Source: Acidobacteriota bacterium (lineage in GTDB: Bacteria > Acidobacteriota > Vicinamibacteria > Vicinamibacterales > UBA2999). From it: a stretch of DNA of 64,000 nucleotides. Of the stretch, positions 1-64,000 are shown piece by piece; the stretch's first letter is position 1, and each line of letters begins with the position of its first letter. Under the pieces are notes generated by a model. That model had not been told where the DNA came from and made no database searches. It was given only the letters and a program-made list of their open reading frames with translations. The stretch is from NCBI GenBank assembly GCA_947482665.1, contig CANKJK010000003.1, positions 248,001 to 312,000 of the forward strand. Reading direction: 5' to 3'. Position numbers and translations under genes: made by a program.

Positions 1-50
1 CAAGGGCGCATACCCGGCTCTTCCGTTAGCGGCGACTCTTCCAATAGCAG
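1..50 (+). repeat. Diverged direct repeat, left copy
   Basis: These 50 bases match 1821-1870 at about 40 of 50 positions by eye. The shared core reads AGGGCGCATA-CCGGCTCTTC, followed by spaced TA(A/G)CGGC units. The copies lie 1.82 kb apart and bracket the exported-protein gene at 466-1155. The spacing of one ORF between repeats recalls a gene cassette, but I do not see the long imperfect palindrome expected of an attC site, so the repeat's nature is unknown. Confidence 0.55.
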
Positions 51-465
51 GCATCGTCTACGTTGCCCCGTGGAACGAGACCCTGGCGGTCTCGGGATGG
101 GCTTCCCCTGACGCCTTTTGAATCTGAGGGATATCTACGCTGTTCCAGAACACGTCCGTGGCGAAGCGGCGCAGATGGCGCGCCACATCCAGGCACACGG
201 CGTTACGGACGGTTGACCCTGCGTCAGCGTGATACCGCGATCTCGTACGCATTGCGCCAGGCGGCTGCTGACGCAGCGTCCGCAGCCACCAACGGGCACT
301 TCCGGTACCACAGGTCTTTCACAACCTGCTATTCCAATTAGCATGGCTGAAGCCGCGACACCGGATCTAGTCTCTGCCCTTACCACCGGATCCACGATGA
401 GACCACTCTCATACGAGAGGCTCCCGGTGCCCACACCCCACGCCCATGCATCGAAGGGATGATCT
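1..465. other. Gene-poor region with short dyads and one repeat copy
   Basis: I see no convincing gene here; the open frames are short, lack a family signature and overlap one another. It holds the left copy of a diverged direct repeat (1-50), a perfect 7-bp stem with a 5-nt loop at 76-94 (CGAGACC/GGTCTCG), and a perfect 10-bp inverted repeat CTGCGTCAGC/GCTGACGCAG at 219-228 and 267-276. The end of the region supplies the upstream sequence of the gene at 466, with a GGGA just before its ATG. It may be decayed mobile DNA, but no transposase motif is recognisable. Confidence 0.5.
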
Positions 466-1155
466 ATGAACACACGAATAGCGCTCGCAACAAGCCTCAT
501 TGCGCTGCTCAGCACAGGTATTGCGGTGGCTGGCGATCACGAGATCCGCATCCTCCACATTACTGACAGGGTTGGTGACGTGGACAACTTTCATCCCGGC
601 GATGCGAGCGACATTCCACGGCGCTCAGCGGCCATCGTGCAAGCCCTGGCCCTCAGCGAAACGACGCCGGCCGAGTTGGACGAGGCGCGAAGCAATCGTT
701 CTGTTGGGTTTACCCACGCCTTTGACTTGCCGGCGGCGGGTCAGATTACCGGGGCGGTACTCACGGTTCGCGTTACGAGCGCCGACGAGCTCGTGTCTAC
801 CGACGTACTCATTCTCGATCCCGGCGTTCGTGCCTACAACGAAGCGAGACTGGACTTTCCGAGAACCAATCTCGAACACCTGCTCGGGTTCAAGCCCGTC
901 GCGGGAGTCATTTACGATCTGAAGGTCGATCTCAGCCACGTCCCGGTGGTCTACAGTGACTACTTCCCCCTGCAGCCGGATGGATTCCTCAACCTGCTTC
1001 CCGAGCTCGCGGATGGCCGGCTGGACGTACTTACCGGGGATGACGTCATGGTCGATGCCTCACGCTTGACCGTTCACGTCGCCGTTCCGTGCAGCGGGCG
1101 CAAGTGCTCCGATGACCGTGGCGAGGACAAGGGCGGCGCGCACCATGATGATTGA
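466..1155 (+). CDS. Exported protein of unknown function
   Basis: The 229-residue product has a clear Sec-type signal peptide: MNTR, a hydrophobic stretch to about residue 22, and a likely cut after VAG. The mature part has alternating short hydrophobic stretches typical of beta-rich exported proteins (for example SVGFTHAFDLPAAGQITGAV and ADELVSTDVLILDPG), with no cysteines until a CSGRKC pair near the C-terminus and an Asp/His-rich tail. This layout resembles the PEP-CTERM-like or jelly-roll exported proteins of environmental bacteria, but no sorting motif follows. The start is supported by an upstream GGGA and by the signal peptide beginning at once. I do not recognise the family. It stands alone between the two direct-repeat copies. 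Confidence 0.7.
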   Translation: MNTRIALATSLIALLSTGIAVAGDHEIRILHITDRVGDVDNFHPGDASDIPRRSAAIVQALALSETTPAELDEARSNRSVGFTHAFDLPAAGQITGAVLTVRVTSADELVSTDVLILDPGVRAYNEARLDFPRTNLEHLLGFKPVAGVIYDLKVDLSHVPVVYSDYFPLQPDGFLNLLPELADGRLDVLTGDDVMVDASRLTVHVAVPCSGRKCSDDRGEDKGGAHHDD

Positions 1156-2003
1156 GCGCTTGCTGACATAGGCCCAACAACAACTGCCTATCTGTCCCGC
1201 GACGTCGCAGGAGCCATCGATCTGTTTGGTGAGATCCGGTTCCGCGGCGCCGCGGGGCGAGCACTTCGGACGGGGCCCCCGCTCACAGGCCACGAAGCGG
1301 ACCCCGTCGCTCTGTCGAGAAGGCGTTACGGTGGAGGCTGTCACAACGCCGGCCCGCTTGAACACCCGGCGGCGCGTAGCAGCCGGAGCCTGGCCCCGCC
1401 GCCCGCATCCTGCCCTCGCCCTGCCGAGGGACCGCTGCGGCATCGCCGACGAAGGACGACCGCGCTCTTCCTAGAGAACGGCGGTCTTCACCCTCTTCCC
1501 TGTGCTCTTCTCGCCTCCCTCGTGATTGGCACCGAAGTGCGTTTTCAGGCGCAGACCGGTGACCACGACATCGCGAAAGGAACCTCCCTGTACGCCTGGG
1601 CGGACCCGCGCACCGGTGACATCGTTCCCGGGTCGGTGATATTCGTCTCCCAGGGAGCCGTACACCCCGAGGACACCTCCGACCGCGTACATCTGTGGCC
1701 AGTCGCAGATCTGAAACAAACCGACCGTTCGACCAAGAATGCCTCTCTCGCGCGGCCGGCGAGGCTGGCGACCCACTCGGCCAACCGACTAATCCGCGCT
1801 GCGCCAGGGCTGTGCCAGGCCGAGGGCGCATAACCGGCTCTTCGGCTAACGGCGCCTATTCGAATAACGGCTATCGACACCGCCGGAGCGCACATCGACT
1901 TCCTGAAACACGGGGTGAATACCTGCCGTCACAGGGGGCTCCGTCGGCTCAAATCCAAGAGAGCGTTGTGGCTGGACGTGAATACCGGTCACCACCTCCT
2001 GGC
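1156..2003. other. Long non-coding or decayed stretch
   Basis: About 850 bases with no confident gene. Minus-strand frames around 1471-1776 and 1846-2133 contain protein-like phrases (DVVVTGLRLKTHFG and QEVVTGIHVQPQRSLGFE) that resemble each other, which could mean decayed copies of one exported-protein gene, but neither has a supported start or a recognisable domain. The right repeat copy lies at 1821-1870, with a perfect TATTCGAATA palindrome at 1857-1866. The region ends at the stop of the methyltransferase gene encoded on the opposite strand. Confidence 0.4.
1821..1870 (+). repeat. Diverged direct repeat, right copy
   Basis: This is the partner of 1-50. Here the internal structure is clearer: three TAAC(C)GGC units begin at 1831, 1847 and 1865, spaced 16-18 bp apart, and the third is preceded by TATTCGAATA. 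The left copy has decayed units at equivalent positions (TACCCGGC, TAGCGGC, TAGCAGG). Such spaced units could be protein-binding sites or the end of a mobile element. Confidence 0.55.
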
Positions 2004-2783
2004 CTAGGGGCGTCTGGCCAGCCAGATCTGGTAGAGGGACGACCGATGGTCGAGCCACTGCTCCAACGCCGAGCGGGACACCCGCGAGGGCCCGGTCCAG
2101 CGATGCCATCTCGCGAGCATCCGGTCGAGCCATGACGCGCGGGTAGGAAACGCCCGCCGCACCTGCAAGGGCGTAAGCCCTGCGCCGGTGAGTAGCGTCC
2201 GGACCTGTCGCTCGGTGAGCCAGTTCTCCAGTAGTTGCTCCGAGGACGCTCCCACGGCCGACTGCAACTCGCCACGGGGCGTGGTGAGGATGACGAAGCC
2301 GCCAGGCCGTACGCAGGCGTACAGGTCGGCCACGAACCCGGCCTGAAGACCCTCGGGGACATGTTCCAGCACTTCGCTCGAGACCACCACGTCAAAGGGG
2401 GTGAAGCCCGGCCGGTGAGCCAGATCCCCCGGCGTCGCGAGGTGAAAGGTCAGGTGGGGAAAGAGGCGGTGCGCGGCGTCGATGGCGCCGGGCACCGGCT
2501 CGCAGCCCTCGGCGTGTCCGTAACCCGCCAGCAGCGCCGTCAGCCAGCCGCGGCCACATCCCGCGTCCAGCAGGCGTGGCGGAGTTGATGCCCAGTCCTG
2601 CGACTCAGCCAGACCCGACAGGTGCTCAAGGATGACGCTGGCGCGCGAGGCCTCATCCGCGTTGGGATAGCGAGACGTATAGAGCGGCGTGCTCGTCCAG
2701 AAGGTGTCGTAGAACGCGGCGTTGGCGTCGAGGTAGGACGGGCGGCCGGCGGGCGCGGCAGGCGGCGCAGGATTGGTGGACAT
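2004..2783 (-). CDS. Class I SAM-dependent methyltransferase
   Basis: The 259-residue protein carries the Rossmann methyltransferase signature: motif I LLDAGCGRGWLTALLAGYG near residues 70-88, the acidic residue after strand 2 in EGCEP, and motif IV/V FDVVVSSEVLEHVPEG followed by VRPGGFVILTTPRGE. The SSEVLEHV form is typical of the Methyltransf_11/UbiG-like group that works on small molecules or sugar-linked substrates. The substrate cannot be read from sequence. It is the last gene of a three-gene operon, 3 nt behind another methyltransferase and downstream of a family 2 glycosyltransferase, so modification of a surface glycan or glycolipid is the likely role. The ATG start at 2783 follows directly on the upstream stop. 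Confidence 0.88.
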   Translation of the reverse strand: MSTNPAPPAAPAGRPSYLDANAAFYDTFWTSTPLYTSRYPNADEASRASVILEHLSGLAESQDWASTPPRLLDAGCGRGWLTALLAGYGHAEGCEPVPGAIDAAHRLFPHLTFHLATPGDLAHRPGFTPFDVVVSSEVLEHVPEGLQAGFVADLYACVRPGGFVILTTPRGELQSAVGASSEQLLENWLTERQVRTLLTGAGLTPLQVRRAFPTRASWLDRMLARWHRWTGPSRVSRSALEQWLDHRSSLYQIWLARRP

Positions 2784-2786
2784 GGG

Positions 2787-3536
2787 CTACTCGGGCCGGC
2801 GGCAGTAGAGCGTGACGAGCACCGGAAAACGCGGGTCGTCGTACTCCAGTTCCGAGGGAGAGAGTTCTTCGAGCACCAGCCCCAGCATGGCGGCGGTCGC
2901 CGTCAGGCAATTGCCGTGCTGCTCCACGCGGACCTCGCAGCCAGGCCAGGCCCGTGCGGCCAGTTCCCGCCAGCCCGCCGCGCTCAGGTGCCAGTAGTCC
3001 GGCGAGTCACCCGTGAGCGGCACCAGCGCGGCGCTGGTCGCCAGGATGACCCCGCCCGGCTTCACCACGCGGAGCGCCTGACGCAGACACCCCTCGATGT
3101 CGCGCATCACGCAGAGCGTATTCGGGAGCAGGAAGCAGTCGTAGCTGGCGTCGGGGATCACCTGGTCCGACTGCGCGAGGTCCGTCAGGTAGGTGAGGCC
3201 GGCGTACGTGCCGGCGGCAATGTCGACGCTATCGGTCGCCGTGAGGTCATGGCCGTACCGGTTCGTGTACCCGGGGAGCTGGATCTCCAGCACACGGCCG
3301 GTGATGAGATGCCGGTGCTGATCCAGGAACCGGTGCAGGTAGAAGCGGTCCACCGGTGTGCCACGCTCGAACCCGAAGTTGTCCGAGAAAGGGCGCGTGC
3401 GGCGGAGGTTGCCCCAGCGGGGCCAGGGGAAGCCCCGCGTGACACACCGGAGCCAGACCAGTTGGCGCGGCGTCACCCGATGCTTGATCCATCGGCGGAC
3501 GGCGCTGCCGTCCTCTAGCGCAGTGAGCTCAGCCAC
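2787..3536 (-). CDS. Methyltransferase-domain protein of a surface-glycan operon
   Basis: The 249-residue product resembles the methyltransferase-like proteins found in polysaccharide loci. It has RVLEIQLPGYTNRYG at the motif I position (a weak glycine loop), VDIAAG at the strand 2 acidic position, and YDCFLLPNTLCVMRDIEGCLRQALRVVKPGGVILAT as motifs IV-V. The lack of the usual GxGxG loop is notable and may mean altered SAM binding. It starts with GTG at 3536, overlapping the end of the glycosyltransferase gene by 22 nt, and ends 3 nt before the next methyltransferase, so the three genes are probably translated together. Its substrate is unknown. Confidence 0.75.
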   Translation of the reverse strand: MAELTALEDGSAVRRWIKHRVTPRQLVWLRCVTRGFPWPRWGNLRRTRPFSDNFGFERGTPVDRFYLHRFLDQHRHLITGRVLEIQLPGYTNRYGHDLTATDSVDIAAGTYAGLTYLTDLAQSDQVIPDASYDCFLLPNTLCVMRDIEGCLRQALRVVKPGGVILATSAALVPLTGDSPDYWHLSAAGWRELAARAWPGCEVRVEQHGNCLTATAAMLGLVLEELSPSELEYDDPRFPVLVTLYCRRPE

Positions 3537-4438
3537 CGGCGGAAGGATACCGGAGAAACGCGTCGGAATGCGCGCATGAGCGCCCCGGGGATGCCTCGGG
3601 AGCGCACGATGTCGAGGCGCTGACGACTGATGAGTGTGAGCAGTTGGCGCTCGTCAGGGTGCCGCGCGCGCAGATAGTCCCGGGCCCAGTCGAGAAACCG
3701 GAGGCGGGCGTCGGCGTGAGTGCCGTCCCGAAAGCTGACCGAGCAGCACGAATCGGGATGCTGCCGGTAGAGGAGCGTGCTGTGGGGCGTGACGACCACC
3801 CGCCCATCGAGCGCCGCCTTGAAGCAGAAGGCCTGGTCCTCATACATGCCGCGGAACGACTGCTCAAATCCGCCGAGGCGGAGGAAGGTCTCGCGTTGCA
3901 CCAGCACGCCGCTCGGGCACGGCGTGACGTTGCCATCGCTGAGGTACAGGCCCGCGAGGGTGGACGGCTCTGGACAGGTCGGACGGTCGAATGCCATGGG
4001 CTGCATGGCATCGGTGGTCTCGCCGTCCCAGCTGTGCCAGAGCAGGCCTGGGCCGTACGCCATCTCGGCGCCGGGAAAGCGAGCGGTCAGTTCCAGCAGG
4101 CTGGCGAGATGATCCGGCTTCCACGCGTCATCGCTGTCGAGCAGCGCAACCCACTGGCCTCGTGCATGCGCCACCCCGAGATTGCGCGACGCGCTCATGC
4201 CGCAGTTGGCATGCCCGGGGTGCTCCAGCGCACGGACGCGCCCCGGATGCTCCGTCGCCAGGTCCCGCGCGAGCGCGGCGCTGGCGTCCGTAGACCCGTC
4301 GTCCACGAGCAGGAGTTCCCAGTCGGTACAGGTCTGTGCGAAGACGCTGTCGACCGCCTCGCGAAGAAACCGCGCGGCGTTGAGAAAGATGATGACCACC
4401 GACACCGTCGGCGCCGTCAGCACGGGCCGAGTCGCCAT
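3515..4438 (-). CDS. Family 2 glycosyltransferase
   Basis: The 307-residue product shows GT-A family 2 features: VSVVIIFLNAARFLREAVDSV at the N-terminus, LLLVDDGSTDASA (nucleotide and metal site), VALLDSDDAW (DXD-type motif), then the late motif FRGMYEDQAFCFKAALDG containing the ED catalytic base. I chose the ATG at 4438 because the longer upstream frame lacks glycosyltransferase sequence and would run through the promoter dyad into the divergent gene at 4512. It is the first gene of an operon with two methyltransferases. The acceptor is unknown; assembly of a decorated surface glycan is a reasonable inference. Confidence 0.88.
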   Translation of the reverse strand: MATRPVLTAPTVSVVIIFLNAARFLREAVDSVFAQTCTDWELLLVDDGSTDASAALARDLATEHPGRVRALEHPGHANCGMSASRNLGVAHARGQWVALLDSDDAWKPDHLASLLELTARFPGAEMAYGPGLLWHSWDGETTDAMQPMAFDRPTCPEPSTLAGLYLSDGNVTPCPSGVLVQRETFLRLGGFEQSFRGMYEDQAFCFKAALDGRVVVTPHSTLLYRQHPDSCCSVSFRDGTHADARLRFLDWARDYLRARHPDERQLLTLISRQRLDIVRSRGIPGALMRAFRRVSPVSFRRWLSSLR

Positions 4439-4464
4439 GGCCCCATCATAGGCGAACACAAAAA

Positions 4465-4492
4465 GCGAATATAGATTCGCATTCGTATATTC
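4465..4492. promoter_or_regulatory. AT-rich dyad with divergent -10 candidates
   Basis: In a GC-rich setting this spacer is AT-rich and symmetric. GAATATA (4467-4473) and TATATTC (4486-4492) form a perfect 7-bp inverted repeat, and GCGAAT/ATTCGC (4465-4470, 4475-4480) forms a second nested dyad. TATATT reads as a -10 hexamer on both strands, toward the glycosyltransferase at 4438 (-) and the hydrolase at 4512 (+). The layout resembles operators of ArsR-type dimers, but no such regulator is adjacent. Confidence 0.5.
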
Positions 4493-4511
4493 TGGCCGTG
4501 GTGAGGGACCG

Positions 4512-5261
4512 ATGACGGAGCCCATGGTGATTACACGAGTCAGCAACGCCTGCGTGCTGCTGGAGTTCGGCGAAGACGCGGTGCTGACGGATCCGTGGTT
4601 CCAGGCGCACTGGGGGTTCACGGAGACCCCGGGGCTGTCCGTGGCGGAGCTGCCGCGACTGGCCGCGATCGTCGGGAGCCACACGGTGTTCGACCACTGG
4701 AACATCGACGCGCTTCGGGACTACCCATACCGCGCCACCACGCCCGTTCTGGTTGCGACCGCCCGGATGCTCGACAAGGCCCACGCGGCCGGGTTCGACC
4801 TGGCGGAACTGGTGCAGTGGGGCGCCACGAGGCGTCTGTCCGAGCGCCTGTCAGTGGAGGTCGTGGAGGGCCAGTGGAGCGGCTCGTTGCGTGTGAACAG
4901 CTACGTGTTCGCGTCACCGCGGGCGCGCGTCTTCTTCGGTGGCGAGGCGCATGCCCTGGAGCCGCTCCGCCGCTACCGCGAGACGCATGCGCCCGTCGAT
5001 GTCTTTCTGGGGCCCTGCAACGGGATCCGTCTACTGGGACGTCAACTGGTGATGAGCGCGGAGGAGTCGGTGGAGGCGGCACGGCTTCTGGGCGCGACCA
5101 CGATGGTGCCGATTCATTACGCGCACCGGCGGATCGGCCCTCTCGCATCGCCCAGGGGGCGCGGCGAGGACGTGGTGCGGGCCGCAGGAGATGGCATCGA
5201 GGTCGTCTGCCTGGAGCCGGGCGTGCACTGGGCCTGGACGGCGGCCGCCGCCGGCTCGTAG
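4512..5261 (+). CDS. UlaG-like metallo-beta-lactamase-fold hydrolase
   Basis: The 249-residue protein has the compact metallo-beta-lactamase fold of the UlaG-like group: an early VLLEFGEDAVLTDPWF strand pair, then IVGSHTVFDHWN at the metal-motif position, and late VPIHYAHRR supplying a histidine. The canonical HxHxDH is changed: H, D and the last H are present, but the third position is V. The usual mid-protein GDTG-type aspartate is replaced by GGEAHALE. It may therefore bind one metal or have altered chemistry. The ATG at 4512 follows GAGGGA. It is monocistronic and read divergently from the glycan operon across a symmetric promoter region; the substrate is unknown. Confidence 0.75.
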   Translation: MTEPMVITRVSNACVLLEFGEDAVLTDPWFQAHWGFTETPGLSVAELPRLAAIVGSHTVFDHWNIDALRDYPYRATTPVLVATARMLDKAHAAGFDLAELVQWGATRRLSERLSVEVVEGQWSGSLRVNSYVFASPRARVFFGGEAHALEPLRRYRETHAPVDVFLGPCNGIRLLGRQLVMSAEESVEAARLLGATTMVPIHYAHRRIGPLASPRGRGEDVVRAAGDGIEVVCLEPGVHWAWTAAAAGS

Positions 5262-5721
5262 CCGAGGTTCGGGCTGAGCCAGCGCGCGGCGACAACAAGC
5301 AAGGCTGGGACACACCTCTCTAAGCAGCTGGAAAAGCTGAAGAGCACGCTGCGCTTGAGGAAGAGCGAGGAGCTCATCACACACCTGGGCAACGAGTACT
5401 ACGACGAGACCCGGGCTCAGCCCCATATTTCGACGGCCCGTTGGCGGTGACGCCGGCGGGCCGTTGCCTGCCGAGGCGTCTCATGGCCAGCAGCTCCTCG
5501 ATGTTCTGAACCGGTCTGCACGACCGTCACGTTGAGTTCGTGATCGTGGGCTACAGGACATTCGGAAGCGGCTTCGGCGAGGCGCGTGTTCAGCAACACC
5601 AAGCGTCACAGAAACGCCAGCGGGCCGGAGCATGACCATGATAGGCACACTCCCGCCTGCTGGCCGCCGGAAGACAAACCGATCGAAACGGTGCCAGAAC
5701 TGTTCGTTGAAGGATGCGAGA
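5262..5721. other. Spacer with decayed coding sequence
   Basis: No intact gene is visible. In the same frame as the upstream hydrolase and after its stop, 5262-5450 reads without interruption as a basic, helical peptide containing THLSKQLEKLKSTLRLRKS and EELITHLGNEYYDETR. It looks like real protein but has no start codon, so it is probably the remnant of a gene. A second short open piece (about 5510-5636, ending HQASQKRQRAGA) has no support. The stretch also holds the strong hairpin at 5433-5464. Confidence 0.4.
5433..5464 (+). terminator. Strong 14-bp stem-loop downstream of hydrolase gene
   Basis: Arms ACGGCCCG (5433-5440) and CGGGCCGT (5457-5464) pair perfectly. Inside, TT pairs with GG as wobble pairs, GGCG pairs with CGCC, and a GTGA tetraloop of the GNRA type closes the stem. 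No T-run follows, so this may be a Rho-assisted terminator or an RNA 3'-end stabiliser rather than a classical intrinsic terminator. Confidence 0.45.
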
Positions 5722-7326
5722 TCAGCGATTCCCGATCCGATGAATCACGAGAAGCTGGCCACCCTCTACCTGAGCGGCCGTGATGCCGGTCGTGTAGTGG
5801 GCCTGGTCTGACGTGATGTACCAGGCTTCATTGGCATGGCCCCGGTGGAGTCGGCTCCCTCTCATGATGCTCGTGATGTCGATGACCCCGGAGGCTTCTT
5901 CGTCGTTCGTGAACGGAATCGTTGCGGGCGTCGTGACGCCGCGGGCGCGGTCGCCGAAGCGGGCCGGATCGTGTTTCGCCACTATCGTCAGCGAGCCCGT
6001 GTTCGTCGTGCCCGTGAACGTGGCCGGATCGAACTCCCAGACTTTGCCGTTGTGTGCCGCGCCACCGACATCTTCCTGAAGAATCAGACGTCCGTTGAAC
6101 CTGTTGACCGTCAGGTTGTCGAACATGTTGACCTTCTCGCCATCGACCGTGCGCCCGTCGATGAGCAGATCGATCGTGCCACCCAGCTCGGGACGCGTGA
6201 TGTCGCTGAAGGTCAGGCGCCACAGCCGCGTCTGCCCGATCTGCGTACCGAGACCATCACTGACCTGGTCGAGCCGGTCCGTTGTCACGAAGTAGAACTG
6301 GCTGGGGTTAAGTGGGTTCCACGCACCATCTTCCGGCCGGGAGAAGGTGGTGGACGCGGTGGCACTGAGCGTGAAGGGCGTGCCGTTGACAATCCTGGTC
6401 GCCCGCGTCGTGCTGTCGACGATTTCAAGCGGGTTGCCGACAACGTTCACGAACTGCAGCGTGCCGTTCGTCAGACCCGCCCTCTCGATCTCGGTCTGGC
6501 CGGACGCCTGCTTGGTGCCGACATACACGGCCACGGAGTTGGCCATGATGCCTGTTCCCCCGTCGTTGGTCCCGATGACGATGGTCTTCCGCTGCGGGAA
6601 GGGGTTCGCGAGCAAGTTCTCCCACCCACCAATTCCCTCTGACCCCGAACCGTTCGTCGAGAGGTTGAACTTGCCGAGGATGTAGGCGTTGCCCGCGTCC
6701 GGACCCGAGACGATCGAGGCCACCGCCCAACCCGTGGCACCGCCTTCCTCGCCATTCAACAGAATTCTGGCCTCGCTCCCCGTGTTGGTCGCTTCGTCGT
6801 AGAAGGCGGATTTGTCCGGCAGGTCCGAGGAGCAGAACCGATTGAAGGCGAACGCCTGGGGTGTGGTGGCCGATCGCTGGTTCACGGCATCCCATCCGTA
6901 GACCCGCTTCAAGACGTCGTCGCCGGCAGACACAAAGAGCCAGTGCTTGTTGATGGTCCACTTGGAGACGAATGCACCGGCCGCTCCATGATCACGAACG
7001 GTCCCGAGACCGCTGGACAGTTCGTGGTTGACCACCACGGTGAAGGTAAGGCCGTCGCCGTTGTCCAGCACGCCAATCCCGTCAGGAATGCCGGCCATGC
7101 GGTACTGACCGCCCCCGATCTTCGGCACGACGTCATCCTCCGCGGCTCCGGTGTTGTCGACCGTGAGCAACGACAGCGTTTCTGTCTGGGTATCGACGGG
7201 GAGCAGGTACGGTGAGGAGCCAGTCGAACCCTGCAGTTGCGCCTGAACAACAGGCGCCTGCGTTAGTGCGAGCCCCCCGACAAGCGCGGTGGTGAGGCCG
7301 ACGATAATGATGTTCTTTGTTGTCAT
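5722..7326 (-). CDS. Exported PhoX-like (DUF839) protein
   Basis: The 534-residue product begins MTTKNIIIVGLTTALVGGLAL, a Sec signal peptide with a likely cut near VQAQ. The mature protein fits the PhoX/DUF839 six-bladed propeller family: VVNHELSSGLGTV near the N-terminus (a metal-coordinating glutamate region), FSRPEDGAWNPLNPSQFYFVTTD, LWRLTFSDI, and VNMFDNLTVNRFNGRLILQED, where F-D-N-L is the family's late metal-binding segment. PhoX enzymes are Ca/Fe-dependent phosphatases, but relatives without proven phosphatase activity are common, so the substrate is uncertain. I used the ATG at 7326 rather than an upstream one because the signal peptide starts there. The gene stands alone, divergent from 7563. 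Confidence 0.78.
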   Translation of the reverse strand: MTTKNIIIVGLTTALVGGLALTQAPVVQAQLQGSTGSSPYLLPVDTQTETLSLLTVDNTGAAEDDVVPKIGGGQYRMAGIPDGIGVLDNGDGLTFTVVVNHELSSGLGTVRDHGAAGAFVSKWTINKHWLFVSAGDDVLKRVYGWDAVNQRSATTPQAFAFNRFCSSDLPDKSAFYDEATNTGSEARILLNGEEGGATGWAVASIVSGPDAGNAYILGKFNLSTNGSGSEGIGGWENLLANPFPQRKTIVIGTNDGGTGIMANSVAVYVGTKQASGQTEIERAGLTNGTLQFVNVVGNPLEIVDSTTRATRIVNGTPFTLSATASTTFSRPEDGAWNPLNPSQFYFVTTDRLDQVSDGLGTQIGQTRLWRLTFSDITRPELGGTIDLLIDGRTVDGEKVNMFDNLTVNRFNGRLILQEDVGGAAHNGKVWEFDPATFTGTTNTGSLTIVAKHDPARFGDRARGVTTPATIPFTNDEEASGVIDITSIMRGSRLHRGHANEAWYITSDQAHYTTGITAAQVEGGQLLVIHRIGNR

Positions 7327-7502
7327 TGGATGCCCTGTTTCTATCCTTTGAACGGAGCCGATAGCCTGGAAGTGATGGACACGTCCTGCGGCAGTTGTTG
7401 CCAACGAGCGCAGCCGGAACGTGGACAGTAACTGCCGAGCGTTGCGTCAGTGAGTCGCTCGTGTAAGGTTCCCGAAACGGGCAGCACTCAGAACTGCTTC
7501 GA

Positions 7503-7530
7503 AACGGGCGGCGGCCCGTTCAGGCCGCCC
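7503..7530 (+). promoter_or_regulatory. Two overlapping, mutually exclusive hairpins in a 5' leader
   Basis: AACGGGC (7503-7509) can pair with GCCCGTT (7514-7520), or GGGCGGC (7506-7512) can pair with GCCGCCC (7524-7530). The two stems share bases, so only one can form at a time, as in attenuators. They lie 32 nt upstream of the ATG at 7563. A 10-bp direct repeat CGAAACGGGC at 7473-7482 and 7500-7509 lies just before or within them. Confidence 0.4.
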
Positions 7531-7562
7531 CCGTTCCTGCCGATAATGAGGGGGTCGAGCGT

Positions 7563-9311
7563 ATGCCCGTTGTCCTCATTCTTCTGACCCTCGTCGCCCT
7601 CCTGGTCCCCCGCCCTGCCGCCGCGCAGAACCTGGTGGAGTGCCACCCCAGGGACGGCCACGACAACTACCGCACGCAGCACACACTCACCACGTCAGCC
7701 GCCAGCCCAGGCGCGGTGTGGGTCGGGGTCGAATACGGCGGCATCTTCAAGTCCACTGATGCCGGTGAGACCTGGCTCCGAGCCGACACGGGCATCACCG
7801 GGTACAACGACTCTGAGAGCGGCCAGCGGTGCATCCAGGAGATGGGCCGCATCGTCGTCGACCCGCAGAACGCGGCGCACGTGCTGATGAGCCGTGTGGA
7901 GTCACCCGGCACCATCACGATGCCGTTTTCTGAGAACGCCGGCGTCTGGGAGACCCGCAACGGCGGTGCCACCTGGGCGCAGCTCATCAAGCCAGGCATG
8001 AACGCCAGCGGCAGCGCCGCGCTCGCCATCGGGCCTGATGCCGCCATCTACAACGGGGTGAACAACAACCCCGCGTCGTGGGGCGGCGCGCCGCCGGACC
8101 TCTACAACACGACTGGTGTGCTCTACCGGTCCGCTGACGGCGGTGCGACCTGGCGGGAGCTGCCGACGGGGGCACCCCTGGGGCTGCGGTCCATCGCCGT
8201 GTTCGTGCATCCCAACGAGCCAGGTCACCTGTGGTTCGTCGTACTGCACGCGCTCAATGAGGAACCAGCGCAGCCCGGTCAGCAGCTCACCTATCTGGAG
8301 TCAAGGGACGGCGGCGAAACGTGGTCGCCGGGCTCCAACCGGTTTCCGGAGGCGTACCGCGTGCCCGTGGACGCCGCGGTGTCGCCCGCCAATTTCAATC
8401 ACCGCCTGCTCGTGACCGCAACGGCCAGCGGCGCGCAGGCCAGCTTCGCCACCCTCGACGGTGGCGCCACCTGGACGCAGATGAGCGACTACATGCAGGT
8501 GGCCCGCTACGACCCGCACGACGCGGCAGGCAACCACGTCGTCGGCTACGCACCATTCGGCCAGTCACCCGGTCTCTTCGAGAGTCGCAATGGCGGCCTG
8601 ACGTGGTCGCGGTTGGCGAACGTGCCGTCCGAGGTCGACAACCAGGCCAACTTCGGCGTCCGCGTCTCGGAGATCGCGTGGCATCCCACGAACCCGAACA
8701 CGATGTACATGTCGGGCAGCGGCGCGTATGTCTGGAAGTCCACGGACGGTGGGCGGAACTGGCGGACGGTCTTTACGCTTGAGCAGATGCGGACCACGAC
8801 TGACACGGTCCGCGAGGTCGCCAACCCGGTGTTCTCCGCGCCGTTCGTCTCGCTCGACCAGGCGGTCTCCTTTTACGCGTTTGGTGTCCCTCTCCCGTCG
8901 GGCGTGCAGAATCCCACCTACGAGATCGAAACGGCCGATGGGACAGCAGGGGTATTTGCCGTGTCGGAGGGCCGTGTCCTCGACGTGCTCCCGAACTCGC
9001 AGGGCGATTCGACCGTGACCGTGCTGCCGTTTGATGAATCCGTGTGGGTACTGATCTACGACCACGTCCGGAACGTACGGGTCGCTCGAGGCGACCAGCT
9101 GACGCCTGGTCTGCCACTCGGTACCGTGGGCCTGCTGAACAACGGGCGCGGCCGGACTGAGCTGCAGATTAATCAGTACGTCGCGACACCGGTCCTGGCG
9201 TACTGCCCGTCGCAGTTCGGCACGGCGGAGTTCAACGCGGGCATCGAGTCCGTCGCGCGCCGCCTGAATGGCAACGCGAACGTCTGCCTGGCCTCAACGG
9301 TTGCGCCGTAG
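7563..9311 (+). CDS. Exported Asp-box beta-propeller with M23-like tail
   Basis: The 582-residue protein begins with a signal peptide (hydrophobic to about residue 21, cut near AAAQN). Seven Asp-box/BNR motifs follow, among them STDAGETW, NGGATW, SADGGATW, SRDGGETW, LDGGATW, SRNGGLTW and STDGGRNW, indicating a sortilin/sialidase-like propeller over residues 40-415. From about 440 the sequence changes to a compact beta domain, GTAGVFAVSEGRVLDVLP to GDQLTPGLPLGTVG, which follows the LytM/M23 fold. The M23 HxH zinc motif is replaced by TELQIN, so this domain is probably binding-only. The ATG is preceded by a G-rich ribosome site (GAGGGGG). No glycosidase residues can be assigned. It may bind cell wall or surface glycans. 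Confidence 0.8.
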   Translation: MPVVLILLTLVALLVPRPAAAQNLVECHPRDGHDNYRTQHTLTTSAASPGAVWVGVEYGGIFKSTDAGETWLRADTGITGYNDSESGQRCIQEMGRIVVDPQNAAHVLMSRVESPGTITMPFSENAGVWETRNGGATWAQLIKPGMNASGSAALAIGPDAAIYNGVNNNPASWGGAPPDLYNTTGVLYRSADGGATWRELPTGAPLGLRSIAVFVHPNEPGHLWFVVLHALNEEPAQPGQQLTYLESRDGGETWSPGSNRFPEAYRVPVDAAVSPANFNHRLLVTATASGAQASFATLDGGATWTQMSDYMQVARYDPHDAAGNHVVGYAPFGQSPGLFESRNGGLTWSRLANVPSEVDNQANFGVRVSEIAWHPTNPNTMYMSGSGAYVWKSTDGGRNWRTVFTLEQMRTTTDTVREVANPVFSAPFVSLDQAVSFYAFGVPLPSGVQNPTYEIETADGTAGVFAVSEGRVLDVLPNSQGDSTVTVLPFDESVWVLIYDHVRNVRVARGDQLTPGLPLGTVGLLNNGRGRTELQINQYVATPVLAYCPSQFGTAEFNAGIESVARRLNGNANVCLASTVAP

Positions 9312-9354
9312 TCCGCAGATGACCGGTCTCCGGGCCTGATATTCTTCCGGCCTC

Positions 9355-11319
<1,965 letters not shown>

Positions 11320-11340
11320 TCCCGCGCCAGGCGAGCGGGC

Positions 11341-12333
11341 CTACGGCGTCCGTCGCCGCTGTTCGGGGTGCCCGCCTTCGGGTGCCGGCGGAATCTCGAT
11401 CCGCTCCACCCGGTTCCGGCCACCCGCCTTGGCTCGCATCAGCGCCTGTTCGGCCTGGGCGAGGACGTGGGCGCCCCGCACGCTTCCGCTGACGGCGTGT
11501 GAGTCCGCGACGAGCACGGCCACGCTGACCGTGATGGGGACGGGCTCGCCCGTCCTGTGGTCTTGCAGCGAGAGGCGCTCCTCCACCATCTTCCGCACCT
11601 GGTGCGCGAGCGGCTCGGCGTGGGCGGTCGGTGTTTCCGGCAGCAGCACGGCGAAGCTGTCTTCCCCGTGCCGGGCGACCCAGTCATGCTCCCGGAAGTA
11701 GGTTCGCATCACGATGCCAATGCGCTCAAGCACGCGATCGCCGAAGCCGTAGCCGTGCGCCACGTTGAGGTCCGACAGGCGATCCACATCCAGCAGGAGA
11801 AATGCCAGCGGATGTCCGAAGCGCTCGGCCCGCCGCAACTCCTTCTCGATGGCCAGTTCCAGGACGGCGCGGCTGTGGAGGGTCGTCCGCGCGTCTTCCA
11901 CCACGCGGCTGCCCACCTCGAACGCGTGATCAGCGGTGACGGCCAGCGCATCGTAGGCGGACGTGTGGACCAGGCGCACCACGACAGGCCAGGGTTCCGA
12001 CGTGGCGCCGATCTCGTCGTCGAGGGCCAGCTCATCCAGGAGCGTTCGCTCGACAAGGTGGATGAGCGCCGCGAGTTGCCGCGGGGCGAGTTGCTGCCCG
12101 GCGCAGCTGACGGCGAGCTCGGTGACCTCCGGGCCCCGGCGGTCGAGATCCGCATCGCGCAGAGAGGTTCTGAGGACCGCCAGCGTGAGTGCCACCAGGT
12201 GTTCCCGGACCTCCCCGGCGGCCTTGTCGCCAGCCGCGAACGGCGAGACGGACGCCGCGTCGGAGGCCAGCGCGGCCTGCCGGCGGTCGAGAATCGCAAC
12301 TATTCGCGCCCGAATTGCGGGGTGGTCCACCAC
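11341..12333 (-). CDS. GGDEF-family protein with degenerate active site
   Basis: The 330-residue protein has a C-terminal GGDEF fold (about residues 155-315): LEKE-like LELAIEKELRRAERFGHPLAFLLLDVDRLSDLNVAHGYGFGDRVLERIG leads to RHGEDSFAVLLPET. Where active diguanylate cyclases have GG(D/E)EF, this has GEDSF: the second glycine and the catalytic glutamate position are changed. The metal-binding aspartate of the LLLDVD segment remains. The N-terminal ~150 residues are helical without a recognised sensor or membrane segment, so it is cytoplasmic. It probably binds nucleotide or acts as an effector rather than making c-di-GMP, although family exceptions exist. The start is one of two adjacent GTG codons. 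It is divergent from the secretion ATPase gene. Confidence 0.82.
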   Translation of the reverse strand: MVDHPAIRARIVAILDRRQAALASDAASVSPFAAGDKAAGEVREHLVALTLAVLRTSLRDADLDRRGPEVTELAVSCAGQQLAPRQLAALIHLVERTLLDELALDDEIGATSEPWPVVVRLVHTSAYDALAVTADHAFEVGSRVVEDARTTLHSRAVLELAIEKELRRAERFGHPLAFLLLDVDRLSDLNVAHGYGFGDRVLERIGIVMRTYFREHDWVARHGEDSFAVLLPETPTAHAEPLAHQVRKMVEERLSLQDHRTGEPVPITVSVAVLVADSHAVSGSVRGAHVLAQAEQALMRAKAGGRNRVERIEIPPAPEGGHPEQRRRTP

Positions 12334-12445
12334 GGTCTCCTGTATCGGGTCCGGGGCCTAGAGTCAGTAGGCCCCCAGGCCCCCCTAACGCCGGACGCGG
12401 CTCTGACCGAAACAGACACTGGATGAACCAGAGGCGGAGCAGCCG

Positions 12446-14467
12446 GTGAGAAAGAAGCTGGGGGAGTGTCTCGTCCAGGCGGGTCTCATTACAGAGGCGG
12501 ACCTGCAGACCGCGCTTGAGGAGCATCGCCGCTCCGGGCAGCGGCTGGGCGTGGTCCTGGTCCGCCTGAACATGGCGACCGAGCGTCAGATTGCCAAGAC
12601 CCTGGCCTATCAGCTGGGTTTCACCTATGTGAACCTGGTGGAAACCCCGCCCGAACAGGCCGCGGTGGTTCTCATCCCCAAAGAGGTGGCGCTCAAGCGG
12701 AACTGCATCGCCGTGGGCCTGGAGAAGAACCAGCTGACGGTGGCCATGTCGGACCCGCTGCTCTTCTCCGTGGTGCAGGACCTGGAGTTCCAGACCGGGC
12801 ATCGGATCAAACAGGTGGTGGCGACCCGTGGCGAGATCGTGGATGCGATCCACGCCGCGTATCCGGATCGCGCGTTGACCCGTTCCACGACGCCCGGTGC
12901 GGGCGTGCTGTCCTCCCGAGGTCGTACGGCACCTGCCGGGTTCGCCGCCGAAGGGGGGAGCCTCACGCCGTATGCCGATGCGCCCATCGGGAACCGGCGC
13001 GCCGAAGACGCCATTTTCGAGTCGCCCGACCCGACGCAGGGTGCATCGTCGGACACGGGGCCGATCATCGAACTGGTCGACCTCATCATCCAGAGCGCGC
13101 TCAAGAGCCGCGCGAGCGACATTCACATCGAACCTGGTGAGAAGGGCGTCACGGTCCGACAACGACTCGATGGCCTCCTGAAGGAAGCCATGGACCTGCC
13201 CAAGTGGGTCCATGAAGGACTGGTCGCCCGCTTCAAGATCATGGCGGGCATGGACATCGCGGAAAAGCGGCTGCCGCAGGACGGCCGCCTGCGCACGCCG
13301 AGCGACGAAGGCCCCGAGGTGGATTTCCGCGTCTCCACCCTCCGGACCATCTTCGGCGAGAAGCTCGTGCTGCGCGTGCTGGACCACCGGAAAGGCGTGC
13401 CGCCGCTCGAGGAACTCGGGCTCGCCGCTCCGGTGCTCGAGCAGATCCGGCACTTCCTGCGTCATCAGCACGGAATGATTCTTGTCGTCGGTCCGACCGG
13501 ATCTGGCAAGACGACCACACTGTGCTCGGCCCTGACGGCCGTGCGGTCCGAGCGGACCAACATCGTCACCATCGAGGACCCGGTCGAGTATCAGATTCCC
13601 GGCGTCAACCAGACCCAGATCAACGACAAGATCAAACTGACGTTCGCCGGCGCCCTGCGGTCGATCCTCCGTCAGGATCCGGACGTCGTGCTGGTCGGCG
13701 AGATCCGTGACCAGGAGACGGCCCGCATCGCGATGCAGGCCGCGCAGACGGGTCACCTCGTCCTCTCGACGCTCCACACCGACGACGCGCCCAGCTGCAT
13801 CACGCGTCTGACCGACATCGGCATCGAACCCTACGTCTCGGCCTCTGCCCTCATCGGTGTCGTCGCGCAGCGGCTCATGCGCCGTCTGTGCACGCACTGC
13901 CGCCGGCCGTACACGCCGGACGCCGATACGCTGCGGGCGATGAGCGTGACCGATGAGGAAGCCGCCACGTTGACCTTCTATCGCGCCGTCGGGTGTGACC
14001 ACTGTCACCACACCGGGTACCGCGGCCGGGTCGGCATCTACGAGGTCATGCCGGTCAACGATCGGCTGCGGCGGCTGATTGCGCAGAAGGGGTCGGAGGC
14101 GCAGCTGCGCGAGGCGGCGATCTCAGGCGGCATGCTCTCACTGGGTGAGGACGGCCTCCAGAAGGTGAAAGCCGGCGTGACGACTCCGGACGAACTGCTG
14201 CGCGTGGTCACCGAGGTCAGGGCCGCCCGCGCCACATGCGCGGGTTGCGGCGCCAGTGTCTCGGCGGATTTCATGGCCTGTCCCAGCTGCGGGCATCGTG
14301 TGGGTGCCGGGTGCCCGCACTGCGAGCGTCCCCTGCAGCCGGGCTGGAAGTTCTGCCCCTACTGCTCCCGGAGCACGGAGGCACCGCGGCGTAGCAGCAA
14401 GCGGTTGCGTGATCGTCAAGAAGGCCGGGAATTGCCCGCCGGCAACGTCACCGGCTTTCGGAAGTAA
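12446..14467 (+). CDS. Type II secretion / type IV pilus assembly ATPase with extra zinc ribbons
   Basis: The 673-residue protein has an N-terminal MshEN domain (residues 1-150: LGECLVQAGLITEADLQTAL and LAYQLGFTYVNL), the kind that often binds c-di-GMP. The GspE/PilB motor follows: ASDIHIEPGEKG, Walker A VGPTGSGKTTT, Asp box TIEDPVEYQIPGVNQTQI, Walker B DPDVVLVGEIRD, and His box TGHLVLSTLHT. A tetracysteine zinc site (CTHC...CDHC) is as in GspE. After the motor, residues about 595-650 add a second set of CxxC pairs (CAGC, CPSC, CPHC, CPYC), a double zinc ribbon not usual for the family. The start is GTG at 12446. No other pilus or secretion gene is nearby. Confidence 0.93.
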   Translation: MRKKLGECLVQAGLITEADLQTALEEHRRSGQRLGVVLVRLNMATERQIAKTLAYQLGFTYVNLVETPPEQAAVVLIPKEVALKRNCIAVGLEKNQLTVAMSDPLLFSVVQDLEFQTGHRIKQVVATRGEIVDAIHAAYPDRALTRSTTPGAGVLSSRGRTAPAGFAAEGGSLTPYADAPIGNRRAEDAIFESPDPTQGASSDTGPIIELVDLIIQSALKSRASDIHIEPGEKGVTVRQRLDGLLKEAMDLPKWVHEGLVARFKIMAGMDIAEKRLPQDGRLRTPSDEGPEVDFRVSTLRTIFGEKLVLRVLDHRKGVPPLEELGLAAPVLEQIRHFLRHQHGMILVVGPTGSGKTTTLCSALTAVRSERTNIVTIEDPVEYQIPGVNQTQINDKIKLTFAGALRSILRQDPDVVLVGEIRDQETARIAMQAAQTGHLVLSTLHTDDAPSCITRLTDIGIEPYVSASALIGVVAQRLMRRLCTHCRRPYTPDADTLRAMSVTDEEAATLTFYRAVGCDHCHHTGYRGRVGIYEVMPVNDRLRRLIAQKGSEAQLREAAISGGMLSLGEDGLQKVKAGVTTPDELLRVVTEVRAARATCAGCGASVSADFMACPSCGHRVGAGCPHCERPLQPGWKFCPYCSRSTEAPRRSSKRLRDRQEGRELPAGNVTGFRK

Positions 14468-14484
14468 GCGACAATTCCCGGGAC

Positions 14485-15303
14485 GTGAAATCCCACTACG
14501 AACTGCTCGGTGTGGCACCCGATGCCCCGGCCGAGGAGATCAAGCGGGCCTTTCGCCGGGAGATTGCGAAATACCACCCGGACAAGGTTCAGCACCTCGG
14601 TCAGGAGTTTCAGGACATCGCGTCGGTCCGGGCAGCGGAACTCACGCGGGCCTACAAGACACTTACCGACCCGGGGCTGCGGGCCGAGTACGACACGACG
14701 GTCCCAGGCGCCGGTGCGCCGACTCCCCCCGCTGCGCCGGAGCCGGTTCCCGCAGCCGCGCCGGCCGCGGCTCAGCGCGCGCAGCCGGCTGAACCCGAGC
14801 CCCCTCGCGCGGCGCCCCAGGACCCACCCTCGGCCTCTCAGTTCGAGCGCGAACGCGCCGGCGCGCGCCAGTTCGTCTCGCGGGCGGCGATGGCCCGCTT
14901 CCGGGCCGCCCTCGACGCCGAATGCCCTGGCGCCCAGCCGTATCTGGTGGATGGCTTCGAGATCGGGTGCCTGCCGAAGGGGGCCTTCTTCTCATTCAGG
15001 CTGCCGCCGCGCCTGCTCGCCAGGCAGACCGCCGCTGTGACCGCCGAGGCCGTCGGGCAGACAGCCAGCCTGCTCGCCAGAGTGAAGAAAGACGGCCAAC
15101 GGGACCTGTGCGTGTTTCTGCTGGGAGAGGAACTGGCGCCGCCGTCCGCGCTGGCGCCGGCTGTGGCCGAGCTTCGGCGCCGGGTCACGGGGGCTGGCGG
15201 CACGCTGTTCATCGTGCCGGTCAGCACGCAGGATTGGCGTGCCCACATGCCGGCGGATGCGCCGGACCTGGTGCGGGCGATTCTCGCCCGTCTGAAACCG
15301 TAG
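14485..15303 (+). CDS. J-domain (DnaJ-like) protein
   Basis: Residues 1-70 form a J domain: [20 protein letters not shown], then the invariant HPD in AKYHPDK and [17 protein letters not shown] domains recruit DnaK and stimulate its ATPase. A Pro/Ala-rich linker (about 75-120) leads to a C-terminal alpha/beta domain of about 150 residues with no zinc fingers or G/F region, so this is a class C-type J protein with a private client domain. That domain ends in alternating strands ([11 protein letters not shown] and [13 protein letters not shown]) and is unassigned. GTG at 14485 lies 17 nt after the secretion ATPase stop, so the two may be co-expressed, with a role in handling that motor as one possibility. 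Confidence 0.88.
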
Positions 15304-15328
15304 CCGCCCGCGGCACGTCCTACCTGCC

Positions 15329-16012
15329 ATGGCCCTCATCGAGACCCACGACCTCTGGAAGACCTACCGCATGGGCGACGAGGAGATTCACGCCCTCCGC
15401 GGCGTCTCCGTCGGCATCGAGCGGGGCGAGTACGCCGCGATCATGGGGCCGTCGGGTTCCGGCAAGTCGACCCTGATGAATCTGATCGGCTGCCTGGACA
15501 CGGCATCGAAGGGGACCTACCACCTCAACGGGAAGGAGGTCAGCACGATGAACGACAACGAGCTGGCCCGCATCCGGAATGAGGAGATCGGGTTCGTCTT
15601 CCAGACCTTCAACCTGCTGCCGAGGGCCACGGCCCTGCAGAATGTCGAGTTGCCGCTGGTCTACGCGGGCGTGCCGGCCAAGGAGCGTCAGGCGCGCGCG
15701 CGGGAAGCACTCGAGAAGGTGGAACTCGGCTCGCGCATGCAGCACAAGCCGAATGAAATGTCAGGCGGGCAGCGTCAGCGCGTGGCGATTGCCCGTGCGC
15801 TCGTGAACAACCCGTCGATTCTCCTGGCGGACGAACCGACGGGCAATCTGGATACGAAGACCGGCATCGAAATCATGGCGCTCTTCGCCCGGCTCCACGA
15901 GGCCGGGAACACGATCGTGCTCGTCACCCACGAGCCGGAAGTGGCCGCCCACGCGAAGCGGGCGATCCATATCCGGGACGGCCAGGTCGAAAAAGACGTC
16001 CGGGCTGCCTGA
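15329..16012 (+). CDS. LolD/MacB-type ABC transporter ATPase
   Basis: The 227-residue ATP-binding subunit has Walker [18 protein letters not shown]-loop [23 protein letters not shown], signature [15 protein letters not shown], Walker [15 protein letters not shown] and switch histidine VLVTHEP. The FNLLP and DEPTGNLD spellings are typical of the LolD/MacB/FtsE group, which drives MacB-type mechanotransmission or lipoprotein release. No permease is next to it; the following gene is convergent with only 6 nt between stops, so its partner must be elsewhere. The start is ATG at 15329, 25 nt after the J-protein gene, which puts it in the same transcription unit. Confidence 0.92.
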
Positions 16013-16018
16013 CGGCGG

Positions 16019-16552
16019 CTACTTCTTCCGGTCCTTCACGTAACCCAGCGCGTAATCCTTCACGCGCTGATTCGCCAGCCCGAGGTCGGTCGCTTCCTTC
16101 AGCGCCTTCTCCTCCTCCCAGCCGTCGACCATCATGCGCTTGATGTACCACATGGCGGCGGCACGCCCGCCCCCCGCGCAGTGGATGTAGGCCGGCTGGT
16201 TCCCCGGCTTCACGATCTCCTTGAGGAACTGGTCGCCCACCGCGAAGTCGCCCTTGGCCAGGTCGAACGGCAGATTGACGAACGTCATCCCCGCCTCGGC
16301 CGCCGACGCGGACTCTGCCGCAACATCGTTGCCCTGCTCGGTTGCCATCCGCAGGTTGAAGACGGCGGAAAAGCCCATCCTCTTCAGTTCCTTGAGCGCG
16401 GCGGGCGACGTTGAGCCGCCGCACGCGACGGTCGTCTCAGCCCTGGCGAAGTTGACCACGCCGTCGACCTTGTCCTTTGTGACCTGCTGCGCGAATGCGA
16501 CGCCGGTGCTGAGCGTGAGCGCCAGTGCGCCCGCTGCGATCTGCCACTTCAT
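16019..16552 (-). CDS. Exported DUF442-like phosphatase-fold protein
   Basis: The 177-residue protein has a signal peptide (MKWQIAAGALALTLSTGVAF, cut near FAQQ). The mature part has the dual-specificity phosphatase/DUF442 fold: an N-terminal NFARAETTVACGGS, LKRMGFSAVFNLRMATEQG, FVNLPFDLAKGDFAV, then the P-loop AYIHCAGGGRAAAMWYIKRMM. The loop is C-X4-R, one residue shorter than C-X5-R of classical tyrosine phosphatases but matching the shorter loop of the DUF442/Blh group. Its function outside the cytoplasm is unknown. It lies after the long inverted repeat at 16604-16714 and is convergent with the ABC ATPase. Confidence 0.78.
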   Translation of the reverse strand: MKWQIAAGALALTLSTGVAFAQQVTKDKVDGVVNFARAETTVACGGSTSPAALKELKRMGFSAVFNLRMATEQGNDVAAESASAAEAGMTFVNLPFDLAKGDFAVGDQFLKEIVKPGNQPAYIHCAGGGRAAAMWYIKRMMVDGWEEEKALKEATDLGLANQRVKDYALGYVKDRKK

Positions 16553-16603
16553 GATTGAGCCTCCACGGTCGACATTCTAGCGCCCCGGCTGAGCTGGTGC
16601 CTC

Positions 16604-16714
16604 GGGGAGTGCGGAGGGCCAACGTGCCTCCTGCGCTCCGCGGGCGCGTCAGAAGTCCACCCGGGCTTGTTCCCTTCAGTCGCGCTGGAGGCACGTTGGC
16701 TCTCCGCACTCCCC
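16604..16714. repeat. Long inverted repeat (28-bp arms) between minus-strand genes
   Basis: The arms at 16604-16631 and 16687-16714 are complementary at 27 of 28 positions, starting GGGGAGTGCGGAG on the left. One mismatch inward, a further GCGC/GCGC stretch of 4 bp extends the stem, leaving a loop of about 44 nt. It sits between the 3' end of the dppF-like gene and the exported phosphatase-like gene. It could end transcription of the upstream operon, or be a small palindromic repeat element present elsewhere in the genome. No second copy is in this window. Confidence 0.7.
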
Positions 16715-16730
16715 GGTGGTGTCGCGGGTG

Positions 16731-17606
16731 TCAGACCCGGGCCCAGTGCCCCGCGGTCACCTCTCGGAGCGGCAGCTCGGAGCCTGAGTCGGCCAGAGCG
16801 GCTGTGGGCACCAGCGGCTGGTCCGGGTCGAGGGACGGGATCGCGGTCAGGAGCGCCCGCGTGTAGGCGTGCTGTGGCGTGGCAAAGAGTGCGCGGGCTG
16901 GCGCCAGTTCGACGATCTGTCCCCGCCGCATCACGGCCACCCGGTCGCAGAAGTCCGCCACCAGCCGCAGGTCATGCGAGATGAACAGGTAGGTGAGACC
17001 CAGCCGCGCCTGAAGGTCCCGAAGTAGCGCGACGACCTGCGCCTGGATGGAGACGTCCAGTGCGGAGACGGCTTCGTCGAGGATCACGAGCTTCGGCTCC
17101 AGGGCCAGCGCCCGGGCGATCCCGATGCGCTGCCGCTGCCCGCCGCTGAACTCGTGCGGGAAGCGCCGCCGGTGATCGGGGTCGAGACCCACGAGGGAGA
17201 AGAGCTCCACCACCTGGGCCTCACGGTCCGTGGCCGTGCCGATGGCGTGAATCTCCAGCGGCTCGCGGACGATCGCGTCCACGCGCATGCGCGGGTTGAG
17301 CGAGGAATAGGGATCCTGAAACACGATCTGGATGTCGCGCCGCGCGAGGCGCAGCCGCGCCGGTGAGAAGTCCGTCACCTCTTCGCCCCGGAAGCGCACG
17401 GAGCCCGATGTGGGCTCAATGAGCCGGAGGATGGTGCGTCCCGTCGTGCTCTTGCCGCAGCCCGACTCCCCGACCAGGCCGAACGTCTCGCCCTCATCAA
17501 TGTGAAAGGAGACGTCGTCCACGGCGCGCAGCGGCTCTCCGGCCCGCCAGCCGTCACGCCGTGGGAAGTGCTTCGTCAGGTGCTCGACCTGGAGCAACGG
17601 CGTCAT
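16731..17606 (-). CDS. Oligo/dipeptide ABC transporter ATPase, DppF/OppF type
   Basis: The 291-residue ATPase carries the peptide-transporter signature: [37 protein letters not shown] (Walker [10 protein letters not shown]), [48 protein letters not shown] and FISHDL. The [11 protein letters not shown] stretch is characteristic of OppF/DppF. It normally pairs with DppD and two inner-membrane permeases plus a binding protein. Here the DppD partner overlaps it by 4 nt (ATGA), but no permease or binding protein is in the window. Walker B reads DEAVSALD, as in this family. It is the last gene of the eno operon. Confidence 0.93.
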
Positions 17607-18397
17607 GTCCGTGGGACTCCCGGCACGGCGGCCAGCAGCGCCTGCGTATAGGCTTCGCGCGGCGCTCGCAACACCCGCCGTACATCGCCCGATTCCACGA
17701 TGCGACCCCGGTGCATGACCGCCACGTCGTCCGCCATCTGGGCCACGACGCCGAAGTCGTGCGTGATGAGCAGGAGCGCCAGCTGGAAGCGGTCGCGGAG
17801 ATCCCTGAGCAGCGCCAGCACCTCGGCCTGCACGGTGACGTCAAGCGCGGTCGTCGGTTCGTCGGCAATCACGAGCGGCGGACGGCAGGCGAGGGCCATG
17901 GCGATGACGACCCGCTGGCGCAGGCCGCCGGAGAGCTGGTGTGGGTAGTCACGGGCGCGCACGGACGCCTGCGGCACGCGCACCGCTTCAAGCAGTTCCA
18001 CGGCCCGGTCCATGGCCGCAGCGCCACGCGCCAGCCTATGAATCCGCAGGACTTCGGCGATCTGGTCGCCGACCCGCATCACCGGGTCGAGCGCGGTCAT
18101 CGGTTCCTGAAAGATGAGCGAAATGCCAGCGCCGCGCACCGCCCGCATGGCCGGTGCGTCGAGTGTCGACAGGTCGCGCCCCTGGAAGCGGACGAGTCCG
18201 CTCCGCATGTGGGCGCGAGGTGGCAGCAGCCGGAGGATGGCGAGTGCCGTCAGCGACTTGCCGCTGCCGGACTCGCCGACGAGGCTCAGCGTCCGTCCGG
18301 CCTCGAGCGAAAAGGAGATGCCGTCCAGCGCGGGCCCGGCCGTGCCATCGAAGGTGACGGTGAGACCCGACACCTCGAGGAGCGGCGCGGGGCTCAT
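17603..18397 (-). CDS. Oligo/dipeptide ABC transporter ATPase, DppD/OppD type
   Basis: The 264-residue protein has Walker [23 protein letters not shown]-loop [22 protein letters not shown], signature [16 protein letters not shown], Walker [21 protein letters not shown] and [27 protein letters not shown] and the EPMTALDP spelling place it with OppD/DppD. It starts 4 nt after the mutase stop and overlaps dppF by 4 nt, so the pair is translated in the order mutase-dppD-dppF. It is slightly shorter than typical OppD (about 320 residues), lacking much of the C-terminal extension that often carries an Fe-S motif. The membrane partners lie elsewhere. Confidence 0.92.
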
Positions 18398-18401
18398 GCG
18401 C

Positions 18402-19948
<1,547 letters not shown>

Positions 19949-19949
<1 letters not shown>

Positions 19950-20692
19950 TACGCCTTTCCCTGGTTGGCGACGGCTTCGGCGGCCTTGCGGGCCGCCTCC
20001 GGATCCCCGAGATAGTACTTCCGCAGCGGATGCAGGGCCGCGTCGAGCTCATAGACGAGCGGGATACCCGTCGGGATGTTCAGCTCGACGATGTCCGCTT
20101 CAGAGATGCCGTCGAGGTGTTTGACCAACGCGCGCAGGCTGTTGCCGTGTGCGGCGACGACCACATTGCGGCCGGCGGCGACCTCCGGCGCGATCGTCTC
20201 ATTCCAGTAGGGGACCACACGGGCGACTGTTTCCTTCAGGGATTCGGTCAGGGGGAGCGACGCCGCCGGGAGCCCTGCATAGCGGCGGTCCCTGGAGGGA
20301 TGCCGTGGGTCGTCTGCCGCGAGCGGCGGCGGCGGCGTGTCGTAGCTGCGGCGCCAGATCTTGACCATCGCTTCGCCGTGCGCCGCGGCCGTCTCGGCCT
20401 TGTTCAGGCCCTGGAGCGCGCCGTAATGGCGTTCGTTCAGGCGCCAGTCCTTGACGACCGGCAGCCAGAGGAGATCCATCTGCTCCTGAACGATCCAGAG
20501 CGTTCGGATGGCGCGGGTGAGCACCGACGTGAAGGCGATGTCGAACGCGAACCCCTCAGCTTTGAGGAGCGCGCCGGCCGCCGCGGCTTCTGCCCGGCCG
20601 CGCTCGGTGAGGTCGACGTCAGTCCAGCCCGTGAACCGGTTCTCGCGGTTCCAGGTGCTTTCGCCGTGACGCAGCAGCACGAGTTTAAACAT
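19949..20692 (-). CDS. gpmA: 2,3-bisphosphoglycerate-dependent phosphoglycerate mutase
   Basis: The 247-residue enzyme interconverts 3- and 2-phosphoglycerate. The phosphohistidine motif is [20 protein letters not shown]; the second-site motif [17 protein letters not shown] and the late [19 protein letters not shown] are as in GpmA, and the length is usual (about 250). It starts 3 nt after the enolase stop and shares a TAATG overlap with the mutase gene, so it is translated from the same message as enolase, the next glycolytic step. The C-terminal tail is Ala/Lys rich. Confidence 0.97.
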
Positions 20693-20695
20693 CAG

Positions 20696-22015
<1,320 letters not shown>

Positions 22016-22172
22016 TCAGTGGGATCGTTCGGTAGACCCGGCGGGCCGTTGGCGGAGCAGACCCGCTCCTGGCCCGGTCAGTGTTAGGGGACCATGCGAT
22101 GTTAGCAATGGCGGGCCCATTGGGGCCAGCGAAAGCCCGGTCCAGCAGAGCGGGAAAAGCCCAGCCGGGAGT

Positions 22173-22202
22173 TTGACTTGCCGTCGAGCGCCCGCCTATG
22201 AT
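22173..22202 (+). promoter_or_regulatory. Sigma-70-type promoter
   Basis: TTGACT at 22173-22178 and TATGAT at 22197-22202 are separated by 18 bp, close to the housekeeping consensus. It points toward the exported-protein gene at 22277, leaving a leader of about 68 nt. A GC-rich hairpin candidate with about 7 pairs follows at 22211-22229, near the expected transcript start. Confidence 0.6.
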
Positions 22203-22276
22203 CGGCCATTCGGCCGCCCCGTGGGGGTGGCGTCCGATTGATGGTGTTTTTCGAGAGAATCTGGAGAATTTTCCTC

Positions 22277-23266
22277 ATGCAGTTTCGTCGCCTCGTGGCG
22301 TCCCTGACCGCTCTGTTGCTTGTTGCCGGTGTGTCGTCTTCCGCCCTGGCCCAGGACAAGGGGCAGGAGAAGAAGAAGGAGCGCAAGCTCAGCAAGCAGG
22401 AACAGCAGGATGCGCAGACGCTCCTGAAGCTCGCTGATGCGGGTACCGGACCCTCGACGCTGTCCCTCGTTTGGGAGCAGAACCACTTCGTGAAGGCAGC
22501 GGACGGCAAGACGTTCATTCCCTTCACGGTGAAGGTGGATACCAAGTCCGAGGTCTCGGTCTACGTCCGTGCGGTGGCCAAGGGTGCGGCCCCGGCGGCG
22601 AAGGACAAGAAGGTCGAGTATCCCTGGGACGACATCCAGTTCCTGACCCCCGGTCCCGACGGCCGTTTCTCACGCGCCCTGTCGGTCGCGCCCGGCGAGT
22701 ACGACCTCTACATCGGCGTGAAGGAGAAGAGCACGGGCAAGAAGGACGAGGCCAACAAGACCACGCTCCTCAAGCGCGACCTCTCCGTGCCCGACTATAC
22801 CCAGCCCGTCCTCAAGACGAGCAGCGTCATCCTGGCCGATAACGTCGAGGCCGCCCAGCCGCTTGATATGGATGGCCAGCGCGCGAACCCCTACACGTTC
22901 GCGGGCATGAAGGTGACCCCGTCGATCGACGCCAAGTTCAAGAAGTCCGGCGAGTTCAATCTGGTCTTCTGGATCTACGGCGTGTCCCCAACCTCCATGC
23001 AGAAGCCCGACGTGCAGGTGGAGTACTCCTTCAGCAAGAAGACCGGCGAGGAGTGGAAGTATTTCAACAAGACGGCGCCGCAGATGCTGAACGAAAAGAC
23101 GTTCCCGCCGGAATTCAGCCTGGCGGTCGGTCACCTCGTGACCGGGTCGCTCTCGATTCCGCTCGCCAGCTTTGAAGCGGCTGACTACAAGCTTGAGATC
23201 AAGGTCACCGATAAGGTGTCCGGCAAGAGCGTTACCGAGAACGTGCAATTTAACGTCGGCGCATAG
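22277..23266 (+). CDS. Exported protein of unknown function with GWxTD-like layout
   Basis: The 329-residue product begins MQFRRLVASLTALLLVAGVS, a signal peptide cut near ALAQD, then a highly charged Lys/Glu/Gln segment (DKGQEKKKERKLSKQEQQD). The rest is a series of beta-rich segments (FIPFTVKVDTKSEVSVYVRAV, RALSVAPGEYDLYIGVKEK, FNLVFWIYG, YKLEIKVTDKVSGKSVTENV) that look like two or more Ig-like sandwich domains, as in exported GWxTD-type proteins, although the GWxTD motif is absent. The ATG at 22277 is preferred because GGAG lies 10 nt upstream and the signal peptide starts there; an ATG at 22241 would add a basic, hydrophobic stretch. I cannot assign a function. Confidence 0.72.
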   Translation: MQFRRLVASLTALLLVAGVSSSALAQDKGQEKKKERKLSKQEQQDAQTLLKLADAGTGPSTLSLVWEQNHFVKAADGKTFIPFTVKVDTKSEVSVYVRAVAKGAAPAAKDKKVEYPWDDIQFLTPGPDGRFSRALSVAPGEYDLYIGVKEKSTGKKDEANKTTLLKRDLSVPDYTQPVLKTSSVILADNVEAAQPLDMDGQRANPYTFAGMKVTPSIDAKFKKSGEFNLVFWIYGVSPTSMQKPDVQVEYSFSKKTGEEWKYFNKTAPQMLNEKTFPPEFSLAVGHLVTGSLSIPLASFEAADYKLEIKVTDKVSGKSVTENVQFNVGA

Positions 23267-23306
23267 AGCCCGTCCGCGCTCTCCGCGCGTGACGGGCGGA
23301 GCTGGC

Positions 23307-25109
23307 ATGACACACACCCGACTCGCCTCGATCGTCACCCTGCTGTTCGTGACAGGCGTGTCGGGGTCTGCCTCCGCAGCCTCACCGACCTCCTCCCAGC
23401 TTTCCTCGTCCCAGACCCAGACATCGGCGACCGCGTCCCTTCAGGGTGCGGTCACCGATGATCGCGGCCACGCCGTGGCGGGCGCCCTCGTGTCGGTGAC
23501 CGGCGAACAGAAGGCCGTCGCTGTGACGGATGGTGCCGGCCGGTTTGTGTTTGCCGGCCTGTCTCCTGGTCCCTACATCGTGCGGGTCCATCAGCGTGGC
23601 TACGCCCCTGTGCGGGCCCTGCTGGTGCAGGCCGCGACGGGCACGACCCAGGTGCCGACCCTCAGGCTCGTCGACACCAGCGCAGCGCGGCTCTTGACCG
23701 CCGGCGCCGGTGACCCCTCGGCCGCCGTACCGGACGCGCCCGCGCCCGATCAGAGTGAGCTGGCGTGGCGGCTGCGTCATGCGCGGCGCGGCGCGTTGGA
23801 CGATGTCGCCGTCGCGGCCCGGGCCGTGGATCAGCCCGCGGACGGTCACCATCAGCCGCGCATCCCGGCCCTGCCCCTTTCCGGGGAGTTCAATCTCCTC
23901 ACGACGGCCTCCTTTGATCGGCCGCAGGATCTCTTTGCCAACCGGCTCGTCCCCAACGGCCTCGCCTACCTCGCCATCGGGTCGGCCGCGCCGGGTGGTG
24001 AGTGGCGGATGCGGGGCACGCTGACACAAGGGGACCTCTCGGCGTGGATGGCGTCGGGTTCGTACACGCGAGCGGCCTCGGCCATTCATGCCTATGAGTC
24101 CGGAGCATCCTTCGCCCGCCAGCGGTACGACGGCGGCAATGCGGCAGCGCTGGCGGCCGTGGGTGACGGCGGCCGTGTCGCCGGCTCGCTCCACGCCTTC
24201 GACCACTGGCGCGTGGGCCCGGCGGTGCTCAGCTACGGTGGCCGATACGACCGGTACGACTATCTCCAGTCGCGTGGACTCTTCAGCCCGAGTGCGTCGG
24301 TCAGCGTGAATGCGGGCCGCGGTCTGCGCGCCCACGCTTCGGTCTCGCAGGTGCGGCGCGCGCCTGGCGCCGAGGAGTTCTCGGTGCCTGAGGCGTTCGG
24401 GCTTGGCGTGACGCCCGTCCGTACCTTCTCCTCCCTGGCAGGGGATGGATCCTTCCGTCCAGAAATGGTTCGGTCCGTCGATGCCGGTGCCGAGCAGTCG
24501 CTGGCGGGCCTGGTGACGGTCGGTGCGCGCGTCTTCGCGCAGCGCGTCGGCGATCAGATGGTGGCCATCTTTGGCGTGGATCGACAGGGCGGCGCGCTGT
24601 CGCGGATGGGCCATTACTTCGTCGGCGGTGCCGGTGACTACACCGCGCACGGCGTGGCGGTCAGCGCGCATCGTGACCTTGGCGCCTACGTGACAGGCTC
24701 GGTGGAATACTCGACCGCCAAGGCCAACTGGACGGCGATGAGTCAGGAGCGTGCCGCGCTCGGGTCGCTGGCCGCAGTGGCCGTCAGAGCCGCGCGTGAG
24801 CGCGTCGGCGATCTGCGCACGGCGGTCAATGCCGAAATTCCGCTCACGGCCACGAGGGTGATTGTCGTGTACCGGCTGCTCCAGTCCTCCGCCGCGGACG
24901 ACGCAGCGGCTCCGCTCTCGGCCGCGCGTTTCGACGTGCAGGTGCAGCAGACGCTGCCGTTTCTCCGGTTCACCAACGCCCAGTGGTCCGCCCTCGTGGC
25001 GCTGCAGAACCAGGCGCGCGATGCGCAGTTTGACCAGTCTGCCTACGACGAACTCCTGGCTGTGCAGTCGCCGACGCGGCTGGTGGGAGGGCTGACGATC
25101 CGGTTCTGA
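23307..25109 (+). CDS. Outer-membrane protein with CNA_B-like domain and beta barrel
   Basis: The 600-residue protein has a signal peptide (MTHTRLASIVTLLFVTGVSG, cut near ASA) and then a carboxypeptidase-regulatory/CNA_B-like domain at about residues 40-115: LQGAVTDDRGHAVAGALVSVTG, GRFVFAGLSPGPYIVRV. From about 190 onward it alternates short amphipathic strands with aromatic ends, and it finishes RLVGGLTIRF with a terminal phenylalanine, as expected of outer-membrane barrels inserted by the BAM complex. It resembles TonB-dependent receptors with a regulatory-like domain, but I see no plug domain or TonB box. The ATG at 23307 has a GGAG 5-7 nt upstream. It follows the previous gene by 40 nt and ends before an intrinsic terminator. 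Confidence 0.75.
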   Translation: MTHTRLASIVTLLFVTGVSGSASAASPTSSQLSSSQTQTSATASLQGAVTDDRGHAVAGALVSVTGEQKAVAVTDGAGRFVFAGLSPGPYIVRVHQRGYAPVRALLVQAATGTTQVPTLRLVDTSAARLLTAGAGDPSAAVPDAPAPDQSELAWRLRHARRGALDDVAVAARAVDQPADGHHQPRIPALPLSGEFNLLTTASFDRPQDLFANRLVPNGLAYLAIGSAAPGGEWRMRGTLTQGDLSAWMASGSYTRAASAIHAYESGASFARQRYDGGNAAALAAVGDGGRVAGSLHAFDHWRVGPAVLSYGGRYDRYDYLQSRGLFSPSASVSVNAGRGLRAHASVSQVRRAPGAEEFSVPEAFGLGVTPVRTFSSLAGDGSFRPEMVRSVDAGAEQSLAGLVTVGARVFAQRVGDQMVAIFGVDRQGGALSRMGHYFVGGAGDYTAHGVAVSAHRDLGAYVTGSVEYSTAKANWTAMSQERAALGSLAAVAVRAARERVGDLRTAVNAEIPLTATRVIVVYRLLQSSAADDAAAPLSAARFDVQVQQTLPFLRFTNAQWSALVALQNQARDAQFDQSAYDELLAVQSPTRLVGGLTIRF

Positions 25110-25131
25110 CCAGGAGACCGCAGAGCCGGCA

Positions 25132-25152
25132 GGGCGCGCGGCGCCCTTTTTT
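25132..25152 (+). terminator. Rho-independent terminator
   Basis: GGGCGC (25132-25137), a 3-nt GCG loop and GCGCCC (25141-25146) are followed at once by six Ts (25147-25152). It lies 22 nt after the barrel-protein stop and separates that unit from the histidine kinase gene. Confidence 0.88.
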
Positions 25153-25176
25153 CATCGGCATTTTCGGTGTCCGTCT

Positions 25177-25205
25177 GATTGGATGGCGTCTTCGCTCGAT
25201 TGGAT
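25177..25205 (+). promoter_or_regulatory. Paired GATTGGAT direct repeats before the kinase gene
   Basis: GATTGGAT occurs at 25177-25184 and again at 25198-25205, 21 bp apart (two helical turns, same DNA face). The second copy ends 11 nt before the ATG at 25217. This is the arrangement of tandem sites for a dimeric activator or repressor; none is identified here. Confidence 0.4.
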
Positions 25206-25216
25206 AACACATTGTG

Positions 25217-28132
25217 ATGACACCCCACGCGCGAGCGACCGTGAACGGCCGGCAGGACCGGCCGTGGACGACGCTCGTCGTGTCGGTGGCGACCATTGTG
25301 CTCATCGGACTCGGCATCGCGAACATCGCCGTCCGCGCCACGTGGCATGCGGTCGAGGACGGCGTGCTCTGGGTGGACCGGGCGGAAGGGGTTGTGGCCA
25401 CCGCGGTTGCGGCCGGCGGGCCTGGCGAGCGCGCGGGCCTCACCGACGGCGACGTGCTGCTGGCAGTGAACGGACAGCCCGTGGAGCATGCGGAGGACGT
25501 GTTCCGTGCCCAGCACACCGCGGAACCCGGGCAAGGCGCCCAGTACTCGGTCCTGCGGCCCGGCACGAGAGCCGTGCTCGATGTGGTGTTCGAACCCATG
25601 CCGCACGGGTCCAATGCGATCTACTTCGCATTGGCCACGGTGGGCCTGTTCTCTCTGCTCGTGGGCGCGGCGGTGCGCCTGCGCCGTCCGAACGACCCGG
25701 CCACGCTGCACTTCTACTGGCTGACAGTGGCCTTCTTCGGCGTGTTCACCTTTTCGTTCAGCGGTCGCCTGGACCGGCTCGATTGGGCGTTCTACTGGGC
25801 CGACCACGTCTCGCAGGTGCTGCTGCCGCCGCTCTTTCTCCACTTCGCGATGGTCTTTCCGGGCAGGCCCGCCTGGTTCCGGTCCTGGCGGCTCCGCGCC
25901 GTCTTTCCTGTGAGCTACGTGCCGGCTTTTGCCCTCGGTGGACTGCTGATGGCCATCATGGCCGCCGGTCCTGCGGGAGACGAGGCCTTCTCCAGGCATC
26001 TGGAGTGGATGACCCGGGCCACCTATCTGCACCTCGGCCTGTACCTGGCGCTCGGCGTCACGGTCTTCGTCGTTGGCTTGCTGGCTTCGCAGACACCGAC
26101 CGCGCGCCGGCAACTGCGCTGGATCGGCTGGGGCACGGCGCTCGGCGGACTCCCCTTCGCGGTCACGCACGCGGTGCCGCTTGCGCTGGGCCACCTGCCC
26201 GCGACCTGGACGCAGCTGTGCGCGATCCCGTTGGGTCTGGTGCCGCTCACCTATGCGTGCGCCATCGCGCGCTACCGCCTGATGGACATCGAGGTGATCG
26301 TCAAGCGGTCGCTGGTGTATGTGGCGGCTGTGTCGGTCATCGTTGCCGTCTACGCGGCGCTTCTGCAGTTCGTGGACCACGTCCATCTGGGCGGGTCGTC
26401 AGCGCACGAGTGGCTGACGGCCATCGGCGCCGCGCTGGTCGCCGTGCTGCTGGCGCCGCCGATCAAGGCCGCGACCCAGAATGCGTTCGAACGGGCGTTC
26501 TATCGCGACCGGCTCGACTACCGCCGGGCGCTGGTCGGATTCGCGCGCGATCTCAACCGCGATCTGGACCTCGCGAGCCTCTCGGTGCGCCTCGTCGGGC
26601 GCGTGTCCGAGACGCTCCAGATCGATCGCATGGCGCTGATGCTCATCAGTGACGACGGGCGCTCGCTTGTGGCCATTCATGTCGAAGGCGAGCCCGCCGA
26701 CGCACCGCTCCTGACCCTGGATCTCGACTCCCCGATGGGCCGTGCCTTGTCCGGCGGGCAGGTGGTATCGCTGGATGACCCGGCCGCCGTGGGCCGCTTC
26801 CCGGTGGAAGACATCGACGCGTGGCGCGATCGTGGACTCTTCTCCTTCGTGCCCTGTATTGCCGCCGATGGGATGACGGCCGCGCTGGCGTTGGGGCAGC
26901 GTGAGCGAGCGGAACTGCTCACGAGCGAAGACCTGACCCTGCTGGTGACCGTGGCCGGGCAGATGGCGACCGCCATTGAGAATGCGCGCCTGTACCGCCA
27001 GCTCCAGACGAAGGCCGCCGAGTTGGACCGCCTCCGCGAATTCAACGAAGGCATCGTCGAGTCGCTCGAAAGCGGCTTGCTCGTCGTGGACCTCGAGGAA
27101 CGCGTCGTGAGCTGGAACCACGCCGTTGCCGGACTCTACGGGGTGCCCAGGGAACAGGCGCAGGGCCGTCCCCTCAGTGACCTCTTCGATGCGCCGCTCG
27201 TGGACGCGATTCGGGCCGCGCGCGTGGAGTCGCCCATCGGGGCCACGCTGAGCCGCGTGCCACTCAGCACGCGACGCGAGGGTGACGACCGCCGCCTGCT
27301 GGTGAACGTGACGGTCGTGCCGCTCCGGCCGCTTGGCGGCGCCACCAGCGTTCCGCAGGGCACGCTGGTGCTCATCGAGAACATCACGGGTCGCGTCCGG
27401 CTTGAGGAGCAGCTCCAGATCTCCGAGAAGATGGCGTCCATCGGCCTGCTGGCCGCGGGCGTGGCCCACGAGGTGAATACACCGCTGACAGGGATTTCAA
27501 GCTACACGCAGCTGCTGCTCGAAGGTGCGGCGCCTGACGACCCCCGCACGGTCATGCTGGAAAAGATTGAGAAGCAGACCTTCCGCGCGTCCCGCATCGT
27601 CAACTCGCTGCTGAGCCTGGCCCGCCGAGGCGGTAGCCCCGCCGACACCGCGCCGGTTGATCTGAACCGGGTCATCGCGGATGTGCTCGCGCTGCTGGAA
27701 CATCAGTTGGCACAGAGCCGGATCACGGTGCGGCGCGAACTGACCAACGAGGCGGTCATCGTGCTGGGCGCCGAGTACCAGCTCCAGCAGGTGCTGCTCA
27801 ATCTCGTCCTGAATGCGCGGGACGCGATGGCGAGCGGCGGCTGGCTGACCGTGGTGACGCGCCGCGAGGGCGCACGGGTCGTCGTGGAGATTTCCGATAC
27901 GGGTGCCGGCATCCGCCCCGAGCACCTGGCGCGCATCTACGACCCGTTCTTCACGACGAAGTCGGGTGCGCAGGGGACGGGCCTCGGACTCTCGATCGCC
28001 TACGGCATCGTGCAGGATCACGGTGGCGCGCTGGCCTGCGACAGCACCGAAGGACAGGGCACCCGCTTCATGATCACGCTGCCGGACGTGCAACCGGCGC
28101 GGCAACCGGCGCCCGTCAAGGTGGCACGGTGA
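25217..28132 (+). CDS. Membrane sensor histidine kinase (PDZ-like, multi-TM, GAF, PAS)
   Basis: The ~971-residue kinase has, in order: one membrane helix (20-40), a PDZ-like segment (50-120, with PGERAGLTDGDVLLAVNGQPV), then about seven hydrophobic helices (135-385), a GAF-like domain (430-600), a PAS domain (610-740, SLESGLLVVDLEERVVSWN), HisKA with the phospho-histidine in LAAGVAHEVNTPLTG, and HATPase with NLVLNARDA, DTGAGI and GTGLGLSIAYG. HEVNTPL resembles NtrB-type kinases. It overlaps the downstream regulator by GTGA, so the two form a cognate pair. The start could be GTG 25214 or ATG 25217; no strong ribosome site separates them. The periplasmic or membrane signal it senses is unknown. 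Confidence 0.92.
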   Translation: MTPHARATVNGRQDRPWTTLVVSVATIVLIGLGIANIAVRATWHAVEDGVLWVDRAEGVVATAVAAGGPGERAGLTDGDVLLAVNGQPVEHAEDVFRAQHTAEPGQGAQYSVLRPGTRAVLDVVFEPMPHGSNAIYFALATVGLFSLLVGAAVRLRRPNDPATLHFYWLTVAFFGVFTFSFSGRLDRLDWAFYWADHVSQVLLPPLFLHFAMVFPGRPAWFRSWRLRAVFPVSYVPAFALGGLLMAIMAAGPAGDEAFSRHLEWMTRATYLHLGLYLALGVTVFVVGLLASQTPTARRQLRWIGWGTALGGLPFAVTHAVPLALGHLPATWTQLCAIPLGLVPLTYACAIARYRLMDIEVIVKRSLVYVAAVSVIVAVYAALLQFVDHVHLGGSSAHEWLTAIGAALVAVLLAPPIKAATQNAFERAFYRDRLDYRRALVGFARDLNRDLDLASLSVRLVGRVSETLQIDRMALMLISDDGRSLVAIHVEGEPADAPLLTLDLDSPMGRALSGGQVVSLDDPAAVGRFPVEDIDAWRDRGLFSFVPCIAADGMTAALALGQRERAELLTSEDLTLLVTVAGQMATAIENARLYRQLQTKAAELDRLREFNEGIVESLESGLLVVDLEERVVSWNHAVAGLYGVPREQAQGRPLSDLFDAPLVDAIRAARVESPIGATLSRVPLSTRREGDDRRLLVNVTVVPLRPLGGATSVPQGTLVLIENITGRVRLEEQLQISEKMASIGLLAAGVAHEVNTPLTGISSYTQLLLEGAAPDDPRTVMLEKIEKQTFRASRIVNSLLSLARRGGSPADTAPVDLNRVIADVLALLEHQLAQSRITVRRELTNEAVIVLGAEYQLQQVLLNLVLNARDAMASGGWLTVVTRREGARVVVEISDTGAGIRPEHLARIYDPFFTTKSGAQGTGLGLSIAYGIVQDHGGALACDSTEGQGTRFMITLPDVQPARQPAPVKVAR

Positions 28133-29589
28133 GCGCGCCGGGGACTGCGGCCAGCATCCTCGTCGTCGATGACGAAGAGATCATGCGCGAGATCCTCGAG
28201 ACACTCCTGACGCGCGAGGGCTATCGGGTCCATCTCGCCACCACCGCCGAGCAGGGGCTGGACCTGGTCCGCTCGGTGCCCGTGGATGCGGTGCTCCTCG
28301 ACGTGATGCTGCCCGGCATGGACGGACTGGGTCTGCTCGATGAGATCCGCAAGGCCGACGAAGACCTGCCGGTGATGATGGTGACGGCGTTCGCATCGGT
28401 CGAGAGCGCGATTGCCGCGATGAAGCGGGGCGCCTTCGACTACATCAGCAAGCCGTTCAAGAACGACGAAGTGCTGGGCGTCGTGCGCAACGCTGTCGAA
28501 CGCCGGCGCCTGATGGCCGAGAACACCGCGCTGCGCCAGCATCTCCAGGCGCAGGCCCCCCGGTTCGCGGGCATCATCGGCCGGAGCTCCCGCATGCGCC
28601 AGGTGTTCAATCTGGTGATCCAGGCGGCTCCCAGCCGGGCCACGATCCTCGTGACGGGCGAGAGCGGTACGGGCAAGGAACTGGCGGCGCGGGCCGTGCA
28701 CCTGAATTCGCCGAGGGCCGGGCGGGCGTTCGTGACGGTCAACTCGGGAAACCTCCCATCGGACCTGCTGGAGTCGACCCTCTTCGGCCACGTGAAGGGC
28801 GCGTTCACCGGCGCCGTGTACCCCAAGAAGGGACTCTGTGATCTCGCGGACAAGGGCACGATCTTCTTCGACGAGATCGGTAATGTGCCGCTCGAGACGC
28901 AGGCGAAGCTGCTCCGTGTCATGCAGGAGCGCGAGTTCATGCGGCTTGGTGGCACCGAGACCATCAAGGTGGACGTCCGGATTGTGGCGGCCACCAACTG
29001 CGATCTGAAGCGGATGGTCGACGAGGGCCGGTTCCGTGAGGATCTCTACTACCGGCTTCACGTCATCAACGTGTATCTGCCGCCGCTGCGTGAGCGGAAG
29101 GACGACATCCCGCTGCTGGCGCAACACTTCCTTGAGAAATACCGGGAAGAAAACCAGCGGGGCCCGATGGAGCTCGAACCGGCAGCGCTCGATCAGCTGA
29201 TGGCCTACGACTGGCCGGGCAACGTCCGTGAACTGGAGAATGTGATTGAGCGGGCCGTGGTGCTGGCCACCGGTTCACGCATCGGGACTGACCTGATTCC
29301 CGATCATGTCCACCCGGCAGCGGCGTTCGAGATCCCGCAGTTCGTCGTGCCGCCAGAGGGGCTCTCGTTGAAGGACGCGGTGATGAACCTGGAGCGCCGC
29401 CTCATCGAGACGACGCTTGAGGCGGCTGGCGGCGTGCAGAAGCGGGCGGCCGAAATGCTCCGTGTCAAACCGACGACGCTGAACGAAATGATGAAGCGTC
29501 ACGACATCCGGCCGAAGCGCCGGCCGCCCGAACCCGGAGAGGTCGTGGTCCGCCCGTCACGGCTCGGCGGCGCGCTGGTCCGCGAATAG
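28129..29589 (+). CDS. NtrC-family sigma-54 response regulator
   Basis: The 486-residue regulator has a receiver (1-125: ILVVDDEE, phosphoacceptor Asp in AVLLDVMLPGMDG, late ISKPFKN lysine), a sigma-54 AAA+ domain (145-385: Walker A TGESGTGKEL, sigma-54 contact loop GAFTGA, Walker B GTIFFDEIGNVP, arginine finger region REDLYYRLHVI), and a Fis-type helix-turn-helix (430-470: AAGGVQKRAAEMLRVKPTTLNEM). It should activate sigma-54 promoters when phosphorylated by the kinase it overlaps (GTGA). The start is GTG at 28129. Target genes cannot be read from this window; I found no clear -24/-12 site. Confidence 0.96.
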   Translation: MSAPGTAASILVVDDEEIMREILETLLTREGYRVHLATTAEQGLDLVRSVPVDAVLLDVMLPGMDGLGLLDEIRKADEDLPVMMVTAFASVESAIAAMKRGAFDYISKPFKNDEVLGVVRNAVERRRLMAENTALRQHLQAQAPRFAGIIGRSSRMRQVFNLVIQAAPSRATILVTGESGTGKELAARAVHLNSPRAGRAFVTVNSGNLPSDLLESTLFGHVKGAFTGAVYPKKGLCDLADKGTIFFDEIGNVPLETQAKLLRVMQEREFMRLGGTETIKVDVRIVAATNCDLKRMVDEGRFREDLYYRLHVINVYLPPLRERKDDIPLLAQHFLEKYREENQRGPMELEPAALDQLMAYDWPGNVRELENVIERAVVLATGSRIGTDLIPDHVHPAAAFEIPQFVVPPEGLSLKDAVMNLERRLIETTLEAAGGVQKRAAEMLRVKPTTLNEMMKRHDIRPKRRPPEPGEVVVRPSRLGGALVRE

Positions 29590-29627
29590 CGAGCCGACCG
29601 CACGAGCCGCCGACACCACTCGAGGCT

Positions 29628-30902
29628 CTACCGGGGCCGGACGCGCGTCAGCAACCGCTCCATCCGCCCGACGACGGCTTCCCACTTGTGGTGCTGGCGC
29701 ACATAGCGCCGCCCGTTCTCGCCGAGCTTGGCGCGCAGCGCGTCATCATTCATCAGTCGAGTCAGCAGCGCGGCGAATTCCTCGCCGTTCGCGTAGTACA
29801 ACCCCCCGCCGCTCTTCCGGCAGTGGTCCACGGCCGCCGCGTTATTCGCTGACGCCAACACGGGCGTGCCGGCCGCGAAGCTTTCGAGCACGCTCTCCGC
29901 GGTCACGTCCTCGCTCTCGGGGGCGAGCGTGACATCGCCCGCCTCATAGGCCCCCATCCGATCACGCGCCGGCAGCACGCCGGCCAGCCGGATGTAGGGC
30001 GCCTGCGGCACCTTCATCAACTTCACACCGAGCAGGACCAGGGAACCCTCCCCACCGCCAGCGGCGTACGTGTCGAAGTACTCCAGCAGTTCCTCGCACC
30101 CGCGGCCAGGCCCGGTAATGCCCGCGTAGACGGCCAGCTTGCCGTCGAGCCGATGCCGACGGCGAAACGGCATGCCGCGACCGGTCAGATGTGGCTTGTC
30201 CCATTCGTCCTCGACGGCGGGCGCTTCCTCTTCCGCATCCTCGGTCTCAGGTTGGTCTTCGACCTGAATGCGCGGGTAGGAGAGCTGCGGCGGCGGCTGG
30301 ATCCCGATGCCGACGACGTCGTCGTCACTGGCGCCCAGGCCGGCGTACGCCTCCAGGAGCGGCCGCTCCGCGCTCGACATCAGCCCGATGACACTGGCCG
30401 CGGTCAGCGTCCGCCGCACGGCCTGCAGCCGCAGCGACGGATCCATTTCCAGCCACGGAAAGAGCACCGAGCGTTCCGGGGCGGCAGCCATGCCCTGAAT
30501 TGTGGTGGCCTGCCGGCAGGAGAAGAAGGTCACGGCGTCGTAGGTGCGATGCTGGCGCTTCAGGAACTCGATGAGGCCGGGCGATTCGGGACCCTGCTGG
30601 GCCACCCAGTCTTCCTCGTCCTTGCGTGAGTGGGCACCCCCGGCCAGGCGCCGCGCGGTGAGCGACGCTGAGAGGCCGCCGTGTCCCTGCGCGCTCGTGT
30701 TGAAGCGCCGGATCAGCACGCCGCGGATGCGGTCGGTGCCCTCGGGGTACTCGTTGCGCCAGAGGCCGCCGTGGCGGGCGCAGGTCGTGAGCACGTCGAC
30801 GTCATGCCGGAGCGACATCTGCTCGGCGAGCAGCCGGCAGGCGTGCTCTGGTCCATCCGCGATCTCGGCCCCGTAGCGGGCCGTCACAAAAGCCAGTTTC
30901 AT
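29628..30902 (-). CDS. GT4-type glycosyltransferase with acidic insert
   Basis: The 424-residue protein has the GT-B fold of family 4: N-terminal MKLAFVTARYGAEIADGPEHACRLLAEQM (acceptor-side loop), then KLAVYAGITGPGRGCEELLEYF and the nucleotide-sugar motif APESEDVTAESVLESFAAGTPVLAS, where the usual EGFG/E-x7-E appears as ESEDVTAESVLE. Between the two Rossmann halves (about residues 210-235) is an acidic insert rich in Glu and Asp (EDQPETEDAEEEAPAVEDEW), which is unusual. It overlaps the upstream GT4 gene by 4 nt (ATGA), and the two share the N-terminal RYGA(E/A)I region, suggesting duplication. It is the last gene of the polysaccharide operon. Confidence 0.85.
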   Translation of the reverse strand: MKLAFVTARYGAEIADGPEHACRLLAEQMSLRHDVDVLTTCARHGGLWRNEYPEGTDRIRGVLIRRFNTSAQGHGGLSASLTARRLAGGAHSRKDEEDWVAQQGPESPGLIEFLKRQHRTYDAVTFFSCRQATTIQGMAAAPERSVLFPWLEMDPSLRLQAVRRTLTAASVIGLMSSAERPLLEAYAGLGASDDDVVGIGIQPPPQLSYPRIQVEDQPETEDAEEEAPAVEDEWDKPHLTGRGMPFRRRHRLDGKLAVYAGITGPGRGCEELLEYFDTYAAGGGEGSLVLLGVKLMKVPQAPYIRLAGVLPARDRMGAYEAGDVTLAPESEDVTAESVLESFAAGTPVLASANNAAAVDHCRKSGGGLYYANGEEFAALLTRLMNDDALRAKLGENGRRYVRQHHKWEAVVGRMERLLTRVRPR

Positions 30903-32203
30903 GAGTATCGTTCCTGTCCTGCCTCAAGGCTCGTGGCCGCGGCCGCAACCCGCGTGGCGGCTGCCGGAAGATTCCGGCGCCTCCGGGCGAACCAGCCCGG
31001 CAGAGGAGCCATGCGAGCCGGAGACGGCGCCGGTTCACGGCTGAGCGCCTCCAGCATCGACTGATACTTGCGTTCAATCACCGGCCAGGCGTATTCCCGG
31101 CGGCAATACTGCTGTCCATTGCGACCCAGCGCGGTCGCCAGCGGCGTGTCTTCCAGCAGCAGGCGCAGCGCGGCCGCGAATTCCTCGCGCGTGTCGTAGA
31201 AGAGCCCGCCATTGGCCCGCAGGCACTGCCCGCGCAGTACCTCGCACCGGCCGTTGACGAGCACGGGCCGTGCCTGCGCCCATGCCTCCAGCACGACCAT
31301 CGAGAGGCTCTCGAAGGGAGAGGGCATCACGAGGGCCGTCGCCGCGGCGATGGCATCGAACTTCTCTTCGTCGCTGACGAAGCCGAGATGGCGGATGCGG
31401 GGATGGTCGGGCACCGGCATCACCGCCGCGCCGATCAGCACGAGCGTTGGCGCGGCAGGCATCGTCCGGACCAGACTCAGGAAGTACTCGAAGAGTTCGG
31501 CGCAGCCCTTGTTCCGGTCCACCCGGCCCACGTACACCAGACACGGACCGGTGACGCCGTAGCGGGCGCGGAAGCGGGCGGGGTCGCCTCGACGATCCAC
31601 GTCGATCCCGACGCCCACGACCGTGCCAGGCACGGACTGGTTGCCGGTCAGGTCCTCGACCATGGCGCGCTCTTCGGGCGAGTTGTACATCACCGCCCGT
31701 ACACCGCGGAAGACCTGCCCGACCACAGCCAGACCCATCGAGGGCTCGCGCTCGGCTGTTGGCACGAGCACGGCCTTCTCCGGTACCGCGCGGCACCCGT
31801 AGAAGGCCTGGTAGTAGCGTGCGCAAAAGAAGAGCGCAAAGTCGCAGGTGTGTCGCAGCGCGCGCACGCGGTTGACGAGCGCAGGGCTGGTCGGACCCTG
31901 GCTGTCCATCCAGGCGAGTTCGTCGGCCACGGAATGCTCCGCACCGAAGACGGTGCGCGACCGCCGCGCGAAGTCGAGCATCTCCCGCTCCTGGGCGACG
32001 GGAAATCGTTCGACAGGAATGCCGTCAAGCTCGGTCTCTCCTGGCGGCAGTTCGTTGCGCCACGTGATGTAGTCCTTCGCGCAGGTGGTCAGCACACGGA
32101 CATCGGCGAAGCGCGCCAGATGCTCCGCCAGGTGCCGCGCGTGCAGCTCGGCGCCGCCATTGATGGCGGCGCCGTACCGCTGCACGACCACCAGCAGCTT
32201 CAC
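30899..32203 (-). CDS. GT4-type glycosyltransferase
   Basis: The 434-residue family 4 enzyme begins VVVQRYGAAINGGAELHARHLAEHL, has a GT-B linker, then GPCLVYVGRVDRNKGCAELFEYF and the donor-binding motif ALVMPSPFESLSMVVLEAWAQARPVLVN with the paired glutamates (E-x7-E) of retaining GT4 enzymes. The C-terminal 50 residues are Ala/Arg rich and could touch the membrane. The start is GTG at 32203, overlapping the upstream disordered-protein gene (GTGA), and its stop overlaps the next GT4 start. It likely adds sugars to a lipid-linked surface polysaccharide; donor and acceptor are unknown. Confidence 0.9.
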   Translation of the reverse strand: MKLLVVVQRYGAAINGGAELHARHLAEHLARFADVRVLTTCAKDYITWRNELPPGETELDGIPVERFPVAQEREMLDFARRSRTVFGAEHSVADELAWMDSQGPTSPALVNRVRALRHTCDFALFFCARYYQAFYGCRAVPEKAVLVPTAEREPSMGLAVVGQVFRGVRAVMYNSPEERAMVEDLTGNQSVPGTVVGVGIDVDRRGDPARFRARYGVTGPCLVYVGRVDRNKGCAELFEYFLSLVRTMPAAPTLVLIGAAVMPVPDHPRIRHLGFVSDEEKFDAIAAATALVMPSPFESLSMVVLEAWAQARPVLVNGRCEVLRGQCLRANGGLFYDTREEFAAALRLLLEDTPLATALGRNGQQYCRREYAWPVIERKYQSMLEALSREPAPSPARMAPLPGWFARRRRNLPAAATRVAAAATSLEAGQERYS

Positions 32204-33342
32204 GGCTCGACAGGGTCTGACGGCGCCGCGGAGCCCGTCTGCGTGTGCACCGTCGGCTCAGCCTGCACGGGTTCAGGCGTCGGGCGTTCACGGTATCCAC
32301 CCTCGCCTGCGCCAGGCCCGCTCTCGTCGCCGCTGTCGGCGAACGGTCCCTCATCGGGCCCGTCGTCCTCGCCACCATCGGAGTCCTCGCCGCCGCCCAT
32401 CTGCGGGCCGCCAGAGCCCGGCGGCAGATCCGGTCCGCCAGGACGCCGGCCGCGGCGCCGGCGACGCTTCCGCCGCGCGCCATCGCCCGAGCCGCCCTCT
32501 GACGCTGCGGGCGCGGGGCTGCCACTCTCCTGCTGCCGCGGGGACTGGGTGGGAGCGGATCGGACCTCCGCGAGATGGACGCCCCCTTCGAGGCCGCGGA
32601 CCCGGCGATCGTTGAAGTCCACCTTTGCCGACAGGCTCTCCACCTGCTGCGTCAGATGCTGTGCCTCCAGGCTCAGCTTGGCCAGCTCCGAGGTCAGCCG
32701 CTGCAACAGCGCGTAGTGCAGGGCATTCCACTCAGCCTGCTGCGCCACCCGCTCTGCCTCGCGTTCGGCGGCTGCCGTGTTCAGGCGAGCCTGCTGGTTG
32801 AGCGCCATCACGAGCGGTTCGGGGTTGAAGAACAGCTTGAGGATGGGGTTGAGCACCCGGCGGATGGCACGTAGCAATCCACGCGGTGTGTCATACAGGG
32901 TGTCGGCCTCGAATTCGAACGAGGCCGCCTGCGCCCCGGTCGGCACATCGACGCTCCGGTTGCCGGCCGCACGGCGCAACTGATCCAGGAGCTCCGGGCT
33001 GAGTCCGCGGACGTCGAGGACCGCCTCGAGTCGGCGCGCCGCAAGCTCCTCCACGTGCTGGTCTGTCAGCGTGATGCCGTGACGCTGCGCGATACGCGTC
33101 CGGACCTCTCGCATGATCTGCGCCACATCGGCGTTGTCGGTCCGCACCGGCGCGGGCCCGCCCGCTTGCGGCCGGGAATCCTGACTGCGGTCCTGGCCGC
33201 GCTCGCCGCCACGCTCGTTGCCGCGTTCGACGCCGCGTTCCGAGCTCCGGTCGTTGCCCCGGGACCCACCGCTACGCCGATCGGGGCCGCGGCGGCCCCG
33301 GTGAAAGCCGCGTTGTCCGCGGTTCGAAGGATTGTCTGCCAT
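32200..33342 (-). CDS. RG-rich disordered/coiled-coil protein of a polysaccharide operon
   Basis: The 380-residue protein opens with an RG/RGG-like low-complexity region (about 1-50: RGQRGFHRGRRGPDRRSGG and repeated ERG units), then a folded segment (residues 60-245): a helical MREVRTRIAQRHGITLTDQHVEELAARRLEAVL, a basic amphipathic RGLLRAIRRVLNPILKLFFNP, and a coiled coil (LNTAAAEREAERVAQQAEW to LEAQHLTQQVESLSAKVDF). The C-terminal third is disordered, with RRKRRRRRGRR followed by acidic Gly/Asp/Glu runs. The ATG at 33342 shares TAATG with the upstream gene; a longer frame lacks conserved sequence. Similar helix/coiled-coil segments occur beside glycosyltransferases, so a scaffold role at the membrane is possible. 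The exact function is unknown. Confidence 0.65.
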   Translation of the reverse strand: MADNPSNRGQRGFHRGRRGPDRRSGGSRGNDRSSERGVERGNERGGERGQDRSQDSRPQAGGPAPVRTDNADVAQIMREVRTRIAQRHGITLTDQHVEELAARRLEAVLDVRGLSPELLDQLRRAAGNRSVDVPTGAQAASFEFEADTLYDTPRGLLRAIRRVLNPILKLFFNPEPLVMALNQQARLNTAAAEREAERVAQQAEWNALHYALLQRLTSELAKLSLEAQHLTQQVESLSAKVDFNDRRVRGLEGGVHLAEVRSAPTQSPRQQESGSPAPAASEGGSGDGARRKRRRRRGRRPGGPDLPPGSGGPQMGGGEDSDGGEDDGPDEGPFADSGDESGPGAGEGGYRERPTPEPVQAEPTVHTQTGSAAPSDPVEP

Positions 33343-34463
33343 TAGTACGTCTTGAAGAGTCCGCCCCACTCCGTGCGGTTGAACGCGCGGATGCGGGACT
33401 GACCAATAGTGGGGTACCACAGCCAGTCGTGGTACACGTTCGATGCAAAGGGCGCCCAGACCATCAACGGTGAATGCAGCAGCAACCGCTCAAGCGGTTG
33501 CAGTGGTCCACGGCGTATGAGCTGGTCACCCCAGATCACGAGAGACTTGCGGGTCGAGAAACCGAGGTTGAGGCCGGAGATGTCGTCTCCGACAAGTTCA
33601 ATATCGCGCAGGTCAGCCACGCCAAGCCCGCGCTCGTGGGCCATCCGGAGAAATGGAATCGACAGCGGGTCGAAGCCCATGATGCGCGCGGAGATCGCAT
33701 CGATGGCCACCGAATCCGACGAGGCCAGCACGACATTCGCGATGCGCGGAACCATGGTGCGCGGCCCGGCGCCGTCGCCCGCCACGGTGCCGTCCGTGAC
33801 GGTAAACACCGCCGGATGCAGCTCCCGCTGCATGTAGAGCAGATCCACCAGCACTTCGTGCATGTGCTTGTGGGCGTAATGACGGACCTCGCGCAGCAGT
33901 CCGCCGAACGCGTTCTTTACCGAGCCGGTCATCACGGCGTGCCCATGCGTCTTCACGGTGGGCAGATGGACGATCTGGCGGCCCGGATACATCTTCGGAA
34001 TCTGGATGCCCTCCGGAAAGATGTTGTTCAGCTTCAGCAGCGGACTGGTGAAGTGGTAGGTGATCCACTCCACCTCCGGAAGCGCGGTGAACGTAAGGCC
34101 GTGGCGCCGGAGCACCGGCTCCCATCGGTTGTTCCGGCAGCCGGCGTGCGGGTCCGTGACGACGGTCTTGTTCTCCACGGGAAGCACCCGCGCCGGGTCA
34201 AAGCCGTCCGCCAGCATCTTCGAGAGCACGCCGTCGACCTGCCAGGGCTGCGAGGAGCAGGCCGGGAAGTACTTCGTCCACGAGAGATTGAGCTTGATGA
34301 TGGTGTCGAGGTCGGTCCGCAGTGTGTCGCGGTAGCCGGCCAGATCCATCACGCGTGCATAGTCGGCGATGACTCGGTCCGGGCTGGTGCGTACGACCGC
34401 CACGCGGGCGGTGCGCGTCGTGCCGGGAGCGGTGGAGGAGGAAGACGCCGTTGGCGCGGTCAC
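33342..34463 (-). CDS. DUF362-family protein
   Basis: The 373-residue protein fits DUF362: TARVAVVRTSPDRVIADYARVMDLAGY, DTIIKLNLSWTKYFPACSSQPWQVDGVL, then VHLPTVKTHGHAVMTGSVKNAFGGLLREVRHYAHKHMHEVLVDLL and VTDGTVAGDGAGPRTM..NVVLASSDSVAIDAISARIMGFDP, the family's conserved core. The iron-sulfur motif found in some DUF362 proteins is absent; only scattered cysteines are seen. I chose GTG at 34463 because it overlaps the upstream prenyltransferase stop (GTGA) and the region before it is not conserved. DUF362 has no firm biochemical role. Its operon partners point to polyprenyl-linked glycan assembly. Confidence 0.82.
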   Translation of the reverse strand: MTAPTASSSSTAPGTTRTARVAVVRTSPDRVIADYARVMDLAGYRDTLRTDLDTIIKLNLSWTKYFPACSSQPWQVDGVLSKMLADGFDPARVLPVENKTVVTDPHAGCRNNRWEPVLRRHGLTFTALPEVEWITYHFTSPLLKLNNIFPEGIQIPKMYPGRQIVHLPTVKTHGHAVMTGSVKNAFGGLLREVRHYAHKHMHEVLVDLLYMQRELHPAVFTVTDGTVAGDGAGPRTMVPRIANVVLASSDSVAIDAISARIMGFDPLSIPFLRMAHERGLGVADLRDIELVGDDISGLNLGFSTRKSLVIWGDQLIRRGPLQPLERLLLHSPLMVWAPFASNVYHDWLWYPTIGQSRIRAFNRTEWGGLFKTY

Positions 34464-35413
34464 AGATGTCCCACCGGAGTGTAGAGCAGCGCGACGACCG
34501 CCAGCGCCCACAACACCACGCAGCCCAGCAGGGGCGCGTCAGTGAGGAGCAGCGTGGACGGATTGCCGCCGCCGTCTTTCCGGTGCACAAGATACAGGTA
34601 ACGGAAGACCCCGTAGAGCACGAACGGGATCGTGAGCGCCAGCCGGTCGGTTCCCAGCTTGGCGGATGTTTCAGGACTGGTCGTATAGGCCGCGTAGGCG
34701 ACGACCGCGGATGCCGTGACCACGGCAATCATCTGATCGAGCAGGTACGGACTGTATTCCTCAAGGATCGGCCGATGCCGCGTCGCGCCATCAGCAAGGG
34801 CGGTCAGTTCGTGCCGGCGCTTGGCCAGCGCGAGGAACAGCGCAAGGAGCGTCGTGCAGGCCAGGAGCCAGTTGCTCACCGGCACGGGAATCGCCACGCC
34901 GCCCGCGACCGCGCGCAGCACGAAGCCTGAGGCAATGGCGAGCGCATCCAGGATGACGACGTGCTTGAGGAAGACGGAATAGAGAACCTGCAGCGCCAGA
35001 TAGGCCCCGGCAGTCATGCCCAGGGCTGGCGCCACGGCCCAGGCCGCGACCAGACCGCCGCCACCAAGCAGCACGCCTGCCGTACCCGCGAGGCCTGTTG
35101 ACAGTGCGCCAGAGGCGATGGGGCGGAGGCGTTTGACCGGGTGTGCCCGGTCCGTTTCGCGGTCGGCGATGTCGTTGAAGAGGTACACGGCGCTGGACAG
35201 GGCGCAGAAGATCACGAACGCCTCCACGGCGAGCATGACCGCGTGGCTGTCCTCAAGACGTTTGGCAAACAGCAGCGCTGCGAAGACGAAGAGGTTCTTG
35301 GTCCACTGTTCTGGCCGGCACGAGGCAACAAGAGACACCGCCGTGGATCGGCGAGGCCGCGACGACGAGTGCGTGGCCGGGTCCACAGCGGATGCCTGGG
35401 CCGCGCGCGTCAT
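34460..35413 (-). CDS. UbiA-family prenyltransferase, decaprenyl-phosphate phosphoribosyltransferase type
   Basis: The 317-residue integral membrane protein has about eight to nine hydrophobic helices. It shows SCRPEQWTKNLFVFAALLFA, the first aspartate-rich motif NDIADRETDRAHPVKRLRPIASGAL, and a second conserved region with LKHVVILDALAIASGFVLRAVAG. RP-QW-KN-FVFA and HPxKRxRPIASG mark the UbiA subgroup containing mycobacterial DPPR synthase (Rv3806c), which transfers ribose 5-phosphate to decaprenyl phosphate for arabinan donor synthesis. The true substrates here are unproven, and no DprE1/E2 genes follow. It starts at ATG 35413, 15 nt after the STAS gene, and leads four overlapping genes. Confidence 0.9.
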   Translation of the reverse strand: MTRAAQASAVDPATHSSSRPRRSTAVSLVASCRPEQWTKNLFVFAALLFAKRLEDSHAVMLAVEAFVIFCALSSAVYLFNDIADRETDRAHPVKRLRPIASGALSTGLAGTAGVLLGGGGLVAAWAVAPALGMTAGAYLALQVLYSVFLKHVVILDALAIASGFVLRAVAGGVAIPVPVSNWLLACTTLLALFLALAKRRHELTALADGATRHRPILEEYSPYLLDQMIAVVTASAVVAYAAYTTSPETSAKLGTDRLALTIPFVLYGVFRYLYLVHRKDGGGNPSTLLLTDAPLLGCVVLWALAVVALLYTPVGHL

Positions 35414-35428
35414 GGTCGCGCGCGGGAA

Positions 35429-35776
35429 CTACGCGCCGGTCGTGAAGCTCCGCACCGCGTCGGCTTCGGAGTCGTACGTGTCGAAGACGGTGAGGAGCTT
35501 GGTGATCGACAGCAGATCCGTGATGCGCTTGGTCAGGTTGGCCAGCTTCAGGCTGCCGCCCTGCTTGGTCACGGTCGTGTAGGTACGGACGATCTCGCCG
35601 AGGCCGGCGCTGTCCACATACGGCACGTCCGCGAGGTTCAGCACGAGCTTCTTGCGGCCCTGGAGGATCAGGCTGTTGACCTTGTCCTTGAGGAGTTCGT
35701 CACCCTCACCCATCGTCATCCGGCCCTTGAGATCCAGAACCGTGACGTCACCTGCTGAGCGCTCGTCGATTTGCAT
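35429..35776 (-). CDS. STAS-domain anti-sigma-factor antagonist
   Basis: The 115-residue single-domain protein resembles SpoIIAA/RsbV: VTVLDLKGRMTMGEGDELLKD, KLVLNLADVPYVDSAGLGEIVRTYTTV. The serine in VDSAGLG is the usual phosphorylation site of partner-switching antagonists. No cognate kinase/anti-sigma gene is adjacent. It lies 15 nt upstream of the UbiA-type gene on the same strand, so it may be co-transcribed with the polysaccharide operon. The ATG at 35776 begins a well-conserved N-terminus. A role in controlling a sigma factor or exopolysaccharide synthesis is inferred from family only. Confidence 0.9.
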   Translation of the reverse strand: MQIDERSAGDVTVLDLKGRMTMGEGDELLKDKVNSLILQGRKKLVLNLADVPYVDSAGLGEIVRTYTTVTKQGGSLKLANLTKRITDLLSITKLLTVFDTYDSEADAVRSFTTGA

Positions 35777-35962
35777 GAGTATCCCTATTGGTCAGACTTG
35801 CGGTAACGCGCCTGTTTTTCAGAATTTTATCGTAAGGCTCGTCAGCACACCACCGCACGGGCCGAGATGGCCCGCGCCGTGGCGGCTTCTGGAAGTGCTG
35901 TCAGACGGCGGTGAACGCCCGCCGCCTGATGTTGCCGATCAGATGCCTCAGCCTCGCCAGGT

Positions 35963-36247
35963 CTAGCGGCGTTGCTGAAAGCATTCCTTACAGAGCACGG
36001 GACGACCCTGGGTCGGGCGGAACGGCACCGTGGTTTCCTTCCCGCAGGCGGAACACGTGGTGACAGTCTCCACGCGTTCGCGTCCCGACGGCCCGGACGG
36101 CCGGCTTGCCCGTTTCCCCTTGCAGTCCTTGCATCGCTTGGGTTCGTTCTTGAACTGCTTATCGGCGAAGAACACTTGTTCGCCGGCAGTCCAGATGAAC
36201 TCGGCGCCGCAGTCCACGCACGTCAGGCTTCTATCCTGATACTCCAT
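35963..36247 (-). CDS. Small zinc ribbon protein
   Basis: The 94-residue protein has two treble-clef or ribbon units: CVDCGAEFIWTAGEQVFFADKQ..RCKDC (residues 10-43), matching the zf-trcl family, and CSACGKETTVPFRPTQGRPVLCKEC (residues 65-89), matching a CxxC-CxxC small-protein family seen as CSxCGK(E/D)xxVPFxPxxG(R/K)P. The two are joined by a basic Ser/Pro/Gly linker. Eight cysteines could bind two zinc ions. Nucleic-acid or ribosome binding is plausible; it is transcribed after rpsU with a 37-nt gap, which fits co-expression with translation genes. Confidence 0.85.
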   Translation of the reverse strand: MEYQDRSLTCVDCGAEFIWTAGEQVFFADKQFKNEPKRCKDCKGKRASRPSGPSGRERVETVTTCSACGKETTVPFRPTQGRPVLCKECFQQRR

Positions 36248-36284
36248 GGGTCGCCACCTTTGCTCGTCGATCGTGCCCGTCTAA

Positions 36285-36482
36285 CTAGTCTGACTCCCTG
36301 CGGAGCTTCTTACGGTTCCGCTTCCGCGCCAGCGCTTGCTTGGCGCGGCGCTTGTCGCCGGGTTTCAGATAGAAAGAGTGCTTCTTGATGTCCTTGATAA
36401 TGTCTTCCTGCTGAACCTTACGCTTGAAGCGGCGGAGGGCGCTCTCAATGGACTCGCCTTCCTGAATCTTCACTTCAGCCAC
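36285..36482 (-). CDS. rpsU: 30S ribosomal protein S21
   Basis: The 65-residue protein begins MAEVKIQEGESIESALRRFKRKVQQ and continues IIKDIKKHSFYLKPGDKRRAKQALARKRNRKK, the conserved S21 sequence with its basic C-terminal helix. S21 sits near the anti-Shine-Dalgarno region of 16S rRNA and aids initiation. The length is normal. It is preceded on its strand by a housekeeping promoter (36574-36603) and a leader with an inverted repeat (36508-36538). The zinc ribbon gene follows. Confidence 0.97.
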   Translation of the reverse strand: MAEVKIQEGESIESALRRFKRKVQQEDIIKDIKKHSFYLKPGDKRRAKQALARKRNRKKLRRESD

Positions 36483-36507
36483 GTGTAAAACACCCCCTCA
36501 CCGGCCG

Positions 36508-36538
36508 CATGACTCCCTAGTGATCTCCCTGAGTCATG
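36508..36538 (-). promoter_or_regulatory. Inverted repeat in the rpsU leader
   Basis: CATGACTC (36508-36515) and GAGTCATG (36531-36538) form a perfect 8-bp dyad with a 15-nt spacer, within the transcript leader of rpsU and 26 nt before its start. It could be an RNA stem bound by a ribosomal protein or a DNA operator. I do not match it to a known leader class. Confidence 0.4.
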
Positions 36539-36573
36539 GGGCGAACATGCTAGGCTATCACGCGCAGGCGCGG

Positions 36574-36603
36574 ATTCTAGGCCCAAAACGCGAGACGGGT
36601 CAA
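36574..36603 (-). promoter_or_regulatory. Sigma-70-type promoter for rpsU
   Basis: On the minus strand TTGACC (36598-36603) and TAGAAT (36574-36579) are 18 bp apart, a near-consensus promoter. The expected start of transcription is about 36566, giving a leader of roughly 84 nt that contains the 36508-36538 dyad. The purD gene begins divergently at 36663. Confidence 0.6.
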
Positions 36604-36662
36604 CGAGATATCCATCGTTAGGCCATGCTCCCCAATCAAACAGGTTTCCGCCGAGACGTCCC

Positions 36663-37937
36663 ATGAAAATCCTGGTCATTGGTTCTGGCGCCCGCGAGCA
36701 CGCCATTTCCGCGAGATTGGCCGTGGAATCTGGTGTTTCCGAAGTGGTCTGCGCACCTGGCAATGCCGGAATTGGGGCAGTTGCCCGCCTCGTCCCAGTG
36801 GACCCGGGCGACCCCAAGGCCCTCCTGGATCTGGCTCGCAGGGAAGCTGTGGACCTTACGGTGGTCGGGCCAGAGCTTCCCCTCAGCCGCGGCGTCGTCG
36901 ACCGGTTCCGCGAGGCGGGGTTGGCCATTGTCGGGCCAACGCAGGCCGCCGCCGCGCTCGAATCCAGCAAGGCGTTTGCGAAGGCCTTCATGGCGCGGCA
37001 CGGCGTGCCGACCGCCGGCTTTGCGCTCTGCACGTCCGCCCAGCAGGCGCTGGACGAGATCGCGAGCGGCCGGCTCGGTCTGCCGCTGGTCGTCAAGGCG
37101 GACGGCCTGGCGGCCGGCAAGGGCGTGATCATTGCCGAGACGCGCGCAGAGGCAGAAGGGGCCGTGCGCGACGTCATGGAGACGCGCCGCTTCGGCGACG
37201 CCGGCAACACGGTCGTCCTCGAAGAGTTCATGACCGGGCAGGAGGCGTCCTATTTCGTCCTCTGCGACGGCGCGCACGCGATGCCGCTCGGTACCGCTCA
37301 GGATCACAAGCGCATCTTCGACGACGACAAGGGGCCGAATACCGGCGGCATGGGCGCCTTCTCGCCAAGCCCGCTCATCACCGCCGACATGGATGCTCGG
37401 GTGCTTCGCGACATCGTCCGGCCCGTCCTCGCCGGCATGGCCGCCGAGGGGCATCCCTTCAACGGCTTTCTCTACGTGGGCCTGATGCTGACGCCTGCCG
37501 GTCCCAAGGTCGTGGAGTTCAACGCGCGTTTCGGCGACCCGGAGGCGCAGGTGGTGCTGCCACGCCTCGATGAATCGTTTGCAGCCCTGCTCGCTGCCGC
37601 CGCCGCCGGCACGCTCCCGGAACGCGCCGCCCGCTTTTCATCCGAGCCCCGCGTCGGCGTCGTGCTGGCCTCGAAGGGCTATCCGGAGAGCGCCGAGAGC
37701 GGCGTGCCGATTTCAGGCCTTGACGAGGCGGCCCGGATTCCAGGCGCCGAGGTCTTTCACGCGGCGACTGCTGAGGCCAGCGATGGCGGCATTGCGACGG
37801 CCGGAGGGCGTGTCCTCACCGTCGTCGCTCGCGGTGCCACGTTTGCTGAGGCCATCGCCACGGCGTACCGCGCGGTCCATGCGATCCGCTTTGACGGCAT
37901 GCAGTACCGCACCGACATCGGCCGCCGGGCTCTCTGA
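36663..37937 (+). CDS. purD: Phosphoribosylamine-glycine ligase
   Basis: The 424-residue ATP-grasp enzyme makes GAR from phosphoribosylamine, glycine and ATP, step two of purine synthesis. It begins MKILVIGSGAREHAIS, then ESSKAFAKAFMARHGVPTAGF, LPLVVKADGLAAGKGVI, VVLEEFMTGQEASYFVLCDG, AQDHKRIFDDDKGPNTGGMGAFSP, FNGFLYVGLMLTPAGPKVVEFNARFGDPEAQVVLPRL: all typical. The length is normal. It is separated from the main pur operon by about 10 kb and is followed 15 nt later by mtaB, so the two may be co-transcribed. It is divergent from rpsU. Confidence 0.98.
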   Translation: MKILVIGSGAREHAISARLAVESGVSEVVCAPGNAGIGAVARLVPVDPGDPKALLDLARREAVDLTVVGPELPLSRGVVDRFREAGLAIVGPTQAAAALESSKAFAKAFMARHGVPTAGFALCTSAQQALDEIASGRLGLPLVVKADGLAAGKGVIIAETRAEAEGAVRDVMETRRFGDAGNTVVLEEFMTGQEASYFVLCDGAHAMPLGTAQDHKRIFDDDKGPNTGGMGAFSPSPLITADMDARVLRDIVRPVLAGMAAEGHPFNGFLYVGLMLTPAGPKVVEFNARFGDPEAQVVLPRLDESFAALLAAAAAGTLPERAARFSSEPRVGVVLASKGYPESAESGVPISGLDEAARIPGAEVFHAATAEASDGGIATAGGRVLTVVARGATFAEAIATAYRAVHAIRFDGMQYRTDIGRRAL

Positions 37938-37952
37938 CCGCCGAGCCCTGCT

Positions 37953-39209
37953 GTGAAGTACGCCGTCGTCACCTTCGGGTGCCGCGTCAACCAGGCAGAC
38001 TCCTTTGTCCTCGAGGATGGGCTGCGTGCGCGCGGCTTGACGGGCGCGCCTGCGCAGGACGCCGACCTCGTCATCGTCAACTCCTGTTCGGTGACGGCGA
38101 CCGCCGACCAGGGCACGCGCCAGACCATTCGCCGGATCGCACGCGACAACCCGACGGCGCGCATCGTGGTCACGGGGTGCTACGCCACGCGGCAACCCGA
38201 GGACGTCGCCGTGCTACCGAACGTGCTGCGCGTCATCGGCAACACCGGGAAGGATCGGCTCCTTGAGGAACTGGACGCCGAGGGCCTTGCCGGCGTCCCG
38301 CCGTCTACCGAGGGAGATGGCCCGTGCGGCGCCACCTTGCATCCGGGGCTCGCGGGTCGCACCGCACTCGCACTGCGCGTCCAGACCGGATGTGATGAGA
38401 CGTGCAGCTACTGCATCATCCCGAACACGCGCGGCCGTGGCCGGAGCCTGCCGCTCGATCGTGTCGTACGCGACGTCCGCATGGCCGTCGATGCCGGCTA
38501 CAAGGAGATCGCCATCGCGGGTGTGCACCTGGGGTCCTACGGCCGCGACCTCGGTGACGGCACCACGCTCGATCAGCTCGTCGATTGTCTGGCCGAATGG
38601 CCCGCCGACGTCCGCTTCCGCGTCAGCTCGCTGGAGCCGATGGATTGCACGCCCCGGATCATCGAGCGGATGGCCGACTCGTCCCGGCTGGCCGCGCACT
38701 TTCATCTGCCGCTCCAGCACGGATCGGATGCGATGCTCGGTGCCATGCGGCGGCCCTACACGGCCCGGGCCTACGCGGAGCTCATCGGCCGCATTCACGA
38801 TCGCCTTCCGGCCGCCGCCATTGGGACCGACGTCATCGTGGGTTTTCCCGGTGAAACCGACGCCGACTTCGCGCGGACGCTGGCGCTTGTCGAGCGGCTG
38901 CCCTTCAGTCACGTGCATGTGTTTCCGTACTCGGACCGGCCTGGCACCGACGCATCGACATGGGGCCGGACGGCCGACGGCGCCACCATCAGAGAGCGAG
39001 GGCGCCTGATCCGCGACGCGGCCGCGCGGAGCAGCCGCGCGTTCCAGAGCCAGCAGATCGGCACCCGCCACCGCGCCCTGACTGTCGAGGATGGGTCGCG
39101 GGCTGTCACCGGCAACTACCTGAAGCTCGCCATTCCTCCCGGGCACCTCCGGAACGAGTGGGTGGATGTCACCGTTGGCGGTGTGCCCGGCGCGCTGACA
39201 GGAATCTGA
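37953..39209 (+). CDS. mtaB: tRNA t6A37 methylthiotransferase, MtaB type
   Basis: The 418-residue radical-SAM methylthiotransferase has the N-terminal UPF0004 domain (VVTFGCRVNQADSFVLEDGL; three cysteines for the auxiliary cluster at GCRVN, VNSCSV and TGCYAT), the radical SAM core with CDETCSYCIIPNTRGRGRS (CxxxCxxC), and a C-terminal TRAM-like segment (QQIGTRHRALTVEDGSRAVTGNYL). GC(R/K)VNQ-x-(D/E)S separates it from MiaB. It adds a methylthio group to t6A at tRNA position 37. The start is GTG at 37953. The length is usual. Confidence 0.93.
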   Translation: MKYAVVTFGCRVNQADSFVLEDGLRARGLTGAPAQDADLVIVNSCSVTATADQGTRQTIRRIARDNPTARIVVTGCYATRQPEDVAVLPNVLRVIGNTGKDRLLEELDAEGLAGVPPSTEGDGPCGATLHPGLAGRTALALRVQTGCDETCSYCIIPNTRGRGRSLPLDRVVRDVRMAVDAGYKEIAIAGVHLGSYGRDLGDGTTLDQLVDCLAEWPADVRFRVSSLEPMDCTPRIIERMADSSRLAAHFHLPLQHGSDAMLGAMRRPYTARAYAELIGRIHDRLPAAAIGTDVIVGFPGETDADFARTLALVERLPFSHVHVFPYSDRPGTDASTWGRTADGATIRERGRLIRDAAARSSRAFQSQQIGTRHRALTVEDGSRAVTGNYLKLAIPPGHLRNEWVDVTVGGVPGALTGI

Positions 39210-39231
39210 ATCGGAGTACAACAGACGAAAG

Positions 39232-39252
39232 CGGACCGCACAAAACGGTCCG
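39232..39252 (+). terminator. Stem-loop after mtaB
   Basis: CGGACCG (39232-39238) and CGGTCCG (39246-39252) pair perfectly around a CACAAAA loop. No T-run follows, so it is either a Rho-type terminator for mtaB or an element in the leader of the oxygenase gene starting at 39294. Confidence 0.4.
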
Positions 39253-39293
39253 TGGCGTCAGGGCCCTGTCGGGGCCGGCGAGGGAGAGCGTCG

Positions 39294-40376
39294 ATGTTGC
39301 ACAAGCTGGCTCGGGCCCTGTTCCTTCGGTCGGGATTGGGACCGCAGCTCCGGGAAGGTGTGAAGGCGGGCCAGAGGTCCACGGCACGTCTGGAGAAGCG
39401 GGTCCAGGAACTGCAGAAGACCGAGGGGCAACTGCGCACCCGGATTGAGCGCCTTGAGGCGCGCATCGGAGACCTGGCGGAAAAGCAGCAGGCCGACGTC
39501 GAGCGCGGACTCGACCAGCGCGACCGGCTCCATGTGATCGAGGAACTCCACCTTGGAGCGCGGCTGGCCACACTCGAACTGGCGCGGCGGGTTGATCTTG
39601 AAGAACGGCTCACGACCGCGACTGCTGCGATTGCGGCGACCTACCCGCTCGCCCAGATGGCGACGCACGTGCGTGCGGCACTGGCGCTGTCCGCGCGCAG
39701 TGACGACCCGTTCCCACACGTCGTGATCGACGATGTCTTTCCGGCAGGCTTCCACGACCTGCTCTACGAGACCAGGCCGCCCAAGGGGTTCTGGCGCGAG
39801 GGTCGCGAGAGCCGTGAGAACTGGTTTGTCGGCGAAGATCCGGCGCCGCTCTCGACGGAGGCCGCGTGGGGGTATCTCGACACCGTCGTGGTCCCGCACG
39901 TCCTGATGCCGGAGTTGACGAGTCTGTTCGCGGACTACCTCAAAGGCCTGCCCGACGTACGGTCGGCGAAGGCCGATCGCTTCGAGTACGGCCGGTCCGG
40001 CGGGCGTGTGATGCTGCGCCGGCCTGGCTATCACTTCGAACCCCACCTCGATCCGCACCGCGCCATGCTGACCGGCCTGTTCTACGCCGGCACCCCGCAG
40101 GACAGCCAGGCCTACGGCACGAAACTGTTTCGCACGGACCGGTCGATGCCTGAGTCACACCGGGGCGTGTATTACCCGCTCAGAGAAGGCGCGACGTGCG
40201 AGTTCGTCAGCATGGTGCCGTCGCGGCCGAATTCGCTCCTGGTCTTCGCGAGCCGTATCGGGCTGCACGGCGCGGACATTCCCGAGGACGCCCCCGCATC
40301 GCTCGAGCGCTACGCGTACCAGTTCTACATCGGCAAGGCGCAGCGCGGCTCGAAGGAGAGCGCCTCGGCCTATTAA
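39294..40376 (+). CDS. 2-oxoglutarate/Fe(II) oxygenase with N-terminal coiled coil
   Basis: The 360-residue protein starts with a basic helix (MLHKLARALFLRSGLG) and a coiled coil (residues 20-85: LEKRVQELQKTEGQLRTRIE, RLEARIGDLAEKQQ). The catalytic jelly roll begins at PFPHVVIDDVFPAGFHDLL, a phrase typical of prolyl-hydroxylase-like 2OG oxygenases. The iron motif is HLD in FEPHLDPHRAMLTGLFYAG, the distal histidine lies in FASRIGLHGAD, and the 2OG-binding arginine is likely in LERYAYQFYIG. The ATG at 39294 has AGGGAG at 39281-39286, 7 nt upstream. The coiled coil plus the neighbouring glycan loci suggest hydroxylation of a surface or nucleotide-sugar-linked substrate, but this is inference. 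Confidence 0.8.
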   Translation: MLHKLARALFLRSGLGPQLREGVKAGQRSTARLEKRVQELQKTEGQLRTRIERLEARIGDLAEKQQADVERGLDQRDRLHVIEELHLGARLATLELARRVDLEERLTTATAAIAATYPLAQMATHVRAALALSARSDDPFPHVVIDDVFPAGFHDLLYETRPPKGFWREGRESRENWFVGEDPAPLSTEAAWGYLDTVVVPHVLMPELTSLFADYLKGLPDVRSAKADRFEYGRSGGRVMLRRPGYHFEPHLDPHRAMLTGLFYAGTPQDSQAYGTKLFRTDRSMPESHRGVYYPLREGATCEFVSMVPSRPNSLLVFASRIGLHGADIPEDAPASLERYAYQFYIGKAQRGSKESASAY

Positions 40377-40435
40377 GTCCGCGAGCCCCACGCCTTTCGC
40401 AGGGCCTCGAGGGACCGATACGGTACGATCTCCTG

Positions 40436-41800
40436 ATGCTCCTTTTGCTGCTGACGCTGGCCGGTGCGCCCGCGCCGTCACCAGTTGGCCAGGCTCCCGC
40501 GTCCACTCCCGGCAGCGTGCCGGCCGGTCCCGCGGCTGCCGATGTCCTGACGCTCTCGATCGCTGATGCCGTTCAGCGCGCACTGGCCCACAACCTTCGT
40601 GTCCTTGAGGCCGAGCAGGATCAGGCCCACGCGGAAGGCACGCGCCGCGCGGCCCTCAGCGCGCTGCTCCCCCAGGTGGGCGCCCACCTCTCCGAGACGC
40701 GCCAGACCCTGAATCTCGAGTCGTTCGGTTTTCCACTGCCGGGGATTCCCCCACTCGCTGGTCCCTTCAACCTCTTCGACAGCCGGGTCAGCGTGTCGCA
40801 GTCAGTGTTCGACCTCCATCGCCTCAATACGGCCCGCGCGGATGCGTCGAACCTGGCGGCTGCACGCTTCGACTACCGCAGCGCGCGCGACCTCGTCGTG
40901 GTGGCCACCGCCAATGCCTACTTGCAGGTGCTGGCGGCGTCGGCGCGAGCCGAGGCCGCCCGCGCCCAACGCGAGACCGCCGACGCGCTCCATCATCAGG
41001 CCGAGTCCCTCAAGGCGAGCGGGCTCATCGCGGGCATCGATGTCGTTCGCGCGGACGTCCGGCTCAGTACGGAACGCCAGCGGGCCACCGCTGCGGAGGC
41101 GGCGTTTCAGAAGGCCCGGCTTGAACTCGCGCGGGTCATCGGTCTCCCGGCTCGGCAGCGGTTTACCGTCCAGCCGGTGCCCTTCGCCGCGGCGCCAGGC
41201 GTGACGCCTGATCAGGCGGTCGCGCGCGCCGAGAAGGCGCGGCCCGATATCAAGGCGGCGGCGGCGCGGGTGGAGACCGCCGTTCTCCAGCGGAAGGCCG
41301 CCCTGGGCGAGGCGCTGCCCTCTGCCCGCGTGGCCGCGGACTATGGCCCAACGGGCCTCAGTGTGGGGAGCGCCCGCGCCACCTATCGCGCCGTCGGAGA
41401 ACTGAGCATCCCGATCTTTCAAGGCGGGCGGGTGCAGGGGAAGCTGGCCGAAGCTGACGCGGATCTCGCGAAGCGCCGGATGGAACTCGACGACCTGCGC
41501 GCCTCGATCACCTATACCGTGGACGCGGCCTTCCTCGACCTCCGCTCGACGGAGGAGCAGTACCACGTCGCCACGCGTGGGCAGGAGCTGGCCGAACTTC
41601 AGTTGACGCAGGCCCGCGACCGCTTCGCGGCAGGCGTGGCCAGCAACATTGAGGTCGTGCAGGCGCAGGAGGCCGTGGCCCTGGCCGCGGAACAGGTGAT
41701 CGACAGCCTGTATCGCTTCAACGCCGCCAAGGTCGTACTCGCCCACACGATGGGTGAAGGTGAGGCGTTGCTGCCCGCCTATCTGAGAGGACAGCAGTGA
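40436..41800 (+). CDS. TolC-family outer-membrane efflux protein
   Basis: The 454-residue protein begins MLLLLLTLAGAPAPSPVGQA, a short signal peptide, followed by the two-fold repeated TolC layout: LSIADAVQRALAHNLRVLEAEQD, a long helical region (residues 130-250), and in the second half SVGSARATYRAVGELSIPIFQGGRVQGKLAEADADLAKR. A predicted signal and OEP repeats place it in the outer membrane as the exit duct. The ATG at 40436 is chosen because the longer frame runs through the upstream oxygenase gene and lacks a signal. It overlaps the adaptor gene by GTGA. Confidence 0.92.
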   Translation: MLLLLLTLAGAPAPSPVGQAPASTPGSVPAGPAAADVLTLSIADAVQRALAHNLRVLEAEQDQAHAEGTRRAALSALLPQVGAHLSETRQTLNLESFGFPLPGIPPLAGPFNLFDSRVSVSQSVFDLHRLNTARADASNLAAARFDYRSARDLVVVATANAYLQVLAASARAEAARAQRETADALHHQAESLKASGLIAGIDVVRADVRLSTERQRATAAEAAFQKARLELARVIGLPARQRFTVQPVPFAAAPGVTPDQAVARAEKARPDIKAAAARVETAVLQRKAALGEALPSARVAADYGPTGLSVGSARATYRAVGELSIPIFQGGRVQGKLAEADADLAKRRMELDDLRASITYTVDAAFLDLRSTEEQYHVATRGQELAELQLTQARDRFAAGVASNIEVVQAQEAVALAAEQVIDSLYRFNAAKVVLAHTMGEGEALLPAYLRGQQ

Positions 41801-43002
41801 ACCGGTCGCGAATCTCAATCCTGGTGGGTGTGGTGGTGCTGCTGGCCGCGGTCGGCGGTGGCCTGGTCTGGTTTGGTGCCGGAAAGGAAAGCACCGACGA
41901 CGCGCAGGTTGACGCCCATGTGACACCGGTCGCCGCCCGCGTCGGAGGCACGGTGCGGACCGTCGCCGTGGTTGAGAACCAGATGGTCGAGGCTGGCGCG
42001 CTGCTCGTCGAGATCGATGCGCGGGATTATGCCGTCGCGGTGGAGCGGGCCAAGGCCGAGCTCGCCGACGCCGAGGCCGCCGTGGCGATGGCTCGCGCGA
42101 ACCTCCCGATCACCCAGGCGACGGCGACCGGCGGTGCCGCGTCCGCGAGGGAAGCCATCACGCGCGCGCAGGCCGGCGTGGAGGAGGCGCGCAAGGGGGT
42201 CGAAGCGGCCACCGCCCGCGTCAATGTCGCGAAGGCGAGAGTCGCCGAGGCTGATGTCGTGGTCCGCCGCGCCGCGAAAGACGTGGAGCGGCTGAAGGGC
42301 CTTCTCGCGAAGGATGAGATCGCGCAGCAGCAGTTTGATGCCGCGGTGGCCGGTGCTGACGCGGCCAAGGCGTCGCGGGACGCGGTGCTCGCGCTGGTGA
42401 CCGAGGCCGAGGCGGGCATTCGGGCGGCCGAGAGCCGCCTCGCGATGTCCCAGGCTGGAGAGCAGCAGGCGAAGGCCGGCCTGACCTCGGCCGACACCGT
42501 GCCGCAGCAGATGGCGGCGGCACAGGCCCGGCAGGGATCGGCCGATGCCCGTGTGCAGCAGGTGCGGGCGCAGCTCGAGCAGGCGGAGCTGAACCTGCAG
42601 TACACGCGCATCACCGCGCCGGCCGCCGGCATCGTGAGCCGCAAGTCGGTGGAGCCGGGCCAGGTCGTGCCGGCCGGGCAGTCGCTCTTCGCGATTGTCG
42701 CGCTGGACGCGGTGTGGGTGACGGCGAACTTCAAGGAGACGCAGGTCGAGGCCATGCGACCCGGTCAGTCGGTCACCCTCGAGGTGGATGCGTACAAAGG
42801 CCATCCCTTCCGCGGTCATATCGAGAGCGTGTCGCCGGCCACCGGCGCCCGCTTCAGTCTGCTGCCGGCCAACAACGCCACGGGCAACTTTGTGAAGGTC
42901 ATCCAGCGCGTGCCCGTGCGGATCCTCGTCGACGCGGGACAGGACGCCACCCACGTGCTGCGGCCCGGGATGTCGGTCGTGCCGACGGTCCACACGCACT
43001 GA
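41797..43002 (+). CDS. EmrA/HlyD-type membrane-fusion adaptor
   Basis: The 401-residue protein has one N-terminal membrane helix (ISILVGVVVLLAAVGGGLVWF), then KESTDDAQVDAHVTPVAARVGGTVRTV, the EmrA/HlyD opening of the lipoyl domain, a long alpha-hairpin (residues 85-265, Ala/Glu/Arg rich), the return LNLQYTRITAPAAGIVSRKSVEPGQVV and the beta-barrel TVSL-like SVTLEVDAYKGHPFRGHIESVSPATGA. It bridges the inner-membrane pump to TolC. The start is GTG at 41797 (overlaps the tolC-like stop), and the pump gene follows 1 nt after its stop. The substrate range is unknown. Confidence 0.94.
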   Translation: MNRSRISILVGVVVLLAAVGGGLVWFGAGKESTDDAQVDAHVTPVAARVGGTVRTVAVVENQMVEAGALLVEIDARDYAVAVERAKAELADAEAAVAMARANLPITQATATGGAASAREAITRAQAGVEEARKGVEAATARVNVAKARVAEADVVVRRAAKDVERLKGLLAKDEIAQQQFDAAVAGADAAKASRDAVLALVTEAEAGIRAAESRLAMSQAGEQQAKAGLTSADTVPQQMAAAQARQGSADARVQQVRAQLEQAELNLQYTRITAPAAGIVSRKSVEPGQVVPAGQSLFAIVALDAVWVTANFKETQVEAMRPGQSVTLEVDAYKGHPFRGHIESVSPATGARFSLLPANNATGNFVKVIQRVPVRILVDAGQDATHVLRPGMSVVPTVHTH

Positions 43003-43003
43003 C

Positions 43004-44566
43004 GTGACCGCCACGGAGACGCCCGCCGCCAACCGCTGGATCATCGCGCTCGCGGTGATGTCGGCCACCTTGATGGAGGTGCTCGACACCACGGTGGTCA
43101 ACGTCTCGCTGCCGCACATCGCCGGCAACCTGTCGGTGAGCATCAATGAAGCCACCTGGGTGCTGACGTCGTATCTGGTCGCCAACGCCATCGTGCTGCC
43201 GATGACCGGGTGGCTCGCCACCGTGCTCGGCCGGAAGCGCCTGCTGCAGATCTCGATCTTCGGCTTTACCGGCGCGTCGTTTCTGTGCGGGCTCGCGCCG
43301 TCGCTGCCGCTCCTCATCCTCTTCCGGATCGTGCAGGGCACCTTCGGCGGCGTCCTGCAGCCGCTCTCGCAGGCAGTGCTCCTGGAAACCTTCCCGCTCC
43401 ACGAGCGCGGCAAGGCGATGAGCTTCTGGGGCATCGGCATGATGGTCGCGCCCATCCTCGGCCCGGTGTTCGGCGGCTGGGTCACCGACTCCTTCAGCTG
43501 GCGCTGGCTCTTCTATGTGAACCTGCCGGTTGGCGTTGTCGCCATGTTCATGACGCAGACGTATCTCATCGATCCCCCGTACCTGCGGAACACCATCCGG
43601 AAGATCGACTACTGGGGTATCGCGCTGCTCGTCATCGGGATCGGTGCGCTCCAGCTGTTCCTGGACAAGGGCGCCGACGAGGACTGGTTCGATTCGCGCC
43701 TCATCATCACGTTGCTCACCGTGGCGGCGGTGGCGATCGTCACGCTGGTCGTCCATGTGCTCACCACCGAGGACCCGATCATCGACCTGGGTGTCCTGAA
43801 AGACTCCACCTACGCGGTGGGGCTCTCGCTCATCACGGTGCTGGGCTTCGTCCTCTTCGGCAGCATGATGGTGCTGCCCGTGTTCCTGCAGACATTGATG
43901 GGATATCCCGCGATGCAGGCGGGTCTGGCCCTCGCGCCCAGGGGGCTCGGCGCCCTGATCATGATGCCGGTGAGCGGCATCCTCGTCGCGCGCGTCGACA
44001 CGCGGAAGCTCATCACCGTGGGACTCTTCGTCGCGTCGCTGCCGCTCTTCTGGCTCGCGCAGATCGACATGAACGCCGGCTACTGGGACGTCTTCTGGCC
44101 GCAGCTGGCCCAGGGGATGGGCATGTCGCTGCTCTTCGTGCCGCTGTCGACGACGACCATGGCGAGGGTGCCCAAGCACAAGATCGGGAATGCGACCAGT
44201 CTCTTCAGCCTGATGCGCAACGTCGGCGCGGGTATCGGCGTCGCCGTGATGGGGACGCTCCTGACCCACTTCCGGGAAAAGGGCGTGCAGACGGTCGGCG
44301 CGAGCATCACCGCCTATGACGCCGCGTCACAGGCGACACTGGCGCAGTTGATCGCAGGCTTCCGTGCCGCGGGTGCGGACACGGCGACGGCGACGACCCA
44401 GGCCTACGCCACGATGTCGGGGATGGTCTACCAGCAGGCGTCGATGGTGTCGTTCATCACGCTCTTCCGCTTTGCGGGCGCGATGTTCCTGGTGATGCTG
44501 CCGCTGGTGTTCCTGATGCGCCGCCCGGACATGAAGTCCCCGGGCGACACGCCTCCCGCGCACTGA
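43004..44566 (+). CDS. EmrB/QacA-type MFS drug exporter (DHA2)
   Basis: The 520-residue transporter has about 14 membrane helices. Family marks are MSATLMEVLDTTVVNVSLPH (motif D1, LDTTVVNVAL-like), TGWLATVLGRKRLL (motif A), FRIVQGTFGGVLQPLSQAVL and GWRW-like FSWRWLFYVNLPVG. The GTG at 43004 lies 1 nt after the adaptor's stop, so tolC-like, emrA-like and emrB-like genes form one tripartite efflux unit. It would export hydrophobic compounds by proton antiport. A GC stem (44567-44589, GGCGGC/GCCGCC) follows, before convergent rlmN. Confidence 0.95.
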   Translation: MTATETPAANRWIIALAVMSATLMEVLDTTVVNVSLPHIAGNLSVSINEATWVLTSYLVANAIVLPMTGWLATVLGRKRLLQISIFGFTGASFLCGLAPSLPLLILFRIVQGTFGGVLQPLSQAVLLETFPLHERGKAMSFWGIGMMVAPILGPVFGGWVTDSFSWRWLFYVNLPVGVVAMFMTQTYLIDPPYLRNTIRKIDYWGIALLVIGIGALQLFLDKGADEDWFDSRLIITLLTVAAVAIVTLVVHVLTTEDPIIDLGVLKDSTYAVGLSLITVLGFVLFGSMMVLPVFLQTLMGYPAMQAGLALAPRGLGALIMMPVSGILVARVDTRKLITVGLFVASLPLFWLAQIDMNAGYWDVFWPQLAQGMGMSLLFVPLSTTTMARVPKHKIGNATSLFSLMRNVGAGIGVAVMGTLLTHFREKGVQTVGASITAYDAASQATLAQLIAGFRAAGADTATATTQAYATMSGMVYQQASMVSFITLFRFAGAMFLVMLPLVFLMRRPDMKSPGDTPPAH

Positions 44567-44591
44567 GGCGGCCGCGGCCCCGAGCCGCCGG

Positions 44592-45668
44592 TCAGCGGAT
44601 CAGGTTCGCCATCACCTGCGCGGCGGACTTCTTCGTCCCGCCCTCGACGATGAGCTGACCGCAGGCTGCGCGGATGTCACGCCCGCGGCTTTTGCGCACC
44701 ATCACCGTGAGTCCCCGGTCGGCGAGGATGCCGGCGAAGCGGTCTACGCGGTCGTCCGACGGCCGCTCGTAGGGGATGCCCGGCGCGGGATTGAGCGGGA
44801 TCAGGTTCACCTTGGCCTTGATGCCGTCGAGCAGCGTCACGAGGCGCTTCGCATCCTCGGGTGTGTCGTTCACGCCGTCGAGCATCACGTACTCGAAGGT
44901 GATCCGGCTTCGGTGCCGGACCGGGAAGCGGCGGCAGACATCGAGGATGTCGTGCAGGGAGTACCGTTTGTTTGGCGGCACCAGCCGCGTCCGCATCTCC
45001 TCCGTGGTCGCATGGAGCGAGACCGCGAGGTTGGGCATCAGCGGCTCGGCGGCCAGACGCTCAAGCGCGGGCACGATGCCGACCGTCGAGAGCGTGATGC
45101 GTTTCGGTGAGAGCGCCAGGCCGTCCGGCTCGTGCAGCATCCGGATGGCCTGCATCGTGGCGTCGTAGTTGTGGAGGGGCTCGCCCATGCCCATCAACAC
45201 GATGTTGAAGGGCTCGCCCAGCAGGCCCGTGGCCTTCGCCAGGACCCGCACCTGTCCGACAATTTCGCCGGCCGTCAGATTCCTGACAAGCCCCATCTTG
45301 CCCGTCAGGCAGAAGTCGCACGCCATGGCGCAGCCGACCTGGGTCGAGATGCAAAAAGTCATCGACGGCGTGTCGGGAATGAAGACGGCCTCAATCTGCC
45401 GGCCATCGGCCAGGGCGAGTGCCAGCTTGCGGGTGCCGTCGCTGGAGGTGGCGTCGGCCGCGATGCGCGGCGTCTCCACGCGGAAGCGGGCGCCCAGTTC
45501 GGCCCTGAGATCCCGCGGGAGGTCCGTCATGTCCTCGAATCGGTCCACGCCGCGGCGGTGAATCCACCGGTAGATCTGGCGTGCGTGGAAGCGCGGCGCG
45601 CCGATGGCGGCAACGGCCGCCTCCAGCTCGTCCGGCGTGCATTCCGCGAGATTCGTCAGTGGTTCCAT
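44592..45668 (-). CDS. rlmN: Dual-specificity rRNA/tRNA adenine-C2 methyltransferase RlmN
   Basis: The 358-residue radical-SAM enzyme methylates A2503 of 23S rRNA and A37 of some tRNAs. It shows FHARQIYRWIHRRGVDRFEDMTDLPRDLR, the radical-SAM triad CAMACDFCLTGKMG, MGMGEPLHNYDATMQAIRML, ITLSTVGIVPALERLA, LAVSLHATTEEMR, EYVMLDGVNDTPEDA, LIPLNPAPGIPYERPS, and the catalytic C-terminal cysteine in RDIRAACGQL. The length is normal. It is divergent from the M16 peptidase, with only about 28 nt between the starts. Confidence 0.97.
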   Translation of the reverse strand: MEPLTNLAECTPDELEAAVAAIGAPRFHARQIYRWIHRRGVDRFEDMTDLPRDLRAELGARFRVETPRIAADATSSDGTRKLALALADGRQIEAVFIPDTPSMTFCISTQVGCAMACDFCLTGKMGLVRNLTAGEIVGQVRVLAKATGLLGEPFNIVLMGMGEPLHNYDATMQAIRMLHEPDGLALSPKRITLSTVGIVPALERLAAEPLMPNLAVSLHATTEEMRTRLVPPNKRYSLHDILDVCRRFPVRHRSRITFEYVMLDGVNDTPEDAKRLVTLLDGIKAKVNLIPLNPAPGIPYERPSDDRVDRFAGILADRGLTVMVRKSRGRDIRAACGQLIVEGGTKKSAAQVMANLIR

Positions 45669-45696
45669 GAATCGTGTCGCGCAGACCGCGACTCAC

Positions 45697-46995
45697 ATGG
45701 ATAATAGATGTTCCAGCCCCGCCGTGCCCGACCCACAGGTAGTCCGCGACGTCCTTCCGAATGGTCTCCGTGTCCTCACGGAGCCCATGCCGCATGTCCG
45801 GTCGGTGTCCATCGGCGTGTGGCTCGCGCGCGGGTCGCGCCACGAGCCGGTCGAGCACGCCGGCATCGCGCATTTCGTGGAGCACATGCTCTTCAAGGGC
45901 ACCGGCACCCGCTCTGCCGAGGATATTGCCCAGGAAATCGACTCCATCGGCGGCCAGATGGACGCCTTCACGGCCAAGGAGTACGCCAGCTACTACCTGA
46001 AGGTGCTCGACGAGCACCTGCCGTTGGCCCTGGACGTCATCGCCGACATCGTCCGCCGCCCGGCCTTCGCGGCCGATGATATCGAGCGCGAAAAGAAGGT
46101 CGTCCTCGAAGAGATCAAGATGGTGGAGGACACGCCGGACGATCTCGTCCACGAATTGTTCTCCGAGCAGTTCTGGAAGGACCATCCGCTCGGCCGCCCG
46201 ATTCTCGGCGTGCCCGAGACGGTCTCCGCCTTCGATCAGGACGCCCTCCGGCGCTACTTCGCGAGCACCTACCACGCGGGCAATCTCATCATCTCGGCGG
46301 CCGGGCACGTGACGCCAGAGCAGGTGCGGGAACTGGCCGAGAAGCACTTCGGTGACCTGCCCGGCGCGATCGAGACCGCCGTGGAAACAGCCCCGGTCGT
46401 CGTGCCGCACGTCCTGATCCGCAAGAAGGAGCTGGAGCAGAGCCACGTCTGCCTTGGCACTGACGGCTACCCGCAGGACCACGTCGACCGCTACGCCAGC
46501 TACGTCCTGAACACGGTGCTCGGCGGCTCGATGAGCTCGCGCCTCTTCCAGAACGTGCGCGAGAAGCGCGGGCTCGCCTACTCGGTCTTCAGCGGTCTCA
46601 ACGCCTATCGCGATTCCGGGTGCTTCACCGTCTACGCGGGCTGCGCCAACGAGGCGGTCGCGGAACTCGTCGACGTGGTCGTCGCCGAGATCCGGCGCAT
46701 CAAGAAGGAGCCGCCCTCCGAGGGCGAGCTTCGCCGCGCCAAGGACCATCTCAAGGGCAGCCTGATGCTGAGCCTGGAGAGCACCTCGAGCCGGATGTCC
46801 AACCTGGCCCGCGAGGAAATCTACTTCCAGCACTTCGTCACGTTGGACGAAACGCTGGAGGGCGTGGAGCGCGTGACCCGCGACGACATGGCTCGCGTGT
46901 CGGAGCAGCTCTTCGCCGAAGACGCCCTGGCCGCGACGGTCCTGGGCGATGTCGACGACCTGACCCTGCCGCGCGAGCGGCTGGCTCTCACCTGA
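45697..46995 (+). CDS. M16-family zinc peptidase
   Basis: The 432-residue protein has the inverted zinc motif HFVEHMLFKG (HxxEH) and the downstream glutamate in EEIKMVEDTPDDLVHE. The C-terminal half contains GGSMSSRLFQNVREKRGLAYSVFSGLNAY, the R/Y pair of active M16B enzymes (processing-peptidase/PqqL/YmxG-like). It lacks a signal peptide, so it acts in the cytoplasm or is exported otherwise. I used ATG 45697; upstream frames would overlap the divergent rlmN start. It ends 16 nt before purB and may share its transcript. Confidence 0.92.
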   Translation: MDNRCSSPAVPDPQVVRDVLPNGLRVLTEPMPHVRSVSIGVWLARGSRHEPVEHAGIAHFVEHMLFKGTGTRSAEDIAQEIDSIGGQMDAFTAKEYASYYLKVLDEHLPLALDVIADIVRRPAFAADDIEREKKVVLEEIKMVEDTPDDLVHELFSEQFWKDHPLGRPILGVPETVSAFDQDALRRYFASTYHAGNLIISAAGHVTPEQVRELAEKHFGDLPGAIETAVETAPVVVPHVLIRKKELEQSHVCLGTDGYPQDHVDRYASYVLNTVLGGSMSSRLFQNVREKRGLAYSVFSGLNAYRDSGCFTVYAGCANEAVAELVDVVVAEIRRIKKEPPSEGELRRAKDHLKGSLMLSLESTSSRMSNLAREEIYFQHFVTLDETLEGVERVTRDDMARVSEQLFAEDALAATVLGDVDDLTLPRERLALT

Positions 46996-47011
46996 GACCT
47001 GTGCCTCACCC

Positions 47012-48310
47012 ATGATCGAGCGCTACACGAATCCCGAGATGGGTCGCCTCTGGAGCGACCAGAAGAGATACGAGACCTGGCTGGAGGTCGAACTCGCGTC
47101 GGTGGACGCGCTGGTGAACGAAGGGATCGTGCCGGCGGACGAAGCGCGGGAGCTCAGAGCGAAAGCTGGCTTCAGCGTCGACCGCATCAACGAGATCGAA
47201 AAGGTCACGCAGCATGACGTGATTGCCTTCACGACGTCGGTGGCCGAGATCGCGGGGCCGTGCGCGCGCTGGCTCCACTTCGGGCTGACCTCGTCGGATG
47301 TGATCGACACCGCCCAGGCACTCCAGATGCGCGATGCGTGCGATCTGATCCTGCGCCTGGTCGATGGCCTTCTGGCCGCCGTGCAGACCCGCGCTGAAGA
47401 GCACCGGCGCACGCCGATGATCGGCCGCACCCACGGCGTCCACGCCGAACCGATGACAGTCGGCGTCAAGCTCGCGCTCTGGTACGCCGAGTTGGTGCGC
47501 GACCGCGACCGCATCGTCCGTGCCCGTCAGGTGATTTCGGTGGGCAAACTCTCCGGTGCGGTCGGTACCTTCGCCCACCTGCCGCCCTCGGTCGAGGAGA
47601 GCGTGTGCCGTCGCCTCGGGCTGGAGCCGGCGCCGGTGGCCTCACAGGTGATCCAGCGCGACCGCCACGCGGAGCTGATGGCGGCGCTCGCCATCACGGC
47701 GTCCACGCTCGAGAAGATGGCGCTCGAAATCCGGGGCCTCCAGAAGACCGAGATCGGCGAGATCGAGGAGCCGTTCGCGAAGGGCCAGAAGGGCTCCTCG
47801 GCGATGCCGCACAAGCGGAATCCCATCGGCTGCGAGCAGATCGTCGGCATGGCGCGCCTCATGCGCGGCAACCTCGTGGCAGCGATGGAGAACAACGCGC
47901 TCTGGCACGAGCGCGACATCTCCCACTCGTCGGTCGAGCGCGTGATCCTGCCCGACACCTTCATCGGCGTGGATCACATGCTCCGCCGCATGACCCGCAT
48001 CGTGGCGGGCATGGTCGTCTATCCGCAGCGCATGCTCGAGAACCTGAACCGCTCGCGCGGCGTCGTCTTCTCGGGCACGGTGCTCCTGGAATTGGCGCGG
48101 CGCGGCGTCTCCCGCGAGCAGGCCTACGAGTGGGTGCAGCGCAACGCCATGCGGTCGTTCCACGAGGCCGCCGACTTCAAGGGCCTGCTGCTGGCCGACG
48201 CCGACGTCACGAAGGTGCTGCCGCCGGCCGAGATCGAGCGCGCGTTCGACCTCGACGAGCAGCTTCGCCACGTGGACCACATCTTCAACCGCGTCTTTTC
48301 ACGTACCTGA
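47012..48310 (+). CDS. purB: Adenylosuccinate lyase
   Basis: The 432-residue enzyme cleaves SAICAR to AICAR and adenylosuccinate to AMP. It begins [27 protein letters not shown] and shows [28 protein letters not shown] (catalytic His), and the signature [17 protein letters not shown] with the mobile-loop serine, then [16 protein letters not shown]. The length matches the B. subtilis-type enzyme. It leads a chain of eight genes, most with overlaps or gaps under 10 nt, of which seven belong to purine synthesis. Confidence 0.98.
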
Positions 48311-48318
48311 GGAGTCCG

Positions 48319-48570
48319 ATGCGCGCCCGAGTGTTTGTCACCCTGAAGCCGTCGGTGTTCGACCCCCAGGGCACGACCGTCGCCGAAGCCCTGCACACGC
48401 TGGGCTACGACTCGGTGTCGGACGTGCGCCAGGGCAAGTACTTCGAGCTGGAGATCGCGGCGGCGACCGCCGACGAGGCGAAGCGGATCGCCGGCGAGGT
48501 CTCCGGGAAGCTGCTGGCCAACCCGGTGATCGAGTCCTACCGGATCGAGATCGCCGACCAGAAGGCCTGA
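48319..48570 (+). CDS. purS: FGAM synthase subunit PurS
   Basis: The 83-residue protein begins [46 protein letters not shown], the PurS fold, and ends in a helix-strand ([14 protein letters not shown]). PurS bridges PurQ and PurL and is needed for ammonia channelling in the three-subunit form. The start ATG 48319 has GGAG at 48311-48314. It is 8 nt after purB and 2 nt before purQ. Confidence 0.95.
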
Positions 48571-48572
48571 AC

Positions 48573-49283
48573 GTGACCTTCGCCATCGTCGTCTTTCCCG
48601 GCTCCAACTGCGACCACGACGCCTACCACGCCGTGAAGCACGTGCTCGGCGCCAATGCCCGGTTCGTGTGGCACAAGGAGACAAATCTCCAGGGCGTGGA
48701 CTGCGTGATCCTCCCCGGTGGGTTCGCCCACGGCGACTACCTCCGCACGGGCGCCATCGCGCGCTTCTCGCCGGTGATGGCCGACGTCGTGAAGTTCGCC
48801 GAGGCGGGCGGCCCGGTCATCGGCATCTGCAATGGTTTTCAGGTGCTGCTCGAATCGGGGCTCCTGCCCGGCGCGATGCTCCGCAATCGCAGCCTCAAAT
48901 TCCAGTGCGAGCACGTCCTCGTCAAGGTGGAACAGACCGACACGCCGTTCACGCGCGCGTGCCGGCCCGGCCAGATCCTGAACCTGCCGATCGCACACGG
49001 CGAGGGTAACTACTACGCGGAACCGGAGGCGGTGGCGCAGCTCGAACGGAATCGTCAGGTGATCTTCCGGTACGTCACGCCAGCCGGCGAGGCGGTGGAC
49101 GCAGGCAACCCGAACGGGTCCGTGGCCAACATCGCCGGACTCTGCAGCGACCGGCGCAACGTCGTCGGGCTGATGCCGCACCCGGAACGGGCCTGTGAGT
49201 CCGCCCTCGGCAGCGCCGACGGTCTCGTGCTCTTCGAGTCCGTGCTGGGCGCCGTCAAGGAAGGAGCCGTCCATGCCCGTTGA
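48573..49283 (+). CDS. purQ: FGAM synthase glutaminase subunit PurQ
   Basis: The 236-residue class I glutaminase has [19 protein letters not shown] at the start, oxyanion segment [14 protein letters not shown], nucleophile [19 protein letters not shown], and the HxE pair in [10 protein letters not shown]. It supplies ammonia to PurL. The GTG at 48573 follows PurS by 2 nt, and its end overlaps purL by 11 nt. The length is normal. Confidence 0.97.
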
Positions 49284-51501
49284 TCCGCAGTTGCTCGAGC
49301 AGCACGGCCTGACGGTCGAGGAAGGCGCGCGCATCATCGAGTTACTGGGCCGCGAGCCATCCATCACCGAGCTAGGCATCTTCTCGGTCATGTGGTCCGA
49401 GCACTGCAGCTACAAGAGTTCCCGCGTGCACCTCAAGACGCTGCCCACGACCGGGCCGCGCGTGCTGCAGGGACCCGGCGAGAATGCCGGCGCGGTCGAC
49501 ATCGGCGACGGTCTGGCGGCGGTCTTCAAGATCGAATCCCATAACCATCCGTCGTTCATCGAGCCCTATCAGGGCGCGGCGACCGGCGTCGGCGGCATCA
49601 TCCGCGACATCTTCACGATGGGGGCGCGCCCCGTGGCGCTCCTTAATTCACTCCGCTTCGGCTCGCTCGATGAGCCGCTCGTGCGCCGGAATGTCGAAGG
49701 GGTCGTCGCCGGCATCGCGGGCTACGGCAACAGCATCGGTATTCCCACCGTCGGCGGCGAGATCGAGTTCGACGAGAGTTACGCCGGCAACCCGCTCGTG
49801 AATGTGTTCTGTCTGGGTCTGGCCAAGGCGGATGAAATCATCCGCGCCTCGGCGACGGGCGCCGGTAACCCCGTCTTCTACGTCGGCTCGAAGACGGGCC
49901 GCGACGGCATCCACGGCGCGACGATGGCTTCGGCCGAGTTCGACGAGAAGTCCGCCGAGAAGCGCCCGGCCGTCCAGGTGGGCGACCCGTTCATGGAGAA
50001 GCTCCTCCTCGAGGCCTGTCTTGAGGTGATGCACTCCGACGCCCTCGTGGGCATGCAGGACATGGGCGCGGCCGGTTTGACGTCGTCGACCTGCGAGATG
50101 GGCTCCCGGGGTGGCGCCGGCATCGAGATCGACGTGGCGCTCGTGCCGCAGCGCGAGACCGGCATGACGCCCTACGAGATCATGCTCTCCGAGTCGCAGG
50201 AGCGGATGCTGCTGGTCGTGAAGCGTGGCCGCGAGGCCGAGGTGGAGGCCGTCTTCACCAAGTGGGATCTCCACGCGGTCCGCATCGGCGAGGTGACCAC
50301 CGACGGTCGCATGCGCGTGAAGCATCACGGTGAGGTGGTGGCTGATATCCCGAACGGCGCCCTGACCGACAACGCGCCGCAGTATCGCCGCCCGATGGCG
50401 CGCCCGGCCTGGCTCGACGAGGCGCGCACGCTGGCCTTCGACACGCTGACCCCGGCCGACGCCGGCGCGGCGTTTCTGCGGCTGCTGGCCTCCCCAGGCA
50501 TTGCGAGCAAGCGCTGGGTCTACCGCCAGTACGACCATATGGTGCGAACCAACACGATCGTGATGCCCGGCATGGGCGCGGGCACCATCCGCGTGAAGGG
50601 CACCGACCGCGCACTGGCCCTCTCGGTGGACTGCAACGGCCGGTTCGTCTATCTCGACCCCGCGGCCGGGGCGGCGCTCGCCGTGGCCGAAGCCGCGAGG
50701 AATGTGGCGTGCGCCGGCGGCGAGCCGATCGGCGCCACCAACTGCCTGAACTTCGGCAACCCGCAGCGGCCCGAGATCATGTGGCAGTTCGGTGAGGCCG
50801 TGAGGGGCATGGGCGAGGCCTGCCGCGCGCTCGGGATCCCCATCACGGGCGGCAATGTCAGCCTCTACAACGAGACGGACGGCAAGGCCGTGCTGCCGAC
50901 GCCGACGATCGGCATCGTGGGCCTCGTCGAGCACGCCGACCGGGTGGTGACCCGTGCGTTCGCCGAGGCGGGGCACGTCGTGGTGCTGCTGGGTGAAGGC
51001 CTGGGTGAGCTGGGTGGGAGCGCCTATCTGAAGGTGCTGCACGGTCTCATCCGCGGCGTGCCGCCGGCGCTGGACCTGGCGCGCGAAGGCGCGCTGCAGC
51101 GATTGCTCGTCACGTTGGCGATGGAGCGCATCAGCCGATCCGCGCATGACTGTGCCGAGGGTGGCCTGGCCGTGACGCTGGCTGAATCCTGCTTCGACAC
51201 CGGTGTGGGTGTGGATGTGGACGTGTCGGAATTGGCCGGGCCGGCCGCCGGCTGGGGCGTGATTGCGACCCTCTTTGGCGAGTCGGCCTCGCGCGCGGTC
51301 GTCTCGGTGGCACCGGGCGATTTCGGGCGACTCGACGCAGCGGCCCGCGCCGCGGGAGTTCCCATCACGACGCTGGGGCAGACCGGCGGAGACCGCCTGC
51401 GCATCCGCGTCGGCGGGCGTTCCGTCGTGGATGTCGCACTGGCGGAAGCCGAGCAGACCTGGGCACATGCGATTGGCGACCGGTTTCACCGTGCGCATTG
51501 A
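49273..51501 (+). CDS. purL: FGAM synthase large subunit PurL
   Basis: The 742-residue ATP-dependent synthase is the short form that works with PurS and PurQ. It shows [122 protein letters not shown] and [23 protein letters not shown] chose ATG 49273 (start [12 protein letters not shown]); the longer frame lies inside purQ. The 11-nt overlap with purQ implies translational coupling. Confidence 0.98.
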
Positions 51502-51548
51502 CCGTCGGATGACCGTAGACTACCGCCAGCCACACGGGGGTGAGGGAC

Positions 51549-53015
51549 ATGTTCGATAAGTTCCGTGAAGAGTGCGGCGTGTTCGGGATCTTCGGTCACC
51601 CCGAAGCGTCCAACATGACCTACCTCGGCCTCTACGCGCTGCAGCACCGCGGCCAGGAGAGCGCGGGCATCGCCACGAGCGATGGCGTCACCGTGCACAG
51701 CCACAAGGCAATGGGCCATGTGCACGATGCCTTCACCCAGGACACGCTCGCCGTGTTGCCTGGGTCCCTGGCCATCGGCCATGTCCGCTATTCCACGGCC
51801 GGAGAAAGCCGGCTCGCCAACGCGCAGCCGCTCGTCATCGACTGCCTCCACGGTACGCTCGCCCTGGCGCACAACGGCAATCTGGTGAATGCGGGCGAGC
51901 TCCGCGATCAGCTCGTCGGCCAGGGGTCGATTTTTCAGACCTCCACGGACACCGAAGTCATCGTCCACCTGTTCGCCCGCTCGCCAGAGCCGACCGTGGA
52001 GGGCGCCATCATCGAGGCCGTCTCGCAGGTCACCGGTGCGTTCTCGCTGGTGATGATGACGAAGGACAAGATCGTCGGTGTCCGCGACCCGCACGGCTTC
52101 CGGCCGCTGGCCCTGGGCCGCCTCGGAGAGGCGTGGGTACTGGCCTCCGAGACCTGCGCCATGGATCTGATCGGCGCCACCTACATCCGCGACGTCGAGC
52201 CCGGCGAGCTGGTCATCATCAGCGCCCAGGGGCTCCGCTCCGTGAAACCCTTCGCACCCGCGCCCCATGCGCAGTGCGTGTTCGAGCATGTGTACTTCGC
52301 TCGGCCCGACAGCGTAGTTTTCGGCGAGAGCGTGAACGACGTGCGCACGGAGTTGGGCCGGCGCCTTGCGCGGGAGACGGCGGTCGAGGCGGATGTCGTC
52401 GTCCCGATTCCGGACTCGGGCGTGTGCGCCGCGATCGGCTACTCGGAGGCCTCGGGCATTCCGATGCGGATGGGTCTCATCCGCAATCACTATGTCGGCC
52501 GCACGTTCATCGAGCCGCAGCAGTCGATCCGCCACTTCGGTGTGCGCGTGAAGCTGAACCCGGTGCGCAGCATCCTCGAGGGCAAGCGCGTTGTCCTCAT
52601 CGATGACTCGATCGTGCGCGGCACCACGAGCCGCAAACTCGTGAGGATGATCCGCAATGCCGGGGCGAAGGAAGTCCACATGCGCATCAGCTGCCCGCCG
52701 ACGATCTCGCCGTGCTTCTACGGCGTGGACACGCCGCGCCGGCAGGATCTGATCGCGGCGACGCACTCGATCGAAGAGATCCGGAAGTACCTGAGCGCGG
52801 ATAGCGTCGGGTATCTGAGCCTGGACGGCCTGACCAGTTCGGTCCGCGATGGCAAGTCGCGCTACTGCACCTCGTGCTACACGGGCGTGTATCCGGTGGC
52901 GTTCCCGCGCAACGAGGCCGCCTATCTCCAGCTCGCGCTCAAGCTCAACGGCGATGGTTCGCCCGTGCAGCCCGAGCCGGAGCCGGTCACCGACGGCGCG
53001 CCCGCGATCCCCTGA
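51549..53015 (+). CDS. purF: Amidophosphoribosyltransferase
   Basis: The 488-residue enzyme performs the first step of the pathway. The N-terminal cysteine nucleophile is in EECGVFGIFGHPEAS, after an 8-residue propeptide when ATG 51549 is used. Glutaminase motifs LQHRGQESAGIA and VRYSTAGESRLANAQP are followed by the PRPP loop VVLIDDSIVRGTTSRK. Cysteines at QCVFEHVYFARPDS, SPCFYGVD and the late CTSC match the B. subtilis-type enzyme with a 4Fe-4S cluster. A GTG at 51540 is an alternative start. It ends in TGATG with the next gene. Confidence 0.97.
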   Translation: MFDKFREECGVFGIFGHPEASNMTYLGLYALQHRGQESAGIATSDGVTVHSHKAMGHVHDAFTQDTLAVLPGSLAIGHVRYSTAGESRLANAQPLVIDCLHGTLALAHNGNLVNAGELRDQLVGQGSIFQTSTDTEVIVHLFARSPEPTVEGAIIEAVSQVTGAFSLVMMTKDKIVGVRDPHGFRPLALGRLGEAWVLASETCAMDLIGATYIRDVEPGELVIISAQGLRSVKPFAPAPHAQCVFEHVYFARPDSVVFGESVNDVRTELGRRLARETAVEADVVVPIPDSGVCAAIGYSEASGIPMRMGLIRNHYVGRTFIEPQQSIRHFGVRVKLNPVRSILEGKRVVLIDDSIVRGTTSRKLVRMIRNAGAKEVHMRISCPPTISPCFYGVDTPRRQDLIAATHSIEEIRKYLSADSVGYLSLDGLTSSVRDGKSRYCTSCYTGVYPVAFPRNEAAYLQLALKLNGDGSPVQPEPEPVTDGAPAIP

Positions 53016-54226
53016 TGCCAGACGAGTTCCGCGCCGGACGGTGGGCCGCGGCTGCCTGTCTCTGTGGTCTGGCCGTCAGTGGCGCCAGTCCCGCGGTCTT
53101 CGCGGCACAGCCAGGGCAGGAGGCACAGGCGGCACAGACGGCGCCCGCGGTGCCGGCCCCGCTGCTTGTGGCGCACGTGGCCAAACTCGGGGACTTCGAC
53201 TACGCCACGCGGACCGCTGCCGCGCGGGCCGTGCGGCGCGCCCCCGCCACAGAGGCGGCCCCGGCGCTCGTGGCAGCCGTCACGACGAGCGTAGATTCCT
53301 ACGTCCGCTTCAAGGCGTTCGTGCTGTTGACGGGGCTGCTCGATCCGCGGCTGGAGGATTTCTCCCGCGCTGCCCTGACCGATAAGAACGATCGGCTCCG
53401 GCAGGCCGCGTTCGATTGGCTGGAGCGCCACCCGGTGCCCGCGCTGGCGCCGCGGCTCATCCAGTTGCTGGAGACGGAGCAGGCCGAGTTCGTGCGGCCG
53501 TCGCTGATGCGGGCGCTGGCGGCGCTCGACGCCGACCCGGCCGTCCGCACCGCGCTGGTCCGTGAGACGGCGCGCGGTCTCGACATCTTCCGGGGCGCGG
53601 TCATCGAGGCGCTCGGTCTGCGCCGCGCCACCTTCGCGGTGGATGCGCTGGCGAAGGTCGTCGCCGTGGACGGCCCGCTGCGCGATGTGGCAGCGATGGC
53701 GCTGGGCCGCATCGGCGGGTCAGAGGCGGTCGCGCTGCTGGCCCCGGTGCACGACAAGGATCCGGGCGTCGAGCTGACGCTGCGGGCCGCGCAGTGTCTG
53801 GCGGAACAGCAGTGCGATGCCGTCCGCGACGACATTGTCCGGCAGTGGCCGACCTCGGCCGCCAGGGGCACGGCCGGCGCCGCGGCCGGCGCGCTGGCCG
53901 TCATGGCGGAGCGCGGGGATGCCCGTGCCATGGCGCTGCTCGTCGAGGCCGGGATCGCCGGCGTGCGGGATCTGCGGGACCACGCCGCCGTCGCGCTGGG
54001 GACCGTCGCGCTGCGCGCGCCGGATGTGGTGCTGGGGTGGATGGCGGACAATCCGGCACAGGGGAGCGGCGTGCTCGCCCTGCTCAAGGACGGGTTCGAC
54101 CTGATGGAAGAGGATGTGGCCGAAGAGGCCTTCTACGCCTCCGTGCGGGCGTCCTACTGGAAGGCGGCTGATGGATCGCCGGTTCGCGCGTCGGCCGCCG
54201 CGCTCATTGATGGACTCGACTTCTGA
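53015..54226 (+). CDS. Exported HEAT-repeat protein inside the purine operon
   Basis: The 403-residue protein begins with a signal-like segment (GRWAAAACLCGLAVSGASPAVFA, cut near FAAQ), then an Ala/Gln/Pro linker and about nine HEAT/armadillo helical pairs, such as YATRTAAARAVRRAPATEAAPALVAAVTT, LRDVAAMALGRIGGSEAVALLAPVHD and LRDHAAVALGTVALRAPDVVLGW. It shares single-base TGATG overlaps with both purF and purM, so it is translationally tied to them. No purine enzyme is missing at this spot; why an exported repeat protein is embedded here is unclear. It may be a scaffold or stress sensor. Confidence 0.78.
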   Translation: MPDEFRAGRWAAAACLCGLAVSGASPAVFAAQPGQEAQAAQTAPAVPAPLLVAHVAKLGDFDYATRTAAARAVRRAPATEAAPALVAAVTTSVDSYVRFKAFVLLTGLLDPRLEDFSRAALTDKNDRLRQAAFDWLERHPVPALAPRLIQLLETEQAEFVRPSLMRALAALDADPAVRTALVRETARGLDIFRGAVIEALGLRRATFAVDALAKVVAVDGPLRDVAAMALGRIGGSEAVALLAPVHDKDPGVELTLRAAQCLAEQQCDAVRDDIVRQWPTSAARGTAGAAAGALAVMAERGDARAMALLVEAGIAGVRDLRDHAAVALGTVALRAPDVVLGWMADNPAQGSGVLALLKDGFDLMEEDVAEEAFYASVRASYWKAADGSPVRASAAALIDGLDF

Positions 54227-55266
54227 TGGACTACAAAGCCGCTGGCGTTGATATCGACGCGGGGAACGAAACCGTCCGCCGCATCCGGGCCCTGGCCCGG
54301 TCCACATTTACCCCGGGCGTGCTCTCCGACATCGGCTCGTTCGGCGGCCTGTTCCACATGGGCGCGGCTGGCCTGCGGGACGCGGTCCTGGTGGCGAGCG
54401 CCGACGGCGTGGGCACGAAGCTGAAGGTCGCCTTCATGGCGGGCCGCCACGACACGGTGGGGCAGGATCTCGTGAACCACTGCGTGAACGACATCCTCGT
54501 GCAGGGCGCGGTGCCGCTCTTCTTTCTCGACTACCTATCGACCGGGCGGCTCTCGCCGGACGTGGCGGCCTCCGTCGTCGACGGCATGTCGAAGGCGTGC
54601 CGCGAGAATGCGTGCGCGCTGCTCGGCGGCGAGACGGCCGAGATGCCGGGCTTCTACGCCGACGGCGAGTACGACCTGGCCGGGTTCATCGTGGGCGCGG
54701 TCGAGCGCGACGCGCTCGTCAATGGCCGCGGCATCGCCGCGGGCGATGTGCTCATCGGGATTCCGTCCAGTGGCCTGCATACCAATGGCTACTCGCTGGC
54801 GCGCCGGATCGTGTTCGATCAGCTGGGCCTGGGCGTGGATGCCCATGTGGCCGAGCTCGGGTGCACGGTGGCCGAGGCGCTGCTGGAGCCGCATCGGTCC
54901 TATCTCTCGATGATTCAGCCCTTGCTCGCCAGCCAGCGCATCAAGGGCATGGCGCACATCACCGGGGGCGGCATTACCGACAACCTGCCCCGTGTGTTGC
55001 CGCACGGCACGGCCGCCGAGGTGCGGCTTGGATCGTGGGAGGTACCCGCCCTCTTCCGCTGGCTCCAGGCCGGAGGACAGGTGCCTGCCGAGGACATGTT
55101 GCGCACCTTCAACATGGGTGTGGGCCTCATCCTCGTGGCCTCGCCCGCCAATGCCGACGCACTGCTCCAGGAACTCGCCGCGCGTGGGGGCCGCCAGGCC
55201 AAGGTGATTGGCGCCATCGTGCCGGGCGAAGGCGAGCCCGCCGTCCGTTACGTGGGCACGCTGTGA
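54226..55266 (+). CDS. purM: AIR synthase
   Basis: The 346-residue enzyme closes FGAM to AIR using ATP. It shows DYKAAGVDIDAGNETVRRI, SADGVGTKLKVA, DLVNHCVNDILVQGAVPLFFLDYL, LLGGETAEMPGFY, IGIPSSGLHTNGYSLAR, KGMAHITGGGITDNLPRVLP and FNMGVGL, all family landmarks. The length is normal. It starts in TGATG with the HEAT gene and its stop overlaps the alternative GTG start of purN. Confidence 0.98.
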   Translation: MDYKAAGVDIDAGNETVRRIRALARSTFTPGVLSDIGSFGGLFHMGAAGLRDAVLVASADGVGTKLKVAFMAGRHDTVGQDLVNHCVNDILVQGAVPLFFLDYLSTGRLSPDVAASVVDGMSKACRENACALLGGETAEMPGFYADGEYDLAGFIVGAVERDALVNGRGIAAGDVLIGIPSSGLHTNGYSLARRIVFDQLGLGVDAHVAELGCTVAEALLEPHRSYLSMIQPLLASQRIKGMAHITGGGITDNLPRVLPHGTAAEVRLGSWEVPALFRWLQAGGQVPAEDMLRTFNMGVGLILVASPANADALLQELAARGGRQAKVIGAIVPGEGEPAVRYVGTL

Positions 55267-55292
55267 CAGCGGGCGCGGCAACGGAGGGCGCT

Positions 55293-55910
55293 GTGAGCCG
55301 CCGCCTCGGTGTCCTGATCTCGGGACGCGGGAGCAACCTTCAGGCGCTCATTCGAGCCATCCAGGAAGGCCGGCTCGACGCGACGATCGCCGTTGTCATC
55401 TCCAACATCGCGGACGCGCCGGGGCTCGCACTGGCCCAGGCCGCAGGAATCGAGACCGTCACGATCAGCCACAAGGGTTGGCCGTCGCGTGCCGACTTCG
55501 ACCGCGAGGTCGCCGGGGCGCTCACCGCGCATCAGGTGGATCTGGTGTGCCTCGCTGGGTTCATGCGCCTGGTGGGTCAGCCGCTCCTTGAGGCATTTCC
55601 CAACCGGATCCTCAATATCCACCCGTCTCTGCTGCCCTCGTTTCCCGGCATCGAGCCGCAACGGCAGGCCCTCGACCACGGCGTGAAGGTCAGCGGCGTG
55701 ACGGTACATCTGGTGACGGCGGACCTGGACGCCGGGCCGATCATCCTGCAACGCCCGGTTCCCGTCGTCGATGGCGACACCCCGGTGACGCTGGCCGCGC
55801 GGATCCTCGAAGAGGAGCACCGGGCGTATCCCGAGGCCGTTCGGCTCGTGCTCGAGGGCGGCTGGCGGATTGAGGGACGCCGGTTCGTGGCTCTGCGCAC
55901 GACCGCCTGA
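55293..55910 (+). CDS. purN: GAR transformylase
   Basis: The 205-residue 10-formyl-THF-dependent enzyme formylates GAR. It begins RRLGVLISGRGSNLQALI (phosphate loop), AVVISNIADAPGL, CLAGFMRLVGQPLL, and the catalytic NIHPSLLPSFPG with HLVTADLDAGPIILQ (catalytic Asp). The GTG at 55293 has GGAGGG 5 nt upstream and fits the family N-terminus; GTG 55263, overlapping the purM stop, would add 10 residues. It is the last pur gene in the operon. Confidence 0.96.
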   Translation: MSRRLGVLISGRGSNLQALIRAIQEGRLDATIAVVISNIADAPGLALAQAAGIETVTISHKGWPSRADFDREVAGALTAHQVDLVCLAGFMRLVGQPLLEAFPNRILNIHPSLLPSFPGIEPQRQALDHGVKVSGVTVHLVTADLDAGPIILQRPVPVVDGDTPVTLAARILEEEHRAYPEAVRLVLEGGWRIEGRRFVALRTTA

Positions 55911-55918
55911 TCTTTTTT
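55881..55918 (+). terminator. Candidate terminator of the pur operon
   Basis: CGGTTCGTG (55881-55889) pairs with CACGACCG (55898-55905) with one bulged T, overlapping the end of purN, and six Ts follow at 55913-55918. The 7-nt gap between stem and T-run is longer than usual, so efficiency is uncertain. Confidence 0.45.
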
Positions 55919-55926
55919 CGACCCCC

Positions 55927-56000
55927 GGTAATACCATCCCGGCGTACGCATCTCCTGACTCCAGATAGGCGGGGAAGTCCCGCTTCGTCAGGAGTCACCT
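55927..56000 (+). promoter_or_regulatory. Two-stem leader RNA with ribosome site in the outer stem (copy A)
   Basis: GGTAATAC at 55927-55934 (also a possible -10) is followed by an outer stem CTCCTGAC/GTCAGGAG (55952-55959, 55987-55994; 8 bp) enclosing an inner hairpin GCGGG/CCCGC (55969-55973, 55979-55983). The outer right arm contains AGGAG, the ribosome site 6 nt before GTG 56001. The folded form should hide it. A similar element with a different outer-stem sequence is at 59750-59803. Confidence 0.6.
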
Positions 56001-58322
56001 GTGCGCACGCCCACCCATTCACGCAAGCTCCACATCCTGCTCGCGGTCCTGCTCGGACTCGCGGCCGTCCATGCTGCCTCGGCCCAGGTGGTCATCGCGC
56101 CCACCGGTGTCTCGCTCCCTGTCGGATCGAGCCGACAGTTCTCCGCCACGGTTTCCGGTGCACCGGCGTCCGGCGCGTCCTGGACGGTCAATGGCCTGCC
56201 CGGGGGTGACTCGACCGTCGGATACATCTCCCCCACGGGCCTCTACTACGCCCCTGCCAAGACGCCAGCCGGCTATGCCGTGACGATTGGCGCCAGCGTG
56301 TCCAACCCGGCCGGCTCGGGGTCGACGACCCTCATCGTGCGCGAACAGATTCCGTGGCTCACCACCATCACGCCGACCACGGTGGCGACCGGCGCCTTCA
56401 GTCTGACGGTGACCGGCAGCCGGTTCGTGAACGGCGCACAGGTCCGCCTGAATGGCGTGCCCGTCCAGACCGCGTATGTGTCGTCCACCCAGCTCACGGC
56501 GACCGGGTCGATCGTGACGCCGGGCACCGTCGCGCTGACAGTGGCCAATCCCGGTCCAGGGGCCGTTTCCACCCCTCTCTCGGTCGTCGTGTCCACGGCG
56601 ACGGTGGTGAGCATTGCACCCACCACGACGACAGTGGATCTCGGGACCTCCACCGCCTTTCAGGCCACCGTCTCCAACGCCTCCGACACGTCGGTGACGT
56701 GGCAGGTCAACGGCAAGATCGGCGGCGGACTGGGCACCGGCACCATCACGCCGGCCGGCATCTACACCGCGCCGGCCATGCTGCCCGTGGGTGGACTCGT
56801 GACCGTCACGGCTGTCGCCAACGCGGACGGCGTGACGAAGGCCTCCGCGAAGGTGCTTCTCAAGGATCCGCAGGCGCTCACCTTCAGTCGCTTCCTCTCG
56901 CAGGCGACCTTCGGGCCCACACCCGCAACCATGGCGCATGCCGAGCAGGTCGGCATGTTGGCGTTCCTCGATGAACAGTTCGCGACCGCCGAATCGCCCA
57001 TCCCTCCAGCGGCCAGCGCGACCCGGCAAAACGTCATCGATGCCTTCATGACCAACATCGTGACGGGCAACGACCAGCTCCGCCAACGCGTGATCTTCGC
57101 GCTGAGCGAGGTCCTGACCATCAGCTTCAACAAGAACACCAACGGCAACGAAGTGTCGCCGTGGCTGCAGATCCTCAGCCGGAACGCCTTCGGCAACTAC
57201 CGGACGCTGCTGCGCGAGTTGAGCACCGACGCCACGATGGGTCACTACCTCGACCTGGTCAACAGCAGCGCCGGCGCCCCTGGGACGCCCAACGCGGCCA
57301 ATGAGAACTACCCGCGCGAGGTCATGCAGCTCTTCTCGATCGGGCTCTACAAGCTCAACCTCGACGGCTCCGTGCAGAAGGACGCCAACGGCCCGATTCC
57401 GAGCTACACGCAGTTCGATGTGCAGCAGCTCGCGAAGGCCATGACCGGCTGGACGTATCCCAACAGCCCGGGGTCGAACGGCACGCCAGGGATGAACGGA
57501 ATGGGCGGCAACTACGCCTACGCCGCCGGAACGATGCTGCCCATGCAGAACCGCCACGACCTGTCGGCGAAGCTCGTGCTCGGGCAGGCCATCCCGGGCG
57601 GGCAATCGGCTCAGCAGGATATGGATGATGCGATCACCATCCTCTTCAATCACCCCAACGTCGGGCCGTTCATCGCCACGCGACTGATCCGGGCGCTGGT
57701 GACGAGCAATCCGAGTCCGGCCTACATCACCCGCGTCGCGACGGTCTTCAACGGCTCGCAGGGCACGCGCGGCGACATGCAGGCGACGATTCGCGCCGTC
57801 CTGATGGACCCGGAGGCCCGCGACGATAACCCGCCGCCCACCTTCGGCCGGCTGCGCACGGCGATTCAGACCATGGCGGCCTTCGTCCGTGCGATGGGCT
57901 ATCCCTTCAGCGGCGGGTCCGGCATGGCCTACCTCTTCGAGGACATGAATGAGGGCCCGCTGAACGCGGCGAGCGTGTTCGGCCACTATTCGCCCTCCTT
58001 CAAGATCCCGAAGTCGCCCCTCTACGGGCCCGAGTTCCAGATCTACGCGCCGAGCGATGCCGCCAACCGGGCGAATCTGCTCTACGGCTATCTCTTCAAC
58101 CCGTGGCCCATCCACCCGCTGCTGCAGCCGTTCGTGGCGCTGGCGGGTGACAGCCTTGCGCTGGTGACGGCTGTCGATAACGCCGTGCTCTTCGGGCGGA
58201 TGTCGCCAGGTCTACGCGCGGCGATCACCGCCGCGCTTCCAGCGATGGGTGACGACTACCAGCGGACGATCACGGCCTTCTATCTGGCGATCGCCACCGG
58301 CGAATTCCAGGTGCAGCGCTGA
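56001..58322 (+). CDS. Exported DUF1800 protein with Ig/IPT-like domains
   Basis: The 773-residue protein has a signal peptide (HILLAVLLGLAAVHAASA), then a Big-like segment (30-115), an IPT/TIG-like domain (116-200: ITPTTVATGAFSLTVTGSRF), another Big-like domain (205-290), and the DUF1800 core (from about 293): FSRFLSQATFGPTPATMAHA, RQRVIFALSEVLTIS, ENYPREVMQLFSIGLYKLN, QQLAKAMTGWTYP. DUF1800 genes are commonly paired with DUF1501 genes, as here. They are thought to act outside the cytoplasm, but the reaction is unknown. The GTG start at 56001 is preceded by AGGAG, held in the leader stem. Confidence 0.9.
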   Translation: MRTPTHSRKLHILLAVLLGLAAVHAASAQVVIAPTGVSLPVGSSRQFSATVSGAPASGASWTVNGLPGGDSTVGYISPTGLYYAPAKTPAGYAVTIGASVSNPAGSGSTTLIVREQIPWLTTITPTTVATGAFSLTVTGSRFVNGAQVRLNGVPVQTAYVSSTQLTATGSIVTPGTVALTVANPGPGAVSTPLSVVVSTATVVSIAPTTTTVDLGTSTAFQATVSNASDTSVTWQVNGKIGGGLGTGTITPAGIYTAPAMLPVGGLVTVTAVANADGVTKASAKVLLKDPQALTFSRFLSQATFGPTPATMAHAEQVGMLAFLDEQFATAESPIPPAASATRQNVIDAFMTNIVTGNDQLRQRVIFALSEVLTISFNKNTNGNEVSPWLQILSRNAFGNYRTLLRELSTDATMGHYLDLVNSSAGAPGTPNAANENYPREVMQLFSIGLYKLNLDGSVQKDANGPIPSYTQFDVQQLAKAMTGWTYPNSPGSNGTPGMNGMGGNYAYAAGTMLPMQNRHDLSAKLVLGQAIPGGQSAQQDMDDAITILFNHPNVGPFIATRLIRALVTSNPSPAYITRVATVFNGSQGTRGDMQATIRAVLMDPEARDDNPPPTFGRLRTAIQTMAAFVRAMGYPFSGGSGMAYLFEDMNEGPLNAASVFGHYSPSFKIPKSPLYGPEFQIYAPSDAANRANLLYGYLFNPWPIHPLLQPFVALAGDSLALVTAVDNAVLFGRMSPGLRAAITAALPAMGDDYQRTITAFYLAIATGEFQVQR

Positions 58323-58351
58323 CCGCGCTTTCAGGGATCAGGAGACAGGTG

Positions 58352-59713
58352 ATGACGCATCGGCATGGACGGTCCAGGCGGGAATTCCTGCAGCTGGGCG
58401 CGGCAGCAGGCATGGTGGCAGGACTCGGGCGCTACTCAACGCTCTCGGCGGCATCGGACTACAAGGCCGTCGTCTGCGTGTTCCTGCTCGGCGGCAACGA
58501 CGGGCACAACATGGTCGTGCCGCTGGGCGGGCCGGAGTACGCGGCGTATCAGGCCGCACGGGGTGGTCTGGCGCTCGCGGCGGGGCAGCTCCCGCCGATC
58601 GCTGACCCCGTGCAGGGGCAGTTCGGTTTCCACTACGCGATGCCCGAAGTGGCGGCGCTCTACAACCAGGGCCGGCTTGGCGTCGTGAGCAATGTCGGCA
58701 TGCTGGTCCAGCCGACGTCCTATTTCGATCTCAGCAATCCGGCGCACCCGCTCCCCTCGCAGCTGCGGTCGCACTCCGACCAGGTGGCGGAGATGATGAG
58801 CGGCGTGCCCGACACCAGCGGCGCCAATGGCTGGGGCGGGCGCATGCTCGACGCCCTCCAGACCGCGAACGCAGGGACGTCTTTCCCGGTCTCCATTGCC
58901 ATGAACAGCCCCGCGCTCTTCTGCGCGGGCAAGTTCGTGCAGGGCGCGAGCGTGCGGCCCGGGAATGCCATGGACCAGACCTTCCTCGGCATCTATCCTC
59001 CGGGGGCCGCCGCGGCGCGCCGGACCGCGCTCCAGCAGGTCGTCGCCGCTGACAGCGGAAGCCATCTCATCAATGCGGCCAATGCCTCGATGGGCACGGC
59101 GCTCGCGCTGAATCCGATGCTGCGTCAGGCTGCGGCCACCGTGCAGTTCACGAAGAAGTTTCCGCAGACCACACTCGGGCGCCAGCTTGAGGAGGTGGCG
59201 CGCATCATCAATCTGCGCGGCCAGCTCGGCGTCAGCCGGCAGGTCTTCTACTGCAGCCTCGGTGGCTTCGACACGCACGGCGGCCAGTCCTACCAGCAGA
59301 TGGCACTGCTCACCGAGGTGAGCCAGGCGTTCGACGCCTTCTACAAGGCGACCGAGCAGTTGAATGTGCCGGATGCGGTGACGACGTTCACCCTCTCGGA
59401 CTTCGGCCGGACGCTGCAGCCGAGCGGCACGGGCTCCGACCACGGATGGGGCAACCACCAGCTGGTGATGGGTGGCGCCGTCAACGGCGGCCGGATCTAC
59501 GGAACGTTCCCGAAGGCCACCAACTACGCAAACCTGAACGCGACCCACGACGACTACGCCGATGCGCGCGGCACGATGCTGCCGAACATCTCGTTGGCGC
59601 AGTACGGGGCGACGATCGCGAACTGGTTCGGGGCCACCGCCGATGCCGAACTTGACGACATCTGTCCTCCGCTCGTGAACTTCGCCGTCAGGAACCTCGG
59701 CTTCATGGCGTGA
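58352..59713 (+). CDS. Tat-exported DUF1501 protein
   Basis: The 453-residue protein begins with a twin-arginine signal (RSRREFLQLGAAAGMVAG), then DUF1501: VVCVFLLGGNDGHNMVVPL, FGFHYAMPEVAALYNQGRLGVVSNVG, LRSHSDQVAEMMSG, VFYCSLGGFDTHGGQSYQQMALL, FTLSDFGRTLQPSGTGSDHGWGNHQLVMGG. The DFGRT and GSDHGWG blocks resemble the alkaline phosphatase/sulfatase-like fold, suggesting a metal-bound hydrolase. The ATG at 58352 has GGAG 7 nt upstream; it lies 29 nt after the DUF1800 gene, so the pair form one transcript. Confidence 0.93.
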   Translation: MTHRHGRSRREFLQLGAAAGMVAGLGRYSTLSAASDYKAVVCVFLLGGNDGHNMVVPLGGPEYAAYQAARGGLALAAGQLPPIADPVQGQFGFHYAMPEVAALYNQGRLGVVSNVGMLVQPTSYFDLSNPAHPLPSQLRSHSDQVAEMMSGVPDTSGANGWGGRMLDALQTANAGTSFPVSIAMNSPALFCAGKFVQGASVRPGNAMDQTFLGIYPPGAAAARRTALQQVVAADSGSHLINAANASMGTALALNPMLRQAAATVQFTKKFPQTTLGRQLEEVARIINLRGQLGVSRQVFYCSLGGFDTHGGQSYQQMALLTEVSQAFDAFYKATEQLNVPDAVTTFTLSDFGRTLQPSGTGSDHGWGNHQLVMGGAVNGGRIYGTFPKATNYANLNATHDDYADARGTMLPNISLAQYGATIANWFGATADAELDDICPPLVNFAVRNLGFMA

Positions 59714-59749
59714 CCCACCGCATCCGGAGCACTCGTGGCACCGGCCTTC

Positions 59750-59803
59750 GGTAACATGGCCCTCGCAGTTGCGCGGGGAGTCCCGCCCGCCTGCGAGTCT
59801 TCC
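59750..59803 (+). promoter_or_regulatory. Two-stem leader RNA with ribosome site in the outer stem (copy B)
   Basis: GGTAACA at 59750-59756 is followed by an outer stem CTCGCAG/CTGCGAG (59762-59768, 59791-59797; 7 bp) around an inner hairpin GCGGG/CCCGC (59773-59777, 59782-59786) with a GAGT loop. The right arm ends in GAG, 6 nt before ATG 59804. The inner hairpin is almost the same as copy A, while the outer stems differ in sequence yet still pair, which argues for a conserved structure. ATG codons at 59735-59756 upstream would put the stems inside a coding region and are less likely starts. Confidence 0.6.
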
Positions 59804-60856
59804 ATGGGTGGTTCCGTCTCCGAGCGGCAGGATCCTGAGGTTCGGGCCTTCTGCATGGCGCATCCCGACGACGCTGATGCCCGTCTGCGGCTGCTGGCGG
59901 AGCGTGCCTCGACGGTGGTGGCCGGGGTTGTCGGCCGCCGCCTGCGCGAGACGCGTGATCGGCAGGAGACGGAGGACATCCGCCACGACGTGCTCCTGCG
60001 CCTGATGTGTCGGCTCAGGCGTGAGCGGGAAGCGCCTGGAGAGGAGCCCATCGTGGACCTGCTCTCCTATGCCGCGGTGATGGCCGAGCATGCCTGCTAT
60101 GCCTATCTGCGGCGTCGTCATCCGGGTCGGGCGCGGCTCAAGAATCGCATCCGCTACATCCTTCTGCGTCAGCCGGAGTTTCGTCTGAGTGGCGGCGACG
60201 GCGGGCGCCTGATTGCGTCCCGCGCCGCGTGGCCCGCCTCGGAGGCGCTCTCCGGTACCGAGCGGGCGAAGGCAATGCATGTGGCCGGTGCGTCGGCGCG
60301 CGTGGCGGCGCTGGAGGGGCGCGATCCGTCGAGTGTCACGCTGCCGGTGCTCGTCGAGGCGGTGCTGCGCGAGTGTCGCGGAGGCATGGAGGTCGACGAC
60401 CTTGTCTCGGCCGTGGCGGCCGTGCTCGGCGTCGACGATGGTCCCGAGGACGAACGCGTCGGCTTCGGCATGGCCACCGAGCCGCTGCCTGATCGGCTCG
60501 TGGACCGGGCGCGCATGATTCCCGAACTGCTCGGGGATCGGGAGTATCTGGCCGCGGCGTGGGCAGAGATTCAGACGCTGCCGCTGCGGCAGCGGGTCGC
60601 GCTGCTGCTCAATCTGCGGGACGCGGACGGGCGCGACCTGACGTCGCTGATGCCGCTGCTCGGCGTGGCGACCTTCGAGCAGATGGCGGCGTGTCTGGAA
60701 ATGTCGGCCGCGGCGCTGGCTGCGGTGTGGGCCGAATTGCCGATTGACGATCTCCGTCTGGCGGACCGGCTCGGCGTCAGCCGCCAGCAGGTGATCAATT
60801 TGCGGAAGTCCGCGCGCGAGCGTTTGGCGCGGCGTCTCCGGCGGTGGTCGTCGTGA
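59804..60856 (+). CDS. Sigma-70-like factor, divergent
   Basis: The 350-residue protein has sigma region 2-like helices near the N-terminus (RQETEDIRHDVLLRLMCRLRRER) and a C-terminal region 4-like helix-turn-helix (IDDLRLADRLGVSRQQVINLRKSARERLARRL). The ~140 residues between them (110-290) are longer than in an ECF sigma factor, with several helical stretches (LTVLVEAVLRECRGGMEVDDLV, RQRVALLLNLRDADGRDL). It most resembles the sigma-like proteins paired with zf-HC2 anti-sigma factors in large-genome bacteria. The ATG at 59804 is preferred, placing the leader stems in the untranslated region. Its stop overlaps a GTG of the anti-sigma gene. Confidence 0.8.
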   Translation: MGGSVSERQDPEVRAFCMAHPDDADARLRLLAERASTVVAGVVGRRLRETRDRQETEDIRHDVLLRLMCRLRREREAPGEEPIVDLLSYAAVMAEHACYAYLRRRHPGRARLKNRIRYILLRQPEFRLSGGDGGRLIASRAAWPASEALSGTERAKAMHVAGASARVAALEGRDPSSVTLPVLVEAVLRECRGGMEVDDLVSAVAAVLGVDDGPEDERVGFGMATEPLPDRLVDRARMIPELLGDREYLAAAWAEIQTLPLRQRVALLLNLRDADGRDLTSLMPLLGVATFEQMAACLEMSAAALAAVWAELPIDDLRLADRLGVSRQQVINLRKSARERLARRLRRWSS

Positions 60857-60870
60857 GGCAGGATGAAGGG

Positions 60871-62133
60871 ATGGCCGGGATGGGTGCAGACGATCACCAT
60901 CTGACGGATGAGGTGTTGCGCGGCTACGCCAGCGGGACGCTGGAGGTGTCGGCCCTGGCGGAGGCGTTGCAGCACGTGGGCCACTGCGAGGCGTGCCGCG
61001 AGGCGCTGGCACGCGCGGCCGGTGCGGCGGAGCGCGTGAAGGGGGCCTGGGCCCTGGGCGCCGCCGAGCCTGAGGTGCACCCCGATCCAGAAGCACTGAT
61101 GGCACTGGCTGACGGGATGCTCGACCACGCCAGCGCGCTGACGCTGCGCGCCCACATGGCGGTGTGTGACACCTGCGCCGAAGACCTGGCGGATTTTGAA
61201 GCTGCCCGGGGGGAGCTGCACTCCTCCGCTCGTGCGATGTCCGCTGAGCTTCCGGCTGAGAAAGCGACCTCGCCCGTGCTCACGTCCCCCTGGCTGCGCC
61301 TGGCTGCAGCGGCCGTGCTCGCTACGGTGACCGGCGGCGTGTGGTGGATGAACCGCCTGGCGGGGACGATGCCGAGCGACCAGCTCGCGCGAACGTCCGC
61401 CGCGCCCGCGCCTCAGTCCCCCTCTGGCGGCGACACCCCAGCCGTCGTGCTGACCGACGGTGTGGTGTCGCTGCTGGCAGACGGGGCCGTGCGCGGGCTC
61501 GACCTTCTGGAGGCCCCGGACCGTGCGGTGGTTGAAGGCCTGCTGCATGATCAACGCCTGCCGTCGCGTCCGCCCGATCCGGCACTGCGGCCGCCGCAGG
61601 GCGCGCTGATGGGTGCCCCCGCTGCGCCGGCGCGGCTCCGGCTGCTCACGCCCATCGGCGTCATCGTGGCCAGCGACCGCCCCACGCTGACCTGGACCGC
61701 CGTGCCTGGAGCGACGGCGTATCGGGTGTCGCTCTACGACGCGCGCCTGGTGCCGCAGGCTGAGAGCGGCGATCTCACGCGCGCTGAGTGGACGCCGCCG
61801 GCCCCGCTGGTGCGTGGCGCGCTGTACCTCTGGCAGGTGGAAGCAGACACACAGGCCGGTACACTCCGGGCCCCCGGCGCCGATGCGCCGGACGCGCGCT
61901 TCCGCGTGCTCTCCGCGGCTGACGCGGCCTCGCTGCGCGCGCTGGAGCAGGCGTCTCCGGCGTCGCCACTCCTGCTGGGTGCCCGCTATGCCGCGCTCGG
62001 TCTACGCGAGGACGCCGCGCGGCAGTTCGAGGTGCTGGCCGCGGCGAATCCGGCCTCGCCGTTGGCCGCCGCGCTCGCGCGCGAGGCGCGCGCTCAGGTC
62101 CCGTCGCCGACGAGGACGAACGGCGCCCAGTAG
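60871..62133 (+). CDS. Membrane anti-sigma factor with two zinc fingers and periplasmic domains
   Basis: The 420-residue protein has two HxxxCxxC zinc-finger motifs: HVGHCEAC (residues about 28-35) and HMAVCDTC (near 90), the zf-HC2 pattern that grips sigma factors. One membrane helix follows (LRLAAAAVLATVTGGVWWM, near 140-160). Outside the membrane is an FnIII-like segment (SDRPTLTWTAVPGATAYRVSLYD, residues 265-350) and a TPR-like helical end (LLLGARYAALGLREDAARQFEVLA). ATG 60871 has AGG 8 nt upstream; GTG 60853, overlapping the sigma stop (GTGA), is an alternative. Its 3' end overlaps the convergent CHAT gene by 40 nt. Confidence 0.82.
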   Translation: MAGMGADDHHLTDEVLRGYASGTLEVSALAEALQHVGHCEACREALARAAGAAERVKGAWALGAAEPEVHPDPEALMALADGMLDHASALTLRAHMAVCDTCAEDLADFEAARGELHSSARAMSAELPAEKATSPVLTSPWLRLAAAAVLATVTGGVWWMNRLAGTMPSDQLARTSAAPAPQSPSGGDTPAVVLTDGVVSLLADGAVRGLDLLEAPDRAVVEGLLHDQRLPSRPPDPALRPPQGALMGAPAAPARLRLLTPIGVIVASDRPTLTWTAVPGATAYRVSLYDARLVPQAESGDLTRAEWTPPAPLVRGALYLWQVEADTQAGTLRAPGADAPDARFRVLSAADAASLRALEQASPASPLLLGARYAALGLREDAARQFEVLAAANPASPLAAALAREARAQVPSPTRTNGAQ

Positions 62134-64000
62134 AAGGGATGGGCGTAGGTGCCGCCGTGCAGTAACTGCATCGCGGCGGCGCGCAGCGCGTCAGCGCGGC
62201 CGGCCACGTGTCCGGTCTTGAGCACGCTGTCGCGGATACGGCGGTGGAAGGCCATCATGAATTCGGTGGTGCTCACGGAGTCGACCTGCCACTCTGAGAC
62301 CACGGCGCTCCCGGCGCCGGCGGCCAGCACCGCCCACGTCAGCCCAATGAGACCCTCGCCTTCCCTCACGCGTCCGCGGCCCGAATCACAGGCCGACAAC
62401 ACCACGAGGTCAGACCCGAGGCGCAGCTCCAGCATCCGCGCGGCATCCAGCACCGGCAATTCGCCATCGGCACCGGCAGCGCCAAGCTGCACGTAGGACC
62501 GCATGGGATTGCCGCCGTCGAACACCCCGTGCGCGGCCACGTGGAGGATCCGTGCAGAGCCGCCATCACGGACTGTCTGTGGCGTGGCTCTGGCGCCGAC
62601 CACCAGTTGCCCGCGCCGACCGTAGAGCGCGGCGACGCTGCGCGCCTGCTGTTCCGCCTCCTTCAGCGGCGCGTCGGTCGCGCCGCCTCCGGCACTGCCG
62701 ATGATCAGCGCATCCGTGCCGCGAGGCGCTCGGCTCTTCCCGCGCTCCATGAGCGCGGCGAGCGCATGCACAGAGGGCGCGAAGGTCACCGCGACGTCTT
62801 CGATGAGATAGCGGCCCGTCGGACTCATGAGCGCCTGAAAGGGGAGTTCCCAGAGGGGGCCGTCAGGCACGATGGTCCAGTGCTGCGCTCCCGCCAGAGC
62901 AGGGGCCAACGGTGCGATCAGGGCGTTGTAGAGATCGCGGGCGGACTGCGCGATGGCGAGATCGCGCGTCGCGAGCTGTTCGCGGAACCGCGTGGTGCGG
63001 CGCGCCAGTTCCGCATGGGTCACCGGGAGTCGGATCGCCGTGACGGTGGTCCGGCCGCGGTCGTCGCGCCGTGCCACGAACGCCGAGGTATTCGTACCGG
63101 CGACGGCGAACGACACCACGGCGTGCGCAGGGGTCACCAACAACGGAGCCAGATTCACGGGGCCGGTCGATCGGACAAGGTCCCCGCTCGCATCCGGAGC
63201 GTCCTGGCCCGCCTGCGCGGATTCGAGCAGCTCGATGAGCGTCCTGGCCTTGGCACGCTCAGACGTGGCCAGCGCCTCGTCCGCACGGCCTGATTCCACG
63301 AGCAGGTCCACCAGTTCGCGGTAAGGATCCAGCCGCATCGCCAGGACTTGTTGCCGCTCGCGTGCTTCATCGCTCGCGGTCGCGCGCACGTCCTCCACGG
63401 CAGCGATGGCGTCGGTATAGGCGGCAATCGCCTCCGCCCGGTGGCCCAGCGCACGCTCGGCCTCCCCGAGCCTGGCCGATGCCCGCCAGCGCAGGTCGAG
63501 GCCTCCGATGGTGCGCGCCAGCGCCCCGGCCTCCAGGGCCCGCTGTTTCGCTTCCTCGGGTTGCTTGAGGTCCAGAAGGATGCGGACGATCAGGTTGAGC
63601 GAGTCGACCTGCCCGTGCGGGTTGCCGATGGCTGCACGCACCGCGAGGGCTCGACGCGCGGTGGCCAGCGCCGCCTCGGAATGTCCCTGCAGCCACTCAA
63701 GCTCCGCAATGCCAAAGAGCACCAGGCCGATGCTGCGCTGTTCGCCCGCAGCCTCGACGGCTGTCAGGGCCGCCTCGAACTGCGCACGCGCTTCGGCCCA
63801 CTGCTCCAAGCGCATGTGGTTCTGGGCGAGTCCGATCCGCACCGATGCACGCGAGCTGAGGTCGCGGTCGCCGCCGGGGACCGCCAGCGCGCGCTGCCAG
63901 TAATCCAGCGCCAGATCGACGTCACCGCGCAGTTCATGAATCGAGGCGATGTTCCCGAGTGTCGTGACGACATCGACACCCTCCATCTGCAGCGCCGCCT
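62094..64000 (-). CDS. TPR-CHAT caspase-like protein (5' end beyond the window)
   Basis: At least 635 residues are visible; the frame stays open to the window edge, so the N-terminus is missing. The visible N-terminal part holds tetratricopeptide-like helix pairs (ASIHELRGDVDLALDYWQRAL and others). The C-terminal CHAT domain has the caspase-type dyad: His in LHVAAHGVFDGG (codon 62529-62531) and Cys in VVLSACDSGRG (codon 62388-62390). Between them is SYVQLGAAGADGELPVLDAARMLELRLG, and it ends YAHPFYWAPFVLVGDG, the family's WAPFVLxG. CHAT proteins are separase/caspase-like proteases in some defence and cell-death systems. It is convergent with the sigma/anti-sigma pair, overlapping by 40 nt. Confidence 0.9.
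   Translation of the reverse strand, partial: AALQMEGVDVVTTLGNIASIHELRGDVDLALDYWQRALAVPGGDRDLSSRASVRIGLAQNHMRLEQWAEARAQFEAALTAVEAAGEQRSIGLVLFGIAELEWLQGHSEAALATARRALAVRAAIGNPHGQVDSLNLIVRILLDLKQPEEAKQRALEAGALARTIGGLDLRWRASARLGEAERALGHRAEAIAAYTDAIAAVEDVRATASDEARERQQVLAMRLDPYRELVDLLVESGRADEALATSERAKARTLIELLESAQAGQDAPDASGDLVRSTGPVNLAPLLVTPAHAVVSFAVAGTNTSAFVARRDDRGRTTVTAIRLPVTHAELARRTTRFREQLATRDLAIAQSARDLYNALIAPLAPALAGAQHWTIVPDGPLWELPFQALMSPTGRYLIEDVAVTFAPSVHALAALMERGKSRAPRGTDALIIGSAGGGATDAPLKEAEQQARSVAALYGRRGQLVVGARATPQTVRDGGSARILHVAAHGVFDGGNPMRSYVQLGAAGADGELPVLDAARMLELRLGSDLVVLSACDSGRGRVREGEGLIGLTWAVLAAGAGSAVVSEWQVDSVSTTEFMMAFHRRIRDSVLKTGHVAGRADALRAAAMQLLHGGTYAHPFYWAPFVLVGDGT

Follow-up and report, generated by a model that had tools for sequence, protein, structure and literature searches.

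Sigma factors of the ECF type that are held by a membrane anti-sigma, as in the E. coli RpoE-RseA type, control a regulon with exported targets and use a two-part promoter near their own genes. The locus described here lies in a stretch of 64,000 nucleotides of Acidobacteriota DNA that was analysed as a whole (the window). It resembles the RpoE-RseA type in that a sigma gene adjoins a zinc-finger anti-sigma gene, a two-part promoter is found by the sigma family's own genes and the putative targets are predicted to be exported; it differs in the sigma factor, whose region 2 scores weakly and which carries a long insert, and in the presence of a CHAT protease gene. In the Craspase (Csx29-Csx30-CASP-sigma) pathway, as set out in the relevant part of PMC10028731, cleavage of an inhibitor relieves a sigma factor, and a TPR-CHAT protease, the inhibitor and an ECF sigma factor are encoded together; a similar trio, with a putative ECF sigma factor, is encoded here. 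Our locus differs in a CHAT protein that appears to be exported and in the kind of inhibitor, a zinc-finger anti-sigma that in most loci has a membrane-like segment; no CRISPR part is seen among the annotated genes. CHAT-domain proteins are also conserved beside ECF54 sigma factors, which are described in the pertinent section of PMC8999054 as working without an anti-sigma; here the CHAT gene likewise accompanies a putative ECF sigma gene, but an anti-sigma gene is present in 48 of the 56 homologous sigma loci, and in the window as well. Finally, in bacteria with a chitin synthase, DUF1800 and DUF1501 are reported in one predicted operon with a Tat motif on DUF1501 (PMC5122149, in its account of these genes). 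Both domains and the Tat motif recur in our pair, which differs in adjoining a sigma locus. The set of sigma, anti-sigma and CHAT genes was not found described in the open-licence literature on CHAT with anti-sigma or ECF and on DUF1501 and DUF1800.

Organization of the locus

The gene order is DUF1800, DUF1501, sigma factor, zf-HC2 anti-sigma and then a convergent TPR-CHAT gene, with the following features:

55927-55958, + strand: candidate ECF-type promoter, -35 GGTAATAC at 55927-55934, 14-base spacer, -10 CATCTCC at 55949-55955
55957-55998, + strand: predicted hairpin in a short 5' UTR, which would cover the AGGAG Shine-Dalgarno sequence; putative regulatory role
56001-58322, + strand: DUF1800 gene (Pfam PF08811, 267 bits, and PF01833, TIG; NCBIfam NF058597, 'CoaZ' repeat)
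58349-59713, + strand: DUF1501 gene (Pfam PF07394, 123 bits; alignment; predicted model)
59750-59803, + strand: 5' region of the sigma gene with the GGTAACAT word and a hairpin; poor promoter match
59804-60856, + strand: sigma factor gene, ATG at 59804, in-frame GTG upstream at 59735
60844-62133, + strand: zf-HC2 anti-sigma gene (PF13490 at cut-off; two HxxxCxxC motifs)
62094-63986, - strand: convergent TPR-CHAT protease gene (PF12770, 205 bits); the frame continues beyond the window end to about 64826

As the earlier note had proposed, DUF1800 and DUF1501 form a pair: the two Pfam-matched genes are + strand neighbours separated by 26 bases, and a terminator scan of 55800-62200 returned none on the + strand. 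The pair is real and ordinary, being kept in all 18 fetched relatives whose contig reaches far enough.

The sigma factor combines a weakly matching region 2 with a long insert and ends in a part that resembles region 4, and a C-terminal motif is conserved in the family alignment; its scores of 26.7 bits for TIGR02937 (cut-off 42.9) and 18.4 for PF04542 (cut-off 24) are both below threshold. The HxxxCxxC motifs of the anti-sigma lie at 44 and 104 and are followed by a large C-terminal part, and its TIGR02451 match is partial and below cut-off. A membrane-like segment is present in 45 of 48 anti-sigmas; in the window protein the hydrophobic segment near residue 145 is weak (best window 1.42). 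The full CHAT frame encodes 910 amino acids. After removal of L127 from the 27-row CHAT alignment, the His and Cys of the dyad are found in 26 of 26 rows, the window included, and an N-terminal hydrophobic stretch in 25 of the 27 proteins suggests that the TPR-CHAT protease is probably exported. Sigma factor, zinc-finger anti-sigma and TPR-CHAT protease are a recurrent set.

A candidate sigma-family promoter upstream of DUF1800

Among homologous loci from many Acidobacteriota and many genera, GGTAAT occurs on the coding strand in 31 of 50 sigma/anti-sigma gaps (from 48 loci, the L133 gap being counted twice) and on the other strand in one; the corresponding control counts are 1.4 for Markov resamples and 2.5 for stretches elsewhere in these loci. 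For L090 and L139, which are among the 31, GGTAAT occurs only as part of the sigma coding sequence; L139 comes from a cultured Terriglobus albidus strain, whose fetched stretch shows the sigma and anti-sigma genes only. Of 32 sites, 11 have CRTC at offset 22, no other tested offset has it more than once, and column 26 is C in 30 of the 32. This geometry is likened to that of sigma-E. As in an ECF (group 4) regulon, a two-part promoter of fixed spacing is present at the family loci and at a putative target; a search of the window's own sigma/anti-sigma junction found none, unlike in many relatives. The 10-mer CGGTAATACC was tried as a genome-wide element and rejected: in 31 genomes it had 56 matches and its reversed word 31; judged by eye, the majority of the 30 contexts shown fall within long open frames, and the second half is needed.

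We trained a matrix on 25 sites, with coding words and 11 loci placed in the window's order removed beforehand. Because unsampled members of that order might remain in this set, the matrix was retrained on 19 sites from other groups. The intergenic site at 55927, 74 bases 5' of the DUF1800 start, ranks first with the 25-site matrix among 127,938 window positions (15.4; runner-up 11.0) and again with the stricter 19-site matrix (15.5; runner-up 10.7). It scores lower than 23 of the 25 training sites, and another site of this genome, in a coding region, reaches 16.3, so that the matrix is not unique genome-wide. The strict pattern GGTAATAY-N13-15-CRTC matches this genome once, at 55927, and the single clear sigma factor of the family adjoins this single strict promoter; a looser pattern was not enriched in the genome (4 matches compared with 14 for the reversed pattern). 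By comparison, the sequence at 59750, taken earlier for a leader of the sigma gene, fits the promoter poorly (-0.9, rank 161, with 25 sites; 1.9, rank 77, with 19).

The best explanation, and in our judgement quite a likely one, is that the sigma factor whose gene follows directly downstream has the DUF1800-DUF1501 operon as a target. Alternatively, a genuine promoter might be used chiefly by a different ECF sigma factor, since the promoter choice of ECF sigma factors can overlap. We regard this as unlikely: the element tracks the loci of this sigma family across many genera, and when the window's genome was searched with the family alignment, one match was strong and the only other was weak (20 bits).

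Comparison of the 5' regions

The earlier note had attributed a common class of leader RNA to DUF1800 and the sigma gene. The two 5' regions do have a near-identical 15-base hairpin and a GGTAAYA word in common; among random pairs of stretches matched for GC, 0.7% score as high, and 0.2% do so for the hairpin parts. The DUF1800 leader also gives a more stable predicted fold than shuffled sequence does (z -2.8 if the transcript starts at about 55957, -4.4 for a longer stretch), with the stem over the Shine-Dalgarno sequence; for the sigma gene z is -1.8 over 51 bases and -2.4 over 90. These features would suit a structured leader RNA (riboswitch, thermometer or attenuator) that sets both operons. 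Several results speak against it. Rfam gave no match at the gathering score, and a lax threshold gave one chance-level row (E 0.95). Near DUF1800, 17 of 18 relatives show no clear counterpart of the window hairpin (shuffle share 0.24-1.0), the remaining one, L203, being borderline at 0.045. Hairpin-core words show no excess in the window. What is conserved is an ungapped DNA element at fixed spacing, and 35 promoter rows (L133 twice) show no excess of RNA structure 3' of the element (mean z -0.01). Having been approached by alignments of the two leaders, Rfam, folding, local-alignment statistics and hairpin comparison with relatives, the leader RNA was rejected, and we consider it very improbable.

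Linkage of the pair and the sigma locus in relatives

The link between pair and sigma locus that gene order in relatives was expected to bear out holds for three of 16 family genomes and is not general: for the other 13 with this DUF1800 the fetched sequence, in some cases cut short by the contig, shows no sigma gene adjoining it, and only one of the 56 named sigma loci has the pair within the 6 kb or less that was fetched. All three linked genomes, of which one (G127 type) is presumed to be linked over a contig break at which the contigs do not overlap, have the promoter ahead of DUF1800, and the 13 others lack it there. This split would arise by chance once in 560 if the genomes were independent; homologous loci share kinship, and neither promoter nor linkage counts are independent. 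Promoters of the same type precede the DUF1800 operon of G123 (L205: 10539, 10680) and, in G127 (L204: 2655, 2785), a gene that encodes the N-terminal portion of a DUF1800-type protein, whereas the best score near the DUF1800 start in 17 unlinked loci with upstream sequence is 6.3.

The rarity of the link would also fit a pair that adjoins the sigma locus by chance and is transcribed from a different promoter. A pattern for the sigma-54 consensus matched seven times in 270,871 bases (22 sources, both strands, no control). Six of the matches stand directly 5' of where DUF1800 begins, which in L034 and L198 places them within the longest open frame but ahead of the start that is probably used. 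Such sigma-54-like sites at the operon start of six relatives are suggestive of rewiring. Against mere neighbourhood stand the rightly placed and oriented promoter of the linked genomes and a sigma-70-type promoter scan of the region, which found nothing, and we think chance adjacency improbable. Most likely, the adjoining sigma factor controls the pair, as a target specific to the lineage.

Predicted properties of DUF1501 and DUF1800

The division of export routes that had been proposed for the two proteins agrees with our reading: the twin-arginine motif of DUF1501 is kept in the alignment, and the DUF1800 N-terminus appears Sec-like from its sequence. DUF1800 has an Ig-like (TIG/CoaZ) N-terminal part and a DUF1800 domain at residues 297-771. 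The phosphatase/sulfatase-type fold suggested for DUF1501 is borne out by a predicted model (pLDDT 73.6, pTM 0.80), which overlays on an NPP-type phosphodiesterase with a Z of 17.5 over 246 residues and an rmsd of 3.9; Foldseek gave an E of 2.4e-05, yet a TM of only about 0.3. An alkaline-phosphatase/NPP/sulfatase-like fold is thus supported at the level of the model. S141-H142, D308-x-H310 and D364-H365 are invariant, and these conserved Asp/His motifs are a likeness to the superfamily; DUF1501 differs from it in an identity of about 10% and in candidate motifs that are not mapped onto a metal site. A sequence search of the PDB returned no match for DUF1501 and two chance-level rows for DUF1800. 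The DUF1800 model was weak (pLDDT 65.4; best PDB match E 0.09), and no fold was assigned.

Discussion

The proposal that the pair and the sigma/anti-sigma genes respond to one signal survives in altered form, with a promoter in place of the leader RNA. Because the promoter of the pair matches the element beside the sigma family's own genes, pair and sigma factor would share a signal, and the pair probably answers to one envelope signal by this route. We propose that the sigma factor, released from its zinc-finger anti-sigma, would transcribe DUF1800-DUF1501. No + strand terminator and no further promoter of this kind turned up downstream, so transcription probably continues through the sigma and anti-sigma genes, which would give auto-activation plus feedback. 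Outside the cytoplasm, DUF1501, exported folded by Tat, would act as a metal-dependent phosphatase/sulfatase-type enzyme, and DUF1800 would be its Sec-exported, Ig-anchored partner, perhaps acting on a surface polymer. A weaker, candidate step is that the probably exported TPR-CHAT protein may sense the envelope state, cut the anti-sigma and free the sigma factor.

More tentatively, this arrangement may hold across the Acidobacteriota, with an exported caspase-like TPR-CHAT protein as the first protease to cut a membrane anti-sigma. The sigma factor so freed would have its own promoter code, directed at surface proteins, and this circuit would have captured DUF1800-DUF1501 in the window's family. 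The sigma/anti-sigma/CHAT set would be a possible cellular counterpart of the CRISPR-linked CHAT/sigma pathway, and because the set recurs and its promoter code can be read, the regulon becomes listable genome by genome. DUF1800 and DUF1501 are widespread and usually paired, and their tie to a sigma factor and promoter makes the inducing condition testable; if the proposal is true, the captured circuit would give this pair a defined signal route.

Organization of the DUF1800-DUF1501 locus

In the 3.53 Mb draft genome, in which the window corresponds to C3:248001-312000, the genes purF, a HEAT-repeat gene, purM and purN are followed by the genes listed here.

56001-58322, DUF1800 gene
58349-59713, DUF1501 gene
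ATG at 59804, with an in-frame GTG at 59735, sigma factor gene
ending at 62133, zinc-finger anti-sigma gene
extending beyond the window end, convergent, TPR-CHAT gene

The HEAT-repeat protein gene (52874-54226) sits between purF and purM. The DUF1800-DUF1501 pair itself is common: DUF1501 lies immediately after DUF1800 in 18/18 related fetched loci with enough contig, a count that leaves out L042, L195 and L203, where the contig stops first. A 2016 paper describes the two domains as forming a predicted operon close to chitin synthase genes of bacteria and notes a Tat motif on DUF1501 (PMC5122149). The own genome also harbors a second, distant DUF1800 gene (L001; G000:C3:29763-31187) with a DUF1501-like gene behind it. 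Scans of 55800-62200 found neither a + strand terminator nor a sigma-70-type promoter, which, as far as the sequence goes, fits one long transcript. A stable hairpin without a T run, unreported by the terminator scan, is located at 59762-59799, before the sigma ATG.

A two-part promoter at the sigma loci

The word GGTAATA was found repeatedly beside homologues of the sigma factor. A sigma-alignment scan of named genomes yielded 56 loci, mostly Acidobacteriota by title, with an anti-sigma gene in 48 and a CHAT match in 32 (one weak) within the fetched stretch. On the coding strand, GGTAAT is present in 31 of 50 sigma/anti-sigma gaps (48 loci, L133 being counted twice), in two of them solely as a coding word, compared to 1/50 on the other strand, 1.4 in Markov resampling and 2.5 in other windows of the same loci. 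The strict two-part form occurs in 10/50 gaps versus 0/50. Of 32 sites, 11 have CRTC at offset 22 after GGTAAT, and no other tested offset has it more than once; column 23 is C in 26 of the sites and column 26 in 30. This fixed spacing without gaps indicates that the element is a two-part promoter; the GGTAAT-CRTC distance is that of ECF promoters.

We then scored the window with a matrix of 25 sites, built after removing those loci that could be matched to a sampled genome from the order of the window. The putative ECF-type promoter before DUF1800, at 55927, ranked first of 127,938 window positions (15.4; next 11.0), and 59750, where the 5' region of the sigma gene starts, ranked 161 (-0.9). 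With a stricter matrix of 19 sites, all from records titled as other groups, 55927 scored 15.5 (next 10.7) and 59750 ranked 77. The strict pattern GGTAATAY-N13-15-CRTC occurs once in the own genome, at 55927, versus once for the reversed pattern. A looser form shows no excess (4 matches versus 14 reversed). One of its matches lies inside a coding frame and reaches 16.3, which means that genome-wide the matrix is not unique to this promoter. The sigma family alignment gave one strong and one weak match (20 bits) in this genome.

The adjacent sigma factor thus very likely has the pair as a local target, via a DNA promoter. The earlier note had joined pair and sigma gene through a common class of leader RNA; the link itself is real, and its carrier is very likely the promoter instead. 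The two 5' regions do have in common a 15-base hairpin and a GGTAAYA word, with a similarity reached by 0.7% of GC-matched random pairs, a figure qualified by the regions having been chosen for looking alike. Neither leader matched an Rfam family at its own cut-off, and a lax search nearby returned one row (E 0.95) at one leader and zero at the other. When the window hairpin was compared with the sequence flanking the start of DUF1800 in 18 relatives, it scored at shuffle level in 17, L203 being borderline (0.045).

The pair-sigma link in other genomes

The window's DUF1800 type is found in 16 of 43 family genomes (E to 1e-60). In G123 (locus L205), two such promoters precede an operon that encodes a small exported protein together with DUF1800 and DUF1501 and runs divergently from sigma. 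In G127, two precede an exported-protein gene truncated by the contig end, whose product matches the DUF1800 protein of G123 in its N-terminal part, at 59% over 86 residues. The G127 DUF1800 fragment, the sister of that of G123 (tree support 100/99), begins at the end of another contig, with no overlap with the promoter contig. L205 (G123:C109) contains two tandem sigma/anti-sigma/CHAT sets. The L120 record VFYY01000109.1, titled Acidimicrobiia bacterium, has a contig exactly as long as G123:C109, of the window's family, and is probably misnamed.

Comparison of gene order, as the earlier note proposed, revealed no sigma gene next to the pair within the stretches fetched from the other 13 of the 16 genomes; in five of these (G046, G088, G116, G137, G139) a sigma homologue lies on a different contig, and none is listed for the remaining eight. 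Over 18 unlinked loci the matrix found no site above 10.3, and near the DUF1800 start of the 17 with upstream sequence the best score was 6.3, a search restricted by the short contigs L193, L195, L197 and L203. As the window DUF1800 branches separately from the G123/G127 pair, the link is either old and often lost, or was gained twice. In six relatives' loci that lack the sigma link (L034, L036, L198, L200, L202, L203), the operon starts with what we take, from the consensus, to be a sigma-54-like site, which points to a possible switch of control.

Products of the pair and of other promoter-linked genes

The proposed phosphatase/sulfatase-type fold of DUF1501 was supported by its predicted model (pTM 0.80). 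In structure comparison this comes closest to NPP-type phosphodiesterases, choline sulfatase and alkaline phosphatases, with Z reaching 17.5, although the Foldseek TM-scores are low, about 0.3. Its invariant Asp/His pairs would be compatible with a metal site. The DUF1800 domain is mostly helical and gave no PDB match with E <0.09; any reaction of the pair is one we would infer.

Further promoter-like sites in the sigma loci stand before other genes, of which ten were hand-picked from 17, a choice that favours long frames. Pfam gave matches for eight, including collagen, beta-propeller, RHS, OMP barrel and CARDB domains, and most start, by eye, like exported proteins. Two distant genomes have a promoter of this type before the gene for a small exported protein that carries an AFNPQPDPPG motif and has no Pfam match (L205:10761-11354, L119:7954-8460).

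Anti-sigma factor and CHAT protease

HxxxCxxC is present in 46/48 anti-sigma factors and a membrane-like segment in 45/48, that of the window being weaker (1.42 versus a threshold of 1.6). CHAT proteins have an N-terminal hydrophobic stretch (25/27) and keep the catalytic His and Cys (26/26 aligned, L127 left out). We read CHAT as a putative exported protease adjoining a membrane anti-sigma factor. Csx29, a CRISPR-linked, Craspase-type CHAT protease, cleaves the inhibitor of an ECF sigma factor (PMC10028731), and the ECF54 group likewise has CHAT neighbours but differs in having no anti-sigma factor (PMC8999054). We infer that sigma is released via anti-sigma cleavage, the cut presumably being made by the CHAT protease.
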